In this document: positions 1-60,994 of the stretch, piece by piece
Position numbering within the stretch: position 1 is the stretch's first letter
Layout of the letters: every line of letters starts with the position of its first letter
Assembly (NCBI GenBank): GCA_030041455.1
Contig: JASHNV010000159.1
Coordinates: forward strand, 1 to 60,994
Source: Spirochaetia bacterium
Lineage (GTDB): Bacteria > Spirochaetota > Spirochaetia > DAHUYW01
Length of the DNA: 60,994 nt
Direction: 5' to 3'
Translations under genes and position numbers: made by a program
The notes under the pieces: model-generated
Seen by the model: only the letters and a program-made list of their open reading frames with translations
Databases searched by the model: none
Told to the model about the DNA's origin: nothing

Positions 1-973
1 CTTCGACCAAAATGTCAAGAAAAAGCGAAATTTTGTAGCTTTTACCTCGCTGGACTATGACGTTCTTGGTAAGGGTATAGTTCCCGACCCGAAAGACGAT
101 CGTGTGCTCCCCTTCGGACACGTCGACGGGAAGGAGCGGGACGAGGCCGATCCCGGTCCCGTCGAGCTCCACCTCGGTGCCGCGCGGCGCCTCGAAAATG
201 AGCCGCGAGACCGGGCGAACGAGCGCGATGTCGATCGATGTCGTTCCCCCCTGGTCGATCCCGAAGGTTTGGAACTCCTCGCGATAGGAGTCGGAATCGA
301 CGCGGAGATGGTGGATCCCCGAGGAAAGCACGAGGCCGCCGTCCTCGAGCGGATAGGGCGTCGGCTGGTCGTCGATCGAAAGGCTGAAGGGCATGCTGGG
401 CGGCTTGCCGCCGGCCTCGATCGTCAGTCGCAAGAGACCGCGGTCCTGAAAAATCGGCGTCGCGGAGACGGTGAACCGGATCGAGGTCGCCGACCCCGGA
501 AGAGCCTTCGTGAGGGGAGCGACCGACAGGAGCAGCGGGAACTCGTCGACGCGCACGGGCGCCTGAAGCACCGTCGCGTCCGCCGACGGCTCGATCGAGT
601 CCGCGACGATCGGGATGTCCACGAAGGCCCGCGTGGCGGCCGAAAGCACCGCGAAGCCCTCGGGGGTGGCCTCGTAGGCGCTCGAGGCGGCGGACGGCTG
701 CGGGGCAACGCTCTTGTAGACGAACAGCGCGAGGAGATCGCGGTAGCGCCGCGCCTGGGGCGGAATGTCGACCCGAATCTCGACGCCGTTCAGGAACCGA
801 CTGTTCTCGCCGAGGCCGAGCGCGACGAGGTCGCCGATTCCCACCGCGGCGCGATCCGGTTTCGCGCCGACGGCGAGCTGCTCCGCGACCGGTCCGCGGA
901 TGTTCTCGGCGTTGAGGAGTCTCGGGGCGAGGAGCAGCGAGGCAACCACGAGCGTGACCGTCGATCTCGTCAT
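1..973 (-). CDS. PEGA-domain secreted protein (3' end cut by window edge)
   Basis: The frame is open from an ATG at 973 to the window edge (324 complete codons, no stop). It starts with a cleavable-looking signal peptide (residues 1-22, MTRSTVTLVVASLLLAPRLL then N-A-E), so the product is probably periplasmic or surface-exposed. The last 70 visible residues (from about VSRLIFEAPRGTEVELDG) match the PEGA pattern: a small beta repeat with G-x-x-L-x-P, then a GEHT turn. PEGA repeats are carbohydrate- or surface-associated modules. The middle section is not recognised. The ATG overlaps the stop of the upstream M23 peptidase gene (ATGA), so the two are translationally coupled at the end of the mla operon. 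Two long overlapping ORFs in other frames here are high-GC shadows: they lack signal peptides and domain matches. Confidence 0.8.
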   Translation of the reverse strand, partial: MTRSTVTLVVASLLLAPRLLNAENIRGPVAEQLAVGAKPDRAAVGIGDLVALGLGENSRFLNGVEIRVDIPPQARRYRDLLALFVYKSVAPQPSAASSAYEATPEGFAVLSAATRAFVDIPIVADSIEPSADATVLQAPVRVDEFPLLLSVAPLTKALPGSATSIRFTVSATPIFQDRGLLRLTIEAGGKPPSMPFSLSIDDQPTPYPLEDGGLVLSSGIHHLRVDSDSYREEFQTFGIDQGGTTSIDIALVRPVSRLIFEAPRGTEVELDGTGIGLVPLLPVDVSEGEHTIVFRVGNYTLTKNVIVQRGKSYKISLFLDILVE

Positions 974-1887
974 TGATCACCCATCGGCAGGAGAGGGGCC
1001 GGATCCTCGGTCCGTCCCAGGTGCCGAATCTCGAAGTGGAGATGAGGTCCCGTGGAGAGCCCGGTGCTTCCGACCTTCCCGATGATCATACCGGAAGGAA
1101 CGTAATCGTTCAACCGGACGCTCACCGAGCTCAGGTGGCCGTAGAGCGTCTGGTAGCCGTCGTCGTGCTTGAGGAGCACGAAATTCCCGTACGTCCGGTT
1201 TCTTCCGACGTACTGCACGACGCCGTCCCTGGCGGCGTAGACGTCGGTCCCCCACGGGGCGGCGAGGTCGATTCCCGAGTGGAAGGAAAGCCTGCCGGTA
1301 AACGGATCGATCCGCATTCCGTACTCTGAGGTCACGACGGCGTGGGGGAGGGGAAAGCGAAAGAGGATTCCGAGAAAAAAGGCGCGCTCAATCGGCTGGA
1401 ACTGCGCGCCGGGGACGAAGTAGTATCTCGTGAGGCCGCTCGATTCGTACAGGCTCACGTCGACGCCCGTTGCCGGCGACTTTTCCCTCCATGCGGCCAT
1501 CAAATAATCGAGCTCGGTCCTCGGCGCGCGCGGGATGAACAGTCCCGGACAGTTCGGAATGAGGAGCCGCGTGCCGACGTGAAAATCGCGGGGACGCTCG
1601 ATATCGTTCGCGGTGGCGATCGCCTCGTAGGGGACGTTCACCTGCGCGGCGACCGAGTACAGGCTGTCGCCCTTGCGGGTACGGTAGACGTAGATTCCGA
1701 GCGCCGGGGCCGGCCGGCCGTTCAGGACGTCCTCGTAGTAGGCCGCGACGTCGCCTTCAAGCTGGCCGTAGACGACGTCGTCGTTCGTGAGCTCCGAGAT
1801 CCGAGGGTAATGATTGTCGGCGAAAAGGGGCGCGCTCGCCTCGATGGCGATCGCGGCCGCGAGGAGGAAGCGGGCCGCCTTACGCAC
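970..1887 (-). CDS. LysM-M23 murein endopeptidase (LytM/NlpD-like)
   Basis: Secreted cell-wall hydrolase or hydrolase activator, 305 residues. It has a signal peptide (1-23, ending LFA-D), a LysM peptidoglycan-binding domain at about 65-112 (YRTRKGDSLYSVA ... LLIPN) and a C-terminal M23/LytM domain at about 185-300. The zinc ligands are all present: H203-x3-D207 (FHSGIDLAAPWG), H251 (YGHL) and H284 (PHLHFE). It is therefore predicted to be an active peptidoglycan endopeptidase, not a degenerate EnvC/NlpD-type activator. Its start overlaps the upstream membrane-protein gene by 8 nt and its stop overlaps the next start, so it belongs to the mla operon. This links envelope lipid transport with murein remodelling (inference). 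Confidence 0.93.
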   Translation of the reverse strand: MRKAARFLLAAAIAIEASAPLFADNHYPRISELTNDDVVYGQLEGDVAAYYEDVLNGRPAPALGIYVYRTRKGDSLYSVAAQVNVPYEAIATANDIERPRDFHVGTRLLIPNCPGLFIPRAPRTELDYLMAAWREKSPATGVDVSLYESSGLTRYYFVPGAQFQPIERAFFLGILFRFPLPHAVVTSEYGMRIDPFTGRLSFHSGIDLAAPWGTDVYAARDGVVQYVGRNRTYGNFVLLKHDDGYQTLYGHLSSVSVRLNDYVPSGMIIGKVGSTGLSTGPHLHFEIRHLGRTEDPAPLLPMGDQ

Positions 1888-2332
1888 TTCCGTTCGTCGA
1901 TGACCTTCGGGTCACGTAGAGCCGATATCCGAGCGCGACGACGTAGAGAACCGAGAGCGGCACCGCGGCTCCGAGAAACCCGATGAAATAGAGGACGAGG
2001 ATCAGGTAGAGCGCGACGATCGCGACGACCAGGGTGAGCGCGCGGCCCGCCGCGCGCCGAGCGGCGGCTCTGCGGATTTCGCGGGGCCGCCGGGACCTTT
2101 CGACGATCCTCCGGACGGCGAGATAGGCGAGCCCGCCCGCGACGAGGCCGAGCGCGCACCAGGTGTACGCGCCGCGGAAGTGGGTCGACAGGTACCAGAG
2201 CGGAAGGACAATCGCGACGCCCGCCGCGAGCGCGAGCGCGGCCAGCGCGAGCGCCCAGAGAAGGCCGCGCAGGCTTCGAAGGTAGCCGCGCCCGATCTCG
2301 CGGAGGCTCTCGCCCGCCTTCCGGCCGCTCAT
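1880..2332 (-). CDS. Small integral membrane protein, unknown function
   Basis: 150 residues, very rich in Ala, Leu, Arg and Val. Four hydrophobic stretches are visible: about 22-47, 58-76, 95-117 and 119-138. Basic loops (ERSRRPREIRRAAARR) lie between the second and third. The C-terminal tail is short and polar. I do not recognise a family. It overlaps its neighbours on both sides: 4 nt with the TPR lipoprotein stop and 8 nt with the M23 start. It is therefore a genuine operon member, sandwiched between a lipoprotein and a murein hydrolase, and is probably an inner-membrane accessory of that envelope module (inference). Confidence 0.75.
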   Translation of the reverse strand: MSGRKAGESLREIGRGYLRSLRGLLWALALAALALAAGVAIVLPLWYLSTHFRGAYTWCALGLVAGGLAYLAVRRIVERSRRPREIRRAAARRAAGRALTLVVAIVALYLILVLYFIGFLGAAVPLSVLYVVALGYRLYVTRRSSTNGSA

Positions 2333-3264
2333 TGGGCCGCTCCGAGCGTCTTCAAGGCCGCCCCGTACGCCGCGGCGTCCTGGGTTCGGCCGAGCGCGCT
2401 CGCGATCCGCTGGAGGCGTCCGAGCAGATCCTTCACCTCCGCGACGAAGCCGAGGCTCCGATACACTTCAAGCGACGCCTGGTAATCATCGTAGGCATCG
2501 GAGAGCGCGCTCGAGCGCTCGGCGATCGCGCCGAGCGCGAGAAAGTCTGAGGCGATCCCCGGGCTGTTCTCCATTTTCTGGTCGTTCGAGAGCGCGAGGG
2601 CGGCCTCGTCCTTCGCCTGCCCGAGCTCCCCCTGCTTCGCATAGACCGACGCGATCATGTAGTAGTCGGCGGCGCACTGCGCGTAGGCCTTCAAGGTCGT
2701 GTGAATCGCGAGCGCCTTGCCGAGGTTGTCGAGCGCCTCGGGGTAGCTCCCGAGCGCCTTGTCGGCGGAGCCGAGATTGTGAAGCAGCCGCGCCTCGATC
2801 GCCGACTGGTCGTCCTTGATCTGGGGGAGCGCTTCGAGGAAGCGGCTCTTTGCCTCCTCAGGCTTCCCCTCCTTCAACAGGAGCTCGCCGAGATCGTTCA
2901 CCGACTCGGCGAGGAGCTCGGGATCCTTGAGCTTCTCGGCGAGATCGTAGGCGCGTTGGAAGTCGATGCTCGCCTGGTCGTTCCGCCCGGCGGCGAGGTA
3001 GACCTTGCCGAGGGAGTCGTAGGAGGTCACGATGCCGGGCACGTAGTAGACCGAAAGGTCGTCGTCGAGCGCCATGGCGAACAGGCGCTGCGCCTGCGGG
3101 TAGTTTCCCTGGTCGAAATAGGCGTTGCCGGATTGCGCAAGCTCGGCCGCCTCGTTCTTGACGGTGTCCACCTCGTCGACCGGTTTGGGAGCGCTCGAGC
3201 AGCTCAGGACCCCGAGGAGGAGGCAGCAGGCGACGAGCGCCGCGCCGGATCGGGCGATCCGCAT
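2329..3264 (-). CDS. TPR-repeat lipoprotein
   Basis: 311 residues. A type II signal peptide ends in a lipobox (LLGVLS-C22), so the mature protein is lipid-anchored. The rest is a series of tetratricopeptide-like helical repeats (AQSGNAYFDQGNYPQAQRLF; LGKVYLAAGRNDQASIDFQR; LNDLGELLLKEGKPEEAKSRF and further copies to about residue 300), with typical spacing of 34-40 residues. TPR arrays are protein-binding scaffolds. The start codon at 3264 shares its last base with the end of the MCE gene, so it is coupled to mlaD. A role as a periplasmic scaffold for the MCE/Mla complex or for the murein hydrolase downstream is plausible but inferred from context only. Confidence 0.88.
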   Translation of the reverse strand: MRIARSGAALVACCLLLGVLSCSSAPKPVDEVDTVKNEAAELAQSGNAYFDQGNYPQAQRLFAMALDDDLSVYYVPGIVTSYDSLGKVYLAAGRNDQASIDFQRAYDLAEKLKDPELLAESVNDLGELLLKEGKPEEAKSRFLEALPQIKDDQSAIEARLLHNLGSADKALGSYPEALDNLGKALAIHTTLKAYAQCAADYYMIASVYAKQGELGQAKDEAALALSNDQKMENSPGIASDFLALGAIAERSSALSDAYDDYQASLEVYRSLGFVAEVKDLLGRLQRIASALGRTQDAAAYGAALKTLGAAQ

Positions 3265-4277
3265 CAGAAGCCTCCGTCCCGGTAACCGGCGCTCGTCCCG
3301 GGCTGCTCGATGCGAGGTTGGATCCCTCCGCGGATGAGGGGATTGTTGCGGATGCCTTCGAGAACCTCCTTCCCCTGCGAGAGGGTCTCGCGGCCCTCGT
3401 CGAGGATCCCGGTGATCTCAGGCTGCGAGGAGTTGAGGTAGGTGACGAAGTCGCTCAGCTGCTTGATCGTCGCGTCGAGGTTCGCGAGGGTATCGTCGAT
3501 GTGGTCGTACAGCGCGTCGTTGTCGTTCAGGATCTTTTCCATCGAGCCCTGCGGCTGGAGCATACCCTGCACGGGGCCGTTCGGAGAGTTGGCGGCCGCC
3601 GCGAGGCGATCCGTGATGCTCTGAAGATCGACGAGGACCTTGTTGATCTGCGCGGTCATGTCGGAGGCGTTTCGGATCAGCGAGCCGGTCGGGTTGTCGG
3701 CGGCGCCGCTCAGGCCGCCGTTCAGGGTATCGACGAGCTGGTGCACCGACACGAGCGTCGCGTTCACGTTCTTCAGGATGGGGTCGACCTCCCCGACGAT
3801 TCTCGTGACCGCGTCGCTGTTCGGCGGAATATCCACGAGGCCCGCCTGCACGAGCCGCCGTCCCTCGGCCGAGTTCAACGAGGGAATGAAGGAGCTCTCG
3901 GCAAGCGGGGGGCCGAGGTCCTTGCCGGGATGAAAGACGAGACCGCCTCCGATGCCGAGCGGACTGGAGACGAGCTCGAGCACCGAGTTCCTGCGAATCT
4001 TGTCGATGTACGTGTCGTAGACGCTGAAATCGATGTCGACCAGGTCGTTCTCGTCGAGGCTAATGCGATCGACGGCGCCTATCTGGAAGCCCTTGAACTT
4101 GATCGGCATTCCGACGCTCAGGCCGTCGCCGGAGGGAAACCGGCTCGTGAAGTGGTAGTCCTTCGCGAACCAGCGCTGGTTGATCCCGATGAGGATGAGC
4201 ACGAGCGCGAGGAACGCCACCGCGACGAGCACGAATACGCCGACGATCTGCTCGGCGAACCGGATTTTGAACTTCAT
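3264..4277 (-). CDS. mlaD: MCE-family lipid-transport substrate-binding protein (MlaD-like)
   Basis: 337 residues. An N-terminal membrane anchor (about 10-31) is followed by one MCE domain (about 40-118; the FPSGDGLSVGMPIKFKGFQIG core is the MCE signature) and a long helical, Asn/Asp-rich tail (about 150-320) predicted to extend into the periplasm. MCE proteins form hexameric rings that carry phospholipids between membranes with an MlaE permease and MlaF ATPase, which are encoded just upstream. The tail is longer than that of E. coli MlaD (183 aa) and closer to single-MCE proteins with helical extensions (LetB/PqiB-like tunnels). There is a 73-bp gap after the mlaF stop with no convincing promoter, so I treat it as the same operon. 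Confidence 0.93.
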   Translation of the reverse strand: MKFKIRFAEQIVGVFVLVAVAFLALVLILIGINQRWFAKDYHFTSRFPSGDGLSVGMPIKFKGFQIGAVDRISLDENDLVDIDFSVYDTYIDKIRRNSVLELVSSPLGIGGGLVFHPGKDLGPPLAESSFIPSLNSAEGRRLVQAGLVDIPPNSDAVTRIVGEVDPILKNVNATLVSVHQLVDTLNGGLSGAADNPTGSLIRNASDMTAQINKVLVDLQSITDRLAAAANSPNGPVQGMLQPQGSMEKILNDNDALYDHIDDTLANLDATIKQLSDFVTYLNSSQPEITGILDEGRETLSQGKEVLEGIRNNPLIRGGIQPRIEQPGTSAGYRDGGF

Positions 4278-4350
4278 TTGCCGAAACCACCCCTCACCGC
4301 GGACTGCCTATCTTGCTCCATCTGATCTTTTGGTGTAAAGGGCCCCGCGC

Positions 4351-5151
4351 TCACAGGTGCGTGCCCTCGTCGAGGAGGTCGAGAATGTTTCCGTCGAAGG
4401 TGGACGCCTCGCTCAGCACGCGCGAGAGGAGCGAGATCACCTCGGCGTTCGTCGAGCGGACGACCTGAGCGAACGGGCCGCTTTCGAGCACCCGGCCGTT
4501 GTCGAGAACGACGAGGTTGTCGGCGAGCTGGGAGGTGAGGACCGGATCGTGGGTGACGATGACGATCGTCCGGCCTTCCCGCTTTTGATCGCGGATCATC
4601 TCGATCATCCGCTCCGCGGTGGGATGGTCGATCTCGCTGAGCGGCTCGTCCATGAAGACCAGGGACGGGTGGAGGGCGATGGCGCGCAGGAAGGAGACGA
4701 TCTTCCGCTCGCCCGCGGACGCTTCGGCCGGCCTGCGGCTCAGGCTCTCGCGGTAGCCGACGAGCTTGACGAGGCTCTCGACCCGCGCGCGGACCTCCTG
4801 CTCTCCCATCAGCGGATCATGGAACGTGAGCGCGAGGCTGATGTTTTGGTACATGCTGTTGTTCGACCAGAGCGCCGAGTCCTGGAAGACGAAGCCGGTC
4901 TCCCGGCGGAAGAGAATGTTCTCGCGCTCGCCGAGGGCGTGGAGGTTCCTTCCTTTGTAGATCACCCGGCCGCTGTCGGGGATGACGAGCCCCGCCGCGA
5001 CCTTCAGCAGCGTGGTCTTTCCGCACCCCGAAGGCCCGAGAATGACGGTGGTCTTTCCGGAGGGGAGGTTGATCGTGACGTCGTCGAGGATCGGCGCCGC
5101 GGAGCGCTTGAAGGTGACCTGCTGAAGCTCTATCGCGCTTTGCTGTTCCAT
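4351..5151 (-). CDS. mlaF: ABC transporter ATP-binding protein (MlaF-like)
   Basis: 266 residues from the ATG at 5151. Walker A is GPSGCGKTT (about residues 39-47), the Q-loop is FVFQDSALW, Walker B is LVFMDEP, and the switch His is VTHD. The signature motif is non-canonical (ASAGERK in place of LSGGQ), as often seen in MCE-linked ATPases. It powers the MlaE permease and MCE ring. It begins 5 nt after the permease stop. The open frame continues far upstream without a stop, through the permease gene and into the PHP gene, but that extension is a shadow in GC-rich DNA: the ABC homology begins exactly at MEQQSAIELQ. Confidence 0.95.
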   Translation of the reverse strand: MEQQSAIELQQVTFKRSAAPILDDVTINLPSGKTTVILGPSGCGKTTLLKVAAGLVIPDSGRVIYKGRNLHALGERENILFRRETGFVFQDSALWSNNSMYQNISLALTFHDPLMGEQEVRARVESLVKLVGYRESLSRRPAEASAGERKIVSFLRAIALHPSLVFMDEPLSEIDHPTAERMIEMIRDQKREGRTIVIVTHDPVLTSQLADNLVVLDNGRVLESGPFAQVVRSTNAEVISLLSRVLSEASTFDGNILDLLDEGTHL

Positions 5152-5156
5152 GCCGC

Positions 5157-5936
5157 CTACCGCATATAGTAGATCAACGTGATGACCGCGTCGGCGACGA
5201 TGCAGAGCATGAAGCTCTGCCCGACGGCCTTGATCACGACTTGCGGGATTTCGGTCGACGCCGATTCGACCCGAAAGCCGTTGAAGGTCGAGACGGCGGA
5301 GACGATGACGCCGAACACGAGGCTCTTCACGAGGCTCGAGAGGATGTCCGCCGTCTGCAGGCTCGAAAGAAGTCCTCGAAAGTACTCCGCGAAGGGAACG
5401 GGCTTGATGAGCTGGACCACGAAGTAGGATCCCACCAAGCCGAAAACGTTGAAGTACAGATTGAGAATCAGGAGCGACGCGGTGACGCCGAGGAAGCGCG
5501 GGGCGACGAGGTAGGAGATGGGGTTGATCCCGACCGCGACATAGGCCTCGATCTCGTGGGAGACCACCATGCTTCCGAGCTCCGTCGCGATCGCGGTACC
5601 GGAGCGGGCGATGATGATGAACGCCGTGAGAATCGGGCCGAGCTCGCGCGTGATGACGGTAATGAGGATCGTGTAGATGAGCTGTCCCTGGCCGATCTGC
5701 GGCAGGAGCGACATGCCCTGAATGATGATGACGACCCCGAGCGCGAGGCCGAGGACCGCGACGACGCTGAGCGCTTCCACGCCGGTGAAGAGAATCTGCA
5801 TGGTGAGCACGCGGTACCCGACCTGACGGTGGCGGACGAAAAGGAACGACTCCCTCAGGACCTCGTAGAGGAAGCCGGCGGCGTAGAGGAGACCTCTGAT
5901 CCGCTGAATAACCCGTCGCCCGAGAAGAGCCACCAT
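5157..5936 (-). CDS. mlaE: MlaE-family ABC transporter permease
   Basis: 259 residues, the normal length for MlaE (about 260). An N-terminal amphipathic segment is followed by five or so membrane helices and the family hallmark RELGPILTAFIIIARSGTAI (residues about 95-114). It is the membrane part of the MCE lipid transporter with mlaF and mlaD downstream. It is the first gene of a roughly 6-kb minus-strand operon. A sigma-70-like promoter (TTGACC-N17-TATCAT, 5988-5960) lies just upstream, with a perfect palindrome covering the -10 box (separate entry). The predicted leader is only about 17 nt. Confidence 0.96.
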   Translation of the reverse strand: MVALLGRRVIQRIRGLLYAAGFLYEVLRESFLFVRHRQVGYRVLTMQILFTGVEALSVVAVLGLALGVVIIIQGMSLLPQIGQGQLIYTILITVITRELGPILTAFIIIARSGTAIATELGSMVVSHEIEAYVAVGINPISYLVAPRFLGVTASLLILNLYFNVFGLVGSYFVVQLIKPVPFAEYFRGLLSSLQTADILSSLVKSLVFGVIVSAVSTFNGFRVESASTEIPQVVIKAVGQSFMLCIVADAVITLIYYMR

Positions 5937-5951
5937 CCTGGTCGTCGCTCC

Positions 5952-5974
5952 CGATTCGGATGATATCCGAATCG
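5952..5974. promoter_or_regulatory. Perfect 10-3-10 palindrome over the mla -10 box (candidate operator)
   Basis: The arms CGATTCGGAT and ATCCGAATCG are exact reverse complements separated by GAT. The element overlaps the -10 hexamer of the only visible mla promoter, where a bound dimer would block RNA polymerase. The regulator is unknown and no candidate gene is adjacent. Confidence 0.65.
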
Positions 5975-5988
5975 CTGGGAATGGTCAA
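5960..5988 (-). promoter_or_regulatory. Sigma-70 promoter of the mla operon
   Basis: Reading the minus strand, TTGACC (5988-5983), a 17-nt spacer, and TATCAT (5965-5960). The predicted start is near 5953, about 17 nt before the mlaE ATG at 5936. The -10 box is embedded in the palindrome 5952-5974. Confidence 0.7.
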
Positions 5989-5996
5989 AGCAAGCG

Positions 5997-6827
5997 CTAC
6001 CGTCCGTCGAAGGCCGCAAGGTACTCGTCGCCGATCGGTCGGCCGTCGGCTCCGCGGCCGAGGTGGCGATCCGGCCGGTAGTCGCCGTGGAAGTCCGAGC
6101 CCGCCGTGACGAAGAGACCGAGCTCCGCGGCGAGGCGCGCGAGGGCGTCGGCCGTCTCGCGAGGCGCGTTCGAGTGGAAGGCCTCGACCCCTTCCATGCC
6201 GAGCTTCTTCCACTCGGACAGGAGCTCCCGAAGCTCGCCCATGCCGACGCGGAGCGTGAGGGGATGCGCGACGACGGCGCGGCCTCCCGCGAGCCGGATC
6301 AGATCCACGGCGTCGCCGACCGGGAGGTTCTCCCGCCTCGCGTAAAACCGCTTCCCGCTCGCGAGGTAACGGTCGAAGGCTTCCTGAATCGACTTCACGA
6401 GGCCTTGGCGGCGGAGGAACTCGGCGAAGTGGGGGCGGCCGACCACGGTGCCGACCGCTATCTTCTCGACGTCCTCGATCGTGACCGGGATGCCCGCCCG
6501 CTTCATTTTCTCGACGATCTTGAAATTCCGCTCGGTTCGCCTGTTTCGCAGGAGCACGAGCCGCTCTTCGACCGCCCCGTGCCAATCGCGGAGCCCCAAG
6601 CCGAGGACGTGCAGCCTGCCCGGGGAGAAGTCGGCCTCGATCTCGACGCCCGCGAGAAATCGGACGCCGTAGAGCGCGGCGGCGGCCTTCGCTTCGTCGA
6701 TGCCCGCGACGGTGTCGTGGTCGGTGAGCGCGAGCGCCGAGACCCCTCCGGCGGCGGCGAGGGCGACGAGGTCCCGGGGCGCGAGGGTGCCGTCGGAGCA
6801 CCGTGAGTGGGTGTGGAGATCGATCAT
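5997..6827 (-). CDS. PHP-domain phosphoesterase (TrpH/YciV-like)
   Basis: 276 residues. It carries the PHP metal-binding motifs: HTHSRCSDGT (start of the domain), LTDHDT, a central HFAEFL segment, VVAHPL and a C-terminal GSDFHGDYR. This is the RNase AM/TrpH subfamily, which hydrolyses 3',5'-nucleoside bisphosphates or trims short RNA 5' ends in other bacteria. The activity here is inferred from the family. I chose the ATG at 6827 rather than the GTG at 6845 because the homology starts at MIDLHTH and because a promoter (6864-6835) places the transcription start essentially on this ATG, which has no Shine-Dalgarno sequence: a likely leaderless mRNA. Confidence 0.93.
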   Translation of the reverse strand: MIDLHTHSRCSDGTLAPRDLVALAAAGGVSALALTDHDTVAGIDEAKAAAALYGVRFLAGVEIEADFSPGRLHVLGLGLRDWHGAVEERLVLLRNRRTERNFKIVEKMKRAGIPVTIEDVEKIAVGTVVGRPHFAEFLRRQGLVKSIQEAFDRYLASGKRFYARRENLPVGDAVDLIRLAGGRAVVAHPLTLRVGMGELRELLSEWKKLGMEGVEAFHSNAPRETADALARLAAELGLFVTAGSDFHGDYRPDRHLGRGADGRPIGDEYLAAFDGR

Positions 6828-6834
6828 GGGGGAG

Positions 6835-6864
6835 AGTAGAGACACGGAAGGATGGAGTGGTCAA
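6835..6864 (-). promoter_or_regulatory. Promoter of the PHP phosphoesterase gene (leaderless geometry)
   Basis: Minus strand: TTGACC (6864-6859), an 18-nt spacer, TCTACT (6840-6835). Seven bases separate the -10 box from the ATG at 6827, so transcription would begin at or next to the A of the start codon. Confidence 0.55.
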
Positions 6865-6957
6865 CGCCCCGAGGAGGGAAGTTTTCTGTACGCTTTTTTG
6901 TCCCCCACGCCGACATATAGAGGGGGTGGTGGCGCCGAGCGGCGTGTCTTGTTATAT

Positions 6958-6985
6958 TTATCATTCATGGTCCGCATGGTATGAT
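6958..6985 (+). promoter_or_regulatory. Weak candidate promoter for the cyclic-nucleotide-binding/TPR gene
   Basis: TTATCA (6958-6963), a 16-nt spacer and TATGAT (6980-6985), in a locally AT-rich stretch between divergent genes. The start would be about 6992, giving a leader of about 40 nt that contains AGGAG before the ATG at 7033. Confidence 0.4.
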
Positions 6986-7032
6986 GTCTGCTGTTCCGTG
7001 GTTCCGGAAGGTCGATATTCACAGGAGCGAAG

Positions 7033-8028
7033 ATGCCCAAGGCAGCGGCGTACAAGTCCAACTCGATCGTCTACTTCAAGGGCGACAACAACGACAAGGT
7101 CTTCCTGCTCAAATCCGGCAAGGTGAGCATGAAGTACAACGACATTGAGACCGGACAGGAGATGTACGACCTCATTCAGACCGGGGAGTTCTTCGGCGTC
7201 AAATCGGCGCTCGGCAAGTACCCGCGGGAGGAGACCGCCGTCGTGCTCCAGGACGCGAACATGATCGTTTTTACGGTCCCGGAGTTCGAGCAGGTCGTTC
7301 TCAACAACACCCGAATCATCATGAAGATGCTCAAGGTGTTCTCGAACCAGCTCCGCCGCATCCACAAGCAAGTTCAAGACGTGCTCTCGACCGACGAGCA
7401 GTCGGACAACTCGGAAGCCGGGCTGTTCGGCGTGGGCGAGTACTACCTCAAGTCCAAGCGCTACGCCCAGGCGCTCTACGCGTTCAGGCGCTACCTGACC
7501 TACTATCCCTCGGGCGCCTTCGCCCAGCAGGCGCTCCTCAACATCGGCGCGGCCGAGCGCTTCGTGAAAAGCGGCGGCGGTCAGCAGGCCGCGGCGGGGG
7601 CGAGCGCCGCCGCGCCCGCTCCCCGGCAGTCCGAGGAGGAGATGTCCGGGGCGGCGCAGCGCTTCTACAACGGCGTGAGCCTCTTTAGCCAGCAGAAATA
7701 CAACGACGCGCTCGCGGAGTTCAAGGCGATCATCACCGAAGGGCAGGACGCCGAGTACGTGGCGAAATCGCTGTTCGAGGTCGGCCGCTGCCTCTACGCG
7801 GTCGGCGAGCTCGACAAGTGCATCGGGCATTACACGACCATGATTCAGCGCTATCCCAAGCATCCCGACATCGTGGAGGCGCTTTTCTACGTCGGAAGCT
7901 GCTACGAGAAGAAGGGCGACGCGGGCAAGGCGATGGGCTTCTACAAAAAGATTCTCTCCATGGCGCCCGAGGATGCCCCGGTGAGCCGCAAGGCTCGAAA
8001 GGCGATCGGCGCTCTTGAAGGAAAATAG
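7033..8028 (+). CDS. Cyclic-nucleotide-binding domain / TPR fusion protein
   Basis: 331 residues, no signal peptide, so cytoplasmic. Residues about 5-110 form a cNMP-binding beta-roll (VFLLKSGKVSMKY ... GEFFGVKSALGKYPREETAVVLQ). The phosphate-binding cassette is recognisable, but the usual Arg-Ser/Thr-Ala (PRSA) is replaced by REET, so ligand binding is uncertain. Two TPR-like blocks follow (about 130-165 and 200-330; GVGEYYLKSKRYAQALYAFRRYL; YNGVSLFSQQKYNDALAEF), split by an Ala/Gly/Gln-rich linker at about 178-197. There is no DNA-binding domain. It is translated 2 nt ahead of a CRP-type regulator, so it may sense a nucleotide and act through protein contacts with that regulator (inference). 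The RBS is AGGAG, 6 nt before the ATG. Confidence 0.88.
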   Translation: MPKAAAYKSNSIVYFKGDNNDKVFLLKSGKVSMKYNDIETGQEMYDLIQTGEFFGVKSALGKYPREETAVVLQDANMIVFTVPEFEQVVLNNTRIIMKMLKVFSNQLRRIHKQVQDVLSTDEQSDNSEAGLFGVGEYYLKSKRYAQALYAFRRYLTYYPSGAFAQQALLNIGAAERFVKSGGGQQAAAGASAAAPAPRQSEEEMSGAAQRFYNGVSLFSQQKYNDALAEFKAIITEGQDAEYVAKSLFEVGRCLYAVGELDKCIGHYTTMIQRYPKHPDIVEALFYVGSCYEKKGDAGKAMGFYKKILSMAPEDAPVSRKARKAIGALEGK

Positions 8029-8030
8029 CA

Positions 8031-8678
8031 ATGGCACTTGATCTCTCAATGCTCAATCGCTTCGCGGTGACGTTTCAGAAAAACGACATCATGTTCTGCG
8101 AGCACGAGCCGGGCGACACCTGCTATCTGATTCAGACCGGCCGCATCCAGATCGTCAAGATCATGGGCGACATCGAGAAGATCATCGACATTCTCTATCC
8201 CGGGGAGATCCTCGGGGAAATGGCGATCCTCGAGGAGGCGCCGCGCTCGGCGACCGCCATCGCGCTCGACAAGGTCACCGCGCTCGAGTTCAACCGGGAG
8301 AACTTCGACGTCCTCATGCAGGGCAACCCCCAGATCGCCTTCAAGCTCTTGAAGCTCTTTACCAAGCGAATCTACGATCAGAAGCGCCGCTTCATGATCC
8401 TCACGCTCGACGACGTCCAGGCGCGCGTCGCCGACGTCTTCCTCATGCTCGCCGAGACGCAGACGAACGCGGACCCGAACAAAGACGAGCGCACCTTCAA
8501 CACGACCATCGACGACATCGCCCACTGGGCGGGAATGACCACCGACAACTGCCGCCAGGTTCTCAACCACTTTGCCTCGCAGCGGCGCATCGAGATCTAT
8601 CCGGACAAGATCGTCGTGAAAAACATCAACGATTTCGCCCGCTTCGTGAGCTCGAAGCGGAAGAGCAAGGTCGAGTAA
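8031..8678 (+). CDS. CRP/FNR-family transcription regulator
   Basis: 215 residues. The N-terminal cNMP-binding domain (about 10-115) keeps a good phosphate-binding cassette (GEMAILEEAPRSATAIA), so it can probably bind a cyclic nucleotide. A long dimer helix (about 112-140) follows, then a CRP-type winged helix-turn-helix (about 150-205; TTIDDIAHWAGMTTDNCRQVLNHF is the recognition unit). It has no Cys cluster for an Fe-S centre, so it is CRP-like rather than FNR-like. It starts 2 nt after the cNMP/TPR gene and is presumably co-transcribed. A GC hairpin lies just after the stop. Confidence 0.93.
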   Translation: MALDLSMLNRFAVTFQKNDIMFCEHEPGDTCYLIQTGRIQIVKIMGDIEKIIDILYPGEILGEMAILEEAPRSATAIALDKVTALEFNRENFDVLMQGNPQIAFKLLKLFTKRIYDQKRRFMILTLDDVQARVADVFLMLAETQTNADPNKDERTFNTTIDDIAHWAGMTTDNCRQVLNHFASQRRIEIYPDKIVVKNINDFARFVSSKRKSKVE

Positions 8679-8687
8679 GCACGGAGC

Positions 8688-8702
8688 GCGGCGGGACGCC
8701 GC
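8688..8702. terminator. GC hairpin between convergent genes
   Basis: GCGGCG-GGA-CGCCGC forms a perfect 6-bp stem between the crp-like stop (8678) and the converging gene end (8739). There is no U-tract, so it is at best a weak or bidirectional terminator. Confidence 0.4.
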
Positions 8703-8738
8703 CGCCCGGTCGCGCGAGGCCCGAAGCTCGCACGTTCT

Positions 8739-10460
8739 TCAGAGCACCTTGGCCGGACCGATGCGCTCGAGGAGGCCGCGGTACTCCTCGTCGCGCCCGA
8801 TCCGTTGTACCTCGGCGAGGATCCTCTCGATCTCGGCGTCGATCAGGCCTGCCTGGGACAGGAGATTGAGCAGGCCGCGGTCGCGGAGATAGATCGCCGC
8901 GAGATAGCACATCGCGACCGCGAATCCGACCGCTTCCCCGACGGTCTTGCCTCCAATCGGCGTTTTCGAGCGGAGGCGGTCCTCCGCGTGGGGTAACGAG
9001 GCGGAGCTCTTCTGAAGCGCGGAAAGCTGGAGGGGCTGCTCGGAGTCGGCCCCGTCGGACGGTCGCGCCGTCTTTCGAAGCACGCCGTCAAGCCTCTTCG
9101 CGATCGCAAGAAAGAGCTCGGAGACGTCCTCAAGCACCTGCACCGACTCGATCTCGTTGGGCAGGGCGCCTCGTCGCTCCCCTTTGACGCGAAGGTAGCG
9201 CTCCTGGGAGAGCGCGCGCAGATCCGGGAGGAGCGCCTCCAACCTCGCTCGCGCTTCGCGAAGGCGCGAGAGCTCGGAACCGAAGACGGACGGTGCGAAA
9301 GCGGAGACGATCTTGCCGCTTTCGAGCGTGAACTTTCCCGCGAGGAGATTCCCGAACACGGCGTCGAAACGCCCGAGCAGCCTCGGGACGAACAGGATCA
9401 CGTTCTTGCTGTCCGACTCGAAGTCAAGGCCCGCTTTCTTCCCGCTTCCCCGCCCGTAAAACGAAGCGAGCTCCGCGAGGTCCTCCCTCGCGGCGGACGC
9501 GACGGGCACGAACGCCCGAATTCGATCGAGCTCCGAGCGCCTGCCGGCGAGGGAGGTGACTCGCTTCGCAAGCTTGCGGACGTGGGCGTCGATCTCCTCC
9601 TGGAGCGCCTCGCCGCAGGCGAAGCTTGAATCGTCGATCATCGGCTCGACGTCGTTCAGGAGGAGATGGGTTCCCGAGAAGGAGCGGCGATACCTGACCA
9701 TGTTCAGCGTGAGGAGGAAGTTGAAGAGGGAGGGAAGCTCGAACTCTCGAAACAGGATTCGCTCGCAGAGAACTCCCAGCCTTCTGTCCTTGTCCCGATC
9801 GCGACCCGGGAGCTCGGCAAGGACCTGCTGGAGCGCCCCGCCGACGAGCATCGAGTGCTCTTGGCGGGCGGCGAGAACGAAGAACAGGGTCTCGAGGATA
9901 CGGAACCGGTCGATGAGATGAGAGTCGCTGAGGCGGAACGAGGACAGGTCCGCGCGAACGATCTCGACGCACAGCCGGTGGAAAACGCTGAGGAGGTTGT
10001 ATTCCTTCTTGGAAAGCCACATCCACCCGCGTTCGAGCGCGATTCTGAGGGCGGGCAGGAGCTCGAGGGCGGATTGCTCGATCGACGGCGCGAAGTGCGT
10101 TCTCAGCCGCCCATCGAGCTTCAGCGCAGGAAGAAGGACGGTAGGGGAAAGCGTATGGGATCGATAGCCGAAACGGACGATTCGGGAGCGTTCCTTGAAC
10201 AAGAACCGGACGAAACCCGTCCGTTGCTGGGACCGCTTCACCATCGTCACCATTTTGTTGAGGTCGAAGGGAAGACGGAAACCCCGCTCGGCGCCCTTCG
10301 CGGCGCCGGTATCCGTCCTGTCGGCTCCTCGAAGGCCGTCTTCGGCGGGCGAGGTGATCCCGGAAAGCGCGTCCCCCTCCGGTCGTGCGAAGTCCTGCTG
10401 ATCCTTTGGCTGCTCCATTCCTTCGGCGCGAGCGACCCGAATCGCGGACGCGCCGCTCAC
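8739..10460 (-). CDS. Large conserved-looking protein of unknown function
   Basis: 573 residues, no signal peptide and no confident membrane helix. A variable, charged N-terminal tail (about 1-70) is followed by a helical body with many Leu/Arg/Glu heptad-like stretches and a segment rich in Ala/Leu near the C-terminus (VGEAVGFAVAMCYLAAIYLRDRGLLNLLSQ). I do not recognise a domain and assign no function. It is monocistronic and converges with the CRP gene. The GTG at 10460 is preferred because a promoter (TTGCAC-N17-TAGAAT, 10495-10467) puts the transcription start on it. An alternative ATG at 10418 has GAAGGA immediately adjacent, too close for a normal Shine-Dalgarno sequence. Confidence 0.8.
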   Translation of the reverse strand: MSGASAIRVARAEGMEQPKDQQDFARPEGDALSGITSPAEDGLRGADRTDTGAAKGAERGFRLPFDLNKMVTMVKRSQQRTGFVRFLFKERSRIVRFGYRSHTLSPTVLLPALKLDGRLRTHFAPSIEQSALELLPALRIALERGWMWLSKKEYNLLSVFHRLCVEIVRADLSSFRLSDSHLIDRFRILETLFFVLAARQEHSMLVGGALQQVLAELPGRDRDKDRRLGVLCERILFREFELPSLFNFLLTLNMVRYRRSFSGTHLLLNDVEPMIDDSSFACGEALQEEIDAHVRKLAKRVTSLAGRRSELDRIRAFVPVASAAREDLAELASFYGRGSGKKAGLDFESDSKNVILFVPRLLGRFDAVFGNLLAGKFTLESGKIVSAFAPSVFGSELSRLREARARLEALLPDLRALSQERYLRVKGERRGALPNEIESVQVLEDVSELFLAIAKRLDGVLRKTARPSDGADSEQPLQLSALQKSSASLPHAEDRLRSKTPIGGKTVGEAVGFAVAMCYLAAIYLRDRGLLNLLSQAGLIDAEIERILAEVQRIGRDEEYRGLLERIGPAKVL

Positions 10461-10466
10461 GCGGGG

Positions 10467-10495
10467 ATTCTATTCCTCGGGATCGCGCAGTGCAA
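10467..10495 (-). promoter_or_regulatory. Promoter of the 573-residue unknown gene (leaderless geometry)
   Basis: Minus strand: TTGCAC (10495-10490), a 17-nt spacer and TAGAAT (10472-10467). Six bases then separate the -10 box from the GTG at 10460, which places the start codon at about +1. Confidence 0.55.
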
Positions 10496-10509
10496 GGGCG
10501 AGCGCGGAC

Positions 10510-12060
10510 TCACAAGCCCAGCGAATTGATGAGGCTGAGCACCGCAAGGGCATAGGTGCTCCGCGCTTGCTGGAGCGCGACCTGCGCCGTCGTCAGCGCC
10601 GAAAGCGCCGTAAGGACGTCGAGGTTCGTGGCGAGGCCGACCGCAAACTCCGAGCGCTCCAGGTTGTACTGGCCCTGCGCGGCGTCGAGACTTTGGGAGG
10701 CGAGGTCCTGACGGTTCTTCGCGTCGGTGACTCCGAAGAGCGCGTTGTCGACGGCGATCGTTATGCTCTGCCGCTCCTGGTCGAGCTGCACCGCGTACGA
10801 CCGAATCTGATCGTTCGCGGCCTGGACCTGGGCGACGCGCAGTCCGCTCTCGAAGATGGGCTCCGTCACCTCGCCGCCGACGGAATAGGTGCCGAGATTC
10901 GAGTTCGCGCTCCAGTCCTGCAGGAGGCTCACGCCGGCCTGCGCCGAGACGATCGGAAGGAATTGCGCTTTCTCGAGCCCAAGGTTCACGTCCGCCGAGG
11001 CGCCTTCGAGCTCCAGCGCTTGGAGCTCCGGGCGGTCGTCGTAGGCGATCTTCAGCGCCTGCGCCTGGTTCAACGTCGGCGGAGCAGGCGGCGGCACTTC
11101 GGTCACCTGGTAGAGCTTGTCGATCGGCCAGCCGATCGCGAGGGAAAGCGTCTTGCGATCGGTGTCCACGGTGTTTTCGGCGGTTCGGACGTTCAGGCGC
11201 GACTGAACGAGGGTGACCTGCGCCTGGAGGACGTCGAGCGCCGTCGCGATTTGGGCGCTGAGCTCGGCCTGTACCCGTTTCAGATTCTCGTTATTCTCCT
11301 CGACGCTTGCGATGTCGGCCTGGACCGTGTTTTCGTCTCCGAGCAGCGTGTAGTAGTCCTGTTCCACCTGGTATTTCACGGTTCTCAGCGCCGCGTTGTA
11401 GGTAACCTGGGCGTTCTTCAGCGTATAGGCGCCTTGCGCTATGGTCGCGGCGGCCCTGCCGCCCGGGTAGCCGTCGAAGACCTGCTGGCTGCCGGTCGCT
11501 TCAAAGAGCGTGAGCTGGTCGCTGAGGGTGCCCTCCTCGGCGAGGTGGTGCGCGCTCACCGACGCGCTCGTGGACGGTCCGCTCAGCGTCACCGCCCCGT
11601 TGACGTTCTCTCCGATCGAGTCGTCGCCGTCCTCCAAGGTGCTTGCGACGGTAGCCGGGGTGGTCACCTCGGCGCCGACGTCCGGGAGGTTGCCGGTGTG
11701 GGCGTACGAGCCGGTCCCGTTGAGCGCGAGGCCGTTCGACGCGCGGACCTGCGCAAACTGCGCTTGCGCCGAGTCGAGCGTCGCCTTCGCAATCAAGATG
11801 TTCGGCGCGATGGGGGTTGCCGCCTGCACGCACTCGTCGAGCGTTACGCTCGGATAGGAGGCGTAGGCCGGCGGCGGTTCGTTCGCCGTGCTGACGGTTC
11901 CCGCGGGGGGCGAGGCGAGGAGGGGAAGCATGGAGTGCGGAATGGGCGCTCGATGACCATGCGAGTAGGTATACGGGAATTGCTGGCCGAGCGCCGCGCC
12001 GGCGACCGCCAGCTGAAGAACGACGACGATCGATACGATGAATGCCCTGTTCGCGGCCAT
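10510..12060 (-). CDS. TolC-family outer-membrane efflux protein
   Basis: 516 residues with a signal peptide (about 1-25, ending ALG-QQ). The body has the two-fold repeated long-helix pattern of outer-membrane efflux proteins: YPSVTLDECVQAATPIAPNI opens the first OEP repeat, and YDDRPELQALELEGASADVN opens the second. It ends with a conserved-looking Ala/Gln-rich helix (LTALSALTTAQVALQQARSTYALAVLSLINSLGL). TolC-type proteins are trimeric channels used by efflux pumps and type I secretion, but no pump partner lies beside it here. A strong RBS (AGGAGG) precedes the ATG. It is divergent from the small secreted protein at 12177. Confidence 0.93.
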   Translation of the reverse strand: MAANRAFIVSIVVVLQLAVAGAALGQQFPYTYSHGHRAPIPHSMLPLLASPPAGTVSTANEPPPAYASYPSVTLDECVQAATPIAPNILIAKATLDSAQAQFAQVRASNGLALNGTGSYAHTGNLPDVGAEVTTPATVASTLEDGDDSIGENVNGAVTLSGPSTSASVSAHHLAEEGTLSDQLTLFEATGSQQVFDGYPGGRAAATIAQGAYTLKNAQVTYNAALRTVKYQVEQDYYTLLGDENTVQADIASVEENNENLKRVQAELSAQIATALDVLQAQVTLVQSRLNVRTAENTVDTDRKTLSLAIGWPIDKLYQVTEVPPPAPPTLNQAQALKIAYDDRPELQALELEGASADVNLGLEKAQFLPIVSAQAGVSLLQDWSANSNLGTYSVGGEVTEPIFESGLRVAQVQAANDQIRSYAVQLDQERQSITIAVDNALFGVTDAKNRQDLASQSLDAAQGQYNLERSEFAVGLATNLDVLTALSALTTAQVALQQARSTYALAVLSLINSLGL

Positions 12061-12176
12061 TCCCCCTCCTTTCCGCGGGTTTTAGACGTACGATGAGACG
12101 GCGAAGTTCCGACCCTCGGGAGGGAAACTCCCCGCGGGGTGTACCTGTCTAACCTACGTCGGGCAAGCTGGTGACC

Positions 12177-12722
12177 ATGAGACGCGCGCTTCTCGCTCTA
12201 ATGATACCGCTCTTCGGCGGGGTTTGCCAAATCCCGGCGCAGGAGGTTTCCGGCACCTTCGGCGAATGGTACGCGGTCCGCAGCTATGACCCCGGTTCCC
12301 GCGTCGCCGAGTTCTCGTTCACCGCGGACTGCACGGGCCATCCGAGCCCCTGGTCCGCCGACCACCCCCCGGCGCTGATCGTATTCTTTTCGCTCGCCGA
12401 GGACAATCTGCGCGCGAGCGTGGAGACGAAGTGGAAGCATCCGGTGAGCCGTCTCATGCGTCCGAATATCCACTATTTCTTCGGGGCCGACCTCGGGCCT
12501 GACCTCTGGATGGTGACCTCAGGCGGAAACCTCCTCCAACCGGACACGGTACGTACGCTTCTCTTCGTCGAGGCGCTCCTCGCGCGGGATACGTTCAAGG
12601 TCGAGACGATCGCAAGCGACAACCGGCCGATGAGCGCGGTGTTTCGCACCTCCGGGCTCGAGGAGGCCATCCGCCACTTCCCCGAGCTTGCCCGTCACTT
12701 CGGGCTCGTTCCCTGGCTTTGA
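12177..12722 (+). CDS. Secreted protein of unknown function
   Basis: 181 residues from the ATG at 12177 (a GTG two codons upstream is also possible). A signal peptide (MRRALLALMIPLFGGVCQIP, cleaved near AQE) indicates export. The mature part has several aromatic and beta-rich stretches (GEWYAVRSYDPGSRVAEFSF; HPPALIVFFS; NIHYFFGADLG), which suggests a small beta-sandwich, and a C-terminal helix. I do not recognise a family. It stands alone between tolC and the accessory patch. Base composition resembles the core genome rather than the patch. Confidence 0.7.
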   Translation: MRRALLALMIPLFGGVCQIPAQEVSGTFGEWYAVRSYDPGSRVAEFSFTADCTGHPSPWSADHPPALIVFFSLAEDNLRASVETKWKHPVSRLMRPNIHYFFGADLGPDLWMVTSGGNLLQPDTVRTLLFVEALLARDTFKVETIASDNRPMSAVFRTSGLEEAIRHFPELARHFGLVPWL

Positions 12723-13126
12723 AGTCCGCGGGGAGATCGATCCTCGGAGCCCGGTCGCCGGGGCGGGAGCGCCTGACGCGGCGCTTCGTCGGAGGAGCCG
12801 ATCGGGGCGACGCTGTTTCATGAGCACTCGCGACGCGGTTGCCGCGCTGTCACGAGATTGGGAGTCCGTCGGACTTGGTGTCACCCGAGTCTCTTCGCGG
12901 GGATTTCTCCGTGGATGGTTGGCTGGCAATCGATAAGGGGGAGCAGGATAATGCTTCGAAACGAGCCTGCGAGATTTATCCTCGGGTCGTGAGACCGAAT
13001 CTTCGAAGCCGGCGTTCCGTCGCGAAAAAATGAATCTGAGACCGACCACTGTGAAACCTTTCATCGTCGGTCGCTAGTATAGCGTCGGCTCATAACAAGC
13101 TGGCTCAAGAGACGGGGTACATAATC
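12723..13126. other. 404-bp gap without a convincing gene
   Basis: Small frames here have no homology, signal or RBS that I can defend. Only a hairpin at 13040-13072 stands out (arms GACCGAC and GTCGGTC, 19-nt loop, no U-tract). GC falls towards the right end, marking the edge of the accessory patch. Confidence 0.6.
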
Positions 13127-14074
13127 TTAGTCGGGAATAAGAATCTTTTGTTTGTCTACGGTAATCAGCCGGACATCGTATGCTCTCGCCAGGCGGTGCA
13201 CGACATCACCGCCGTCGGCGTAGGACACCACAGCCGCGGCAACATCGGGCGACACGAGCCCGAGACTGCTCTCGGCCGCAGCCAGAGATCGATACTTTAT
13301 CGCCTGGTGCACTCCGACCAGAATCCCCTCCGCAGTGTCGAGCTCGGCCTCGACCACTGTTCGGAGAGGTCCGTGATTGTTGAATATCAGGTCCACGCGA
13401 TCTCCTGTGACGAATTCATGTTCAAGCTCCGGCGTCGCCTGGGGGCTTAGTTGCAGGAGCTCGGGATGGTAGGATGCGTAAATCTTTAAGCGTCGGTGCG
13501 CTTCCGATTCACCGCCAATTCCGTACGCTCCTACGTGACCTTTCACGTGTTGGACAAGAGATTTCTGTGCGACCACGTCGATGTTGTCAAGTTTTACGAT
13601 GCGGTCGAGGAAAGTCGATCCGACGAGCGGCTCGTCGCCCCAGCGAAAATACGCTTGCTCCTCCCTGCTGTGGCGGTCGTACACATGGATGTTGGCCATC
13701 CAATCATTGTGATCGCGGTGATCGCGTCCTTTGGGCGCGCCGAACTCCAGAACCCAGTCACGAACTTGGAGAAAGTCACAAATCAGGTAATGATCGATCC
13801 GGTTCCGGTTGAGGTGAGGAATCGCAAACGCGTACCAGTAGAAACTTTGATCATTTATGCGGGGTTCTTCAAAGGTCCCGTTGAACCAGGACAAGTTGAT
13901 AGGCACGTGCCAGCCGGAATAGTGATGGACCACTCGAGCCGTTTTGCCGGCAACGATGAGTTTTCCGGGATCGGAAGGATCCGGACTCGCCGGATCGACG
14001 AGCGCCAAGCGGCGTGGACCGAGGTCCCGAGTTATTCCGTCGAGCACGAGTTTCTTCGCATTCGCTACGGTCAT
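13127..14074 (-). CDS. Unknown protein with possible PD-(D/E)XK nuclease core; accessory
   Basis: 315 residues from the ATG at 14074, which has AGAAGAGG upstream. The frame is also open for 90 codons before that, but only by running through the transposase remnant. Residues about 1-180 are unrecognised, with many aromatic, His and Asp residues (SFYWYAFAIPHLNR; GRDHRDHNDW). The C-terminal part fits a PD-(D/E)XK-like fold: D225/D228 in GDRVDLIF, then E242-x-E244 in VVEAELD, then Q257 and K260 in HQAIKYR, with a final strand RLITVD. The usual Lys of the E-x-K motif is Glu here. GC is clearly lower than that of the neighbours, and the gene lies beside an IS remnant and a tRNA, so it was probably acquired. 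Nuclease activity is an inference. Confidence 0.72.
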   Translation of the reverse strand: MTVANAKKLVLDGITRDLGPRRLALVDPASPDPSDPGKLIVAGKTARVVHHYSGWHVPINLSWFNGTFEEPRINDQSFYWYAFAIPHLNRNRIDHYLICDFLQVRDWVLEFGAPKGRDHRDHNDWMANIHVYDRHSREEQAYFRWGDEPLVGSTFLDRIVKLDNIDVVAQKSLVQHVKGHVGAYGIGGESEAHRRLKIYASYHPELLQLSPQATPELEHEFVTGDRVDLIFNNHGPLRTVVEAELDTAEGILVGVHQAIKYRSLAAAESSLGLVSPDVAAAVVSYADGGDVVHRLARAYDVRLITVDKQKILIPD

Positions 14075-14108
14075 CTTGGCCTCTTCTGTCAGAGGAGACA
14101 CGAATGAT

Positions 14109-14339
14109 TCAAGCAGATTTCCTTTTTGACAAAGTAGTTCTCGGCGTACACCGACAGTGCCGTATTTCCGAGTTTTGACGACGTATTCGGTTATAAAAGA
14201 TCTCGATGTATTCCCGGATCTCCGCCGTGGCTTCGGCGCGAGTACGGAAACGTCGCTGAAGGACGAACGCGTCCTTGAGGTGAGCCCAGGAGCCATCGTA
14301 CCGCAACCGTCCGTGTCTACCGAACTCAGTATACTCCAT
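14109..14339 (-). pseudogene. IS3-family transposase (OrfB) C-terminal remnant
   Basis: The minus frame from 14339 gives HLKDAFVLQRRFRTRAEA followed by EIREYIEIFYNRIRR. This is the end of the rve/DDE integrase domain of IS3-type OrfB (family pattern: LK-x-E-x(6)-RRFRTRAEA, EYIE-x-FYNR-x-RRHS-x-LGY). After NRIRR the homologous tail continues in the next frame (KYGTVGVRRELL), which shows a frameshift, and everything upstream of about 14320 is missing. No intact IS ends were found. It is a dead fragment that marks past insertion next to tRNA-Thr. Confidence 0.78.
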
Positions 14340-14435
14340 GCCAAGCAAAAAGCGATGAAACAGCATCTTATGGTGGGTTTTTCGCGATAGAGAAGCGAGA
14401 AATCGCGCTACTGAATGAAAATGAAGCAAAAAAAC

Positions 14436-14507
14436 AGCCAGAAAAGGGAATTGAACCCTTGACCTGCTCATTACGAGTGAGCTGCTCTGCCCCTGAGCTA
14501 TTCTGGC
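14436..14507 (-). tRNA. tRNA-Thr (anticodon CGT)
   Basis: On the minus strand a full cloverleaf starts at 14507. The acceptor GCCAGAA pairs perfectly with TTCTGGC. The D stem is GCTC/GAGC. The anticodon stem is GCTCA/TGAGC with loop CTCGTAA, so the anticodon is CGT and reads ACG. The T arm is AAGGG-TTCAATT-CCCTT. The discriminator is T at 14436 and CCA is not encoded. A short T run follows. It lies at the right border of the accessory patch. Confidence 0.95.
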
Positions 14508-14520
14508 GAAATGCGCGGAC

Positions 14521-14549
14521 AGGATAGCGGGAACCCGCGGGAATTTCAA
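14521..14549 (-). promoter_or_regulatory. Promoter of tRNA-Thr
   Basis: Minus strand: TTGAAA (14549-14544), a 17-nt spacer, TATCCT (14526-14521). The start is predicted at about 14514, 7 nt before the mature tRNA 5' end at 14507. Confidence 0.65.
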
Positions 14550-14563
14550 GCTGTCCTGCGGGC

Positions 14564-14590
14564 TCAACCTTTCTTCCCCGCCACCGATAA
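14564..14590 (+). promoter_or_regulatory. Candidate sigma-28 (FliA/WhiG) promoter of the flgF operon
   Basis: TCAA (14564-14567), exactly 15 nt, then ACCGATAA (14583-14590). The bacterial flagellar sigma consensus is TAAA-N15-GCCGATAA, so the match is 3/4 and 7/8 with correct spacing. The predicted start near 14600 gives a short leader with GGGAGG before the flgF ATG at 14622. Confidence 0.6.
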
Positions 14591-14621
14591 TGACTGGAGA
14601 GGGGACTCCGGGAGGATAGGG

Positions 14622-15470
14622 ATGCTTCGAGGCATTTACACGGGCGCGAGCGGCATGGTTGCTCAGATGGAGAAGATGGACATTCTCGCCAACGATATGG
14701 CGAACGTCGATACCACCGGATACAAGCGGGACACCGCGGTTATGAAGTCGTTTCCCGATCTCCTGATCCGGCGCACGAACGACAACGGGGTTTACAAGTT
14801 TCCGTTCGGCTCCGCGGACATCGCGCCGATCGTCGGGAAGCTCGGCACCGGGGTCGAGCTGAACGAAAGCTACACGGTCTTCGAGCAGGGGGCGTTGAAG
14901 CAGTCCGACGACCCCTTCGACCTCGCCCTCGACGGAAGTGGCTTCTTCACCGTCCAGACCGAGAACGGCGAGCGGTACACCCGCAACGGAACCTTCCTGA
15001 TCAACAAGGACGGGCTCCTCGTCGATCAGGCCGGCGAGCCGGTGCTCGGCGAGCACGGCCTCATCTACCTGAAAAAGAACAATTTCGTCGTGGACAAGCA
15101 GGGACGGATCTACCAGAACGCGGACTTCGCCGGCGACCCGAATCGCCTCGTGTCGATCGAGGAGAACGACTGGCGCAACACGCAGCTCGTCGACACGTTG
15201 AAGATCGTGGACTTTCCCGAGAAGCGCTACTTGAAAAAGCAGGGCGACTCGCAGTGGCGCGCGACCGCCGAGTCCGGTCCGCCCGTGCAGGCGGATCTCG
15301 GCGGCACGACGAAGGTCGAGCAGGGCTTCCTCGAGGCTTCGAACGTGAACCCGGTGACCGCGATGGTGAACCTCATCGAGGTGAACCGAGCCTATGAAGC
15401 CAACCAGAAGCTGATTCAGGAGCAGGACGAGCTCGCCGGACGGCTGACGAACGACGCCGTGAAGGTATAG
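14622..15470 (+). CDS. flgF: Flagellar proximal rod protein FlgF (FlhO-like)
   Basis: 282 residues. It has the flg_bb_rod N-terminal motif (YTGASGMVAQMEKMDILANDMANVDTTGYKRD), a central hook-basal body core with the conserved GSGFF (DGSGFFTVQTENGERYTRNG), and the C-terminal rod motif (EVNRAYEANQKLIQEQDELAGRL). It forms part of the periplasmic flagellar rod, exported by the flagellar type III system, so it has no Sec signal. First gene of the flgF-flgG-flgA-flgI-flgJ operon. The RBS GGGAGG and the homology start agree on the ATG at 14622. The 111 in-frame bases upstream are not part of the protein. Confidence 0.95.
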   Translation: MLRGIYTGASGMVAQMEKMDILANDMANVDTTGYKRDTAVMKSFPDLLIRRTNDNGVYKFPFGSADIAPIVGKLGTGVELNESYTVFEQGALKQSDDPFDLALDGSGFFTVQTENGERYTRNGTFLINKDGLLVDQAGEPVLGEHGLIYLKKNNFVVDKQGRIYQNADFAGDPNRLVSIEENDWRNTQLVDTLKIVDFPEKRYLKKQGDSQWRATAESGPPVQADLGGTTKVEQGFLEASNVNPVTAMVNLIEVNRAYEANQKLIQEQDELAGRLTNDAVKV

Positions 15471-15483
15471 GAGATTCTAGATC

Positions 15484-16278
15484 ATGATGAGATCACTGTG
15501 GACCGGCGCGTCCGGGATGATCGGCCAGCAGTTCAACATCGACACGATCGCGAACAACCTGGCGAACGTGAACACGACCGGCTTCAAGAAGAACCGGGCC
15601 GATTTCGAGGATCTGCTCTACCAGACGACCCGGGAGGCGGGAACTCCGGCGACCGAGCTCACCGTCTATCCGACGGGGATCCAGGTCGGTCATGGCGTGA
15701 GGGTCTCGGCGAGCCAGAAAGAGTTCGACCAGGGACCGCTTGAGGCGACCGGAAACGTCTCGGACATGGCGATCGAGGGCGAGGGGTTCTTCCGAGTCCT
15801 GAATATCGACGGGACGTACGCCTACACCCGCGACGGCTCGTTCAAGATCGACAGCAACGGCCAGCTCGTGACCGCCGACGGCTACAAGGTGCTGCCCGAG
15901 ATCGTGCTTCCCCAGAACTTCGTGCGGGACAGCGTGACCATAACCCAGGACGGGAGAGTCACGACGAAGGTCGACGGAAGCGACACGCCGGTCGAGGTCG
16001 GGCAGGTCGAGCTCTACCGGTTCGTGAATCCGGCGGGTCTCCAGGCGGTCGGCGAGAACCTCTACAAGGTCTCCGCCGCGTCGGGCGACGCGATCGCCGG
16101 CCGCCCTGGGTTCGACGGGATGGGCAAGACGATCCAGAAGTTCTTGGAGATGTCCAACGTGTCGGTCGTGAAGGAGATGGTGGACATGATCGTGGCGCAG
16201 CGGGCCTACGAGATGAACTCGAAGACGATTCAGACGTCCGACACGATGCTCGGAATCGCCAACAACCTCAAGCGGTAG
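15484..16278 (+). CDS. flgG: Flagellar distal rod protein FlgG
   Basis: 264 residues, matching the FlgG family length (260-264). The N-terminal rod motif is SLWTGASGMIGQQFNIDTIANNLANVNTTGFKKNRADFEDLLYQ, with the FEDLLYQ extension typical of FlgG. Then come the GEGFFRV core and the C-terminal MVDMIVAQRAYEMNSKTIQTSDTML motif. It builds the distal rod that joins the periplasmic flagellar hook. It begins 13 nt after flgF, with GGAG in the gap. Confidence 0.97.
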   Translation: MMRSLWTGASGMIGQQFNIDTIANNLANVNTTGFKKNRADFEDLLYQTTREAGTPATELTVYPTGIQVGHGVRVSASQKEFDQGPLEATGNVSDMAIEGEGFFRVLNIDGTYAYTRDGSFKIDSNGQLVTADGYKVLPEIVLPQNFVRDSVTITQDGRVTTKVDGSDTPVEVGQVELYRFVNPAGLQAVGENLYKVSAASGDAIAGRPGFDGMGKTIQKFLEMSNVSVVKEMVDMIVAQRAYEMNSKTIQTSDTMLGIANNLKR

Positions 16279-16312
16279 AGCCGGGGTTGTCCGAAGGCCG
16301 CGGTAACGCACG

Positions 16313-17266
16313 ATGATCAGGCCACCGGCCGGAAGCCGCATCGCTCTCCTCGCCGCGGGGATGTTCGCCTCGTCGCTCTCAGGCTACGCCGGAGAGCTCT
16401 ACCTCGCAGGCGGCGTGATCGACGAGACGGCGGTCCACACCTTCGCCGACATCTGCCTCGCGCCGAGAGCGACCGACGACGAGACGCTCGCGGTGCTGCG
16501 CGAGCCCCTTCCGCAGCTCGACAGCCTTCCTTCGCTGATTCCGCCGCGGGTCGTGAAGAGCCTCCTCGCGGCAAAGCTCTCCGAGTCGTTTATTCTCGTG
16601 GGATCGCGCTTCGTCTACATACCCGACACCGTCACCGACCCCGGCGAGCGGACCTTCTACGTGCAGCTGCTTGAGCACCTCGACCGGTCCTTGGGCGACA
16701 AGACGGTCCGCGTCGAGGTCTCCATCCCTTCGGGGGAGGATCTTTCGGGAATCGAGCCGGGGAGCGCGCTTTCCTTCCAGCTCGACTCCGGGGACGAGAG
16801 CCCGCAGACGCTCATCCAAAACCGCTACGTCACCTTCGGCTCAGGCGGCGGGGCCGACCTTGAGACGATCCCCGTCACGATCTCGGCTTTCGGCCTTGCG
16901 CCCTTCGCGCGCCACGACCTGAGCGCGGGCTCCTCGATCGACCGGGGGGACGTCGTCGAGCGGGAGGTGGACCTTTCGAGCATCGAGGGCACCCCGGCGC
17001 GGATCGGCCACGGGAGCTACGACGTCGAGCAGGAGGTCCCCGACGGAGGGGTGCTCCTCTCGGGAGCGGTGCGCGAGCACGACGCGGTGAGCGAGGGGAG
17101 CCCCGTCATGCTCACCTTCGAGCACGGCGCGGTGAGCGTGAGCGTTCCCGGCACCGCCTACGGGGCCGGCGGGCTCGGCGACACGATCCCGGTCGCCACG
17201 CAATCATCCGCGCAGCGCTTTACGGGCGTCATCGAGAGCCCGTCGGAGGTCATCGTTGCAGACTAG
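16313..17266 (+). CDS. flgA: Flagella P-ring assembly chaperone FlgA
   Basis: 317 residues with a signal peptide (to about residue 26, GYA-G). The C-terminal third looks like the SAF domain (about 205-300): ARHDLSAGSSIDRGDVVEREVDLS, then a second repeat with GAVREHDAVSEGSPVMLTFEHGAVSVSVPGTA. FlgA helps FlgI assemble into the P-ring around the rod in the periplasm. The N-terminal part is longer than in enteric FlgA. flgI begins inside its 3' end by 11 nt. The call rests on the SAF-like repeats plus position between flgG and flgI. Confidence 0.88.
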   Translation: MIRPPAGSRIALLAAGMFASSLSGYAGELYLAGGVIDETAVHTFADICLAPRATDDETLAVLREPLPQLDSLPSLIPPRVVKSLLAAKLSESFILVGSRFVYIPDTVTDPGERTFYVQLLEHLDRSLGDKTVRVEVSIPSGEDLSGIEPGSALSFQLDSGDESPQTLIQNRYVTFGSGGGADLETIPVTISAFGLAPFARHDLSAGSSIDRGDVVEREVDLSSIEGTPARIGHGSYDVEQEVPDGGVLLSGAVREHDAVSEGSPVMLTFEHGAVSVSVPGTAYGAGGLGDTIPVATQSSAQRFTGVIESPSEVIVAD

Positions 17267-18338
17267 GGTACGGTCTTGGCTCAGAGCGGGCATGGTCGCC
17301 GCGTTCGCGTGGATCTCGGCCTCCCTCGCCTGCGCGCAGGCGGCTCCCGCTCCTTCCCCTGCCGCAAGCGCGCAGGCGAGCTTCACGGTCCGGCTGAAGG
17401 ACCTCGCCTACGTCCAGGGCGTGCGCGACAATCAGCTCACGGGGTTCGGCCTCGTGACGGGGCTCGCGGGCAAGGGCGACGGCGCGGGATCGAAGCTCCT
17501 GCAGCGGGTCGTCGCGAACCTCGTCACGTCGTTCGGCGTGCAAATAGCGGAGGCGGATCTGAGGAGCCGCAACTGCGCGGTCGTCATGGCGACCGCCGAC
17601 CTTCCGGCCTTCGCGAGGCCCGGAGACACGATTCCGGTGGTGGTGTCGAGCGTCGACGAGGCGACCGACCTTTCGGGGGGCGTGCTGCTCCAGACGAATC
17701 TCAAGGCGGCGAACGGCCAAGTCTACGCCGTGGCGCAGGGTCTCGTCTCGGAGACCGCCGTGAACGGAGTCGCGACCGTCGGCACGATTCCCGCGGGCGC
17801 GATCGTCGAGCAGGGGGTGAGCGCGCCGATCGTGACGGGAGGGAAGGTCTCCATCGTGCTTCGAAACCCCGATTTCATCGACGCGAGCGACGCGGAGTCG
17901 GCGATCGCGAAGGCGTTTCCGAAGGCGCAGGTGAGCGCGGTGGACGCCTCGGTGATCGAGGTCGGGATCCCCGCCGACAAGAGCGGGGATCCCGTCGGGT
18001 TCATCGCGGCGCTTGAATCCCTGACGATCAGCCCCGACCTTTCGGGCAAGGTAGTGGTCAATCCGCGAACCGGCGTGGTCGTCGTGGGGGCGAACGTCCG
18101 CATCGGGAAGGTGGCGGTCTCGTACAAGGATACGCGCGTCGCGATCGGGGCGGACATCACGAGTCCCTACTACGGCCTCGGACAAGCGAAGAACCCCTTC
18201 GTGATCGCGGACACCGCCACGGTCGACGACCTCGTGAAGGTCCTCCAGGACGCAGGCGTTTCGAGCGACACGATCATCGAGATCCTGAAGGCGATCGACC
18301 GGGCGGGCGCGCTGTACGGCAAGCTCGTGGTCATGTAG
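17256..18338 (+). CDS. flgI: Flagellar P-ring protein FlgI
   Basis: 360 residues, normal for FlgI. It has a signal peptide (about 1-27, cleaved near ACA-Q), then the family core: VRLKDLAYVQGVRDNQLTGFGLVTGLAGKGDG, and the C-terminal VKVLQDAGVSSDTIIEILKAI, which is highly conserved. It forms the periplasmic ring around the rod; an L-ring gene (flgH) is absent, as expected for internal flagella. The start is a TTG at 17256, chosen because GGAGG lies 6 nt upstream. The alternative ATG at 17292 has no RBS and would shorten the signal peptide's positive N-region. Confidence 0.95.
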   Translation: MQTRVRSWLRAGMVAAFAWISASLACAQAAPAPSPAASAQASFTVRLKDLAYVQGVRDNQLTGFGLVTGLAGKGDGAGSKLLQRVVANLVTSFGVQIAEADLRSRNCAVVMATADLPAFARPGDTIPVVVSSVDEATDLSGGVLLQTNLKAANGQVYAVAQGLVSETAVNGVATVGTIPAGAIVEQGVSAPIVTGGKVSIVLRNPDFIDASDAESAIAKAFPKAQVSAVDASVIEVGIPADKSGDPVGFIAALESLTISPDLSGKVVVNPRTGVVVVGANVRIGKVAVSYKDTRVAIGADITSPYYGLGQAKNPFVIADTATVDDLVKVLQDAGVSSDTIIEILKAIDRAGALYGKLVVM

Positions 18339-18367
18339 CGCCCGTGAGACGAGAAGGAGAGACAGGC

Positions 18368-18679
18368 ATGGCGATCGATAATCCCGCGCTGATCGGCTAC
18401 GACAACCTCCCGGTCCGAGCGCCGGTTCCCGGCGCCCCGCGCGGCCACTATGACAAGAAGCTCTACGACGCCTGCGTCGACTTCGAGGCCATCTTCGTCA
18501 AGCAGATGCTCGACTCAATGCGAGACACGGTCGAGAAGAACGGTCTGCTCGACGGGGGGTTCGCCGAGGGTATCTACGAGGATATGCTGTACGAGAAATA
18601 CGCCGAGACGATGGCGCACAGCGCGGACTTCGGCATCGCGAGGCTTCTCTACAACCAGCTTGCGAAGCCGAGGGTATGA
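18368..18679 (+). CDS. flgJ: Rod-binding protein (FlgJ N-terminal domain only)
   Basis: 103 residues from the ATG at 18368 (AAGGAG upstream). Residues about 28-98 carry the rod-binding motif (KKLYDACVDFEAIFVKQMLDSMRDTV ... GGFAEGIYEDMLYEKYAETMA). The C-terminal muramidase domain of enteric FlgJ is absent, as in many spirochaetes and alphaproteobacteria, so another enzyme must open the wall for the rod. It caps the growing rod in the periplasm. Last flagellar gene of the operon. Confidence 0.9.
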   Translation: MAIDNPALIGYDNLPVRAPVPGAPRGHYDKKLYDACVDFEAIFVKQMLDSMRDTVEKNGLLDGGFAEGIYEDMLYEKYAETMAHSADFGIARLLYNQLAKPRV

Positions 18680-18707
18680 TTTGCGGGACGCCGAAGCCGG
18701 GATTCGA

Positions 18708-18721
18708 TATGATAAATCATA
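18708..18721. promoter_or_regulatory. Palindrome upstream of the sigma-54 element
   Basis: TATGAT-AA-ATCATA, perfect 6-bp arms, about 140 bp upstream of the predicted sigma-54 start of the sigma-factor gene. The position suits an enhancer-binding site, but no protein is known. Confidence 0.4.
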
Positions 18722-18741
18722 CATTTCCGACCCGCCCGCAT

Positions 18742-18758
18742 CCTCCGCCCCTCGGAGG
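18742..18758. terminator. Hairpin after the flagellar operon
   Basis: CCTCCG-CCCCT-CGGAGG forms a perfect 6-bp stem 63 nt after the flgJ stop. There is no U-tract, so termination strength is doubtful. It could also be an operator. Confidence 0.4.
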
Positions 18759-18828
18759 CCTGAAGGTAATTCGTTAGCTCTCTGAGAGTTGCTGTTTCCC
18801 GCCAATTCGATAAATCCATTCCGAGCGA

Positions 18829-18844
18829 TGGCACGGTTCCTGCT
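18829..18844 (+). promoter_or_regulatory. Sigma-54 (RpoN) promoter of the RpoS-like sigma gene
   Basis: TGGCACG-N4-CTGCT against the consensus TGGCACG-N4-TTGC(A/T). The -24 GG (18830-18831) and -12 GC (18842-18843) have the obligatory 12-nt step. The predicted start is about 18855, directly before GAGGAG and 14 nt before the ATG at 18869, an ideal leader. No sigma-70 promoter is visible nearby. Confidence 0.75.
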
Positions 18845-18868
18845 GAACTTAGGTCGAGGAGCCCCGCC

Positions 18869-19705
18869 ATGAAAACGATGAGGGATAGGAGCGAAGACTC
18901 TCTCCGGGAATACTTCGATCAGATCAAGAAGACGCCGCTCTTGACCTTCGAGGAAGAGCTGAGCCTCTCGCGGCGCATTCAGCGCGGCGACGAGGCCGCG
19001 CGCGCGACGTTGATCGAGGCGAACCTGCGGCTTGTCGTGAAGATCGCGAAATCCTACGTCACCTCCGACGTGGGCTTTCTCGACATCGTCCAGGAGGGCA
19101 ACCTCGGCTTGATCAAGGCGGCCTCCAAGTACGACTACCGGCGGAACGTGCGCTTCTCCACGTACGCCGCCTGGTGGATCAAGCAGTCGATCGTGCGCTC
19201 GCTGTCGAACAAGAGGCGGGCGATCCGCCTTCCGCACCGCAAGGAGGAGGCGTTGAAGAAGATTCAACGGACCTACTTTACCCTCAGCCAGGAGCTCCTG
19301 CGAAAGCCGTCGGTCAAGGAGATCGCCGGAGAGCTCAGGATGAGCGAGAGCGACGTCGTGGCCGTCCTCAGCGTCTCGAGCGCCGTCGCGTCGCTCGATA
19401 CCTCGCTCGGCGGCGACGGCGGCACGCTCCTCGACCTCTGCGCGGACAACTCGTACAATCCGGACCGCGAGCTTTTCGACAACGACATTCGGGAGGAGAC
19501 CCGGCGCTTTCTCGAGCACCTGCTCGAAAAGGAGCGCCAGATCCTCCTCTACCGCTTCGCTTTCTACGGCGGGAAGAAATACACGCTGAAAAAGATCGGC
19601 GAAGAGCTCGGGATCTCCCCGGAGACGGTGCGCCAGATCGAGATGCGAGCGATCAAGAAGCTCCGCGAGCACGCCGAGGAGCTGCGGGAGTACGTCTACA
19701 ACTGA
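18869..19705 (+). CDS. rpoS: Alternative sigma-70-family factor, RpoS-like (group 2)
   Basis: 278 residues. There is no region 1.1. Region 1.2 is at about 9-45 (DSLREYFDQIKKTPLLTFEEELSLSRRI). Region 2 runs to about 115 with the core-binding and -10-recognition helices (LIEANLRLVVKIAKSY; FSTYAAWWIKQSIVRSL). Region 3 is at about 120-200. Region 4 is at about 205-275 with the -35 helix-turn-helix (YTLKKIGEELGISPETVRQIEMRAIKKLRE). It directs RNA polymerase to a special promoter set. In Borrelia, rpoS follows flgI in the same way and is switched on by sigma-54. Here a sigma-54 element sits immediately upstream. The RpoS name rests on synteny and this control. By sequence alone it is a group 2 sigma factor. 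Confidence 0.88.
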   Translation: MKTMRDRSEDSLREYFDQIKKTPLLTFEEELSLSRRIQRGDEAARATLIEANLRLVVKIAKSYVTSDVGFLDIVQEGNLGLIKAASKYDYRRNVRFSTYAAWWIKQSIVRSLSNKRRAIRLPHRKEEALKKIQRTYFTLSQELLRKPSVKEIAGELRMSESDVVAVLSVSSAVASLDTSLGGDGGTLLDLCADNSYNPDRELFDNDIREETRRFLEHLLEKERQILLYRFAFYGGKKYTLKKIGEELGISPETVRQIEMRAIKKLREHAEELREYVYN

Positions 19706-19770
19706 GCGGGAGGCTTCCGCGGGCCCGCGCTCCTTGACCAAAGGCCCCGCTTCCCGAAAGACTGTGATCC

Positions 19771-20745
19771 GTGGAACCCGCACGAAATCCCCCCTCGGCG
19801 AGGCGCGGCACGAGGCGCCTCTGGCCCCTGTACGCGCTTCTCGTCGCGATCGTCGTTCTCCTCATCGCCATCGCGGGCTCCCTGCCGAGACCAAACCCTC
19901 CGCCGGTCGCGCTTCCCGACCTCGGGCTCGGAGCCACGCCGCGAGGGGAGACGGCGGAGCGGAGCCGGGAGCCGTCGGGCTCGATCGAGAGGAGCCCGGT
20001 GCTTCCCCGGCTCCCTCCCCTTCCCGGGAGCTCCTCGATCCGGACGGCCCGCTCGGCCGCCCTGGCGGGCGCGCTCGTCTTCGTCATCGACGACGTCGGA
20101 AACAACCTCGACGAGCTCGAAGCGTTCCTTCGCATACCCGATCCGCTCACCTTCTCGGTGCTCCCGCGGCTCCCCGACACGAAGGCGGCCTACGAGCGGA
20201 TCGTTCAAGCCGGAAAGCAGGCGATCCTCCACCAGCCGATGGAGGCCGAGAGCGCCGCGAGCCTCGGGCCGGGAGCGATCCTCGTGTCGATGGGGGAGGG
20301 AGAGATCGACGCCGCGCTCGCGGAGAATCTCGAGGGGATGCCCGAGATCACGTGGATGAACAACCATGAAGGATCGAAGGCCACGGCGGATCCCCGCACG
20401 ATGGGATACGTTCTCGCCTACCTGCGCGCGCGGGGCATGCACTTCCTCGACAGCCGCACGACGCAGGACTCCGCCGTCGAGTCGGTGTCCTCGGCGCTCG
20501 GGCTCCGGTACTACAGCCGGAACGGTCCGTTTCTCGACGACCAGGTCGAGCGGAACGCGATTCTTTCCGAGATCGACGCGGGTCTCGCCGTCGCGCGGAA
20601 GGAGGGATACGCGGTCATGATCGGCCACGTGTGGGACCGGGAGCTGCCGGGAATCTTGAGCGAGCGCATTCCCGAGCTCCGCGGCGAAGGCTTCAGGCTT
20701 GAGGAGCTCTCGGCGCTCGGCGACGAAGGAGGGACAGCGCAATGA
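19771..20745 (+). CDS. Divergent polysaccharide deacetylase family protein (YibQ-like)
   Basis: 324 residues with a GTG start at 19771. An N-terminal membrane anchor (about 18-37) and a Pro/Arg-rich linker lead to a domain (about 98-315) of the divergent polysaccharide deacetylase family: LVFVIDDVGNNLDELEAFL, LTFSVLPRLPDTKAAYE, ILHQPMEAE, WMNNHEGSKATADPRTM, HFLDSRTT and MIGHVW are its conserved strand motifs. The NodB-like fold suggests action on envelope glycans, but the activity of the family is not established. Its stop overlaps the tsaD start (ATGA). The same order (sigma factor, this family, tsaD) is what I recall from Borrelia. Confidence 0.88.
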   Translation: MEPARNPPSARRGTRRLWPLYALLVAIVVLLIAIAGSLPRPNPPPVALPDLGLGATPRGETAERSREPSGSIERSPVLPRLPPLPGSSSIRTARSAALAGALVFVIDDVGNNLDELEAFLRIPDPLTFSVLPRLPDTKAAYERIVQAGKQAILHQPMEAESAASLGPGAILVSMGEGEIDAALAENLEGMPEITWMNNHEGSKATADPRTMGYVLAYLRARGMHFLDSRTTQDSAVESVSSALGLRYYSRNGPFLDDQVERNAILSEIDAGLAVARKEGYAVMIGHVWDRELPGILSERIPELRGEGFRLEELSALGDEGGTAQ

Positions 20746-21755
20746 ACGTGCTCGGCATCGAGAGCTCCTGCGACGAGTGCTCGGCTTCGGTCGTCCTCGA
20801 CGGGAAGAGGGTCATGAGCAACGTCGTGGCGACCCAAATCGAGATCCACCGTCCCTATAGCGGCGTGGTCCCGGAGATCGCCTCGCGCACCCACACCGAG
20901 TGGATCCTCCCGGTCGTGAAGCGGGCGCTGTCCGACGCGGGCGTGAGCGAGCGGGAGATCGACGGGATCGCGGTGACGAGCCGCCCCGGGCTCGTCGGCT
21001 CCCTCCTCGTCGGCCTTTCGTTCGCGAAGGGCTACGCGTACAGCCTGGGGGTGCCCTTCGTGGGGCTCGACCACATGCTCGCCCACCTCTACGCGCCGCA
21101 ACTTGAGCACGACATCGAGTATCCGTTCGTCGGGCTCCTCGTCTCCGGCGGGCACACGATCCTGTGCGTCGCCAGCGGGGTGGACGACGTCGCGGTCATG
21201 GGAACGACGATCGACGACGCGTGCGGGGAGGCGTTCGACAAGGTCGCGAAGCACTACGGCTTCGGTTTTCCCGGCGGGGTCGCGATCGACCGTCTCGCGC
21301 GGGGCGGAGACTCGCGGGCCTTTTCGTTCCCGCTTCCCTCCCTGCACAAGGGCGACCATCGCTACGACGTCTCCTATTCAGGGCTCAAGACCGCGACGAT
21401 CAATCAGCTCGACCAGTTCTGGAACCCGGGCTACGAGAAGAGCGCCGAGAACATCGCCGCCTCGTTTCAAAAGGCGGCGGTGGAGATTCTCCTCTCGCGC
21501 CTCGAAAAGGTCGTGGAGGACACGGGCCTCAAGCGGGTCGTGGCCGGAGGGGGCGTCGCGGCGAACTCCCATCTGCGGGAGCGTCTCGCCGCGCGCTCGG
21601 ACCTCGACGTCCGCTTTCCCTCGCTGAAGCTCTGTACCGACAACGGCGCCATGGTGGCGGGGCTTGGGTACCACTACCTCGCTCGCGGCGAGCGCTCGGG
21701 CCTCGGCGAGAACGCCTCGGCGCGCGTCGCGCGCTTCAGACGGACCTATCCGTAG
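20742..21755 (+). CDS. tsaD: tRNA N6-adenosine threonylcarbamoyltransferase TsaD
   Basis: 337 residues, the standard length. It catalyses the last step of t6A37 formation on ANN-reading tRNAs, such as the tRNA-Thr in this window. Seen motifs: LGIESSCDECSASVV at the N-terminus, the metal-binding H-x3-H (GLDHMLAHLYAP), VSGGHTILC, YSGLKTA and the C-terminal VAGGGVAANSHLRERL plus CTDNGAMVAGLG. Cytoplasmic. Translationally coupled to the preceding gene by a 4-nt overlap. Confidence 0.98.
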   Translation: MNVLGIESSCDECSASVVLDGKRVMSNVVATQIEIHRPYSGVVPEIASRTHTEWILPVVKRALSDAGVSEREIDGIAVTSRPGLVGSLLVGLSFAKGYAYSLGVPFVGLDHMLAHLYAPQLEHDIEYPFVGLLVSGGHTILCVASGVDDVAVMGTTIDDACGEAFDKVAKHYGFGFPGGVAIDRLARGGDSRAFSFPLPSLHKGDHRYDVSYSGLKTATINQLDQFWNPGYEKSAENIAASFQKAAVEILLSRLEKVVEDTGLKRVVAGGGVAANSHLRERLAARSDLDVRFPSLKLCTDNGAMVAGLGYHYLARGERSGLGENASARVARFRRTYP

Positions 21756-21810
21756 GGCTCGATCGGGAGCCATCCGACCTCTCCTTGCGCTCGAAGACCG
21801 CGCGTGCATG

Positions 21811-21839
21811 TTGACAACCGCCGGGACGGCGACTACAGT
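21811..21839 (+). promoter_or_regulatory. Promoter of apt (leaderless geometry)
   Basis: TTGACA (perfect -35, 21811-21816), a 17-nt spacer and TACAGT (21834-21839). Six bases further lies the GTG at 21846, so the start codon would be at about +1. Confidence 0.7.
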
Positions 21840-21845
21840 GTGCCG

Positions 21846-22379
21846 GTGAAAGCGGAGCTCGACCTCGACGCCGCGATTCGGAAAGTCCCCGATTTTCCGA
21901 AGCCCGGGGTGCTCTTCTACGACATCACGGGGCTGCTCATGCGGCCGGACGCCTTCGGCGCGTGTATCGATCGGTTTGAGGGTCTCTACGGCGAGCGGCG
22001 CTTCGACGCGATCGCGGCCGTCGAAGCGCGCGGGTTCCTCTTCGCTGCGCCCTTTGCCGTCCGCAGGGGGCTTCCGCTCATCCTCGTGCGTAAGCGCGGC
22101 AAGCTTCCCGGAACGACGATCGGGAAGCGCTTCGCCCTCGAGTACGGCACCGACGAGATCGAGGTTCACGTGGAGGACGTGAAGCGCGGCTGTCGCGTGC
22201 TCCTCATGGACGACCTGATCGCGACGGGTGGCACCCTGCGCGCCGCGGTCGACCTTCTCCGCGAAGCGGGCGCCGAGGTGCGGGACATCGGCTGCGTGAT
22301 CGGGCTCCCGTTCCTGCGCTACGCGGAGCGCTTCCCGGACGTCGCCGTTCGAACCCTCATCGAGTACGACGCCGAGTAG
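21846..22379 (+). CDS. apt: Adenine phosphoribosyltransferase
   Basis: 177 residues from the GTG at 21846 (E. coli Apt is 183). It salvages adenine to AMP using PRPP. Seen: IRKVPDFPKPGVLFYDITGLL at the N-terminus, VEARGFLFAAPFAVRRGLPLILVRKRGKLPG, and the PRPP-binding loop VLLMDDLIATGGTLRAA. Longer starts are possible (GTG at 21804), but a good sigma-70 promoter occupies 21811-21839, inside that extension, so the short form is favoured. There is no Shine-Dalgarno sequence: probably a leaderless message. Confidence 0.96.
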   Translation: MKAELDLDAAIRKVPDFPKPGVLFYDITGLLMRPDAFGACIDRFEGLYGERRFDAIAAVEARGFLFAAPFAVRRGLPLILVRKRGKLPGTTIGKRFALEYGTDEIEVHVEDVKRGCRVLLMDDLIATGGTLRAAVDLLREAGAEVRDIGCVIGLPFLRYAERFPDVAVRTLIEYDAE

Positions 22380-22398
22380 CTCCGCGCTCCCGCGCAAC

Positions 22399-22428
22399 TT
22401 GACAAAGAAATGACCTCCGGCTTACAGT
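22399..22428 (+). promoter_or_regulatory. Promoter of the tRNA-Gln/tRNA-Glu pair
   Basis: TTGACA (22399-22404), an 18-nt spacer and TACAGT (22423-22428), the same hexamer pair as the apt promoter. The predicted start, about 22435, is 3 nt before the mature tRNA-Gln. Confidence 0.75.
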
Positions 22429-22437
22429 ACGCACACA

Positions 22438-22508
22438 TGCCCGGTTGTGTAATGGTAGCACGAAAGACTCTGGATCTTTTTGTGGGGGTTCGAGTCCTCC
22501 CCGGGCAG
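22438..22508 (+). tRNA. tRNA-Gln (anticodon CTG)
   Basis: Acceptor TGCCCGG pairs with CCGGGCA, a U1-A72 pair typical of glutamine tRNAs. The anticodon stem AAAGA/TCTTT encloses CTCTGGA, so the anticodon is CTG (codon CAG). The T arm is GGGGG-TTCGAGT-CCTCC. CCA is not encoded. A second tRNA follows 3 nt later. Confidence 0.93.
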
Positions 22509-22511
22509 CGC

Positions 22512-22583
22512 GGTCCCTTCGTCTATCGGCTAGGACAGGAGATTCTCATTCTTCAAAGAGGGGTTCGATTCCCCTAGGGACCA
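22512..22583 (+). tRNA. tRNA-Glu (anticodon CTC)
   Basis: Acceptor GGTCCCT/AGGGACC with A73. The D arm is typical of Glu (GTCTATCGGCTAGGAC). The anticodon stem GGAGA/TCTTC encloses TTCTCAT, giving CTC (codon GAG). The T arm is AGGGG-TTCGATT-CCCCT. Co-transcribed with tRNA-Gln(CTG). Confidence 0.95.
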
Positions 22584-22623
22584 TCGGGTGTCCGGGAGCT
22601 TCCCGGGCTCCTCTCGGCACATC

Positions 22624-22650
22624 CCGGCGAGCGCGCCGGTCTTTTTTTTT
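22624..22650 (+). terminator. Rho-independent terminator between the tRNAs and carA
   Basis: CCGGCG-AGCG-CGCCGG, a perfect 6-bp GC stem with a 4-nt loop, followed by TC and nine T residues. It is the clearest intrinsic terminator in the window. carA starts only 33 nt after the T run. Confidence 0.9.
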
Positions 22651-22682
22651 CTTACGAACGGCTCCCGAACGAGGAACGAATC

Positions 22683-23834
22683 ATGTCGTGCTTTCTAGTC
22701 CTGGAGGATGGAGCGACCTATCCGGGTAAAGCCTTCGGCTATCCCGCTCCGCGCACCGACGAGCTTGCCGAGATCGAGGCGCTTCGCGCGGTCGGCGAGG
22801 TCGTCTTCAACACCGCGATGGGCGGCTACCACGAGATCCTCACCGATTCGTCCTACGCCGGGCAGCTCGTGACCATGACCTACCCGCACATCGGCAACTA
22901 CGGCACCGACGACGAGTGGTCGGAGACGCTTTCGGTCGACCGGGGAACGATCCCGGGCATCAAGCCGGCCGGCATGATCGTCCGCTCGCTCTACCGCGGT
23001 CCGGTGCCCGACGGACGGAGCACGCTCGACAGCTTTCTCCGCAAGCACCGCACGCCGGGCATCTCCGATCTCGACACCCGCGCGCTCACCCTGCGCATTC
23101 GGGAGAAGGGGAGCCCGAAGGGCGTCATCGTGCGCTCCGATTCCCGGGAGGGGGCGCTCTCCAAGACCGAGCTCAAGCGCTGCGTCGACATGCTGAGGAG
23201 CTTCCCCGACATGGTGGGCCGCGACCTCATCGGGGAGGTCGGCGCGCTCGGCCCCGAGGAGGAAAACGCCGCGGGCGGCCCCCATTTCCTCCTCGTCGAT
23301 TGCGGCATCAAAGCGAACATCGTGCGCGAGCTCGTCGCGCTCGGATGCAAAGTGACCGTCGTCCCGAGCGGCGAGAGCGCCGAGGAGATCCTCGCCGCGA
23401 GGGCCGACGCCGTGCTCTACTCGAACGGCCCCGGCGATCCCGCGGTGCTCGACTTCGCGATCGAGCAGGTGCGGGGGCTTCTCGGAAAGACCCCGGTCTT
23501 CGGCATCTGCCTCGGCCACCAGCTCGTGTGCCTCGCGCTCGGCGCGAGCACGTACAAGATGAAGTTCGGCCACCACGGCGTGAACCACCCCGTTCGCGAC
23601 GAGAAGACCGGGAAGGTCTTCGTGACCTCCCAAAACCACGGCTTCGCGGTGGAGGAGAGCACCCTCCCCGACGGAGCCGACGTCTGGTTCAGGAACGCCA
23701 ACGACCGCTCGATCGAGGGGATCGCTCACCGCAAGCTGCCGGTCATGACCGCGCAATTTCACCCGGAGTCGGCGCCGGGGCCGCGCGACTCGGCGTGGAT
23801 CTTCAAGGCGTTTCTCGCCCGGCTCGGCCGGTAG
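22683..23834 (+). CDS. carA: Carbamoyl-phosphate synthase small (glutaminase) subunit
   Basis: 383 residues. An N-terminal CPSase domain ([37 protein letters not shown]) precedes a class I glutamine amidotransferase domain with the catalytic Cys in [15 protein letters not shown] and the His/Glu in FHPESAPGP. It releases ammonia from glutamine for CarB, feeding pyrimidine and arginine synthesis. GAGGAA precedes the ATG. No promoter is visible between the upstream terminator and this start. It is followed after 16 nt by carB. Confidence 0.98.
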
Positions 23835-23850
23835 TCGGGGAGGGGGAAGC

Positions 23851-26800
23851 GTGCCAGCGCGAAAGGACCTGCGGAAGATCCTCATCATCGGTTCCGGCCC
23901 GATCGTCATCGGACAGGCCTGCGAGTTCGACTACTCGGGCACCCAGGCGGTGAGGGCGCTCAAGGAAGAGGGCTACGAGGTGATCCTCGTGAACCCGAAC
24001 CCCGCCACGGTGATGACGACGCCGGGTATCGCGGACAGGATCTACGTCGAGCCGCTGAAGGTTCCCTACGTCGCGGAGATCCTGAAGAGCGAGCGTCCCG
24101 ACGCCGTCCTTCCGACCATGGGCGGGCAGACCGCCTTGAATCTCACGATGAGCCTAGCGGCCGAGGGTCTCTTCGCGAAGTACGGCGTTGAGGTCATCGG
24201 GGCGACCGTCGAGGCGATCCGGCTCGCCGAGGATCGCGGCGAGTTCAAGCGCGTCTGCCAGAAGATCGGGCTCGACGTTCCGCGGTCGGTCATGACGAAG
24301 GACGCCGCGACCGCGGTGAGCTTCTCGAGGGAGCAGGGGCTGCCCCTCGTGATCCGACCGAGCTTCACCCTCGGCGGCCAGGGCGGCGCGATCGCCTATT
24401 CGCGCGACCAGCTCGAGTCGCTCGTCGAGCGCGCGCTCGACGAGAGCCCGGTCCACGAGGCGCTCATCGAGGAGTCGCTCCTCGGCTGGAAGGAGTTCGA
24501 GCTCGAGGTCATGCGCGACAAGGCGGACAACGCGGTGGTGATCTGCTCGATCGAGAACATCGATCCGATGGGCGTCCACACGGGGGACAGCATCACGGTC
24601 GCGCCGGTTCAGACGCTCTCCGACCGCGAGTACCAGGCGATGCGCTCGGCCTCCATCGAGGTGCTCCGGGCGATCGGCGTCGACTGCGGGGGCTCGAACG
24701 TCCAGTTCGCCATCAACCCCGAGACCGGCCGCATGGTGGTCATCGAGATGAACCCGCGCGTGTCGCGCTCCTCCGCCCTCGCGAGCAAGGCGACGGGCTT
24801 TCCGATCGCGCGGTGCGCGGCGCGTCTTGCGGTCGGCTTCACCCTCGATGAGATCGTGAACGACATCACGGGCAAGACCGTTTCCTGTTTCGAGCCCGCG
24901 CTCGATTACTGCGCGGTGAAGGTGCCGAGGTTCGAGATGGAGAAGTTCCCCTCGGGCTACGAGCAACTCGGAACGCAGATGAAGTCGGTCGGCGAGGCGC
25001 TCGCGATCGGAAGGACGTTCAACGAGGCGCTGAACAAGGCGATTCGGGCCGCCGAGTACGGCTACGAGGGAATCCAAGAGCTCGAAGGCGTCGACGACAA
25101 GCTCGAGATGATGCTCACGAACTTTCACCCCCTGCGCATCTTCGCCGCCTACACCATCCTCAAGCGCGAGGGCTCGGCGGCGATCCCCGAGCTCCACCGG
25201 AGGACCGCCTACGACCCGTGGTTTCTCTCGGAGATGATGGACCAGGTGCAGCTCGAGGAGCGGCTTCAGACGCAGAGGCTCACGAAGGACCTCCTCCTTC
25301 GGGCAAAGCGCGAGGGGCTCTCCGACCGGAGGATCGCGAAGCTCGCGCGGAGGACGGCCGACCACGTGCTCGACCTCCGCGAGCGCACTGCGGTTTTCCC
25401 CACCTACCACGTGGTCGACACCTGCGCCGGGGAGTTCGCGGCCGAGACTCCGTACTTCTACTCCACCTACGGCGAGAGCGACGAGGGGGAGCCGCTTCGG
25501 GGCAGGAGCGTCGCGATCGTCGGAAGCGGCCCGAACAGGATCGGCCAGGGTCTCGAGTTCGACACGTGCTGCACCCTCGCCTCCTTCGCCTATCGGAAGG
25601 CGGGCGTGAAGACGATCTTCATCAACTCGAATCCCGAGACGGTCTCGACGGATTTCAACGTCTCCGACCGGCTGTACCTCGAGCCGGTGACCTTCGAGCA
25701 CGTTCGCGAGGTTCTGCGCAAGGAGGGCGTACGGGACGTCGTCGTTCAGCTCGGAGGTCAGACTCCCCTCAACATGTGCCGCCAGCTCGAGAAGCACGGC
25801 ATGACCATCGTCGGAACGTCGGTCGAGGGCATCTACGACACCGAGGACCGCGGGCGCTTCTCGGAGCTCATGAAGCGGCTCGCGCTCCGCCAGCCCGACA
25901 ACAGGATGGCGTCAAGTCGCGAGGAGGTCGTTCGCTCCTCGAAGGTCGTCGGCTACCCGGTGCTTCTGCGGCCCTCGTTCGTCCTCGGAGGCCGGCACAT
26001 GTTCATCGCCTTCACGCCCGACGAGCTCGGGGAGTTCCTCAAGAAGGGCATCTCCGTGAGCGCGGAGAGCCCGGTTCTCGTCGACAAGTTCCTCGAGGAC
26101 GCCTTCGAGTACGACCTCGACGCGGTGAGCGACGGGGAGAACGTCTACATCGCCGGGATCATGCAGCACATCGAGGCCGCGGGGATCCACTCGGGCGACA
26201 GCGCCTGCGTCTTCCCGCCGTTCAAGTCGTCGCCGGGGATCCAGGAGGAGATGGCCGAGGCGGCCGTGAAGATCGCGCGCGCGATCCGCGTGCGCGGCTT
26301 CCTCAACGTGCAGTTCGCGGTGAAGGAGGGGCTTCTCTACGTCCTCGAGGTCAACCCTCGCGCCTCGCGGACGATTCCCTTCATCTCGAAGGCCTCGGGG
26401 GTGAATCTCGTCGACGCCGCAGTGCGGGTCTGGTGCGGCGAGAGCCTCGAGGATCAGGGCCTCGCGGCGAACGGGCGAGGCATCGGAAGCTGCATCACCG
26501 GCTGGGCGGTGAAGGAGGCGGTCTTCTCGTTCGACAAGTTCAGCCAGCTCGATCCGCTCCTCGGCCCCGAGATGAAGTCGACCGGAGAGGTGATCGGCAC
26601 CGGCGAGACCTTCGGAGAGGCCTTCGCGAAGGCGCAGGCGTCGGTAGGCAACACCCTTCCGGTGGGCGGGCGCGTGTTCGTGTCGGTTCACGACCTCGAC
26701 AAGCCGACCATTCTTCCCGTCGTGAAGCAGCTCGCCTCGATGGGCTTCGCGATCGCCGCGACGCGCGGAACGGCCGACTTCCTGTTTCGAAACGACGTGT

Positions 26801-27072
26801 TCGCCGAGGTGATCTTGAAGGTCGACGAGGGCCAGCCCAATCTGCTCGACTACATGCGAAGCGGGCGGATTCAGCTCCTCATCAACACGCCGCTCGGGCG
26901 CTACTCGCAGAAGGGCGACGAGGAGCTCAGGATCGAGGCGGTGCGGAGGAAAGTGCCCTACACGACGACGACGTCCGCCGCGTGGGCCGCGGTCCAGGGA
27001 ATCCAGTACCTCATGGGCCGGGAATACCGGGTGCGGCCCCTTCCGTCCGGGCGGATCGCCATCAACGCGTGA
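23851..27072 (+). CDS. carB: Carbamoyl-phosphate synthase large subunit
   Basis: 1073 residues, full length, with a GTG start behind GGGAGGGGGAAGC. Two ATP-grasp halves are seen: the first opens [24 protein letters not shown], the second opens [18 protein letters not shown]. The repeated NPNPATV and [11 protein letters not shown] loops and the C-terminal MGS allosteric domain (about 930-1073) are present. With CarA it makes carbamoyl phosphate from bicarbonate, ATP and glutamine. Converges with cimA, 36 nt away. Confidence 0.98.
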
Positions 27073-27108
27073 TCCCGGTCCGGCAAGCGGAAGGGAAGGC
27101 GCCGCGCC

Positions 27109-28671
27109 TCAGTCCTCGAGATTGTTGTAATAATACTCGAAGCTGTCGATGATCGCCTCCCAGGAGGCTTCGATGATGTTCTCGGAGACCCCCACCGTGT
27201 CCCAGGAGTCCTTGTGGTCGGAGGAGGTGATGAACACCCGCGTCTTCGCGGCGGCCCCCTCCTCGGGATTGAGAATACGGACCCGGTAATCGGTGAGGGT
27301 GATCCGCTTGATGAAGTCATGGAAGGGCGTCAAGGCGTCGCGTAGCGCACGGTCGAGCGCCTCCACCGGGCCGACCGCGACCCCGGCGCCCATGATCTGC
27401 TTGCCGTGGGAAGTGAGGAAGATGCGCCCGACGGTCTTCGACGGGGTGTCGCCGGTCTTGTAGGACTCGAGGTGGTAGTTGTTGAGCTGGAGAAGCGGGC
27501 GGTATCGCTTGATGGTCTTTCGTATGAGGAGATCGAAGGAGGCCTCCGCGGCCTCGTACTCGTAGCCGTCTCGCTCCCGCGCTTTCAGCAGCGCGATGAG
27601 CGAGGCGACCTCCGGAGAGTCCTTGTCGTAGTCGCCGTACCTCGACATCGTTTTGATGATCGTCGACTTGCCTGCGAGCTCGGAGAGGAGGATCCTCCGC
27701 TCGTTTCCAACGAGGTCTCCGGAGATGTGCTCCATGAGCTCGGGGGCCTTGAGGATGACGTCGGCGTGCTGGCCCGCCTTGTGACTGAAGGCCGCCTCTC
27801 CGACGTAGGGCTGGCGCTTGTCGGGGATGATGTTCGCCTTCTCGGCGACGAACCTCGATAGCTCGGTGAGCTCGGAGAGGGAGCGCGCGACCTCGGCTTG
27901 GTACTGCGTCTTCAGGACGATGTTCGGAATGATCGCGCAGAGGTTCGCGTTGCCGCACCGCTCTCCCCAGCCGTTGATGGTGCCCTGGACCTGCACCGCT
28001 CCGCAGTCGATGCCGGCGAGCGAGTTCGCGACCGCCGTTCCGCAGTCATTGTGCATGTGGACTCCGAGGGGCTTCAGCCGCTCCTTGGGGAGGCCGCTCA
28101 TGATTCGCGCGACGTCCGCGGGAAGGGTCCCGCCGTTCGTGTCGCAGAGAACCAGCGCGTCCGCGCCGGCCTGCGTGCCCGTCTCGAGCACGCGAAGCGC
28201 GTACGCCGGGTCGTCCTTGAATCCGTCGAAGAAGTGCTCGAGATCGAAGAAGACCTCCTTGACCTGCGACTTCAGGTGGCTGATCGAGTCGTAGATCATC
28301 GCGAGATTCTCCTCGATGTCGGTCTTCAAGACCTGCAGGACGTGCGCCTTCCAGGTCTTGCCGACGACGATGGCCGCGGGCGTGCCTGAGTCGACGAGCG
28401 CCGCGATCTGAGGGTCGCTCGAGGCCTTCCCGTGGGGCTTTCGCGTGGAGCCGAACGCGACGATTTTCGCGTGCCGGAAGCGCTCCTTCGCGACCTGCTC
28501 GAAGAACGAGGCTTCCTTCTCGTTCGAAAGGGGAAAGCCTCCCTCGATGTAATCGATCCTCAGCTCGTCGAGCTTGTGCGCGATGTCGAGCTTGTCGGCA
28601 AGGGTGAAGCTGACGTCGATCCCCTGCATTCCGTCGCGCAGCGTCGTGTCGTATATCGCGATTTTTCTCAC
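27109..28671 (-). CDS. cimA: (R)-citramalate synthase (LeuA/CimA family)
   Basis: 520 residues from the GTG at 28671, with GGGGAGG upstream. It has an HMGL-like TIM barrel: IYDTTLRDGMQG (catalytic Arg-Asp and the metal-binding Asp), GVHMHNDCGTAVANSLAG (metal-binding His pair) and the GTINGWGERCGNANL signature that distinguishes the citramalate type. A C-terminal LeuA-type regulatory domain is at about 395-515. It condenses pyruvate and acetyl-CoA to citramalate, the threonine-independent route to isoleucine. Its promoter (28885-28856) predicts a leader of about 178 nt. The CimA rather than 2-isopropylmalate synthase call rests on these motifs. Confidence 0.9.
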   Translation of the reverse strand: MRKIAIYDTTLRDGMQGIDVSFTLADKLDIAHKLDELRIDYIEGGFPLSNEKEASFFEQVAKERFRHAKIVAFGSTRKPHGKASSDPQIAALVDSGTPAAIVVGKTWKAHVLQVLKTDIEENLAMIYDSISHLKSQVKEVFFDLEHFFDGFKDDPAYALRVLETGTQAGADALVLCDTNGGTLPADVARIMSGLPKERLKPLGVHMHNDCGTAVANSLAGIDCGAVQVQGTINGWGERCGNANLCAIIPNIVLKTQYQAEVARSLSELTELSRFVAEKANIIPDKRQPYVGEAAFSHKAGQHADVILKAPELMEHISGDLVGNERRILLSELAGKSTIIKTMSRYGDYDKDSPEVASLIALLKARERDGYEYEAAEASFDLLIRKTIKRYRPLLQLNNYHLESYKTGDTPSKTVGRIFLTSHGKQIMGAGVAVGPVEALDRALRDALTPFHDFIKRITLTDYRVRILNPEEGAAAKTRVFITSSDHKDSWDTVGVSENIIEASWEAIIDSFEYYYNNLED

Positions 28672-28855
28672 AATCTCGTCGCCTCCCCGCGAAAAAAGCC
28701 GCTCTCGCAAGGGTCAGCTCCGGGCGCTTCGGCAGCCTGCGTCCTCAGGCAACCGCTTCGAGTGCGGCAAATGAGGATGGATATCGTGATCGCCCTCCGC
28801 GAGGGGACTCGATCGCTCAGGGGCCCCTGCGGTACGCCGGTGTGCTTTCCCGCAC

Positions 28856-28885
28856 ACTCTAACGGGGAGAGCGAAATCTTGTCAA
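28856..28885 (-). promoter_or_regulatory. Promoter of cimA
   Basis: Minus strand: TTGACA (28885-28880), an 18-nt spacer, TAGAGT (28861-28856). Start about 28849. Confidence 0.6.
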
Positions 28886-28920
28886 CCCTTCGACGGTTTC
28901 GACCGGTCGCGCGCTCGAGC

Positions 28921-28949
28921 TTGAACATCCTAGCGGCGGCGACTACACT
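28921..28949 (+). promoter_or_regulatory. Promoter of pgeF
   Basis: TTGAAC (28921-28926), a 17-nt spacer, TACACT (28944-28949). The start is about 28956, giving a leader of about 68 nt. Confidence 0.6.
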
Positions 28950-28987
28950 CTTCAGGCAGGGGCGCTCGTCCGCCTCGCGGCGCAAGC

Positions 28988-29003
28988 GCGGGCTTCAGCC
29001 CGC
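28988..29003 (+). promoter_or_regulatory. Hairpin in the pgeF leader
   Basis: GCGGGC-TTCA-GCCCGC, a perfect stem ending 5 nt before the AAGGAAA ribosome binding site. It may stabilise the RNA or modulate initiation. Function unknown. Confidence 0.5.
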
Positions 29004-29023
29004 CATAAGGAAACCAACGGCTC

Positions 29024-29764
29024 ATGGTCACGACGCTCTCCGTTCGCGAGGGGAAGTCCGTCCCCGGCGACTCGTTCGTCATCCTCGAAGGCGCCCTCGG
29101 AGGCGGAAGCGAGACGCCGAAGGTCGGTCTCTCGCTCCTCGATGCCGGCGACATGTCCCGCGGCGGGCAGGCGCGCTCGAGGCTCCTCGAGCGGCTCGGC
29201 ATCGACCTCGCGCGCCTTCGAAGCGCGAAGCAGGTCCATTCCACCCGGGTCATCCCGGCGGACGAGGCGCGGAGCCCGGAGGTCGAGGCCGACGGCATGG
29301 TGACCGCCTGTTCTCGCGACGTGCTCGCGGTGACCTTCGCCGACTGTCTACCGATCGTCCTCTTCGACCGGCGAAGCGGCGCGTACGGGATCGTCCACTC
29401 CGGCTGGCGCGGGACCGGCATCGCAGGAGTCGCGCTCGACCTCATGCGCCGGAGCTTCGGCACGCAGGCCCGCGACGTAGCGGCGCTCATCGGGCCGGGC
29501 GTCGGCCCGTGCTGCTACAGCGTCCCGGAGGAGCGCTGGCTGCGCTTTCGGGCACGGTGGGGCGAGGCGACGGGCGCCGAGCGGGACGGCCTTTTTTTTC
29601 TCGACCTTGCCGGGGCGAACACAGGGCTGCTCGAGCGGCTCGGAGTCGAGGAGATCCGGGTCGCGAGCGACTGCACGGCCTGCTCGGATTTTCTCGGCTC
29701 GTACCGGCGGCAAGGCGCCGATCGGTACACCCGCATGATTGCGCTCGTCGGCTCCTTCGGCTAA
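29024..29764 (+). CDS. pgeF: Peptidoglycan editing factor / multicopper-oxidase-like nucleoside enzyme (YfiH family)
   Basis: 246 residues, the usual length of the YfiH/LACC1 family. Conserved zinc- and substrate-site motifs: QVHSTRV, FADCLPIVLFD, VHSGWRGTG and GPCCYSVPEE. Family members act as purine nucleoside phosphorylases or deaminases, or prevent L-Ser misincorporation into peptidoglycan. Which applies here cannot be read from sequence. Cytoplasmic. It contains a T8 tract in GGC-CTT-TTT-TTT that could slip. argS follows after 12 nt with its own promoter inside the pgeF 3' end. Confidence 0.93.
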   Translation: MVTTLSVREGKSVPGDSFVILEGALGGGSETPKVGLSLLDAGDMSRGGQARSRLLERLGIDLARLRSAKQVHSTRVIPADEARSPEVEADGMVTACSRDVLAVTFADCLPIVLFDRRSGAYGIVHSGWRGTGIAGVALDLMRRSFGTQARDVAALIGPGVGPCCYSVPEERWLRFRARWGEATGAERDGLFFLDLAGANTGLLERLGVEEIRVASDCTACSDFLGSYRRQGADRYTRMIALVGSFG

Positions 29765-29767
29765 CAT
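29739..29767 (+). promoter_or_regulatory. Promoter of argS (near-leaderless)
   Basis: TTGCGC (29739-29744), a 17-nt spacer, TAACAT (29762-29767). The start is about 29774, only about 3 nt before the ATG at 29777, and no Shine-Dalgarno sequence is present. Confidence 0.5.
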
Positions 29768-29776
29768 AGATCCCCT

Positions 29777-31531
29777 ATGAACGACGCCGCGCGCGAATGG
29801 ATAGCGCTCGTCTGCAAGGCGCTCAACGGCCTGCGGGGCGAGAGCGGAGCGCCCATCGAGGCTGCCGAGATCGTGGCGGAAGTCCCGCCGAAGCCCGAGC
29901 TCGGCGACCTCGCCTTTCCCATGTTTCCCTACGCGAAGCGCCTGAGGAAGGCGCCGGGGCTCATCGCGGAGAGTCTCGTCGCCGAGCTCGAGAGAATCGG
30001 AGGTCTTCCGGGCAAGGTCTCCCCGGCCGGGCCCTACGTGAACGTGAGATACCTCGTCGGCTCGGTCGCGCGCAGCGTGGTCGAGGAGGCTCTCGCCCTC
30101 GGTCCGCGCTACGGCCGGACCGACCGGCTCGCCGGCGAGCGCGTCATGGTCGAGTTCTCCTCGCCGAACACGAACAAACCTCTCCATCTCGGCCACCTGC
30201 GCAACGACATCCTCGGCGAGAGCGTTTCGCGCATCCTCAAGGCGAACGGAGCCGACGTGTGCAAGACCGACCTGATCAACGACCGGGGAATCCACATCTG
30301 CAAATCGATGCTTGCCTACGAGCGCTTCGGCGGGGGACGGAGCCCCGAGTCGGCGGGGGTCAAGAGCGACCACTTCGTCGGGGACTTCTACGTGAAGTTC
30401 AACGAATGGGCGAAGGAAGACCCTTCGGCCGAGGAGGCCGCCCGCGAGATGCTCAGGCGCTGGGAGGCGGGAGACGGGCAGGTTCGCTCGCTGTGGCGCC
30501 GGATGAACGATTGGGCGATCAAGGGCATCGAGGAGACCTACCGGCGGACGGGAATCAGCTTCGACCGGATCTACTTCGAGAGCGAGACCTACGAGGCCGG
30601 CCGGGAGGAGGTTCTCAAGGGGATCGCCTCGCGGGTGTTTTCCCGGGATCCGGACGGCTCGGTCTGGGTCGACCTCACCGACGTCGGACTCGACCGAAAG
30701 GTGCTCTTGCGGAAGGACGGAACGACCGTCTACGTCACGCAGGACATCGGAACCGCGATAGCGCGCCGGCGGGACTATCCGTTCGATCGTCTCATTTACG
30801 TGGTCGCCTCCGAGCAGCACTACCATTTCAAGGTGCTCTTCAATATCCTCTCGAGGCTCGGCTTCCCGTGGGCGGAGAATCTCCACCACCTCTCCTACGG
30901 CATGGTCAATCTTCCGGAGGGGAAGATGAAGTCCCGCGAGGGGACCGTCGTCGACGCGGACGATCTGCTCGACGAGCTCGAGGGCATGGCGGCCGCCGAG
31001 ATCCGCGCGAAGGGCAGGGAGGAGGAGGTCGGAGACCTCGCCGCCACGTCGCGGGCGATCGCCCTCGGCGCCCTGAACTACTATCTGCTCCAGGTGTCGC
31101 CGTCGAAGGATATGGTGTTCGATCCGAAGGAATCGATCTCCTTCGTCGGCAATACCGGACCCTACCTGCAGTACATGGGCACGCGGATCTCGAGCATCAT
31201 GAGAAAGCTCGACGAGCTGCGGAGCCCGCTCGGGGAGGCGGAGTTTCGTCCGGAGCTCCTCGCGGCGGGCGACGAGTGGGAGCTCGTGAAGCTCGTCGGC
31301 GCGCTCCCCGACGTCGTCGCACGCGCGGGCGACGAGCTCAACCCGTCGCTTGTCGCGGGCTACCTTTTCACGCTTGCCAGCACCTTCAGCCGGTATTATC
31401 ATGACACGCCGGTGCTCCATAACGACGATCCGCACCTGACGGCGACGCGGGTCGCGCTCGCGAAGGCGGTGGGGACGGCGCTCCGGAACGCGTTCGAGCT
31501 CGTCGGCATTCCGTTTCTCGAGAGAATGTAG
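29777..31531 (+). CDS. argS: Arginyl-tRNA synthetase
   Basis: 584 residues. Class I synthetase: the HIGH motif is HLGH in FSSPNTNKPLHLGHLRND, and the KMSKS-equivalent is the KMKSREG loop (EGKMKSREGTVVDADDLLDE). The N-terminal tRNA-binding (Add-1) domain occupies about 1-105. The C-terminal anticodon-binding DALR domain, with FSRYYHDTPVL and the terminal LE-RM, is at about 460-584. It charges tRNA-Arg. Confidence 0.98.
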   Translation: MNDAAREWIALVCKALNGLRGESGAPIEAAEIVAEVPPKPELGDLAFPMFPYAKRLRKAPGLIAESLVAELERIGGLPGKVSPAGPYVNVRYLVGSVARSVVEEALALGPRYGRTDRLAGERVMVEFSSPNTNKPLHLGHLRNDILGESVSRILKANGADVCKTDLINDRGIHICKSMLAYERFGGGRSPESAGVKSDHFVGDFYVKFNEWAKEDPSAEEAAREMLRRWEAGDGQVRSLWRRMNDWAIKGIEETYRRTGISFDRIYFESETYEAGREEVLKGIASRVFSRDPDGSVWVDLTDVGLDRKVLLRKDGTTVYVTQDIGTAIARRRDYPFDRLIYVVASEQHYHFKVLFNILSRLGFPWAENLHHLSYGMVNLPEGKMKSREGTVVDADDLLDELEGMAAAEIRAKGREEEVGDLAATSRAIALGALNYYLLQVSPSKDMVFDPKESISFVGNTGPYLQYMGTRISSIMRKLDELRSPLGEAEFRPELLAAGDEWELVKLVGALPDVVARAGDELNPSLVAGYLFTLASTFSRYYHDTPVLHNDDPHLTATRVALAKAVGTALRNAFELVGIPFLERM

Positions 31532-31583
31532 GGAGGGGGAGGATGCCGCAACGAAGGGAATGTACGCCGTTCCGGTAGGAAGA

Positions 31584-31603
31584 GGCGTCTTCGGCCCGAC
31601 GCC
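31584..31603 (+). terminator. Hairpin after argS (weak terminator candidate)
   Basis: GGCGTC-N8-GACGCC, followed by CCCCG rather than a U-tract. It is 53 nt past the argS stop and upstream of the gltB promoter. Confidence 0.35.
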
Positions 31604-31639
31604 CCCGTAGGATCCAGGTCGCTTCGCTCGAGAATGCCC

Positions 31640-31651
31640 AAGGTAAACCTT
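31640..31651. promoter_or_regulatory. Short palindrome upstream of the gltB sigma-54 element
   Basis: AAGGT-AA-ACCTT. A third AAGGT half-site occurs at 31661-31665 within a repeated GGTATAA pattern. Candidate activator or repressor site about 50-60 bp before the predicted start. Confidence 0.35.
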
Positions 31652-31674
31652 TGTGGTATAAAGGTATAACAATC

Positions 31675-31691
31675 TTGGCATGACGATTGCA
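31675..31691 (+). promoter_or_regulatory. Sigma-54 (RpoN) promoter of gltBD
   Basis: TTGGCATG-N4-TTGCA differs from the consensus TGGCACG-N4-TTGCA at one position. GG (31677-31678) and GC (31689-31690) are 12 nt apart, as required. The predicted start, about 31702, gives a 42-nt leader to the gltB ATG. Sigma-54 control of glutamate synthase fits nitrogen regulation. Confidence 0.72.
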
Positions 31692-31743
31692 GCGTTAAGG
31701 TTTGGGGCACTGTCCCGTAGCGTCTCCTCGCAGGTGGGTAAGC

Positions 31744-34700
31744 ATGGCATTCATCAAGCGTCCGACCAAGGCGGGTCTCTACGACCCGGCCTTCGAGCGG
31801 GAGAGTTGCGGAGTCGGCTTCGTCGCGCACTTGAAGGGCGAGCGGAGCTTCAAGATCATCCGCAACGCCGAAGAGATTCTCATCAACATGACGCATCGCG
31901 GCGCGGTGGGAAGCGAGAAGAACACCGGCGACGGCGCCGGCATCCTCACGGCCATGCCCTGGGAGCTCCTTGAGAAGGCGGGCGAGGAGAACGGGATCTC
32001 GCTTCCCGGCCGGGGCGCCTACGCGGCGGGGCTCGTGTTCTTCCCCCAGGACCGAGACGAGCGGGTCGCCTGCAAGCGGGCGCTTGAGACCGCGGTCGCT
32101 CGACTCGGGCAGCGGGTGCTCGGTTGGCGGACCGTGCCGGTCGACAACGCCCTCCTCGGTCCGACGGCCCGAGCCTCCGAGCCGGTCATCGAGGAGCTTT
32201 TCGTCGGAGCGGCGAAGGGTCTGTCCCGGGAGGACTTCGACCGCCGGCTCTTCCTCATCCGCAAGAACGCCACCCACGCGATTCGCGGGGGAGCCTCGGA
32301 TCCGAACGATTTCTTCTATATTTGCAGCCTCTCGACGAAGGTGATCGTGTACAAGGGCATGCTCACGCCCTGGCAGCTCGTTCCCTATTTCAAGGACCTC
32401 ACCGACCCGGACTATATGAGCCACCTCGCGATGATCCACTCGAGATTCTCGACGAACACCTTCCCGAGCTGGGACCGCGCGCAGCCGCTCCGCTTCATGG
32501 CGCACAACGGAGAGATCAACACGCTGAGGGGCAACGTCAACAAGATCAAGGCGCGCGAAGGCACCCTGAGCAGCCGCGTTTTCGGCGACGATCTCGCGAA
32601 GAGCTTCCCCATCATCGAGCCCGACCTCTCGGATTCCGGCTGTTTCGACAACACGCTCGAGCTTCTCTCCATGGCCGGGCGGAGCTTGCCGGAGTCGGTG
32701 ATGATGATGATTCCGGAGGCGTGGCAGAACGACCAGGCGATGAGCGACACGAAGCGGGCTTTTTACGAATACAGCTCGAACCTCATGGAGCCCTGGGACG
32801 GGCCGGCGTCGATCGCCTTCACCGACGGACACTACATCGGAGCGGTGCTCGACCGCAACGGGCTTCGCCCGAGCCGCTACTACGTGACCGACGACGATCT
32901 CGTCGTCATGGCGAGCGAAGTCGGAGTTCTTCGGATCCCGCCGGAGAAGGTGGTCATCAACGGGCGCCTCCGCCCTGGACGCATGTTCCTCGTCGATTTC
33001 GAGGAAGGCCGAATCGTCGGCGACGAAGAGATAAAGGAAAAGATCGCGCGGGCGAAGCCCTACCGGTCCTGGCTCGACGCCCAGCAGATCCGCCTCGCGG
33101 ACCTTCCGAGCCCGGTCCCGGGAGCCGGACTCCGCTCGGAGACCCTCTCGGAGCGGCTGAAGCTCTTCGGCTACACCCTCGAGCACCTCGAGCTTCTCAT
33201 GCGCCCGATGGCGGAGAAAGAGCAGGAAGCGCTCGGTTCCATGGGGAACGACACGCCGCTCGCGTGCCTCTCCCTCAAGCCGCGTCTCCTCTACGATTAC
33301 TTCAAGCAGCTCTTCGCGCAGGTTACCAATCCGCCCATCGACTCGATTCGAGAGGCGAACATCATGAGCCTCGAGAGCTTCATCGGGCCGGAGCGTAACC
33401 TGCTCGATTCGTCGCCGGAGCATTGCCACCGCCTCCACCTCGCGGAGCCCGTTCTGTCGAACGAGGAGCTTGAGAGGATCAAGAACATCGACCATCGGGG
33501 CTGGAGGGCGAAGACGATCGACATCACCTATCCGCTCGACGCCGGAGCGGCGGGTCTCCGGGCGTGCATCGATCGGCTGTGCGCGGAGAGCGAGCGGGCG
33601 ATCGACGACGGCTACAGCCTCATCGTCCTCACCGACCGCGCCGCTTCGAGGGATCGGGTGCCGCTCAGCGCGCTCCTCGCGGTGGGCGCGGTTCACCAGT
33701 ACTTCGTGAAGGGCTCCCGGCGCTCGGAGATCGGAATCGTCGTCGAGTCAGGCGAGCCGCGCGAGGTGCACCACTTCTGCATGCTCGTCGGCTACGGCGC
33801 GGACGCCGTGAACCCCTACCTCGCCTACGAGGCGATGTGGCAGATGCGCCGCGAAGGCTATCTGCCCGACGGTCTCACCGACGGCGACATCGTCGATCGC
33901 TATCGGCACGCGCTCGCGAAGGGCCTGCGCAAGGTGTTCGGGAAGATGGGCATCTCCACCCTCGAGAGCTACAAGGGGTCGCAGATCTTCGAGGCGGTCG
34001 GCCTCGGCGACGAGGTCGTCGAGCGCTGTTTCGCCGGAACCGCGAGCAGGCTCCAGGGAACGGGTTTCGACATCCTCGCCTCCGAGACGCTCGAGCGCCA
34101 TGCGATCGCGTTTCCGAAGGGCGACGTCATGCCGGGCTTCGACAGCTACAACCCGGGCGACTACTATTGGCGAAAGGGCGGCGAGCGCCACATGTGGGAC
34201 CCGGAGTCGGTCGCCGACCTCCAAATCGCGGTGCGACAGAACAACCGGGAGGCGTTCGTCCGCTTCCGCAACAACCAGAACCAGCGGACCAAGGAACAGG
34301 CCACGCTTCGCGGGCTCTTGAGGTTCAAGAAGGGAACGCCGGTGCCGATCGAGGAGGTGGAGAGCGCCGCGAAGATCATGCATCGCTTCGCGACCGGGGC
34401 CATGAGCTTCGGTTCCATCTCGCAGGAGGCGCACGAGACGCTCGCGATCGCGATGAACCGCATCGGAGGCAAGTCCAACACGGGCGAGGGCGGCGAGATG
34501 TCGGAGCGCTACGTCCCCCTCCCGAACGGCGACTCCAGGCGCTCGGCGATCAAGCAGATCGCCTCGGGGCGGTTCGGCGCGACGATCAATTTCCTCACGA
34601 ACGCGACCGAGATCCAGATCAAGATGGCGCAAGGGGCGAAGCCCGGGGAAGGCGGCGAGCTGCCCGGCCACAAGGTCTACGAGTGGATCGCGCGCACGCG

Positions 34701-36294
34701 CCATTCGACTCCCGGGGTGGGGCTGATCAGCCCGCCGCCTCACCACGACATCTACTCGATCGAGGATCTCGCGCAGCTCATCTTCGATCTGAAAAACGCG
34801 AATCCCGAGGCGCGAATCAGCGTGAAGCTCGTCTCCGAGCCCGGCGTCGGCACCATCGCGGCCGGCGTCGTGAAGGGCCACGCCGATCACATCCTGATTT
34901 CCGGTCATGACGGGGGAACGGGCGCCTCGCCGCTCACCGGGATCCGCCACGCCGGAAGCCCGTGGGAGCTCGGAATCGCCGAGACGCACCAGACCCTCGT
35001 GATGAACGACTTGAGGAGCCGCGTCGTGCTCCAGACCGACGGCCAGATCAAGACGGGCCGCGACGTGGTGATCGCGGCGATGCTCGGCGCGGAGGAGTAC
35101 GGCTTCGCGACCTCCGCGCTCGTCGCGCTCGGCTGCATCATGATGCGAAAGTGCCACCTCAACACGTGCCCGGTCGGGATCGCGACCCAGGACCCGGCGC
35201 TCCGCGAGAAGTTCACCGGCAAGCCCGAGCACGTCATCGCCTTCCTGCGCTTCGTCGCCGAGGACGCGCGCGAGCTCATGGCGGAGCTCGGCTTTCGCAC
35301 GGTCGACGAGCTCATCGGGCGAACGGACATGCTCGAGGAGGACCCCGAGACGTTGAGCGAGAAGTCGCGCTCGATCGACCTGACGGCGGTCCTTTCTCCG
35401 GCGATCAAGCCGCGTCCGGATACCGGGGTCTGCTGTTCCATCTCCCAGGACCACGGCCTCGAAAAGGTGCTCGACCGCAAGCTCATCGCCTCCTGCAAGA
35501 ACGCGATCGAGCTCCAGGAGCGGACGGAGATCGAGTTCCCGATCTTCAACACCGACCGCGCGACCGGCACGATGCTGAGCCACGAGATCACGAAGCGATA
35601 CGGCGAGGAAGGGCTGCCGGAGGAGACGATCCACGTGAAGCTCTTCGGCTCCGCGGGCCAGAGCTTCGGCGCCTGGCTCGCTCCGGGGGTGACGCTCGAG
35701 CTCGAAGGCGATTCGAACGACTACGTCGGGAAGGGACTGTCGGGAGGCCGCCTCGTGATCTACCCGCCGCGAAGCGTCACCTTTGTCCCGGAGGAGAACG
35801 TCATCATCGGGAACGTCGCGCTCTACGGGGCGGTGAGGGGCCAGGCCTTCATCCGCGGCGTGGCCGCCGAGCGCTTCTGCGTGCGGAACTCCGGCGCCCA
35901 GGTCGTCGTCGAGGGGGTGGGCGACCACGGGTGCGAGTACATGACCGGCGGGCGCGTCGTCGTCCTCGGCCGGACGGGGAGAAACTTCGCCGCGGGAATG
36001 AGCGGCGGCATCGCCTACGTCTGGGACCGCGAGGGCTCCTTCGCGAGCCTCTGCAACCTGGAGATGGTCGCCCTCGAGCCGCTCTGCGAGCAGGAGGACA
36101 TCCTCGAGGTCAAGCAGCTGATCGGGCTCCACTTCGATCTCACCGGCTCGACCTTGGCCCGCGACGTGCTTGAGAGCTGGCGGGAGCGGCGCGACGAGTT
36201 CGTGAAGGTCATGCCGGTCGACTTCAAGCGCGTTCTCGCGGAATCGGCCGCCAAGGGCGCGCTCGCCGGAGCGGCGCTCAGGAGGGCACCCTGA
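31744..36294 (+). CDS. gltB: Glutamate synthase (NADPH) large subunit
   Basis: 1516 residues, full length. A short propeptide precedes the class II amidotransferase nucleophile (C22 in ESCGVGF). The central and FMN-binding synthase domains are at about 480-1240, with GGKSNTGEGGE and the SGHDGGTGASPLTGIRHAG loop. The 3Fe-4S cysteines lie in CIMMRKCHLNTCPVG. The C-terminal GXGXG beta-helix (about 1260-1500) has AGQSFGAWL, GDSNDYVGKGLSGGR and DHGCEYMTGG. It transfers glutamine amide nitrogen to 2-oxoglutarate. The ATG at 31744 (AGGTGG upstream) is chosen over the in-frame ATG at 31702, which coincides with the predicted sigma-54 start. Stop overlaps gltD by one base. Confidence 0.98.
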   Translation: MAFIKRPTKAGLYDPAFERESCGVGFVAHLKGERSFKIIRNAEEILINMTHRGAVGSEKNTGDGAGILTAMPWELLEKAGEENGISLPGRGAYAAGLVFFPQDRDERVACKRALETAVARLGQRVLGWRTVPVDNALLGPTARASEPVIEELFVGAAKGLSREDFDRRLFLIRKNATHAIRGGASDPNDFFYICSLSTKVIVYKGMLTPWQLVPYFKDLTDPDYMSHLAMIHSRFSTNTFPSWDRAQPLRFMAHNGEINTLRGNVNKIKAREGTLSSRVFGDDLAKSFPIIEPDLSDSGCFDNTLELLSMAGRSLPESVMMMIPEAWQNDQAMSDTKRAFYEYSSNLMEPWDGPASIAFTDGHYIGAVLDRNGLRPSRYYVTDDDLVVMASEVGVLRIPPEKVVINGRLRPGRMFLVDFEEGRIVGDEEIKEKIARAKPYRSWLDAQQIRLADLPSPVPGAGLRSETLSERLKLFGYTLEHLELLMRPMAEKEQEALGSMGNDTPLACLSLKPRLLYDYFKQLFAQVTNPPIDSIREANIMSLESFIGPERNLLDSSPEHCHRLHLAEPVLSNEELERIKNIDHRGWRAKTIDITYPLDAGAAGLRACIDRLCAESERAIDDGYSLIVLTDRAASRDRVPLSALLAVGAVHQYFVKGSRRSEIGIVVESGEPREVHHFCMLVGYGADAVNPYLAYEAMWQMRREGYLPDGLTDGDIVDRYRHALAKGLRKVFGKMGISTLESYKGSQIFEAVGLGDEVVERCFAGTASRLQGTGFDILASETLERHAIAFPKGDVMPGFDSYNPGDYYWRKGGERHMWDPESVADLQIAVRQNNREAFVRFRNNQNQRTKEQATLRGLLRFKKGTPVPIEEVESAAKIMHRFATGAMSFGSISQEAHETLAIAMNRIGGKSNTGEGGEMSERYVPLPNGDSRRSAIKQIASGRFGATINFLTNATEIQIKMAQGAKPGEGGELPGHKVYEWIARTRHSTPGVGLISPPPHHDIYSIEDLAQLIFDLKNANPEARISVKLVSEPGVGTIAAGVVKGHADHILISGHDGGTGASPLTGIRHAGSPWELGIAETHQTLVMNDLRSRVVLQTDGQIKTGRDVVIAAMLGAEEYGFATSALVALGCIMMRKCHLNTCPVGIATQDPALREKFTGKPEHVIAFLRFVAEDARELMAELGFRTVDELIGRTDMLEEDPETLSEKSRSIDLTAVLSPAIKPRPDTGVCCSISQDHGLEKVLDRKLIASCKNAIELQERTEIEFPIFNTDRATGTMLSHEITKRYGEEGLPEETIHVKLFGSAGQSFGAWLAPGVTLELEGDSNDYVGKGLSGGRLVIYPPRSVTFVPEENVIIGNVALYGAVRGQAFIRGVAAERFCVRNSGAQVVVEGVGDHGCEYMTGGRVVVLGRTGRNFAAGMSGGIAYVWDREGSFASLCNLEMVALEPLCEQEDILEVKQLIGLHFDLTGSTLARDVLESWRERRDEFVKVMPVDFKRVLAESAAKGALAGAALRRAP

Positions 36295-37754
36295 TGGGCA
36301 AGCCGACCGGGTTCATGGAGTATTCCCGCTTGACGGTTCCCGACCGGGAGCCGATCGAGCGGATCAAGGATTTCGGCGAGTTTCACCTCGAGATCAGCCG
36401 GGAGGAGCGAGAGCAGCAGGGCGGCCGCTGCATGGACTGCGGCGTTCCGTTCTGCCATTCCGCGTACGGATGCCCGGTCGACAACCTCATTCCGGAGTGG
36501 AACGACCTCATCTATCGGGGCCAGTGGGAGGCGGCCTACCGCCGCCTGCGCCAGACGAACAACTTTCCCGAGTTTACCGGCCGGGTATGTCCGGCGCCGT
36601 GCGAATCGGCCTGCGTGCTCGGCATCAACGAGCCGGCGGTCACGATCAAGCAGAACGAGGCCTACATTATCAACCTCGCCTACGAGAGGGGATGGGTCAC
36701 GCCGCACAGGCCGGACACGCGCACCGGCAAAAGGGTAGCGGTCGTCGGGAGCGGGCCCGCGGGGCTCGCCGCCGCCGAGCAGCTCAACCAGGCCGGCCAC
36801 ACCGTGACCGTCTACGAGCGCGACGATCGGATCGGCGGGCTCCTGATGTACGGCATTCCGAACATGAAGCTCGACAAGAGGCTCGTCGAGAAGCGGATCG
36901 GCGTCATGGCCGAGGAGGGGATTCGCTTCGTGACCGGGGTCTTCGTGGGCCGGGACCTCTCGGCGCGCGAGCTCAGGGCCGCAAGCGACGCGATCGTCCT
37001 CGCCTGCGGCGCCACGAAGCCGCGGGACCTGCCGGTCCGGGGCCGCGGACTGAAGGGCGTTCACTTCGCGATGGAGTTTCTCCACGCGAACACCAAGAGT
37101 CTCCTCGACTCGAACCTCGCCGACGGAGCCTACATCTCCGCGCGCGACAAGCACGTGGTCGTGATCGGCGGAGGCGACACCGGCAACGACTGCATCGGCA
37201 CGGCGATGCGGCACGGCTGCAGGAGCCTCACGAACTTCGAGGTGCTGCCTCGGCCGTCCGGCGAGCGGACCGACGATTTCCCGTGGCCGGTGTATCCGAG
37301 GCTGCTCAGATACGACTACGGCCACGAGGAGGCGATCGCGCGCTTCGGAAAGGATCCGCGGGAGTTCTCGATCGTGACCAAGGAGCTCGTCGGGGATTCC
37401 TCCGGACAGGTTCGGGGAATCGATACGGTCAGGGTGGAGTGGAAGAAGGACCCCCAGGGGAAGTGGGTCATGAGCGAGCTTCCCGGCACCGAGCGCCGCT
37501 TCGATGCCGATCTCGTGCTCCTTGCCATGGGATTTCTCGGGACCGAGGACGACGTCGTCGACGCCCTCGAGGTCGAAAAGGACGCGAAGGGCAACGTGAA
37601 GGCGGCCTACGGCCGCTTCGCCGCCTCCCAGGAGGGCGTCTTCGCGGCCGGGGACATGCGCCGGGGGCAGTCTCTCGTCGTGTGGGCGATCAACGAAGGA
37701 CGCGCCGTCGCGCGCGAGGTGGACAGGTACCTCGCGAAGTCGAGCGTCCCCTGA
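36294..37754 (+). CDS. gltD: Glutamate synthase small subunit
   Basis: 486 residues. N-terminal Fe-S cysteines are in [20 protein letters not shown] and [14 protein letters not shown]. An FAD Rossmann motif follows ([15 protein letters not shown]), then an NADPH motif ([16 protein letters not shown]) and the C-terminal FAD contact ([23 protein letters not shown]). It feeds NADPH electrons to GltB. Translation is coupled through the TGATG junction with gltB. Confidence 0.98.
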
Positions 37755-37784
37755 GAACGCCGCGGACAGGAGCGCTCGAGATCT

Positions 37785-37812
37785 TGACCACGATCCCGGC
37801 GCGTGGTATACC
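37785..37812 (+). promoter_or_regulatory. Promoter of the rplU-rpmA-obg operon
   Basis: TTGACC (37785-37790), a 16-nt spacer, TATACC (37807-37812). The start is about 37819. The leader begins with the hairpin TTCCGG-GCCG-CCGGAA (37820-37835), a possible site for autogenous ribosomal-protein control. Confidence 0.65.
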
Positions 37813-37856
37813 TCTGTCGTTCCGGGCCGCCGGAAACACGGGCAAAGGTTGGTGAA

Positions 37857-38168
37857 ATGTACGCACTCGTCGAGATCAAGGGCAAACAATACAAGGCGGA
37901 GAAGGGCTCGCTCCTGCAGGTCGACAAAATGGACAGTGTCGAGGGAGACATCGTCGAGTTCGACAGCGTCATGCTCTTAGGCGGCGAGCAGGTGAAGATC
38001 GGCACCCCGTACGTCAAGGGAGCGAAGGTCCGGACGAAGGTCGAGCGCCACGCCCGGGGCAGGAAGGTCGTGGTGCTGAAGTATCGCCGGCGAAAGGGCT
38101 ATCGGAAAACCCGCGGCCACCGGCAGGAATATACGTTCATCCGCGTGGAAGAGATCATCGGAGCATAG
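37857..38168 (+). CDS. rplU: Ribosomal protein bL21
   Basis: 103 residues, the family length. The opening [25 protein letters not shown] and the basic [32 protein letters not shown] are diagnostic. It binds 23S rRNA in the 50S subunit. The in-frame extension upstream runs through the promoter and is discarded. First gene of the universal rplU-prp-rpmA-obg cluster. Confidence 0.98.
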
Positions 38169-38179
38169 GGAAGCGCGTC

Positions 38180-38518
38180 GTGATCCGCGTGGAGGTCCAT
38201 GTCGCCTCGAACGGTCTCGCCTCCCGGGTGAGCGCCGAAGGCCATGGGCTTCGCGCGCCGTTCGGAGGCGACGTCGTATGCGCCGCCGCGTCGGCGATCC
38301 TGCGATCCGCCGCGCGCACCTTCGAGTGCGCGTCGGCGGCTCGAGTCTCCGGAGAGGCGCGCGAGGCGGGGCGCCTCGAGTTCGCCGTCGAGCTCGTCGG
38401 TGACGACTCGGCGGAGTGGGCGCGGGGCGTTTCCGACAGTCTGATCCGCGGGCTCGCGGATCTCGCCTCGGAGCATCCCGAGGCGGTGGCGGTCCGGATC
38501 ACGTCGGCGAAGGAGTAG
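38180..38518 (+). CDS. prp: Ribosomal-processing cysteine protease Prp (YsxB-like)
   Basis: 112 residues with a GTG start. It matches the Prp family: GHG (H22), D31 and C34 in [13 protein letters not shown] correspond in position to the catalytic residues reported for S. aureus Prp. In Firmicutes this enzyme removes an N-terminal extension from L27. It sits in the same place here, between rplU and rpmA, but the L27 encoded 5 nt downstream has no extension, so its substrate is unclear. Confidence 0.9.
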
Positions 38519-38523
38519 CAGGC

Positions 38524-38781
38524 ATGGCTCACAAGAAAGGCGGAGGCGGCGCGAAGAACGGGCGGGACTCCCCCGGACAGCGCCTAGGCGTGAAGCGCTT
38601 CGGCGGACAGCTCGTGAAGGCCGGTGAGATCATCGTGCGCCAGCGGGGCACGCTCTTTCATCCCGGCAAGTCGGTGGGAATCGGAAAGGACGACACGCTC
38701 TACGCGATGGCGGCGGGCGCGGTGGTCTTCTCAAGCCGCCTCGGAAGGAAGTACGTCAGCATTGCTCCGGTCGAGGGTTGA
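38524..38781 (+). CDS. rpmA: Ribosomal protein bL27
   Basis: 85 residues, starting [19 protein letters not shown]. The short N-terminal arm that reaches the peptidyl-transferase centre is present directly after the Met, with no Firmicutes-type cleavable leader. The core [21 protein letters not shown] is intact. The frame is open further upstream, but that lies inside the prp gene. Confidence 0.98.
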
Positions 38782-39774
<993 letters not shown>

Positions 39775-39778
39775 GCTG

Positions 39779-40348
39779 ATGCGCACGCTCATACTCGGGG
39801 GCACGTTCGATCCCGTGCACGTCGGACATCTCTTCCTCGCCGAGGAGGCGAGGCTCCGCCTCGGCTACGAGCGCGTCGTCTTCGTTCCCGCGAACGTCAC
39901 CGCCCACCGAGCCGCCAAGGAGAGCGCGCCGGCCGCCGACCGGCTTTCGATGCTCGAGGCGGCGATCGGCGGCATACCGTACTTCGAGGTCGACGACTGC
40001 GAAATCAGCCGCGGCGGGGTGTCCTACACCGTCGACACCGTGGCCGAGCTTGTCGCTCGCGGCGGCCTGACCGGCAAGCCGGGCCTGATCATCGGCGACG
40101 ACCTCATCGAGGGCTTCGCGCGCTGGAGGGAGCCCGAGCGAATCGCGTCGCTCGCCGACCTCATCGTCGCGCGCCGCGCCTTTCAGGAGGAGCGTCGGTT
40201 TTCCTATCCCCACGTCTACCTCGCGAACCTCGTGCTCCCGATCTCCTCGTCGGACATCCGCTCGCGCGTGAGGAGCGGTCAGGCCTACCGCCATATCGTT
40301 CCCGAGGCGGTTTTCCGCGACATCGAGCGAACCGGGCGGTACCGATGA
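39779..40348 (+). CDS. nadD: Nicotinate-nucleotide adenylyltransferase
   Basis: 189 residues. The nucleotidyltransferase signature GGTFDPVHVGHL and the ISSSDIRSRV motif near the C-terminus are both intact. It converts nicotinate mononucleotide and ATP to deamido-NAD. Its stop overlaps the yqeK ATG by 4 nt. The order obg-nadD-yqeK-LCP-rsfS is a common bacterial arrangement. Confidence 0.97.
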   Translation: MRTLILGGTFDPVHVGHLFLAEEARLRLGYERVVFVPANVTAHRAAKESAPAADRLSMLEAAIGGIPYFEVDDCEISRGGVSYTVDTVAELVARGGLTGKPGLIIGDDLIEGFARWREPERIASLADLIVARRAFQEERRFSYPHVYLANLVLPISSSDIRSRVRSGQAYRHIVPEAVFRDIERTGRYR

Positions 40349-40950
40349 GCGAATACCCCGCCGCGAGTCCGACCAGGGCGCGATTGGAGGACCTGCGGAG
40401 CTGCCTGCGCTCGTCGGTGTCCCTCGCGCGCTACGAGCACGTTCTTCGCACGGTGGCGGTCACCTGCGAGCTCTGCAGGGACTACGACATCGCGACCTCG
40501 CGCGGCACGATCTGCGCCCTCGGCCACGACCTCTGCCGGGAGTGGGCGGAGGCCGGTCTCCTCGCCTGCGCGGCGAGGGACGGCGCTCCCATAGACGCCT
40601 GGGAGGCTCGCAGCCCGCTCCTCCTCCACGGCCGATCGGCCGCCGTGGTCCTGCGCGAGCGCTTCGGCGTCGAGGACGAGGCGGTGCTCGACGCGGTGCG
40701 GTGGCACACGACCGGTAGGCCGGGCATGGGCGACCTCGCGAAGATCCTGTTCATCTCCGACTACGTCGAGCCCGGCCGCGAGCACGTCGAGGCCGCCTTC
40801 AGGAGGCGCGTCGCGCAGATGACCCTCAACGAGGCGGTCCTCGCGATCATCGACGATACGGTCCGCTACCTCGTTTCGATCGGGCGGGAGCCCGCGGCTT
40901 CGACCGTGGCGCTCAAGGCGGAGATCGAGCGAGAAAGGAGTCCGGCGTGA
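40345..40950 (+). CDS. yqeK: HD-domain hydrolase YqeK (Ap4A hydrolase)
   Basis: 201 residues. HD metal ligands are seen in YEHVLRTV (first His), GHDLCREW (His-Asp), then RWHTTGRPGM (His) and LFISDYVEPGR (Asp). YqeK splits diadenosine tetraphosphate symmetrically to ADP. The coupling with nadD (ATGA overlap) and rsfS is typical. The stop overlaps the next GTG (GTGA). Confidence 0.92.
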   Translation: MSEYPAASPTRARLEDLRSCLRSSVSLARYEHVLRTVAVTCELCRDYDIATSRGTICALGHDLCREWAEAGLLACAARDGAPIDAWEARSPLLLHGRSAAVVLRERFGVEDEAVLDAVRWHTTGRPGMGDLAKILFISDYVEPGREHVEAAFRRRVAQMTLNEAVLAIIDDTVRYLVSIGREPAASTVALKAEIERERSPA

Positions 40951-42140
40951 AGCGGGGCGGAAAGTTCGACCAAGGCGTGCTGCTCCTCGTCCTCATCGCG
41001 GTCATCCTCTTCGCGACCGGGATGTTCCTCTACACCCAGATCCGCACGGACAAGGTCTCCGAGCTGCTGAAGAAGGGGGAGACGCTGAAAGTCGCGCTCT
41101 ACGTCGCAGACGGGGACAAGCTCTTGTTCACGGAGGTTTTCGTCTTCAATCCGACGACGGACCGCGCGGCGATCTTCGACATTCCCGGCAACGTGGGCTC
41201 CCTCATCGAGAGCCTGAAGCGCATCGACCGGATCGACGTTCTCTACAAGCGCTCCGACCCCTCGGCCTATCAGAGCGCGGTCGGGGGACTCCTCGGCACC
41301 GAAATCCCGTTCGCGCTGCAGATCGACATCCGCGACCTGCCGAAGCTCGTCGATCTGCTCGGCGGCCTGAAGCTGTTCATTTCCAACGCGGTCTGGCAGG
41401 TCGGCAAGACTCCGATGACGCTCCTCCCGTCGGGCGACCTAGTGCTTGAGGGCAGCAAGGTCAGGGATTATCTCACCTACCGCGACCCGGCCGACACCGA
41501 TATCGAGGTGGTCGACCGGCAGCAGCGCTTCGTTCAAGCGCTCTTCAAGGCGATCGGCGCCAACGCGAGCATGCTCGGCAATCCCGAGGTTTTTCCCTAT
41601 CTGAGGCTCTACCTGAGCACCGACATGAACCGGCGCTCGCTCGTGACCTTCATCGACGCGATGGCGAAGCTCGACACCGATCGCATGGTTTTTCAGAGGG
41701 TGCTCGGCGTCAAGCGCACGGTCGACTCCAAGGAGCTGCTCTTCCCGCACTACGGCGGGAGGCTCCTCCAGCAGACCTGGAGCCAGACGCTCGATACCCT
41801 CGCGAGCGCGGAATCGGCGAGCAATCAGCAGCTCGTGGCCCGCATCCAGATCCTGAACGGAACGCTCGTTCCCGGCCTCGCGCGGAGGACGAGCGAGATC
41901 TACGAGAGCTTCGGCTACATCGTCGCGGCGACGGGAAACGCCGACCGCCAGGACTACGAGAAGACGCTGGTCATCGACCGGCGCGGGGACATGGCGCAGG
42001 CGCAGCGGATCGCGAGCGTCATCAGGTGCACGCGAGTCGAGACCCAGACCGGGACGACGGGGGGCCAGACCCCCGGAATAGACCCGTTCGACGTCACGAT
42101 CGTGATCGGAAAGGACTTCGATGGCAGATACGTCAACTAG
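40947..42140 (+). CDS. LytR-CpsA-Psr family protein with LytR C-terminal domain
   Basis: 397 residues with a GTG start behind AAAGGAG. It has an N-terminal membrane anchor (about 9-31), a periplasmic LCP-like domain (about 45-235; VFNPTTDRAAIFDIPGNVG; LVDLLGGLKLFISNAV; VRDYLTYRDPADTDIEVVDRQQRFVQALF) and a C-terminal LytR_C domain (about 300-390; ARIQILNGTLVPGLARRTSEIYESFGYIV). LCP enzymes attach glycopolymers to the wall. The usual Arg-rich pyrophosphate pocket is only partly recognisable, so catalysis is uncertain in this Gram-negative-type envelope. Confidence 0.88.
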   Translation: MKRGGKFDQGVLLLVLIAVILFATGMFLYTQIRTDKVSELLKKGETLKVALYVADGDKLLFTEVFVFNPTTDRAAIFDIPGNVGSLIESLKRIDRIDVLYKRSDPSAYQSAVGGLLGTEIPFALQIDIRDLPKLVDLLGGLKLFISNAVWQVGKTPMTLLPSGDLVLEGSKVRDYLTYRDPADTDIEVVDRQQRFVQALFKAIGANASMLGNPEVFPYLRLYLSTDMNRRSLVTFIDAMAKLDTDRMVFQRVLGVKRTVDSKELLFPHYGGRLLQQTWSQTLDTLASAESASNQQLVARIQILNGTLVPGLARRTSEIYESFGYIVAATGNADRQDYEKTLVIDRRGDMAQAQRIASVIRCTRVETQTGTTGGQTPGIDPFDVTIVIGKDFDGRYVN

Positions 42141-42486
42141 GGAGACGGCCATCGAGATCGCGCGCTTGATCGAGGAGCACAAGGGCGTCGACACACGGGT
42201 CATCGACCTGTCGGGTCAGACGAGCTGGACCGACTTCTTCGTCATCAGCACCGTGTCGGGAAGCGGTCACCTGCAGGGCGTTCTCCGCCATCTGTACGAG
42301 TTCTTGGACAGCCGGAATCTCTCGCCGCGCAATCGTCACCGACGGGCGTCGGACGACGGCTGGATCCTCGTCGACTGCGGTGGGTGTATCGTGCACTTGA
42401 TGGATAGGGAGAAGCGGGCGTTCTACGACCTCGAGAACCTCTGGTTCTCAGGCGTTCCGGTCAGTCACTCGTCGAAGTCGTCGTAG
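42121..42486 (+). CDS. rsfS: Ribosome silencing factor RsfS
   Basis: 121 residues. It matches the RsfS/Iojap family: DLSGQTSWTDFFVISTVSGSGHLQGV, SDDGWILVDCGGCIVHLM and the YDLENLW end motif. It binds L14 to block subunit joining under starvation. It overlaps the LCP gene by 20 nt. Its last 22 nt overlap the end of the acidic-protein gene on the opposite strand. Confidence 0.95.
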   Translation: MADTSTRETAIEIARLIEEHKGVDTRVIDLSGQTSWTDFFVISTVSGSGHLQGVLRHLYEFLDSRNLSPRNRHRRASDDGWILVDCGGCIVHLMDREKRAFYDLENLWFSGVPVSHSSKSS

Positions 42487-42788
42487 TCGAGACCGTCGTC
42501 ATAGTCGTAGTCGTCGTCGAGATACTCTTCTTCGTCGAGGTCGTCCTCATCCTCGAAGTCTTCGTCGTCCTCGTCCGACTCGTCGGTGAGGTCGTCGTGA
42601 TAGTCGTCCTCTACGCTCTCGTCGTCTTCAAATTCGTCGAAGTCGTCCTCGAAGTCATTCTCGTAATCGTCGAAGTTTTCCTCGTAGTAGTCGTCGTCAT
42701 CGTGATCGTCTTCCGAGAAGTCTTCGTCGTCCTGCATCTGGTAGTGCAAGAGGTTCTCCTCTTCGGACTGCTCTCCGTCAAATGGCAT
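42465..42788 (-). CDS. Extremely acidic low-complexity protein
   Basis: 107 residues, of which I count 41 Asp and 23 Glu (60%) with no Lys and no Arg. Aromatic Tyr/Phe are spread between the acidic runs (DDYENDFEDDF; DDYDYDDGLDYDDFDE). No fold or family is recognised. It is predicted disordered and may mimic nucleic acid or bind cations or basic proteins. It is supported as a gene by its own promoter (42863-42835), a GAGGGTGAT ribosome binding site before the ATG, and a clean start and stop. It converges on rsfS with a 22-nt overlap. The opposite strand shows a mirror-image hydrophobic frame, which is an artefact of the GAC/GAG codons. Confidence 0.75.
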   Translation of the reverse strand: MPFDGEQSEEENLLHYQMQDDEDFSEDDHDDDDYYEENFDDYENDFEDDFDEFEDDESVEDDYHDDLTDESDEDDEDFEDEDDLDEEEYLDDDYDYDDGLDYDDFDE

Positions 42789-42807
42789 GATATCACCCTC
42801 GGTTTCA

Positions 42808-42823
42808 AGAACGCGCCCGTTCT
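42808..42823 (-). promoter_or_regulatory. Inverted repeat in the acidic-gene leader
   Basis: AGAACG-CGCC-CGTTCT, perfect 6-bp arms, between the promoter and the RBS. It could form an RNA hairpin in the 5' leader. Confidence 0.5.
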
Positions 42824-42834
42824 CTTTAGACTCA

Positions 42835-42863
42835 ATCTAAGGGTATCAATTTGATAATGTCAA
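42835..42863 (-). promoter_or_regulatory. Promoter of the acidic-protein gene
   Basis: Minus strand: TTGACA (42863-42858), a 17-nt spacer, TTAGAT (42840-42835). The start is about 42828, leader about 40 nt. Confidence 0.65.
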
Positions 42864-42938
42864 CTCATTTATCGGAGTTTGTCGCCGTTTTTCGCAGGAA
42901 AAATCCGCTCCGCGCGGAGCTCACGGTCCGGACGAACG

Positions 42939-42966
42939 TTGACAGCTCGGCGGTTTTCGGTATAAT
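42939..42966 (+). promoter_or_regulatory. Consensus sigma-70 promoter with no gene directly behind it
   Basis: TTGACA (42939-42944), a 16-nt spacer and TATAAT (42961-42966): both hexamers perfect, the best promoter in the window. The start is about 42973, but the next gene (spoVG, 43202) has its own promoter, so this one probably drives an RNA. Confidence 0.8.
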
Positions 42967-42972
42967 TGGGCT

Positions 42973-43122
42973 GGACGAGGCTGTACCGTTCCTCTTGCGC
43001 GTGCGCGCGGAAGTTCTTTGAAAGCAGGCAGGGTAATCTTGGGCGGACGGCCGGGGCATGAGCACGCCCGCCGAATTCCCTGTCACGAGCTGATGTTCGC
43101 CGAGGTGAGTCAGTCTAAGATG
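42973..43122 (+). ncRNA. Candidate structured small RNA upstream of spoVG (6S-like shape, unproven)
   Basis: Transcript expected from the consensus promoter at 42939-42966. The ends pair: GGCTG near 42979 with CAGTC near 43111, then ACC with GGT. Inside, CAGGG (about 43028) pairs with CCCTG (43078), and an apical GGGCG/CGCCC stem closes the loop. This nested, bulged long hairpin of about 140 nt resembles the overall shape of 6S RNA. No tmRNA, RNase P or SRP RNA motif is present. No clear terminator marks the 3' end, so it could also be a long spoVG leader. The end coordinate is a guess. Confidence 0.4.
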
Positions 43123-43134
43123 GTATGATTCCGC

Positions 43135-43163
43135 TTGATTGCTGATCTTGACCATATTACAAT
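43135..43163 (+). promoter_or_regulatory. Promoter of spoVG
   Basis: TTGATT (43135-43140), a 17-nt spacer and TACAAT (43158-43163). The start is about 43170. The 32-nt leader carries GAGGAGGGC before the ATG. Confidence 0.6.
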
Positions 43164-43201
43164 ACTTCTGCCGGATTCCTGCGGGAGCGAGGAGGGCTTA
43201 T

Positions 43202-43507
43202 ATGGAGATCACCGACATACGCATCAGGCAGGTCACTGCGGATGGAAAGCTCAAGGCCTACGTGACCGTGACCTTTGATGACTGCTTCGTCGTGCACAAC
43301 GTCAAGGTAATCGAGGGAAAGAACGGCGCCTTCATCGCCATGCCCAGCAGGAAAACGAAGACCGGCGAGTACAAAGATGTCGCTCACCCCATCAACTCGA
43401 GCTTCCGCGGCCTCCTGCAGGAACGAATTCTCCAGGAATATCAAAAGGCGGGGCAGAATCCGGTCGCGGAAGGGGAATCGGACCTCGATGGAGACGAGCA
43501 AGAGTAG
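43202..43507 (+). CDS. spoVG: SpoVG-family nucleic-acid-binding regulator
   Basis: 101 residues. [50 protein letters not shown] and [11 protein letters not shown] are near-identical to the SpoVG family. In Borrelia and Gram-positives SpoVG is a small DNA/RNA-binding global regulator. The C-terminal tail is acidic ([12 protein letters not shown]). The RBS GAGGAGGG fixes the ATG at 43202. It heads the spoVG-tRNA-rplY-pth-tilS-ftsH string. Confidence 0.97.
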
Positions 43508-43522
43508 ATCGGTTCTCACCAT

Positions 43523-43595
43523 TGGGACGTCGGCAAGCGGTAAGCCACCGGTTTTTGGTACCGGCATTTCGCAGGTTCGAATCCTGCCGTCCCAG
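43523..43595 (+). tRNA. tRNA-Gln (anticodon TTG)
   Basis: Acceptor TGGGACG pairs with CGTCCCA. The anticodon stem CCGGT/ACCGG holds TTTTGGT, giving TTG (codon CAA). The T arm is GCAGG-TTCGAAT-CCTGC. CCA is not encoded. It is embedded between spoVG and rplY without a visible promoter, so it is probably excised from the operon transcript. Confidence 0.95.
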
Positions 43596-43633
43596 TCTCA
43601 TCACTACGCTGTCCACAAAGAAGGAGCATGAGC

Positions 43634-44293
43634 ATGGAGCACAAGACTCTCGCGGCGACCGGCAGGAGCGTCGGGTCGAAGGGGGCCAACACGAGGCTTC
43701 GCGGAAGCGGAAAGATCCCGGCGGTCGTGTACGGACGCTCCGCGAGCGCCTCGGTGGCGGTCGACGAGCACGAGTTCAGCCAGAAGTTCAAGCGGGTCTC
43801 GGAGAACACCATCATCGACCTGGCGGTCGACGGCGAGAGCCACGACGTCCTCGTCAAGGACTATCAGACGGACGCCATCACCGGACGAATCATCCACATC
43901 GACTTCTACGAGGTCGACAAGAACAAGCTCCTGAGAACCCACGTGCCGATCAGGGTCACCGGCACCGCCCAAGGCGTTCGAGGCGGGGGCGTTCTCGACC
44001 AGAACATGCACCAGATCGAGGTCGAATGCCTCCCGCGCGACATTCCCGAGCAGATCAGCGTGGACGTCACGAGCCTGGAGGTCGGAGATTCCATTCACGT
44101 CGCGCACCTTGAGGTCCTGCCCGGGGTCCGCTACCTGAGCGGCGCGGAGCAGGTCGTCGTCTCCGTGACCTACGTCAAGGAGGAGGTCGTCGCGGCGCCG
44201 GCTGCAGCCGTCGAGGGCGAGGAGGCCGCGGCGGAAGGCGCGGAGGAAGGCGAGGCGAAGGCCGAAGAGCCCTCCTCCGGCGAGGCGAAATAG
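43634..44293 (+). CDS. rplY: Ribosomal protein bL25 / general stress protein Ctc
   Basis: 219 residues. An N-terminal 5S-rRNA-binding L25 domain (1-95; AATGRSVGSKGANTRLRGSGKIPAVVYGR) and a C-terminal TL5/Ctc beta domain (96-185; VPIRVTGTAQGVRGGGVLDQ) are followed by an Ala/Glu-rich tail (about 186-219). The ATG at 43634 is preferred to the one at 43628 because GGAG lies 7 nt upstream of it and only 1 nt from the other. Confidence 0.96.
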   Translation: MEHKTLAATGRSVGSKGANTRLRGSGKIPAVVYGRSASASVAVDEHEFSQKFKRVSENTIIDLAVDGESHDVLVKDYQTDAITGRIIHIDFYEVDKNKLLRTHVPIRVTGTAQGVRGGGVLDQNMHQIEVECLPRDIPEQISVDVTSLEVGDSIHVAHLEVLPGVRYLSGAEQVVVSVTYVKEEVVAAPAAAVEGEEAAAEGAEEGEAKAEEPSSGEAK

Positions 44294-44884
44294 CTGCCGC
44301 TTCTCGTCGTCGGCCTCGGGAACCCGGGAGCGCGCTACGAGTCGAGCCGGCACAACGCCGGCTTCATGACCCTGGATCTCCTGTCGAAGCGCCTAGGAGT
44401 CCCGCTCCGGAAGGCGCTGTTCAGGCGCTACGTGGCGGGGACGGGCCGAGAAGGCGGCGTGAAGGTCGTGCTTGCAAAGCCCCTCACCTTCATGAACAAC
44501 TCGGGCGACGTCTTCGACGCGCTCGTGCGTCTCTCGGGGGCGAGCTCAACGGAGATCGTCGTGGTGTGCGACAATCTCGATCTTCCGCCGGGCGCCTGCA
44601 GGCTCAAGCTGCGGGGCTCGAGCGCCGGCCAGCGCGGCCTCCAGTCGATCATCGAGCGCGCGGGAACCGACGAGATCGCCCGGCTGTTCATCGGAATCGG
44701 CCGCCCCGCGGCGGGCTCCGTGATCGACCACGTTCTCGGGACTCCGCCCCCCGAAGAGGCCGGGCTCCTCGCGAGCGCGGTGGCCAGGGCGGCGGAGGCC
44801 GTCGTCAAGCTCCTCACGACCCCTCCCGACCAGGTGATGAATGAGATCAATCGGCGGAGCCGGGACCCTTCCGGAGAGAGTTGA
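44294..44884 (+). CDS. pth: Peptidyl-tRNA hydrolase, probable CTG start
   Basis: 196 residues if started at the CTG at 44294, directly after the rplY stop. The reading LPLLVVGLGNPGARYE then SSRHNAGF supplies the essential Asn (GNPG) and catalytic His (HNAG). No ATG, GTG or TTG exists in frame before these motifs, and the first ATG (44366) would delete both. Later motifs are intact: LAKPLTFMNNSG and CDNLDLPPG. GAGG lies 8 nt before the CTG. It releases peptidyl-tRNAs from stalled translation. Overlaps tilS by 44 nt. Confidence 0.9.
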   Translation: MPLLVVGLGNPGARYESSRHNAGFMTLDLLSKRLGVPLRKALFRRYVAGTGREGGVKVVLAKPLTFMNNSGDVFDALVRLSGASSTEIVVVCDNLDLPPGACRLKLRGSSAGQRGLQSIIERAGTDEIARLFIGIGRPAAGSVIDHVLGTPPPEEAGLLASAVARAAEAVVKLLTTPPDQVMNEINRRSRDPSGES

Positions 44885-46253
44885 GCGCGCGCTCCGGGCG
44901 CTTGGCGTTTCCGAGGGGAGCGGCGTCCTCGTCGGGTTCTCAGGCGGCGCGGACTCGACCTGCCTCCTCGCCGCCCTTTCGGAGCTCCCGGGCCTCCGCC
45001 TCCGCGTCGGCTGCTGCCATGTCGACCACGGATTGCGCGGCGAGGAGGAGAGAGCCTCCGAGGTCGAGCGCGTCCTCGCGACCGCCTCACGGCTCGGCGT
45101 CGAGACGGCGCTCAAGCGGATTCCGCCCGGCGAGATCGCTTCCAGGGTCTCCGCCGAGGCGCGGAGCACCGAGGAGGTCGCCCGCGCTCGGCGATACCGG
45201 CTCCTCGCCGAGGCGGCGGAAGCGATGGCGTTCGATTTCATCGCGACGGGGCACACGCTCGACGACCAGATCGAGACCCTCCTCATGCGGTTTCTCCAAG
45301 GCTCGCTCGTCTCCGGCCTCAAGGGCATTCCCGCTCGACGCGGCGCGATCATCCGCCCGCTCCTCGCGTGCAGCCGCTCGGAGGTCCTCGCCTACCTGCG
45401 CGATCGCGGTCTTGACTACTGGGAGGACAGCTCGAACGCCTCGCCCGCCTTTCTGCGGAACCGCGTGCGCCGGGAGCTCGTGCCGGTCGTCCGGAGGATC
45501 TTCCCCGGCGTCGATCGCGCGATGGGCCGCTTCGCGCGCGAGATGCGGGACATCGACGAGGCGCTCGACGACGCGCGCGTCCTTCGTTGGGAGAGCCGCG
45601 GCGGAGGCCTCGCGCTCGGCGCCGAGGCCTTCGCCCGCGCGCCCAAGCCGCTCAGGGTCCGCTCGCTCCTCAGGCTCTACGACGAGCTCGGCGCCTCCGG
45701 CAGGATTCCGAGCCGCTTCTTCGACCCGGTTCGCTCCTACCGCCTCGGCGCGCCGAGCGCTCCTCGAAGGATCCTCCTTCGCGGGTACGGCGCGGAGCTC
45801 GCCGAGGAGGCCGGGCTCGTCGTCTGGACGCCGCGTATTGTCGCAACGAAGAAAAAAGGCTATCTTATCTCGGTCGACGCCGGTATATGGTACAGAATCG
45901 ACGATTCGCTTGCCTTCATGGTCGAACGGCGCGCCTCATCCCGGGGAGCGGTCTCGGCCTCCGGACCGCGCGGGATGGTCGTGAGATCGAGACGGGCGGG
46001 CGACGCGGTGCGGCTCGGCGACGGCACGAAAACCCTCAAGCGGCTCTTCAACGAGTGGCGCGTCTCCGAGAAGGATCGCTCGCGGCTGCCGGTCGTCGTG
46101 TGCTCCGGGTCCGTGGTCGCGGTGCTCGGACAGGCGCTCGGCTATCGGGACTGCTTCGCTCCCGCCGATCGGGACGGGGACGCGCCGGTGTCGAGCGAGT
46201 TCAAGTTTTTTTTCAACGTCACGGGAGAACGGCGTGGGCACGCAGGACGATAA
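44841..46253 (+). CDS. tilS: tRNA(Ile)-lysidine synthase
   Basis: 470 residues. The PP-loop is SGGADSTCLL (about residues 36-45), with the CHVDHGLRGEEE and ATGHTLDDQIETLLMRFLQGS motifs of TilS. The TilS-specific linker and C-terminal substrate domain are at about 330-460. It makes lysidine at the wobble base of the CAU tRNA-Ile. It overlaps pth at the 5' end and ftsH by 20 nt at the 3' end. A T8 run lies just upstream of the ftsH GTG. Confidence 0.95.
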   Translation: MRSIGGAGTLPERVERALRALGVSEGSGVLVGFSGGADSTCLLAALSELPGLRLRVGCCHVDHGLRGEEERASEVERVLATASRLGVETALKRIPPGEIASRVSAEARSTEEVARARRYRLLAEAAEAMAFDFIATGHTLDDQIETLLMRFLQGSLVSGLKGIPARRGAIIRPLLACSRSEVLAYLRDRGLDYWEDSSNASPAFLRNRVRRELVPVVRRIFPGVDRAMGRFAREMRDIDEALDDARVLRWESRGGGLALGAEAFARAPKPLRVRSLLRLYDELGASGRIPSRFFDPVRSYRLGAPSAPRRILLRGYGAELAEEAGLVVWTPRIVATKKKGYLISVDAGIWYRIDDSLAFMVERRASSRGAVSASGPRGMVVRSRRAGDAVRLGDGTKTLKRLFNEWRVSEKDRSRLPVVVCSGSVVAVLGQALGYRDCFAPADRDGDAPVSSEFKFFFNVTGERRGHAGR

Positions 46254-48153
46254 GGGCAAGGATCGCAAGCCGGTGAACTTCAGCTTCAACAACAACAGGT
46301 TTGCCCTGTTTTTTCTCGCGGCGCTCCTCGCGCTCTTCCTCTTGTTGTTCGTCATCAACGACAACGGCGCCTCATCCGAGATTCCCTACTCGACCTTCCT
46401 TGGCTACCTCGACGGGGGCCAGATCGATTCGGTCAAGATCCTCGATCAAAACGAGATACTCGGCGTGCTCAAGGATCGGTCCGGAGGGCAGTCGGCCTTC
46501 AAGACGGTCATCCCCTACTACGACGACCGTCTCATGGGGGAGCTTCGCCTCAAGGGCGTTCGAGTCGCGGGCGGGCCGAAGAGCGTCTCCCCCTTCCGGG
46601 TCTTCATCGAGGTCGTGCCGTGGATTCTCGGTTTTGCCTTCATCTGGTTCATGTTTCGTCAGGTGCAGGGAAGCGGGAACAGGGCCTTTTCCTTCGGCAA
46701 GAGCCGGGCGAAGCGCTATACCGACTCTCCGAGGCGGGTGACGTTCCGCGACGTCGCGGGCCAGACGGAGGCCAAGTACGAGCTGCAGGAGATCGTCGAC
46801 TTCTTGAAATACCCGGCGAAGTTCGCGAAGGTCGGGGCGAGAATCCCCACCGGCGTGCTGCTCGTCGGCATGCCGGGGACCGGCAAGACCCTCCTCGCGA
46901 AGGCGATCGCGGGCGAGGCGAACGTGAGCTACTTCCACATGTCAGGATCGGACTTCGTGGAGATGTTCGTCGGCGTGGGCGCGAGCCGCGTGAGGGACCT
47001 CTTCGAGCAGGGACGACGGAACGCGCCGTGCATCCTCTTCATCGACGAGCTCGACGCCGTCGGCCGCACGCGGGGGGCGGGCTACGGAGGCGGCCACGAC
47101 GAGCGCGAGCAGACGCTGAACCAGATGCTCGTCGAGATGGACGGCTTCGATACGAAGGACGGCGTGATCATCCTCGCGGCCACCAACCGCCCCGACGTCC
47201 TCGACCCGGCGCTCCTGCGCCCCGGGCGCTTCGACCGCCAGGTGGTGGTCGACATGCCCGACGTGAGGGAGCGCGAGGCGATCCTCGCGATTCACGCGCA
47301 CAAGGTGCCGGTGGCGGCCGACGTCGACCTCGCGCGCATCGCGAGAGCCACGCCGGGCTCCTCGGGCGCCGATCTCGCGAACCTCGTGAACGAGGCGGCG
47401 CTCTTCGCCGCGCGGTCGAACAAGGACAAGGTAGGCATGGAGGACTTCGAGGAGGCTCGGGACAAGACCCTGCTCGGGGTGGCGCGGCGCTCGCGCCTCA
47501 TCTCCGCGGAGGAGAAGCTCGCCACGGCGTTCCACGAGGCCGGCCACGCGCTGCTCCACTACCACCTGCGCTTCTCCGATCCCCTCCACAAGGTCACCGT
47601 GATCCCGCACGGGCGCGCGCTCGGCCTCGCGCTTTCGCTTCCCGAGAAGGAGACCTATTCGCGGAAGAAGGGCTGGCTCATCGACCGCATCAAGATCGCG
47701 CTCGGAGGCTACGTCGCCGAGGAGCTCGAGTACGGCGAGACGACCACCGGCACCAAGAACGACATCGAGCAGGCGACGGACATCGCGCGGAAGATGGTCT
47801 GCGAGTGGGGAATGAGCACCCTATTCGGACCGGTCGCGTTCGGTCAGGAGGACGAGCCCATTTTCCTCGGAAAGGAGATCGCGCAGCACAAGGAGTATTC
47901 CGAGGATACCGCGCAGAAGATCGATCAGGAGATTCACAAGATCCTGAGAGACTGCCTCGAAGAGACCCGGACCATCTTGAAAGAGCACCGCGACCAGCTC
48001 GACAAGCTCGCCCGGACGCTCGTCGTCAAAGAGACGCTCGACGACCGAGAGATCCGAGAGCTCCTGAAGCTCCCGGCTCCCGGGGACGCTTCCGCTCGAT
48101 CGTTGGCGGCGGAGTGGGGTCCCGAGCAGGTCGCGCAGATAGAAAAGGCTTGA
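46234..48153 (+). CDS. ftsH: ATP-dependent zinc metalloprotease FtsH
   Basis: 639 residues with a GTG start. Two membrane helices (about 23-40 and 124-142) flank a periplasmic domain. The AAA+ module has Walker A GMPGTGKT (212-219), pore loop FVGVG, Walker [11 protein letters not shown] and the SRH region [20 protein letters not shown]. The zinc site is HEAGH (434-438) with the later Asp in [13 protein letters not shown]. It degrades membrane and short-lived cytoplasmic proteins. Translation is coupled to tilS, and the next gene starts inside its stop codon. Confidence 0.98.
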
Positions 48154-49835
48154 AACGGCACGTTCTCCTCGGATGCGCGGTGCTCGCCTTTGCCGCGCAC
48201 GGAGCCGGAGCTCAGCAAGTCCCGCGCGCCGAGGACCAGGACCTGCGCATCGCCGCCCTCTACGTGGAGCAGGCCGCCGCGGCACGGCAGGCGAAGGAAG
48301 CGAAGACGGCGCTCGAGCTCGTCGACACGGCGCTCGAGTTCGATCCGGAGAGCTCGGAGGCCTACCTCGAGCGGGGTAGGGTGGAGGAGCGGGAGCCTCG
48401 AGGAATCCCGGAGGCGATCCAGGCCTTCTCTCGGGCGCTCTCGATCGGCCGCTGGCCCGCCGTTTCGACCGAAGACCGCTGCAGGCTCGATCTTGCCGAG
48501 CTCCTGTTTCGCACGCGCCGCTCGGAGGAGGCGGTCGGGCAGCTTGAGAAGATACCCGAGGGGAGAGACGCGAATTTCTCCTACCTGTACGCCCGGGCGC
48601 TCATTGACTCGGGCCGCGTCGCCGAAGCGATGCGCGTCTGCCGGGAGGCGTCAGGGGCCTATCCGTGGGACGCTCGATTTGCCGTGCTCCGCGCGGCCTC
48701 CGACCCCTCGTTTCGCGCGAGGCTCGGCGAGCGCTTCCTCGCCCGCGACAATATCGGATATTTCCCTCCCGGCGTGCTCCTCGCGGTCATCGACCACTCG
48801 GAGGGACGGGCGCTCAAGGGAAAGCTCATCGACGCCTACGTCTCGCTCTACGGAAGCTCGGCGGCCGTCTCGCTTCGGCGCCTTCTCATCGCGCGCGCCG
48901 TCACGAAGGCCGAGATCGACGCGTTCGTGAGCGGCGGAGGCCTCGCGAGGGGGGGCGACGCCGAGGCGCTCTACGCCTCGCTCCGCGACCGGAAGATCGC
49001 GGCGTATCTTCGGTCCAAGGTCGCCGCCTTCTCGGGCGTCTCCAAGCGGGACCTTTCGGGCGGAGACGATCCCGACGAGACCGCGCGCTACCGGGCCGGA
49101 CAGCTCACGCGGCTCGTCCTCGATAGCGCGCATGACGGCCTGCCGGTTTACGATATCTCGTTCTCAGGCGGGCGCCCCGCTCGCGCGACCGTCTACGAGC
49201 GCGACGTCGCGTACCGGATTGTCTATCGCGACTATCCGTTCGTGAGGAGCGTGACCTTTACCCGAGGCGACACCCGCACCACCTACGCCATGGGACCGGA
49301 GAGCCTGAGCCTTCCGCTCCTATCCCCTTCGCGCAACGGGCGGGGAGCGCTCCTGTTCCCTCCCTTGCCGGCGTACCCTCCCGATCTTTCGGCCGACCGC
49401 CTTTTCGCGGCCGCGCTGAGCGAAGAACAGGTCGACGTAACGACGCGCAAGCCCGAGAGCCTCTGGAACCTCGGAATCGACGGCGTGCGCAGGCTCGAGG
49501 AGGAGTGGAGGGGCAAGACCTACCGCTACGAGGTGTTGTACAATGGGAAGGTGAAGACCGAGGCTCGGCGCGATATCGAGAACAAGGGGAAGTTCGAGGT
49601 CACCGAGTATTACCGCGACGGCGCGCTCGCGAGAGTGGTCTACGACCCCGAGCATACCGGAAGACCGGAGTTTACCCTGGACCTCCTTCCCTACCCGGTC
49701 CTCAAGTGGGATTACAACGGCGACGGAATCGTGGACGCGATCGAGTCCCGTCCGACTCCGTCCAAGACCATTCTCGAGGTCTCGACGAAGCTGAACGGAG
49801 TCTTCGACATCGTCACCGAAGAGGCGACCAAGTGA
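48150..49835 (+). CDS. Secreted repeat protein of unknown function
   Basis: 561 residues if started at the TTG at 48150, which overlaps the ftsH stop. A signal peptide ([20 protein letters not shown]) is followed by TPR-like helices (about 28-200: IAALYVEQAAAARQAKEAKTALELVD; SSEAYLERGRVEEREPRGIPEAIQ). Then comes a beta-rich C-terminal half (about 320-561) with repeated YEVLYNGKVKTEARRDI and EVTEYYRDGALARVVYD strands and a possible Ca-binding DYNGDGIVDAIES. The same frame runs open across ftsH, but that is shadow. Its stop overlaps the protease GTG. I recognise no family for the C-terminal half; a periplasmic or outer-membrane scaffold role is a guess. Confidence 0.8.
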   Translation: MKRHVLLGCAVLAFAAHGAGAQQVPRAEDQDLRIAALYVEQAAAARQAKEAKTALELVDTALEFDPESSEAYLERGRVEEREPRGIPEAIQAFSRALSIGRWPAVSTEDRCRLDLAELLFRTRRSEEAVGQLEKIPEGRDANFSYLYARALIDSGRVAEAMRVCREASGAYPWDARFAVLRAASDPSFRARLGERFLARDNIGYFPPGVLLAVIDHSEGRALKGKLIDAYVSLYGSSAAVSLRRLLIARAVTKAEIDAFVSGGGLARGGDAEALYASLRDRKIAAYLRSKVAAFSGVSKRDLSGGDDPDETARYRAGQLTRLVLDSAHDGLPVYDISFSGGRPARATVYERDVAYRIVYRDYPFVRSVTFTRGDTRTTYAMGPESLSLPLLSPSRNGRGALLFPPLPAYPPDLSADRLFAAALSEEQVDVTTRKPESLWNLGIDGVRRLEEEWRGKTYRYEVLYNGKVKTEARRDIENKGKFEVTEYYRDGALARVVYDPEHTGRPEFTLDLLPYPVLKWDYNGDGIVDAIESRPTPSKTILEVSTKLNGVFDIVTEEATK

Positions 49836-51607
49836 AGAGGCTTCCGGCCTGCGCGCTCCTCGCGCTCCTCGCGCTCTCCTGCCGGACGGTTCCCGCGCGC
49901 CTCGCCGAGGCTCCGAAGACCCGGGAGGCGACGGTGGAGAGCATCACGCGGCTCATCGACTCCGACCGGCCGTTCGAAGCGCTGCAGGACATATCGACCC
50001 TCAGCCGCAGCTCGACGAGCGCGGCGCCGGCGGAGATCGGCTCCCTCTCCGAGCAGGCCGAAAGCAAGGTGAAGGACCAGTTCTCCGCGGCGGTGAAGGG
50101 AAGCGACTATGAGCGCGCCTACGAGCTCTTCAGCTCCTTCAGGCTCCTCCATCCCGGAGCCTTCCCGGGGTGGACCAAGGCGCAGCTGCTTCTCGACGTG
50201 GCGAACGAGTACCGGGCCAAGTCGATGCTCATTCCCTCCCTCCTCGTCTTCGGCGAGGCGCTTCGCGCCGGAGCGCAGGCGCGATCGGTCGTAACGACCT
50301 ACGGCGATCTCGCCGTCTCGGAGATGGATCGGATCGTCCTGCGGCAGATCGTGGACTACATGACCGCGGAAAAGCTTCCGATTCCCCCGTCCTACACCGA
50401 GCTCCTGAATCGAAAGCTCACCCCCGCCGACATGCTGTCGGGGGTGGTCACCGTCTGGGTCAATCGGGGCATCAAGCTCGAGAACGGTGTCGGCTTTCCG
50501 GACACCGTGATCGGCTCCGGCTTCTTCGTCGACAAAGAGGGCTACCTCATCACGAACTACCACGTCATTCAGAGCGTGGTCGACCCCTCCTATTCGGGCT
50601 ACACGAAGCTGTCCATCCGCCTGTCGACCGACCAGAACACCGTGATCCCGGCGAAGGTGGTCGGCTACGACCGGGTGTTCGACATCGCGCTCCTGAAGGT
50701 GAGCGTCACCCCCCGCTATATCTTTTCGTTCAACGACATCGAGGACTTTCAGCCGGGGCAGCGGATCTACGCGATCGGCTCGCCCGGAGGGCTTGAGAAC
50801 ACGATCACGGCGGGCATTATCTCGGCGAGCGGGAGGCAGATCCAACAGGTGGGCGACACCCTGCAGATCGACGTCCCGGTCAACCCGGGCAACAGCGGCG
50901 GGCCGCTCGTCGACGACGCCTCCCAGCTCGTGGGGGTCGTCTTCGCGGGAATCGAGCAGTTCCAGGGCATCAATTTCGCCATTCCGGGGCATTGGGTGAC
51001 CATGCTCGTGCCGGCCCTCTACCGGGGCGGAGAGGTCAGGCATCCGTGGCTCGGCATGGAGGTGACGGAGGCGCAAGGGGGCCTAGAGGTGACCTACGTG
51101 CTTCCCGACTCTCCGGCGGCGCGGGCGGGCTTGCGCGAGGGCGACGTCATCGAGTCGATCGACGGCGAGCGCTTCACGAAGGTCCGAGACGCCCAGGAGG
51201 CCATTCTTCGCTTGAGCACCGATTCGCTCGTCAAGCTCCAATGGGAGCGGGGAACGGAGAGCGTCGTCGGAATCATCGCCGCCGGCGCGCGCCCCTTCGT
51301 CCCGCTCAACGAAGCGCTCCGCCGCGACACGAGGGACAACGTGATCGTCGCGCTCTTCGGGATGGACCTGGCGCTCGCGAAGACCACCTTCTGGGGGTCG
51401 GAGTACCGCGTCACGAACGTCTATCCCGGATCGATCGCCGACGAGACGGGGCTCTCCGCGGGCGACTCGATCGTCATCAACAAGTGGATCGTCAACCGGG
51501 CCAAGGAGGCGGCGATGCTCGAGTTCAACCTCCTCGGGGCGAAGGCCGGATTCTCAAGGGGCGGCGTGGAGATAGACGCCGATCTTCGCGTGAGCGATTT
51601 CATTTGA
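49832..51607 (+). CDS. HtrA/DegP-like serine protease lipoprotein with two PDZ-like domains
   Basis: 591 residues with a GTG start. A lipobox (LLALS-C17) indicates a lipid-anchored periplasmic protein. Residues about 30-195 are helical, repeat-like and not part of the usual HtrA. The trypsin-like domain carries the full triad H244 (TNYHV), D284 (FDIAL) and S355 (PGNSGGP). A PDZ domain follows (about 405-475; LEVTYVLPDSPAARAGLREGDVIESIDG). A second, degenerate PDZ-like unit is at about 505-585 (VTNVYPGSIADETGLSAGDSIVINKW). It probably degrades or refolds damaged envelope proteins. Cotranslated with the gene before it. Confidence 0.9.
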   Translation: MKRLPACALLALLALSCRTVPARLAEAPKTREATVESITRLIDSDRPFEALQDISTLSRSSTSAAPAEIGSLSEQAESKVKDQFSAAVKGSDYERAYELFSSFRLLHPGAFPGWTKAQLLLDVANEYRAKSMLIPSLLVFGEALRAGAQARSVVTTYGDLAVSEMDRIVLRQIVDYMTAEKLPIPPSYTELLNRKLTPADMLSGVVTVWVNRGIKLENGVGFPDTVIGSGFFVDKEGYLITNYHVIQSVVDPSYSGYTKLSIRLSTDQNTVIPAKVVGYDRVFDIALLKVSVTPRYIFSFNDIEDFQPGQRIYAIGSPGGLENTITAGIISASGRQIQQVGDTLQIDVPVNPGNSGGPLVDDASQLVGVVFAGIEQFQGINFAIPGHWVTMLVPALYRGGEVRHPWLGMEVTEAQGGLEVTYVLPDSPAARAGLREGDVIESIDGERFTKVRDAQEAILRLSTDSLVKLQWERGTESVVGIIAAGARPFVPLNEALRRDTRDNVIVALFGMDLALAKTTFWGSEYRVTNVYPGSIADETGLSAGDSIVINKWIVNRAKEAAMLEFNLLGAKAGFSRGGVEIDADLRVSDFI

Positions 51608-51620
51608 TCCGCGCGCGAAC

Positions 51621-53381
51621 ATGGAAAGCTCGTCGATCCTGATCGTCGAAGATGAGTCCATCGTCGCGCTGAACATGAAGCGCGCTCTCAGCTCGCTCGG
51701 CTATCGAGTCCTCGGACCGGCCTCCACCGGCGAGAAGGCGCTCAGCCTCGTCGAGATCGAGGGGCCCGATCTCGTCCTGCTCGACATCAAGCTCAAAGGC
51801 GAGATGGACGGCATCCAGGTGGCCGAGCGCATACGCTCCCGCCACCGGATCCCGGTCGTCTTCGTCACCGCCTACAGCGACGACGCGACGCTCGCGCGGG
51901 CGAAGCTCACCGAGCCGTACGGCTACCTCACGAAGGCTTTCGTCGGACGCGAGCTCTACTCGACGATCGAAATGGCTCTCTATAGGCACAAGGTCGGCTT
52001 GAAGCTGCTTGAAAGCGAAGATTTTCTCTCCACGACGCTCAACAGCATCCTCGACGCGGTCGTCTCGATCGACGGCTCGGGCGCGACGCGGCTCGTCAAC
52101 GAGTCCGCCCGAACGCTGCTGCGCCTCGGGCAGGAGGACGCGGTGGGGCGTCCGCTCGGCGAGCTCATGCGCCTTTCGGACGCCGAGGGAAGGCCCCTCG
52201 ATCCCCTCGACGCCGCGCTTCACGGCGGGGTCCGCCAATGCACGCTCCGCTGCTTCGACGGCCGGGAGATCCCGGTCGAATGCAGCGTCGCGCGGACCGT
52301 GCAGGCCTCCGGGCCCGCCCCGGGCTTCGTGGTGGTGCTCAGGGACGTAAGCCGCCAGATTCAAGCCGAGGCGACCCGAGCGCAGCTTGCCGCGATCGTC
52401 GAGTCGTCGGAGGACTGCATTCTGAGCGCCACGCTCGACGGGGTTATTCTCAGCTGGAATTCCGGGGCGGCGAAGATGTTCGGCTTCGAGGAGTCCGAGG
52501 TGAAGGGCCTCCGCCTCGACGCGCTGACCCCGGAGCATATCCCGTCGGCGATGCCGGGGATCTTCGAGCGGCTTTCGCGCGGCGAGGCGATCGAGCACTT
52601 CGAGACCGCCCGCAGGCGGAAGGACGGGCAGATCATCGAGATCTCGGTGAAGGCGTCGGGCATCAAGGACAGCACGGGAAAGGTGGCGGCGGTCTCCATC
52701 ATCGCGCGGGACATCACGGCTCGAAAGAATCTCGACAAACGCCTCTTCGAGATCCGAAACAGCGAGCAAGCGCGCATCGGACGGGACCTTCACGACAGCC
52801 TCGGGCAGCATCTCGCCGGCGTGCTCTTTCGGGTCAAGGCGCTCGAGCTCAGACTGAAAGCGCTCGGAATCGACTGCGAGCGGGAGGGTATCCACGAGCT
52901 TGAGAAGCTCATCAAGGCTGGGGTGCTCATGACCCGCGAGCTCGCCGAGGGCCTCATGCCGGCGGCGCTCCGGTCGTTGGGGCTGAAGGAGGCGTTGAGG
53001 GAGCTCGCCGCGGGCGTCGGAGCGACCTACGGGGTGAGGACGGAGTTCCGCTCGCCGACGAGCGTCTCGCCCCTCGCGGAGGTCGTGGCCGACGAGCTGT
53101 ATCACGTCGCCGAGGAGGCGTTGACCAACGCCGTCAAGCATTCGGGCGCCTCGACGGTGGAGACGATCCTTCAGGAGGAAGACGGCGAGCTGATATTGAC
53201 GATCAGGGACGACGGGGCCGGATTCGAGCGCGGCGAGTCCCCCGGCCTCGGGCTGAAGATCATGGAGTACCGGGCGAGGTCGATCAACGCGCAGTTCTCG
53301 ATCCGTACGGCGCGGGATGGAGGCTGCGAGGTCCAATGCCGACTGCCGATCGAGCGCGCGGCGGAGCGCGTCAAGCGGTGA
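51621..53381 (+). CDS. Sensor histidine kinase with N-terminal receiver and two PAS domains
   Basis: 586 residues, no membrane helix, so a cytoplasmic sensor. A receiver domain at about 4-120 has phosphoacceptor D55; its usual KPF reads KAF. PAS 1 is at about 133-245 and PAS 2 at about 250-365 (AIVESSEDCILSATLDGVILSWN). The dimerisation and phosphotransfer domain is of the HisKA_3 type (RIGRDLHDSLGQHLAGV, phospho-His in LHDS). A C-terminal HATPase follows (AEEALTNAVKHSGAS; RDDGAGFERGESPGLGLKIM). HisKA_3 kinases pair with NarL-type regulators, and one is encoded immediately downstream with overlapping codons (GTGA). Confidence 0.93.
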   Translation: MESSSILIVEDESIVALNMKRALSSLGYRVLGPASTGEKALSLVEIEGPDLVLLDIKLKGEMDGIQVAERIRSRHRIPVVFVTAYSDDATLARAKLTEPYGYLTKAFVGRELYSTIEMALYRHKVGLKLLESEDFLSTTLNSILDAVVSIDGSGATRLVNESARTLLRLGQEDAVGRPLGELMRLSDAEGRPLDPLDAALHGGVRQCTLRCFDGREIPVECSVARTVQASGPAPGFVVVLRDVSRQIQAEATRAQLAAIVESSEDCILSATLDGVILSWNSGAAKMFGFEESEVKGLRLDALTPEHIPSAMPGIFERLSRGEAIEHFETARRRKDGQIIEISVKASGIKDSTGKVAAVSIIARDITARKNLDKRLFEIRNSEQARIGRDLHDSLGQHLAGVLFRVKALELRLKALGIDCEREGIHELEKLIKAGVLMTRELAEGLMPAALRSLGLKEALRELAAGVGATYGVRTEFRSPTSVSPLAEVVADELYHVAEEALTNAVKHSGASTVETILQEEDGELILTIRDDGAGFERGESPGLGLKIMEYRARSINAQFSIRTARDGGCEVQCRLPIERAAERVKR

Positions 53382-54049
53382 AGCGGAAAATCATCGTGGC
53401 CGACGATCACCCGATCGTCCGCCAAGGGCTCATCCAGATGATCGCGCAGGAGCCCGATCTCTCCGTCGTCGGGGAGGCATCGGACGCCGCGCAGGCGCTC
53501 AAGCTCATCGCCGAACGCAAGCCCGACCTCGCGATCGTGGATCTGTCGTTCAAGGAAGGCAACGGCCTCGACCTCATCAAGGAGATCGCGGCGATGTACC
53601 CCCGGGTGCGCGTGCTCGTGGTCTCCCTCCACGACGAGCGCCTGTACGCCGAGCGGTCGCTCAGGGCGGGAGCTCGTGGCTACGTGATGAAGACCGAGGC
53701 GACCGACGACATGATGTTCGCCGTGCGCGAGGTCCTCGCGGGCAGGGTCTACCTGAGCCCGGCGTTCAGCTCCGAGCTCCTCGCCGCCTACACCTCCTCG
53801 CCTGCCGGCGGGACCCCGCGACGGGGGCAGGAGCTTTTCCCCGCGATCGACAGCTTGAGCGACCGCGAGCTTGAGGTCTTTCAGCTCATCGGCCTCGGAA
53901 GGGGGACGAGCACGATCGCGAAGGCGCTCAATCTCAGCGTAAAGACCGTCGAGACCTACCGCTCGCACCTGAAGCGTAAGCTGAATCTTCGGGACTCGGC
54001 GGAGCTCGTGCAGTACGCGGTCAAGTTCCAAATTCGAGGCGGCGGATAG
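53378..54049 (+). CDS. NarL/FixJ-family response regulator
   Basis: 223 residues with a GTG start overlapping the kinase stop. The receiver domain has D55 (LAIVDLSF), the acidic pair in VADDHPIVRQGL and K in YVMKTEA. A LuxR-type HTH at about 155-215 reads LSDRELEVFQLIGLGRGTSTIAKALNLSVKTVETYRSHL. It is the cognate output of the preceding kinase by position and type. Target genes are unknown. Confidence 0.95.
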   Translation: MKRKIIVADDHPIVRQGLIQMIAQEPDLSVVGEASDAAQALKLIAERKPDLAIVDLSFKEGNGLDLIKEIAAMYPRVRVLVVSLHDERLYAERSLRAGARGYVMKTEATDDMMFAVREVLAGRVYLSPAFSSELLAAYTSSPAGGTPRRGQELFPAIDSLSDRELEVFQLIGLGRGTSTIAKALNLSVKTVETYRSHLKRKLNLRDSAELVQYAVKFQIRGGG

Positions 54050-54122
54050 CGCGCGACCGCGGGCCGCTGTTCAAATTGCGCCGCTCCCTGTAGACTGTCC
54101 CGTCGCGTTGGCAGGTTCAAGA

Positions 54123-56018
54123 ATGGGGAAAGCTCGCCTAGTGGTCGTCGAGGACGAGATCATTGTAGCGCTGGACATCCGGATGCACCTGGAACGGGCT
54201 GGGTATCCGGTGGTCGGCCTTTTCTCCGCCGCTCAGGAGGCGCTCGCGGCGCTTGACGGCCTGCGGGCCGAGCTCGTTCTCATGGACATTCGCCTTCAGG
54301 GGAAGATCGACGGCGTGGAGGCGGCGGGCATCATCCGCGATCGCTTCGACCTTCCGGTCGTCATGCTGACCGCCTACGCGGACGCGGAGACGATCGAGCG
54401 GGCGAAGCTCACCGAGCCGTTCGGATACATCATCAAGCCGTTCGACGAACGGGAGCTGAAAACCACCATCGAGATGGCGCTCTACCGTCACGAGCTCTCG
54501 CGCAAGCTCAAGGAGAGCGAGGAGCGCTACCGCCGCTTTTTCGACGACGACCTGTCGGGCGATTTCGTGGCGTCGCCCGAGGGGTCGATCGTCGAGTGCA
54601 ACCTCGCTTTCGTCGACCTGCTCGGGTATGCGTCCGTCGAGGAGGCGCTCGGCTCCAACATCAACCGTCTTTTCGTCTCGGCGGAGGATCGGGACGGCTT
54701 TTGGTCGGAGCTCAAGGCGAAGCGAAGGCTGAAGCTCCTCGAGACCACGCTGAGCACCCGGCAGAACGGACGGAAAACCGTTCTCGCGAACGTCATCGCG
54801 TACTTCGACGCCTCCGACAGCCTCACCGAGATCAAAGGCTACCTCATCGACACCTCCGAGATCAAGAAGCTCGGCCGGCAGCTACGGGAATCCCAGAAGA
54901 TGGAGGCGGTCGGACGCCTTGCGGGCGGCGTCGCGCACGATTTCAACAACCTGCTCACGGTCATCCTGGGGTACAGCTCGATGATTCGCGAAAAGGCGGC
55001 GGCGGGAAAGCCGATCGACAAGGACGTCGACGGCATTCAAAACGCCTCCGACAAGGCGACCGCGCTCACGAAACAGCTCCTTGCCTTCAGCAAGCGCCAG
55101 GTTCTCAACCCCGCGATCGTGGACGTGAACGTGCTCGTGCGCGACCTCGAGAAGATCCTCCTGAGGCTCATCTCGGAGGACATCACGCTGCACGTCTACA
55201 CCGAGGCGGAGCGGCCCGAGGTGTTCGTGGACTCCGTGCAGGTGGAGCAGTCCCTCATAAACCTCGTCGCGAACGCCCGCGACGCGATGCCGTCGGGGGG
55301 CCAGCTGCACATCGAGACGCGCAACGTGAGGCTCGACTCGCCGAGCCCGTCGGTGACCGGCGACATTCCGGCGGGCGCCTACGTCAAGATATCGGTGGCC
55401 GACACGGGGATCGGGATCGAGCCCGAGCTCGTCGCGAAGATATTCGAGCCGTTTTTCACGACGAAGGGCGACGAGCGGGGCACCGGGCTCGGCCTCGCGA
55501 CGGTCTTCGGAATCGTCGAGCAGAGCGAAGGCTATATTCTCGTGGAGAGCGAGGTCGGGAAAGGAGCCCGTTTCACGCTCTTCTTCCCCCTCGCCGCCGA
55601 GGAGGCGGAAGTCGCCTGCGAGCCCGAGGCGCCGAAGCTCTCGACCCGCGGCAACGAGACGATACTCCTCGTCGAGGACGAGGAAGCGGTTCGAACGCTC
55701 GTGACCAAGCTGCTCTCGCTGAAGGGCTACCGCGTGCACGAGGCCGGGAACGCCGGCGAGGCGCTCTTGATCTGCGAGCAGCATCGCATGGAGATCGACA
55801 TGCTCATCTCGGACGTCGTCATGCCGCACATCGACGGGCGCGGCCTCGCGCTCCGACTGAGGGAAATCAAGCCGGACCTCCGTATTCTCTTCATGTCCGG
55901 CTATCCCGATCAGGCGCTTCGCGCGAAGAGCCTCGATCTTCCCGAGTCGGACTTCATCCAGAAGCCCTTCGACCCGAACGTTTTCGTCAACAAGGTTCGC
56001 TCGATCTTGGACGGGTAG
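54123..56018 (+). CDS. Hybrid histidine kinase: receiver-PAS-HisKA-HATPase-receiver
   Basis: 631 residues from the ATG at 54123. The N-terminal receiver (D55) is closely similar to the receiver of the kinase at 51621 (both have KLTEP-(Y/F)-GY and TIEMALYRH), indicating duplication. PAS is at about 135-245. The HisKA H-box is MEAVGRLAGGVAHDFNNLLTVI. The HATPase shows NLVANARDAM and KGDERGTGLGLATVFGIVEQ. The C-terminal receiver is at about 508-630 (LISDVVMPHIDGRGLALRLREIKP; phospho-Asp in SDVVMP). No transmembrane segment. This architecture suits an internal-signal phosphorelay. The partner is unknown. Confidence 0.93.
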   Translation: MGKARLVVVEDEIIVALDIRMHLERAGYPVVGLFSAAQEALAALDGLRAELVLMDIRLQGKIDGVEAAGIIRDRFDLPVVMLTAYADAETIERAKLTEPFGYIIKPFDERELKTTIEMALYRHELSRKLKESEERYRRFFDDDLSGDFVASPEGSIVECNLAFVDLLGYASVEEALGSNINRLFVSAEDRDGFWSELKAKRRLKLLETTLSTRQNGRKTVLANVIAYFDASDSLTEIKGYLIDTSEIKKLGRQLRESQKMEAVGRLAGGVAHDFNNLLTVILGYSSMIREKAAAGKPIDKDVDGIQNASDKATALTKQLLAFSKRQVLNPAIVDVNVLVRDLEKILLRLISEDITLHVYTEAERPEVFVDSVQVEQSLINLVANARDAMPSGGQLHIETRNVRLDSPSPSVTGDIPAGAYVKISVADTGIGIEPELVAKIFEPFFTTKGDERGTGLGLATVFGIVEQSEGYILVESEVGKGARFTLFFPLAAEEAEVACEPEAPKLSTRGNETILLVEDEEAVRTLVTKLLSLKGYRVHEAGNAGEALLICEQHRMEIDMLISDVVMPHIDGRGLALRLREIKPDLRILFMSGYPDQALRAKSLDLPESDFIQKPFDPNVFVNKVRSILDG

Positions 56019-56052
56019 ATTCCGGGCCGTCCCCCGTTATATGATCCCGGCA

Positions 56053-57855
56053 ATGATCCCGCTCAGCAACATCCGCAACTTCTGCATCATCGCGCACATC
56101 GACCACGGGAAATCGACCCTCGCCGACCGCTTCATTCAACGAGCCCATCTCGTCGAGGAGCGCGACTTTCAAGATCAGATCCTCGACACCATGGACATCG
56201 AGCGCGAGCGGGGCATAACGATAAAATCCCAGGCGGTTTCCATTCCGTACTCCGCGAACGGCCGGGAGTATCGACTCAATCTCGTCGATACTCCCGGGCA
56301 CGTGGACTTCTCCTACGAAGTGTCGCGGGCGATCTCCTCCTGCGAGGGCGCCATTCTCCTCATCGACGCGACGCAGGGCGTCGAGGCGCAGACGCTTTCG
56401 AACATGTACATGGCGCTCGAGCACAATCTCGAGATCATCCCCGTGATCAACAAGATCGACCTGCCGGCCGCCGATATCGAGGGCGTGAAGCACCAGATCG
56501 ACCACGATCTCGGCCTCGACGTGGACACCGTCTGCCTCGTCTCGGCGAAGAAGGGCATCGGGATCGACGAGCTGCTCGACGCGGTGGTGAGGCTCGTTCC
56601 GCCGCCGACGCCTCCCGCCGACGAGCACCTCCGAGGCCTCATTTTCGATTCGCGCTATGACGCGTATCGCGGCGTGATCGTCTACGTGCGGATGTTCTCG
56701 GGGAGCCTCAAGCCCGGCCAGCAGATCCGCTTCTGGTCGGGGAAATCGGGATATCGGGTGGAGGAGACCGGCTTCTTCAAGATCGGTCTGGAGGCTACCG
56801 AAGGTCTTTCGCCCGGCGACGTCGGCTACTTTATCGCGGGAATCAAGGAGGTCTCGGAGGTGAGGGTGGGGGACACGGTGACCGACGACCTCGACCCGTG
56901 CGAGGCGCCGCTTCCGGGCTTCAAGGAAGTGAAGCCGGTCGTCTTCTCGTCAATCTACCCGATCGACGCGAACGATTACGAGGAGCTCCAGTCGGCGATC
57001 GACCGGCTCAGGCTCAACGACGCGGCGCTCGTCTACGAGAAGGACTCCTCCGCCGCGCTCGGATTCGGCTTTCGGTGCGGCTTCCTCGGGCTGCTCCACC
57101 TCGAGGTGGTCCAGGAGCGAATCGAGCGGGAGTCCGATCTCTCGATCGTGCTCACCTCCCCGTCGGTCCGCTATCGGATCGGCATGAGCGACGGAAGCGT
57201 GATCTTCATCGACAATCCGAGCGACTACCCGAACCCGTCGAGCATCGAGTTCGTCGAGGAGCCCTACATCAACGCCTCGATCATCACGCCCTCCGATTGC
57301 CTCGGCGGGCTCATGACCCTATGCCTGGAGAAGCGCGGAACCCAGACCGGCATGACCTATCTCGACGAGAAGCGAGTCGAGATCGTCTACCAGATGCCGC
57401 TCGCGGAGGTGCTGTTCGACTTCTACGACCGGTTGAAATCGATCAGCCGCGGCTACGCGTCGTTCGATTACACCGTGAGCGACTTCAAGCGCACGGAGCT
57501 CGTGAAGCTCGACATCATGATCAACGGGAAGCCGGTCGACGCCCTTTCCCAGCTCGTCTTTCGCGACCACGCGCAGGCTCGCGCCCGCATCGTCTGCAAG
57601 CGCCTCCTCGACGAGATCCCGCGGCAGCAGTTCAAGATCGCGATCCAAGGCGCGATCGGAAGCACGATCATCGCCCGCGAGACCGTTTCGGGCTTCCGCA
57701 AGGACGTCACGGCGAAGTGCTACGGAGGCGACATCTCGCGCAAGCGCAAGCTCCTCGAGAAACAGAAGGAGGGCAAGAAGCGCATGAAGATGATCGGAGA
57801 CGTCGAGCTTCCCCAGTCGGCGTTTCTCGCGGTCCTCAAGACGAAGGACGATTAG
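56053..57855 (+). CDS. lepA: Elongation factor 4 (LepA)
   Basis: 600 residues from the ATG at 56053, the family length. GTPase motifs: AHIDHGKSTL (G1), RGITIKSQAV (G2), DTPGHVDF (G3), NKID (G4). The EF4-specific C-terminal domain includes FRCGFLGLLHLEVVQERIERE, and the end has GGDISRKRKLLEKQKEGKKRMK. It remodels stalled ribosomes. An ATG at 56041 is also in frame. The later one fits the homology and a TATGAT-like -10 box at 56040-56045. The stop overlaps the convergent next gene by 4 nt. Confidence 0.97.
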   Translation: MIPLSNIRNFCIIAHIDHGKSTLADRFIQRAHLVEERDFQDQILDTMDIERERGITIKSQAVSIPYSANGREYRLNLVDTPGHVDFSYEVSRAISSCEGAILLIDATQGVEAQTLSNMYMALEHNLEIIPVINKIDLPAADIEGVKHQIDHDLGLDVDTVCLVSAKKGIGIDELLDAVVRLVPPPTPPADEHLRGLIFDSRYDAYRGVIVYVRMFSGSLKPGQQIRFWSGKSGYRVEETGFFKIGLEATEGLSPGDVGYFIAGIKEVSEVRVGDTVTDDLDPCEAPLPGFKEVKPVVFSSIYPIDANDYEELQSAIDRLRLNDAALVYEKDSSAALGFGFRCGFLGLLHLEVVQERIERESDLSIVLTSPSVRYRIGMSDGSVIFIDNPSDYPNPSSIEFVEEPYINASIITPSDCLGGLMTLCLEKRGTQTGMTYLDEKRVEIVYQMPLAEVLFDFYDRLKSISRGYASFDYTVSDFKRTELVKLDIMINGKPVDALSQLVFRDHAQARARIVCKRLLDEIPRQQFKIAIQGAIGSTIIARETVSGFRKDVTAKCYGGDISRKRKLLEKQKEGKKRMKMIGDVELPQSAFLAVLKTKDD

Positions 57856-59462
57856 GCCGTGCTCCGAAGCGCCTGCGCGATCCATCGCCTGCAGCTGTCC
57901 GCGGACTCGATGCAGCGCCTGAGGAAGCCCGCCTCGACGCTCGGGAAGGCGGGACGGTCGGGGAAGTGCAGGTAGAGGTACCCGACTTCGCCGAGGGCCT
58001 CGGAAAGCCCGTCGGCCGGCTCCCCGCCCAGGGAGGCTTCCGCGAGGCGGATCATCCTGGCGATGCGGCGGTCCTCGTCGCGAAGGAAGCCGGCGACGTC
58101 GCCGATTTCAGGCCGGATCGGGCCGCTCTTGGAGCCTCCGGGGTCGGCTCGGCCGCCGAGAAGCGCGGAAAACGCCGCCGCGCTCTCGACGCTCGGCAGG
58201 CCGAGGGGGAGCCCGCCTGAGCGGAGGTCAAAGACGCGCGACTCGCCCCGCACGAGCTGGCGGAGCGCCGTGAGGTAGGAGAGGAGCGCGGGGTTCGTCG
58301 CGACGCTCGCCCCCTCCTTGTCGAGGGCCGTCGTGCCCGCGCGCCCCTCCTCGCGACGGTACACGGCGGGCGGCTTGAGCCTGTCCCACGATCTCAGGGC
58401 GAGGCGGTGGGGCGGGGAGCCCCTCGCGTGGGTCTTCCCGGGCCTGAACGAGAAGTCGAGCCCGGCGAGGAAGACCGGACCGGCGGTCATGCGAAGAGCG
58501 CAGGAGACTGCGGCGACCCCGACCGAACCGAGGGGCGCGATTCTCGTCGGGAGCAGGCCCGCCGCCTCGATGCGGTCGAAGAGCGGCACGCGGCCGAAAT
58601 CGGAAAAAAACAGGAAGCGTGGGCCCGGAAAGCGCTGCAAAGCCCGGGGATAGGAGGAGAGGTCGGCGAGGACGTCCACCTGCCCGCCGCGAAATCCGAT
58701 GAAGTCGTCGAGATTGGAGGCCTGAGCCTCGAGCACCACGACGCCGTCGGGCGCGAGCCCGAAGTCGGCGAGCACCGGAATCGCGGTGTCCGCGGCAAGG
58801 AGGTAGAGCGAGGAGCGCGCCTGCTCGATTTTGGAAATGGCGCCCTCAAGCGATTCCCCCGCGCCCGCGACCACGATCGGAAGGGAGGTGCGCAGCTCGC
58901 TCAGGTCCGAGGCTTCCGGGACCCTCGGCAAATTGAGGAAGACGTTCCGAATCCACAGGCTCGACAGGTGGATGAGCGTCATGCGATTGCGCCAATGGGC
59001 GTGTATCTCGCCCTCCGCCGCTTCGAGCAACAGGCGATAGGCTTCCGGGTAGAGGGAGTGTCCCGCCGACAGCCTGATCTCCTCGCACCGCCTGAAGCGA
59101 CCGAGGTCGAATCCCCGAACGGTCAAAGCGATCGCCTCGGCGCTTTCGGTCCGCACGTACGTGAGGCGCGGATCCCGGAGGAGCGCCTCGTCGACGTTTC
59201 GAAGCGAGAGGGCCATGAGCTCCTGGTCTATCTCGACGCAGAGGAGATGACAGCTCGGCGGCAGCCGGCCGAGGAGCTCGGGGACCCCGTAGAAGAAAAG
59301 AGGAGAGGGAAGGACGTAGAGCGTGTGGTCGCGAAGCGCCTGCGACCTCGCCCGTCTCTGCGCGGAGGAGCGCGGCTCAGCCGGCGAGTAGAGCCGCCTC
59401 CCGCGGTAGAGGATCGTCAGGCCGTTCCCCGTATCGGTGAGGAGAGGGTCTCCGCCGGCCAT
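57852..59462 (-). CDS. DUF115 / motility-associated-factor-like protein (MptE-like fold)
   Basis: 536 residues. The central part (about 190-360) fits the MAF/DUF115 pattern: LPIVVAGAGESLEGAISKIEQ, LLAADTAIPVLADFGLAPDGVVVLEAQ, FFSDFGRVPLFDRI and VFLAGLDFSF. Proteins of this group are linked to glycosylation of flagellar proteins in several bacteria. In spirochaetes the role is not known to me. Helical extensions lie on both sides. ATG 59462 shares a base with the upstream stop (TGATG), so it is coupled to the SurA/PpiD-like gene. Ends overlapping lepA tail to tail. Confidence 0.8.
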   Translation of the reverse strand: MAGGDPLLTDTGNGLTILYRGRRLYSPAEPRSSAQRRARSQALRDHTLYVLPSPLFFYGVPELLGRLPPSCHLLCVEIDQELMALSLRNVDEALLRDPRLTYVRTESAEAIALTVRGFDLGRFRRCEEIRLSAGHSLYPEAYRLLLEAAEGEIHAHWRNRMTLIHLSSLWIRNVFLNLPRVPEASDLSELRTSLPIVVAGAGESLEGAISKIEQARSSLYLLAADTAIPVLADFGLAPDGVVVLEAQASNLDDFIGFRGGQVDVLADLSSYPRALQRFPGPRFLFFSDFGRVPLFDRIEAAGLLPTRIAPLGSVGVAAVSCALRMTAGPVFLAGLDFSFRPGKTHARGSPPHRLALRSWDRLKPPAVYRREEGRAGTTALDKEGASVATNPALLSYLTALRQLVRGESRVFDLRSGGLPLGLPSVESAAAFSALLGGRADPGGSKSGPIRPEIGDVAGFLRDEDRRIARMIRLAEASLGGEPADGLSEALGEVGYLYLHFPDRPAFPSVEAGFLRRCIESADSCRRWIAQALRSTA

Positions 59463-60994
59463 CAAGGATTCGGACGGTTTATGCTGGTGAAGTACACTTG
59501 CTGGAAATTATCGGTCAGGTATTTCGATGCGAGTATCTGCGCGCCGAAATCCTGCTCCGCGTACTGCTGGGCGATATAGGGGAAGTAGGAGGCGACGCCC
59601 GACGTTTCGTCGGCCGGGGCCGGCCGCTCGTCGGTCGGCTGCATGACGACGATATTCGTATCGAGGATGATCGGCTTGGAGATGCTGTTCACCTTCAACG
59701 AGAAAATCTCGGTGAGGAAATCGGCCTTGTAGGAAGCGGAGGAAAGGGCGTCATTGTCGTCGTTGGTCTTGATCGTGGGCATGAACGAGGAATCGCCGTA
59801 GTTGACGGCAAAATAATTGGTCGAGTGAACGACGAGCTTGGCGTTCGCGGCGGCGGCTTCAAAACCCGATTGCAGCGCACCGTCGCGGAATTTGTTGCCG
59901 AGGTCGGTCAGGTAGTCTTCTATCTTGCCCCGCTCGAACTGACTCATGTAGTCTCGCACGGTCTTGACGGTCGCAGGATCCGTGAAATCGGGGTCCGTCG
60001 CGGCTTGGTCGACGCGGTAGATCACCCAGCCGAACGAGGTCTTGTACACCGGACTGATGTCGCCCTCATGCATCGCGAAGAGCTTGTCGAGGTCGCCCTG
60101 GTTTTGGAAGTCAGGCCGCAAATCGTTGTACGTCTTGACGCCCATCTCGCCGCCCTTGTCCGCGTAGGCGTCTTTCGAGAGGTTGCGGGCGAGCTCGGAG
60201 AAGAGGGCGCCGTTTCCCTCGAGCCTGAGATAGACGGCCTTCGCGTCGGACTCGCCGGTCTTTATCGTGATCCTGCTGAGCTTGATGGTTCGAAACAGCT
60301 TGGCGTTGTGTTGACCATAGGCGGCGACGAGATCGGCGGGGTACTGATCAAAGGTAAAGGCGACGTAGCGGAACGACCTCTCCGGCGAAAGCATGGTTTT
60401 GATGAAGTCGACGGTCGCCGAGCTGAACTTTTGCCCGGAGAGGATGTCGTCGTAGTACTGCTGCTCGACGAGAGAATCGTGAAAGAAGCTCCGGTTTGCG
60501 ACCCTTTCGGTGGCCGAAGTTTGATTGTACGCGTCGATGCTGAACTTTCCGTTGACGACGTAGGGTCCGTACTGCGCAAGCGCCTCGTCGACGGCCGCGC
60601 TCGTGACGATGAGGCCGCTCCGCTGCGCATCGTCCATGACGGCCGCGTGAATCACCGTGCGCTCAAAGGCCTCGCGCCAGATTTCGTAGGACTGAAGCTC
60701 GGAGCTCGCGGGTTGTTGCTGATTTTGGCTCTGAAGCTGTTGCTGGATGTTCTGGATCTGCTTGGTGAAGTAATCGTCGGTTTTTCCGGGAACGTAGCGG
60801 ATCTCGGTTCCCTTATAGCTCCCGAAAACGACGCTCCCCGGGCCGACCGCGCTTCGCACCACCGGGTAGGCGACGAAGGTCACGACGACGATGACGAGGA
60901 CGATCACGTACAGGAAATAGCGTACAGGGTGGGCTTGATGCCGCTTTTCAAGGTCGGTTGCCCGCTTCTCCGGCGTGCGACTTTTGATGCGACG
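59462..60994 (-). CDS. SurA/PpiD-like peptidyl-prolyl isomerase (5' end cut by window edge)
   Basis: 510 codons visible. The frame runs off the right edge, and the GTG at 60907 is internal. The visible start is basic and cytoplasmic (TPEKRATDLEKRHQAHPVRYFLY), followed by one membrane helix (about 28-48) and a periplasmic SurA-N-like chaperone region (Gln-rich QNIQQQLQSQNQQQ; TSAAVDEALAQYGPYVVNGKF). A parvulin-type domain lies near the middle (FSELARNLSKDAYADKGGEMGVKT ... KTSFGWVIYRV). The topology matches PpiD, an inner-membrane-anchored foldase for exported proteins. Catalytic activity is uncertain because some parvulin active-site residues are not clear. Confidence 0.85.
   Translation of the reverse strand, partial: RRIKSRTPEKRATDLEKRHQAHPVRYFLYVIVLVIVVVTFVAYPVVRSAVGPGSVVFGSYKGTEIRYVPGKTDDYFTKQIQNIQQQLQSQNQQQPASSELQSYEIWREAFERTVIHAAVMDDAQRSGLIVTSAAVDEALAQYGPYVVNGKFSIDAYNQTSATERVANRSFFHDSLVEQQYYDDILSGQKFSSATVDFIKTMLSPERSFRYVAFTFDQYPADLVAAYGQHNAKLFRTIKLSRITIKTGESDAKAVYLRLEGNGALFSELARNLSKDAYADKGGEMGVKTYNDLRPDFQNQGDLDKLFAMHEGDISPVYKTSFGWVIYRVDQAATDPDFTDPATVKTVRDYMSQFERGKIEDYLTDLGNKFRDGALQSGFEAAAANAKLVVHSTNYFAVNYGDSSFMPTIKTNDDNDALSSASYKADFLTEIFSLKVNSISKPIILDTNIVVMQPTDERPAPADETSGVASYFPYIAQQYAEQDFGAQILASKYLTDNFQQVYFTSINRPNP

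Follow-up and report, generated by a model that had tools for sequence, protein, structure and literature searches.

A sigma-54-type promoter element before an orthologue of Borrelia rpoS points to an RpoN-to-sigma relay older than Borrelia

Sigma-54 promoters depend on an AAA+ enhancer-binding protein, which is required to open the promoter complex. The Rrp2-RpoN-RpoS pathway, in which such a promoter drives the expression of a second sigma factor, has been studied as a speciality of Borrelia. The transcription start of Borrelia rpoS was mapped 14 bp after the GC doublet of its sigma-54 element (PMC1976401). No binding of Borrelia Rrp2 was seen in the 238 bp upstream of rpoS, and the protein acted independently of upstream DNA (PMC1976401, through which the conclusion of Blevins et al. 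2009 is cited here; the title of that study is cited through PMC11109971). Furthermore, the name of Borrelia RpoS (BB0771) is disputed, as described in PMC6719511, which cites Chiang and Schellhorn 2010 and Hengge 2011.

The window analysed here, i.e. the whole stretch of 60,994 nucleotides, belongs to a MAG of a Spirochaetia bacterium (199 contigs, 3.39 Mb, 95% complete, 4% contamination) and contains a gene for a group-2 sigma factor downstream of flagellar genes (Table 1). The order flgF-flgG-flgI-flgJ-sigma-deacetylase-tsaD is shared with five Borrelia/Borreliella loci, whose label was deduced from the locus order (as in PMC1976401) and from the single Rrp2 of the two genomes checked; Treponema-like labels are deduced, too. 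A gap of 189 bp separates the flgJ stop codon, which ends at 18679, from the ATG of the sigma gene at 18869. This gap contains ATGGCACGGTTCCTGCT (18828-18844), a canonical sigma-54 -24/-12 element consisting of T at 18829, GG at 18830-31, CACG up to 18835, the N4 spacer GTTC and CTGCT at 18840-44, which ends 25 nt before the ATG. The GG and GC doublets lie 10 nt apart and have flanks of the TGGCAC/TTGC type, and the G-to-G step from the -24 to the -12 doublet (18830 to 18842) is 12 nt. These letters and positions bear out the original prediction, which had named TGGCACG-N4-CTGCT with a 12-nt GG-to-GC step and a start just before GAGGAG, 14 nt before the ATG; we predict the start at around 18855, and the distance mapped in Borrelia (PMC1976401) would place it at around 18857. 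The claim that the gap lacks sigma-70 hexamers also holds, as a consensus scan of 18600-18900 found no sigma-70 promoter and the lone TATGAT at 18709-14 is one half of a palindrome described below. The pattern TGGCAC-N6-TGC is rare, with 16 matches in the 3.39-Mb genome versus 63 for the reversed control pattern, and a chance match in the one gap before the sigma gene is therefore unlikely. The sigma gene is probably transcribed from this element.

Table 1. Features of the sigma gene locus (positions in the window).
Feature	Position	Strand	Basis or remark
flgF-like rod protein	14619..15470	+	orthologues at same position in relatives
flgG	15484..16278	+	Pfam; synteny
flgA-like P-ring chaperone	16313..17266	+	Pfam PF13144
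flgI (P-ring protein)	17256..18338	+	NCBIfam NF003676, below cut-off; same order in Borrelia (PMC1976401)
flgJ-like rod-binding protein gene	18371..18679	+	Pfam PF10135
degenerate palindrome copy GATATGATAAATCATACA (8/10), candidate enhancer	18706..18723	+	contains perfect inverted repeat TATGAT-AA-ATCATA
second, weaker conserved block TAATTCGTTAG...	18767..18792	+	-52 to -30 of -24 element in relatives; TAATTcCTTT...AATTA in relatives
sigma-54 (-24/-12) promoter element TGGCACG-N4-CTGCT	18829..18844	+	sequence; kept in 68/70 orthologous loci
predicted transcription start	18855..18857	+	12-14 nt downstream of GC doublet
Shine-Dalgarno GAGGAG	18856..18861	+	sequence
group-2 sigma-70-family factor, 278 aa, regions 1.2, 2, 3, 4; orthologue of Borrelia RpoS	18869..19705	+	Pfam/NCBIfam, tree, synteny
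divergent polysaccharide deacetylase, conserved downstream neighbour	19771..20745	+	Pfam PF04748; synteny
tsaD-like gene, conserved downstream neighbour	20742..21755	+	named from sequence; synteny

Orthologues of the sigma gene were collected with their upstream DNA from named contigs and by a scan of 296 phylum genomes, and the presence of the element played no part in choosing the loci. This search also caught RpoD and other paralogues, which were separated with the help of a tree. Using a fixed sigma-54 matrix, which is our own approximation of the published consensus, the element lies above the threshold in 68/70 orthologous Spirochaetota loci, some of which are near-duplicates, always with exact GG/GC spacing and usually at most 80 bp from the gene. 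Control windows of the same loci pass the threshold in only 7 of 3437 cases (0.2%), and the RpoD loci of the same genomes reach matrix scores of 2-6 and have no comparable element. The 68 loci include the five Borrelia/Borreliella loci, which carry TTGGCATGATTTTTGCA or TTGGCACAATTTTTGCA. L143 has a weakened element, and L167 is a second copy, the first copy of the same genome (L135) having the element. Loci L168-L172 (families f23 and f42) have mostly good elements and were left out of this count, being outside the supported clade; L174, L176, L178-L180 and L183, which have no element, turned out to be other sigma lineages or ambiguous rows. Conservation among relatives, which the original prediction had made a check of its claim, therefore extends across the phylum and to the same locus in Borrelia, and it rules out a chance match of the element. 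Among 62 group-2 sigma loci of Omnitrophota and Verrucomicrobia, no comparable element was found near the gene, with a few distant matches (L058, L087, L105) scoring 13-14. In Verrucomicrobia (Opitutae and relatives, loci L056-L106), TTGGAACG-N6-GCT recurs far upstream of group-2 sigma genes, at a rather constant distance of about -190 to -245, and looks like a sigma-54 element whose -12 half deviates.

Both trans-acting factors that the original prediction had asked for are encoded in the genome, namely rpoN and an enhancer-binding protein, here of the Rrp2 type. The one rpoN is intact and codes for all three domains (AID, core-binding and DNA-binding), and rpoN is found in 283/296 phylum genomes. 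There are ten strong AAA matches to enhancer-binding proteins, some of the GAFTGA type and some with GAFTDA/GAYTDA. One of the proteins, L003 on contig C95, consists of REC, AAA, lid and Fis-type HTH (HTH8) domains and shares 53-55% identity along the entire protein with the sole enhancer-binding protein in each of two Borrelia-like genomes, compared to around 40% for the next-best protein of the same genome. Orthologues with 67-70% identity are found in three other genomes, and the recognition helix of Rrp2 (IGRKTLH.K) is shared. A PAS histidine kinase gene lies immediately upstream of L003 and ends at its start, which corresponds to the hk2-rrp2 arrangement of Borrelia (PMC1976401). This Rrp2 orthologue is the best candidate activator of the sigma gene. 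In five small, Borrelia-like genomes (G077, G107, G256, G238 and G286), the rpoN match is split, very weak or missing, which may reflect damage, a frameshift or an assembly error; the same genomes keep the sigma-54 element before rpoS (loci L158, L159 and L225-L227).

An alignment of close relatives revealed conserved letters upstream of the sigma-54 element. When all 5-mers at all spacings were counted in 35 loci, TGTAT-N8-ATACA was the top dyad, with exact copies in 18/35 loci as compared to 5/35 for the next-ranked dyad and at most 4 in shuffles. Outside Borrelia, most loci have the palindrome around 100 bp ahead of the sigma-54 element; locus L045 of Gracilinema caldarium, for instance, contains both. 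At least 9/10 letters are matched in 19/29 loci of the class Spirochaetia, mostly with the left edge between -100 and -117 relative to the -24 element, in 10/11 Treponema-like loci at a more variable distance, and in 7/20 loci of other classes; dinucleotide shuffles lead one to expect 0.5, 0.2 and 0.3 loci, respectively. Since the motif was first spotted in the Spirochaetia set, the latter two groups are the fairer test. None of the five Borrelia loci contains the palindrome. In the window, it is degenerate, matching at a level that around 7% of control windows reach, and the same-genus genome (L033) has a 9/10 copy at the same place. The window copy lies at -123. Compared to relatives, it is displaced outwards by around 10 bp, or one helical turn, as is a second conserved block, which in relatives keeps a fixed distance from the -24 element; the column conservation of this block, when anchored, is above that of 2000 random shifts.

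We read the palindrome as an ancestral enhancer, which may be the binding site of Rrp2 and which Borrelia would have lost rather than never had. The most serious alternative accepts the sigma-54 promoter and assigns the palindrome to another regulator, either a different enhancer-binding protein or a repressor that links the sigma gene with the flg operon, with Rrp2 working enhancer-free everywhere as it does in Borrelia. This is a tenable though less favoured explanation, which draws on the lack of Rrp2 binding and of a need for upstream DNA in Borrelia (PMC1976401), on the number and variety of AAA matches in the genome and on the absence of the palindrome near the enhancer-binding-protein genes of G195. 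In addition, the exact-match sites inspected elsewhere in the genomes of relatives do not precede convincing sigma-54 promoters, and a look before other sigma-54 promoters or enhancer-binding-protein genes yielded no convincing copy. On the other hand, a location around 100 bp upstream of -24 is what one commonly finds for sigma-54 enhancers, as is the variable distance seen in Treponema-like genomes. Moreover, Rrp2 has a conserved recognition helix, and Borrelia, for which enhancer-independence was shown, does not have the palindrome.

A further alternative holds that the element arose by chance or is a fossil, and that most expression of the sigma gene stems from an unseen promoter or from transcripts of the flgF-flgJ operon running on into it. 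Read-through would be compatible with the position of the sigma gene, which comes after the flg genes in the same orientation, and with the consensus scan of 18600-18900, which detected no terminator, the flgJ-sigma gap included. This alternative as a whole is nevertheless very improbable, as the element is conserved in 68/70 loci, all with the same GG/GC core but with differing spacer letters, and is retained where flgA and flgI were not detected.

The sigma factor itself, which the original prediction had called RpoS-like, deserves the name in the Borrelia sense, as tree and synteny agree, and not as a proteobacterial RpoS, against which scores, tree and AU test speak. In a mixture-model tree of 74 proteins (IQ-TREE, root not inferred), 44 spirochaete sigmas, comprising those of the window, Treponema-like genomes, Borrelia and other classes, fall on one side of a branch with a support of 97/90 and 98% of bootstraps; RpoD, a second spirochaete sigma, E. 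coli RpoS and the factors of Verrucomicrobia and Omnitrophota fall on the other. Although the Borrelia RpoS branch is long, the conserved neighbours to the left and right of the gene support the grouping, making the window gene an orthologue of Borrelia rpoS at the same flg-tsaD locus. A joint clade of Borrelia and E. coli RpoS is rejected (p 0.012). With proteobacterial RpoS (sigma-38), the window sigma shares the group-2 architecture and 42-43% identity, but it differs in regions 3.0 and 4.2, which read RLPHRKE and SPETVRQIE in the window and KVPYRKE and SSETVRQIE in Borrelia; these signatures are shared by the two and are also unlike RpoD. At the C-terminus, where RpoS has a 16-residue extension, the window sigma has a short tail without clear similarity. 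Inferred Borrelia RpoS likewise stays under the RpoS cut-off (214 vs 378.7). Least likely of all is that the gene is a true proteobacterial-family rpoS, which would reduce the finding to a classical rpoS under sigma-54. Although RpoS models and structures are the best NCBIfam and PDB matches, the NCBIfam scores fall well below the cut-offs (251.6 vs 394 and 246.8 vs 378.7), the tree separates the lineages, the AU test rejects E. coli RpoS forced into the spirochaete group (p 0.007) and the column of E. coli K173 in region 3.0 holds a Glu. Judged by its sequence, the "RpoS" of the window is a member of a spirochaete sigma lineage, and for the disputed BB0771 the data speak for a duplication independent of proteobacterial RpoS.

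A paralogous sigma-70-family gene of the same genome (C95:77214-78017; L163, L187, L242) is preceded by a near-perfect sigma-54 element, and its orthologues occur in 89/118 genomes of the class Spirochaetia. At 29/30 of these second sigma loci (including L243-L271), the sigma-54 threshold is passed, the 30th lying narrowly below, as compared to 0/466 control windows, and the element is located 63-139 bp upstream of the gene in 29/30 loci. The TGTAT-N8-ATACA palindrome is absent there, and a 5-mer dyad count found no strong shared dyad upstream of the gene. In the sampled Borrelia genomes, the second sigma gene is absent. RpoN thus probably controls two sigma factors in many spirochaetes.

The conserved element, rpoN with an Rrp2 orthologue and the grouping with Borrelia RpoS in the tree together indicate that an RpoN-to-"RpoS" relay predates Borrelia, as the original prediction had proposed and as orthology and synteny support. 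What we observed comprises the conserved element, a sigma gene that is orthologous and syntenic to Borrelia rpoS, the presence of rpoN and of the Rrp2 orthologue, and a palindrome conserved outside Borrelia. It is likely, in our judgement, that these parts form a relay from sigma-54 to the sigma factor that is ancestral to most Spirochaetota, with Rrp2 acting via the palindrome. In this relay, the PAS histidine kinase would phosphorylate the neighbouring Rrp2 orthologue, which would act from TGTAT-N8-ATACA around 100 bp upstream and open the complex of RNA polymerase and RpoN at the -24/-12 element; the sigma factor so made would redirect the polymerase to its own regulon. Borrelia would have inherited the relay and lost the palindrome; Rrp2, its only activator, works there without an enhancer. 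The proposed relay has in common with the cascade of Borrelia burgdorferi that the orthologous sigma gene follows flgI-flgJ and is preceded by a sigma-54 element, that rpoN is present and that a histidine kinase gene directly precedes the Rrp2 orthologue. Unlike Borrelia with its one enhancer-binding protein, the environmental relatives have around ten strong matches, an enhancer-like palindrome, which is degenerate in the window, and a second sigma factor predicted to be sigma-54-driven. Sigma-54 promoters of the NtrC/glnA type likewise combine a -24/-12 element and an AAA+ activator with a palindromic site, found here around 100 bp upstream in relatives; in contrast to them, the gene driven here encodes a sigma-70-family factor in its turn, and the palindrome appears almost private to the locus.

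More broadly, and with only modest confidence, we favour a scenario in which the ancestor of the majority of Spirochaetota possessed a sigma-54 hub with the enhancer TGTAT-N8-ATACA and an Rrp2-type activator driving a spirochaete-specific group-2 sigma, RpoN also drives a second sigma in the class Spirochaetia, and Borrelia kept only one arm, lost the enhancer and made of it the tick-to-mammal switch. The Borrelia pathway would then belong to a sigma family that extends across the spirochaetes and whose wiring is conserved, and the enhancer-independence of Borrelia Rrp2 would be a derived loss and, as such, testable in evolutionary terms. Furthermore, the dispute on RpoS naming (PMC6719511) would gain an answer, namely a separate lineage, and culturable, harmless relatives would offer a way to find the original signal and regulon. 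A search of the open-access literature found no report of such a relay outside Borrelia.

Further sigma-54 targets of the genome were sampled by pattern. Among the 16 pattern matches, elements precede genes for Hsp20 (L025), glutamine synthetase (L023) and a periplasmic sugar-binding-type protein (L027). Such elements, together with one before a glutamate-synthase-like gene, are as expected of a working RpoN system. The latter, TTGGCATGACGATTGCA (31675-31691), is the best sigma-54 match in the window and lies just before a long ORF resembling the glutamate synthase large subunit. A weaker sigma-54-like match, ATGGTATGATGTCTGCT (6976-6992), is located 57 bp before an ORF resembling a cyclic-nucleotide-binding-domain protein.

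Follow-up and report, generated by a model that had tools for sequence, protein, structure and literature searches.

The question raised by this locus is whether an open reading frame whose predicted product is nearly all negative charge represents a real gene, and, if so, what kind of protein it encodes and with what it might work. The window, that is, the whole stretch of 60,994 nucleotides that was analysed, contains this frame next to rsfS, the gene of the ribosomal silencing factor. Here, the evidence on the locus, on its counterparts in related genomes and on the anatomy of the protein is brought together, and the functions that could be proposed for it are weighed.

The acidic reading frame and its surroundings

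The acidic ORF lies at 42465..42788 on the (-) strand, begins with ATG and encodes a protein of 107 aa with a net charge of -64. Translation confirmed the hyperacidic composition described in the initial annotation, with 60% Asp/Glu and neither Lys nor Arg. Ranked by Asp/Glu share, it comes first among the 316 ORFs of at least 50 aa in the window, the runner-up having 30%, and in 20 simulated windows (first-order Markov) the acidity of ORFs stayed at or below 25% throughout. The convergent neighbour, rsfS, is located at 42121..42486 (+) (PF02410, E 1.4e-24), and the two genes overlap tail to tail, as had been stated, by 22 bp (42465..42486). Most orthologues keep this overlap; a gap is present instead in families f3, f4, f18 and f25 and in genome G050. 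The RsfS C-terminus encoded at 42466-42486 (+) is a Ser/Lys tail, HSSKSS, and is Ser-rich in other families. Such tails occur mainly where rsfS overlaps the acidic gene and are apparently imposed by the antisense frame; the presence of 'SSKSS' where the genes overlap suggests that the acidic gene shapes the rsfS tail.

In the window's genus the divergent upstream neighbour is spoVG (43202..43507, (+); PF04026, E 2.8e-38), beyond which a tRNA, L25, pth, tilS and ftsH follow, named from their sequences. The Pfam scan of the window neighbours covered rsfS, spoVG and the LytR gene only, and the tRNA was the sole match of an RNA family search at the locus. A promoter of its own and a ribosome-binding site had been assigned to the acidic gene, and both were recovered: a sigma-70-like TTGACA-N18-TAGATT at 42834..42863 (-), retained in the sole same-genus genome examined (G001), and a Shine-Dalgarno-like GAGGGTGAT at 42792..42800 (-) ahead of the ATG. 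The leader hairpin proposed alongside them was rejected, the leader folding no better than shuffled sequences (z -1.4; 19 of 200 shuffles folded equally well) and its downstream part, including the 3' arm of the hairpin, being unconserved in the same-genus genome. A perfect sigma-70 consensus, TTGACA-16-TATAAT (12/12), was also observed at 42939-42966 (+), about 235 bp upstream of spoVG and pointing away from the promoter of the acidic gene.

Orthologues in Spirochaetia and selection on the gene

Orthologues were identified by position. rsfS was located in 60 related genomes, the flanking DNA was scanned for acidic ORFs at the rsfS 3' end, and two further loci were added from a phylum-wide set. 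Among the resulting 42 orthologues, a hyperacidic ORF stands convergently at the rsfS 3' end, as it does in the window, in 26 of the 34 sampled Spirochaetia families, so relatives of the gene do exist at this locus; the same ORF was found at none of 53 rsfS loci (34 families) in other classes of the phylum. A profile search matched 28 of the 148 class genomes with one match each (E down to 1e-19), which is an undercount, as filters penalise biased composition (G031 carries the gene and was missed), and the gene is single copy wherever the profile detects it. Extended to the phylum, the acidic-family profile matched only the window's genome (G000) because it is insensitive on biased composition, and synteny was used instead. 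A homology search from the acidic-protein alignment gave no tblastn-confirmed relative, probably owing to low-complexity masking, whereas synteny and profile together found the gene in many families.

An exact DNA pattern of the C-terminal motif, described below, replaced this alignment-based search. Scanned across the collection, it gave 18 matches, 16 of them Spirochaetes contigs with the gene at rsfS, including named contigs of Spirochaetales, Sediminispirochaeta and Candidatus Marispirochaeta. The other two (L035 and L046) are chance matches in unrelated proteins, a secreted thioredoxin-like lipoprotein and a DEAD-box-helicase-like protein. Judged from the named contigs and the agreeing gene order, the class of the carriers is Spirochaetia. 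Similarity to the window protein lies 4 to 24 SD above shuffled copies in most families; it does not exceed them in the most divergent ones (f17, f20, f8 and part of f26 and f13), where orthology therefore rests on position and composition. Several draft genomes are 65-90% complete, so single-genome absences are soft, and the rsfS tree, with nine changes and few supported branches, is too weak for placing gains and losses. The gene appears absent at rsfS in the sampled genomes that we take to be Borrelia-type and T. pallidum-like, and studies of those pathogens would therefore have missed it.

Purifying selection, which the initial annotation had expected a codon-position substitution test to reveal, was indeed detected. 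With the start codon and the rsfS overlap removed, dN/dS was 0.12 between the window gene and its same-genus copy and 0.03-0.21 across the other informative pairs. The C-terminal motif is retained in f25 and G050, where rsfS and the acidic gene do not overlap, and is therefore not a by-product of rsfS. These results bear directly on the explanation that the frame is not a gene at all and reflects either an antisense repeat or a by-product arising from the 3' end of rsfS; the overlap and the low complexity of the sequence would suit it, yet it is hardly credible against the low dN/dS outside the overlap, the persistence of the motif without overlap and the conserved promoter. At the level of sequence comparison, the orthologues in 26 families and their low dN/dS establish the acidic gene as real and conserved, encoding a predicted-disordered polyanion under sequence-specific purifying selection. 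The protein family, which has not been described before, is conserved across a whole bacterial class and is easily overlooked because low-complexity filters hide it; the literature searched contained nothing on the protein.

Protein anatomy and comparison with known acidic proteins

Net charge ranges from -35 to -98 across every family. Column counts, made over 17 families each represented by a single sequence, revealed two conserved blocks joined by an acidic linker of variable length and variable D/E make-up. The block in the N-terminal half, an aromatic-acidic motif supported by column counts and the spacing test, occupies residues 31-54 of the window protein (DDDYYEENFDDYENDFEDDFDEFE; 42627..42698, (-)) and has the consensus DD[YF]Y[DE][DE][DNS]FDDY[DE]x[DE][FY][DE]DD[FL]D[DE][FIL], in shorter form DD[YF]YxxxFDDYxxx[FY]xDD[FL], also written DDYYxxNFDDYxxDFxDDFxxF. 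The C-terminal block, supported by column counts and the pattern scan, comprises residues 94-107 (YDYDDGLDYDDFDE; 42468..42509, (-)), with the consensus D[YFL]DYDD[GD][LI]DY[DE]DF[DE]E and the core DYDD[GD]LDY[DE]DF[DE]E. The window protein thus has both features of the proposed family, the FDDY core and the C-terminal DYDDGLDYDDFDE motif. F39, D40 and Y42 are essentially invariant, position 40 being Asp in 17/17 families, position 39 Phe in 16/16 aligned and position 42 aromatic in 17/17. In the linker, D and E interchange freely, unlike at the Asp positions of the motif.

The regular Tyr/Phe spacing noted at the outset was borne out across families. With one sequence per family, separations of 4, 7, 8 and 11 are over-represented among F/Y/W pairs (z 2.4 to 3.9) and separations of 1, 2, 5, 6 and 10 under-represented, which is the signature expected of a single helix face; relatedness among the sequences makes the z-scores indicative only. 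AlphaFold2 returned no fold (pLDDT 58, pTM 0.16), consistent with disorder, and did not predict a long helix across the motif, which counts against the helical reading. A general acidic chaperone or hydrotrope, whose charge would keep clients soluble with no specific partner, agrees with the predicted disorder, the extreme charge and the variable linker. Bulk charge, however, requires neither near-invariant aromatic and Asp residues nor helical spacing, and we regard this explanation as rather improbable.

The absence of a named family, as first reported, held in every database searched. Pfam scans of the acidic protein and 23 relatives gave no match, NCBIfam no credible one, and the two matches each in PDB (E 0.3-0.4) and PHROGs (E 0.07-0.1) are noise; phage genomes gave no match either, in a search that is weak because tblastn masks low complexity. 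The tail of the delta subunit of RNA polymerase is likewise acidic. Like the acidic protein, the delta subunit of Firmicutes has a disordered Asp/Glu-rich stretch, its tail (PMC7749165); the acidic protein differs in its phylum and in the lack of an N-terminal delta domain and of any Pfam match. The HARE-HTH/N-terminal delta domain is missing from the protein and its 23 relatives, and identity with the RpoE delta subunit was rejected; of the delta-type tail suggested in the initial annotation, the resemblance in composition is what stands. Accounts in which the protein is a delta-like factor or a divalent-cation buffer draw on the same polyacidic composition and have only a slim chance of being correct, given that neither a delta/HARE-HTH domain nor a metal-site family was matched.

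DNA-mimic proteins, among them AbbA, DinI and Ocr, offer a second comparison. Bacterial and phage mimics such as SPO1 Gp44 (PMC8208478) are, like the acidic protein, small and strongly acidic with aromatics among the acids, but they have folded domains and known targets, whereas the acidic protein is chromosomal, class-wide and without sequence match to them. A stable fold with a phosphate-like charge pattern, by which DNA mimics are recognised, was not predicted for it; membership is compatible by composition only, and the protein may fold on binding. Eukaryotic acidic histone chaperones place aromatic anchors within acidic stretches. The acidic protein also carries aromatics in acidic runs, without demonstrated homology, and most carriers of its gene lack an HBb-type histone, unlike the setting of those chaperones. 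We do not assign the protein to the family of the delta subunit, of the known DNA mimics or of the histone chaperones.

Candidate functions and partners

The function that we favour, at somewhat less than an even chance, is that of a mimic or chaperone: a disordered polyanion whose aromatic-acidic segment would become an amphipathic helix when bound to a basic protein that itself binds nucleic acid. The gene product would be a small, cytosolic, intrinsically disordered polyanion, ancestral in the class Spirochaetia. The aromatic stripe of the motif in the N-terminal half, at helical spacing, could form an amphipathic acidic helix against the basic nucleic-acid-binding surface, the C-terminal DYDDGLDYDDFDE peptide may serve as a second anchor, and the variable acidic linker would contribute non-specific electrostatic affinity. 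In this way the cell would make its own mimic of nucleic acid, or its own acidic chaperone, by which the basic partner could be shielded, delivered or displaced. Charge, dN/dS, specific motif residues, helical spacing and predicted disorder were counted in favour, together with the single copy and the lack of an enzyme or domain family match. Counted against it are that no partner emerged from histone distribution, HU co-occurrence or the operon neighbour, and that the sole conserved operon neighbour, a CheX-like phosphatase, is not nucleic-acid-binding. The nucleic-acid mimic or basic-protein sponge suggested initially accordingly fits the anatomy, but its extension to histone as a general partner is contradicted by distribution, as set out below.

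A more specific form, which we put forward only tentatively, is a class-specific, vertically inherited chromosomal nucleic-acid mimic, disordered, whose aromatic-striped acidic helix would fold onto a single basic protein, itself conserved, of the nucleoid, the ribosome or the transcription machinery. If this is true, Spirochaetia own a regulator found nowhere else so far. In this family, nearly complete negative charge and sequence-specific selection come together naturally in one compact bacterial protein, which makes it a ready test case for the use by bacteria of acidic chaperones or mimics on basic proteins of their own.

The operon neighbour points in another direction. In 11 families the acidic gene is immediately preceded, on its own strand, by a CheX-like gene (PF13690, E 5e-13), at a distance of mostly 5-125 bp (loci L013, L014, L015, L018, L021, L023, L027, L028, L049, L058 and others). 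Its subfamily is distinct by score (>100 bits vs <=83 for other CheX) and occurs in 18 of the 60 genomes, always adjoining the acidic gene; the operon is likely ancestral. E-x2-N is the catalytic motif of CheX/CheC phosphatases and is intact in these proteins. Pfam detects no CheX, CheC or CheD domain in the acidic protein, which sets it apart from the components of CheX/CheC phosphatase operons. It could nonetheless be a partner or regulator of the phosphatase in a response-regulator module, the window's lineage having lost the phosphatase. The subfamily never occurs without the acidic gene (0/18; Fisher p 0.0004), always stands beside it and keeps E-x2-N; on the other side, 15 of the 26 families, including that of the window, keep the acidic gene without it, and common descent alone could account for the association because the tree offers too few independent contrasts. 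We consider this partnership unlikely.

For the mimic or chaperone, the basic partner examined most closely is a histone. A histone of 62 aa, of the 'bacterial dimer' (HBb) type, is encoded in the genome to which the window belongs (G000:C155:56326-56508, locus L088); its best PDB matches are the HBb-type chains 8fvx/8cmp (E 5e-12), and a histone chaperone role was therefore worth testing. A role of the acidic protein in chaperoning or capping this histone is, on the distribution, improbable. Of the 40 genomes carrying the acidic gene, 13 have such a histone, compared with 2 of 18 without it (Fisher p 0.11). Histone as the general partner was ruled out because 27 of the 40 carriers have no HBb-type histone and because the histone also occurs where the acidic gene is missing (two genomes; family f7); no DUF1931 histone fills the gap in histone-less carriers. 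HU, found in 58 of 60 genomes, offers a possible target class. Families from which the acidic gene has been lost possess it to the same extent, so its co-occurrence gives no positive support; near-universal and uninformative in this respect, HU is a possible partner. With its patchy distribution, the histone is a poorer fit than a general housekeeping partner, for example HU or a ribosomal protein. HBb-type histones were observed in 36 of the 148 sampled Spirochaetia genomes, and bacterial dimer histones have already been reported for this class (PMC11390915).
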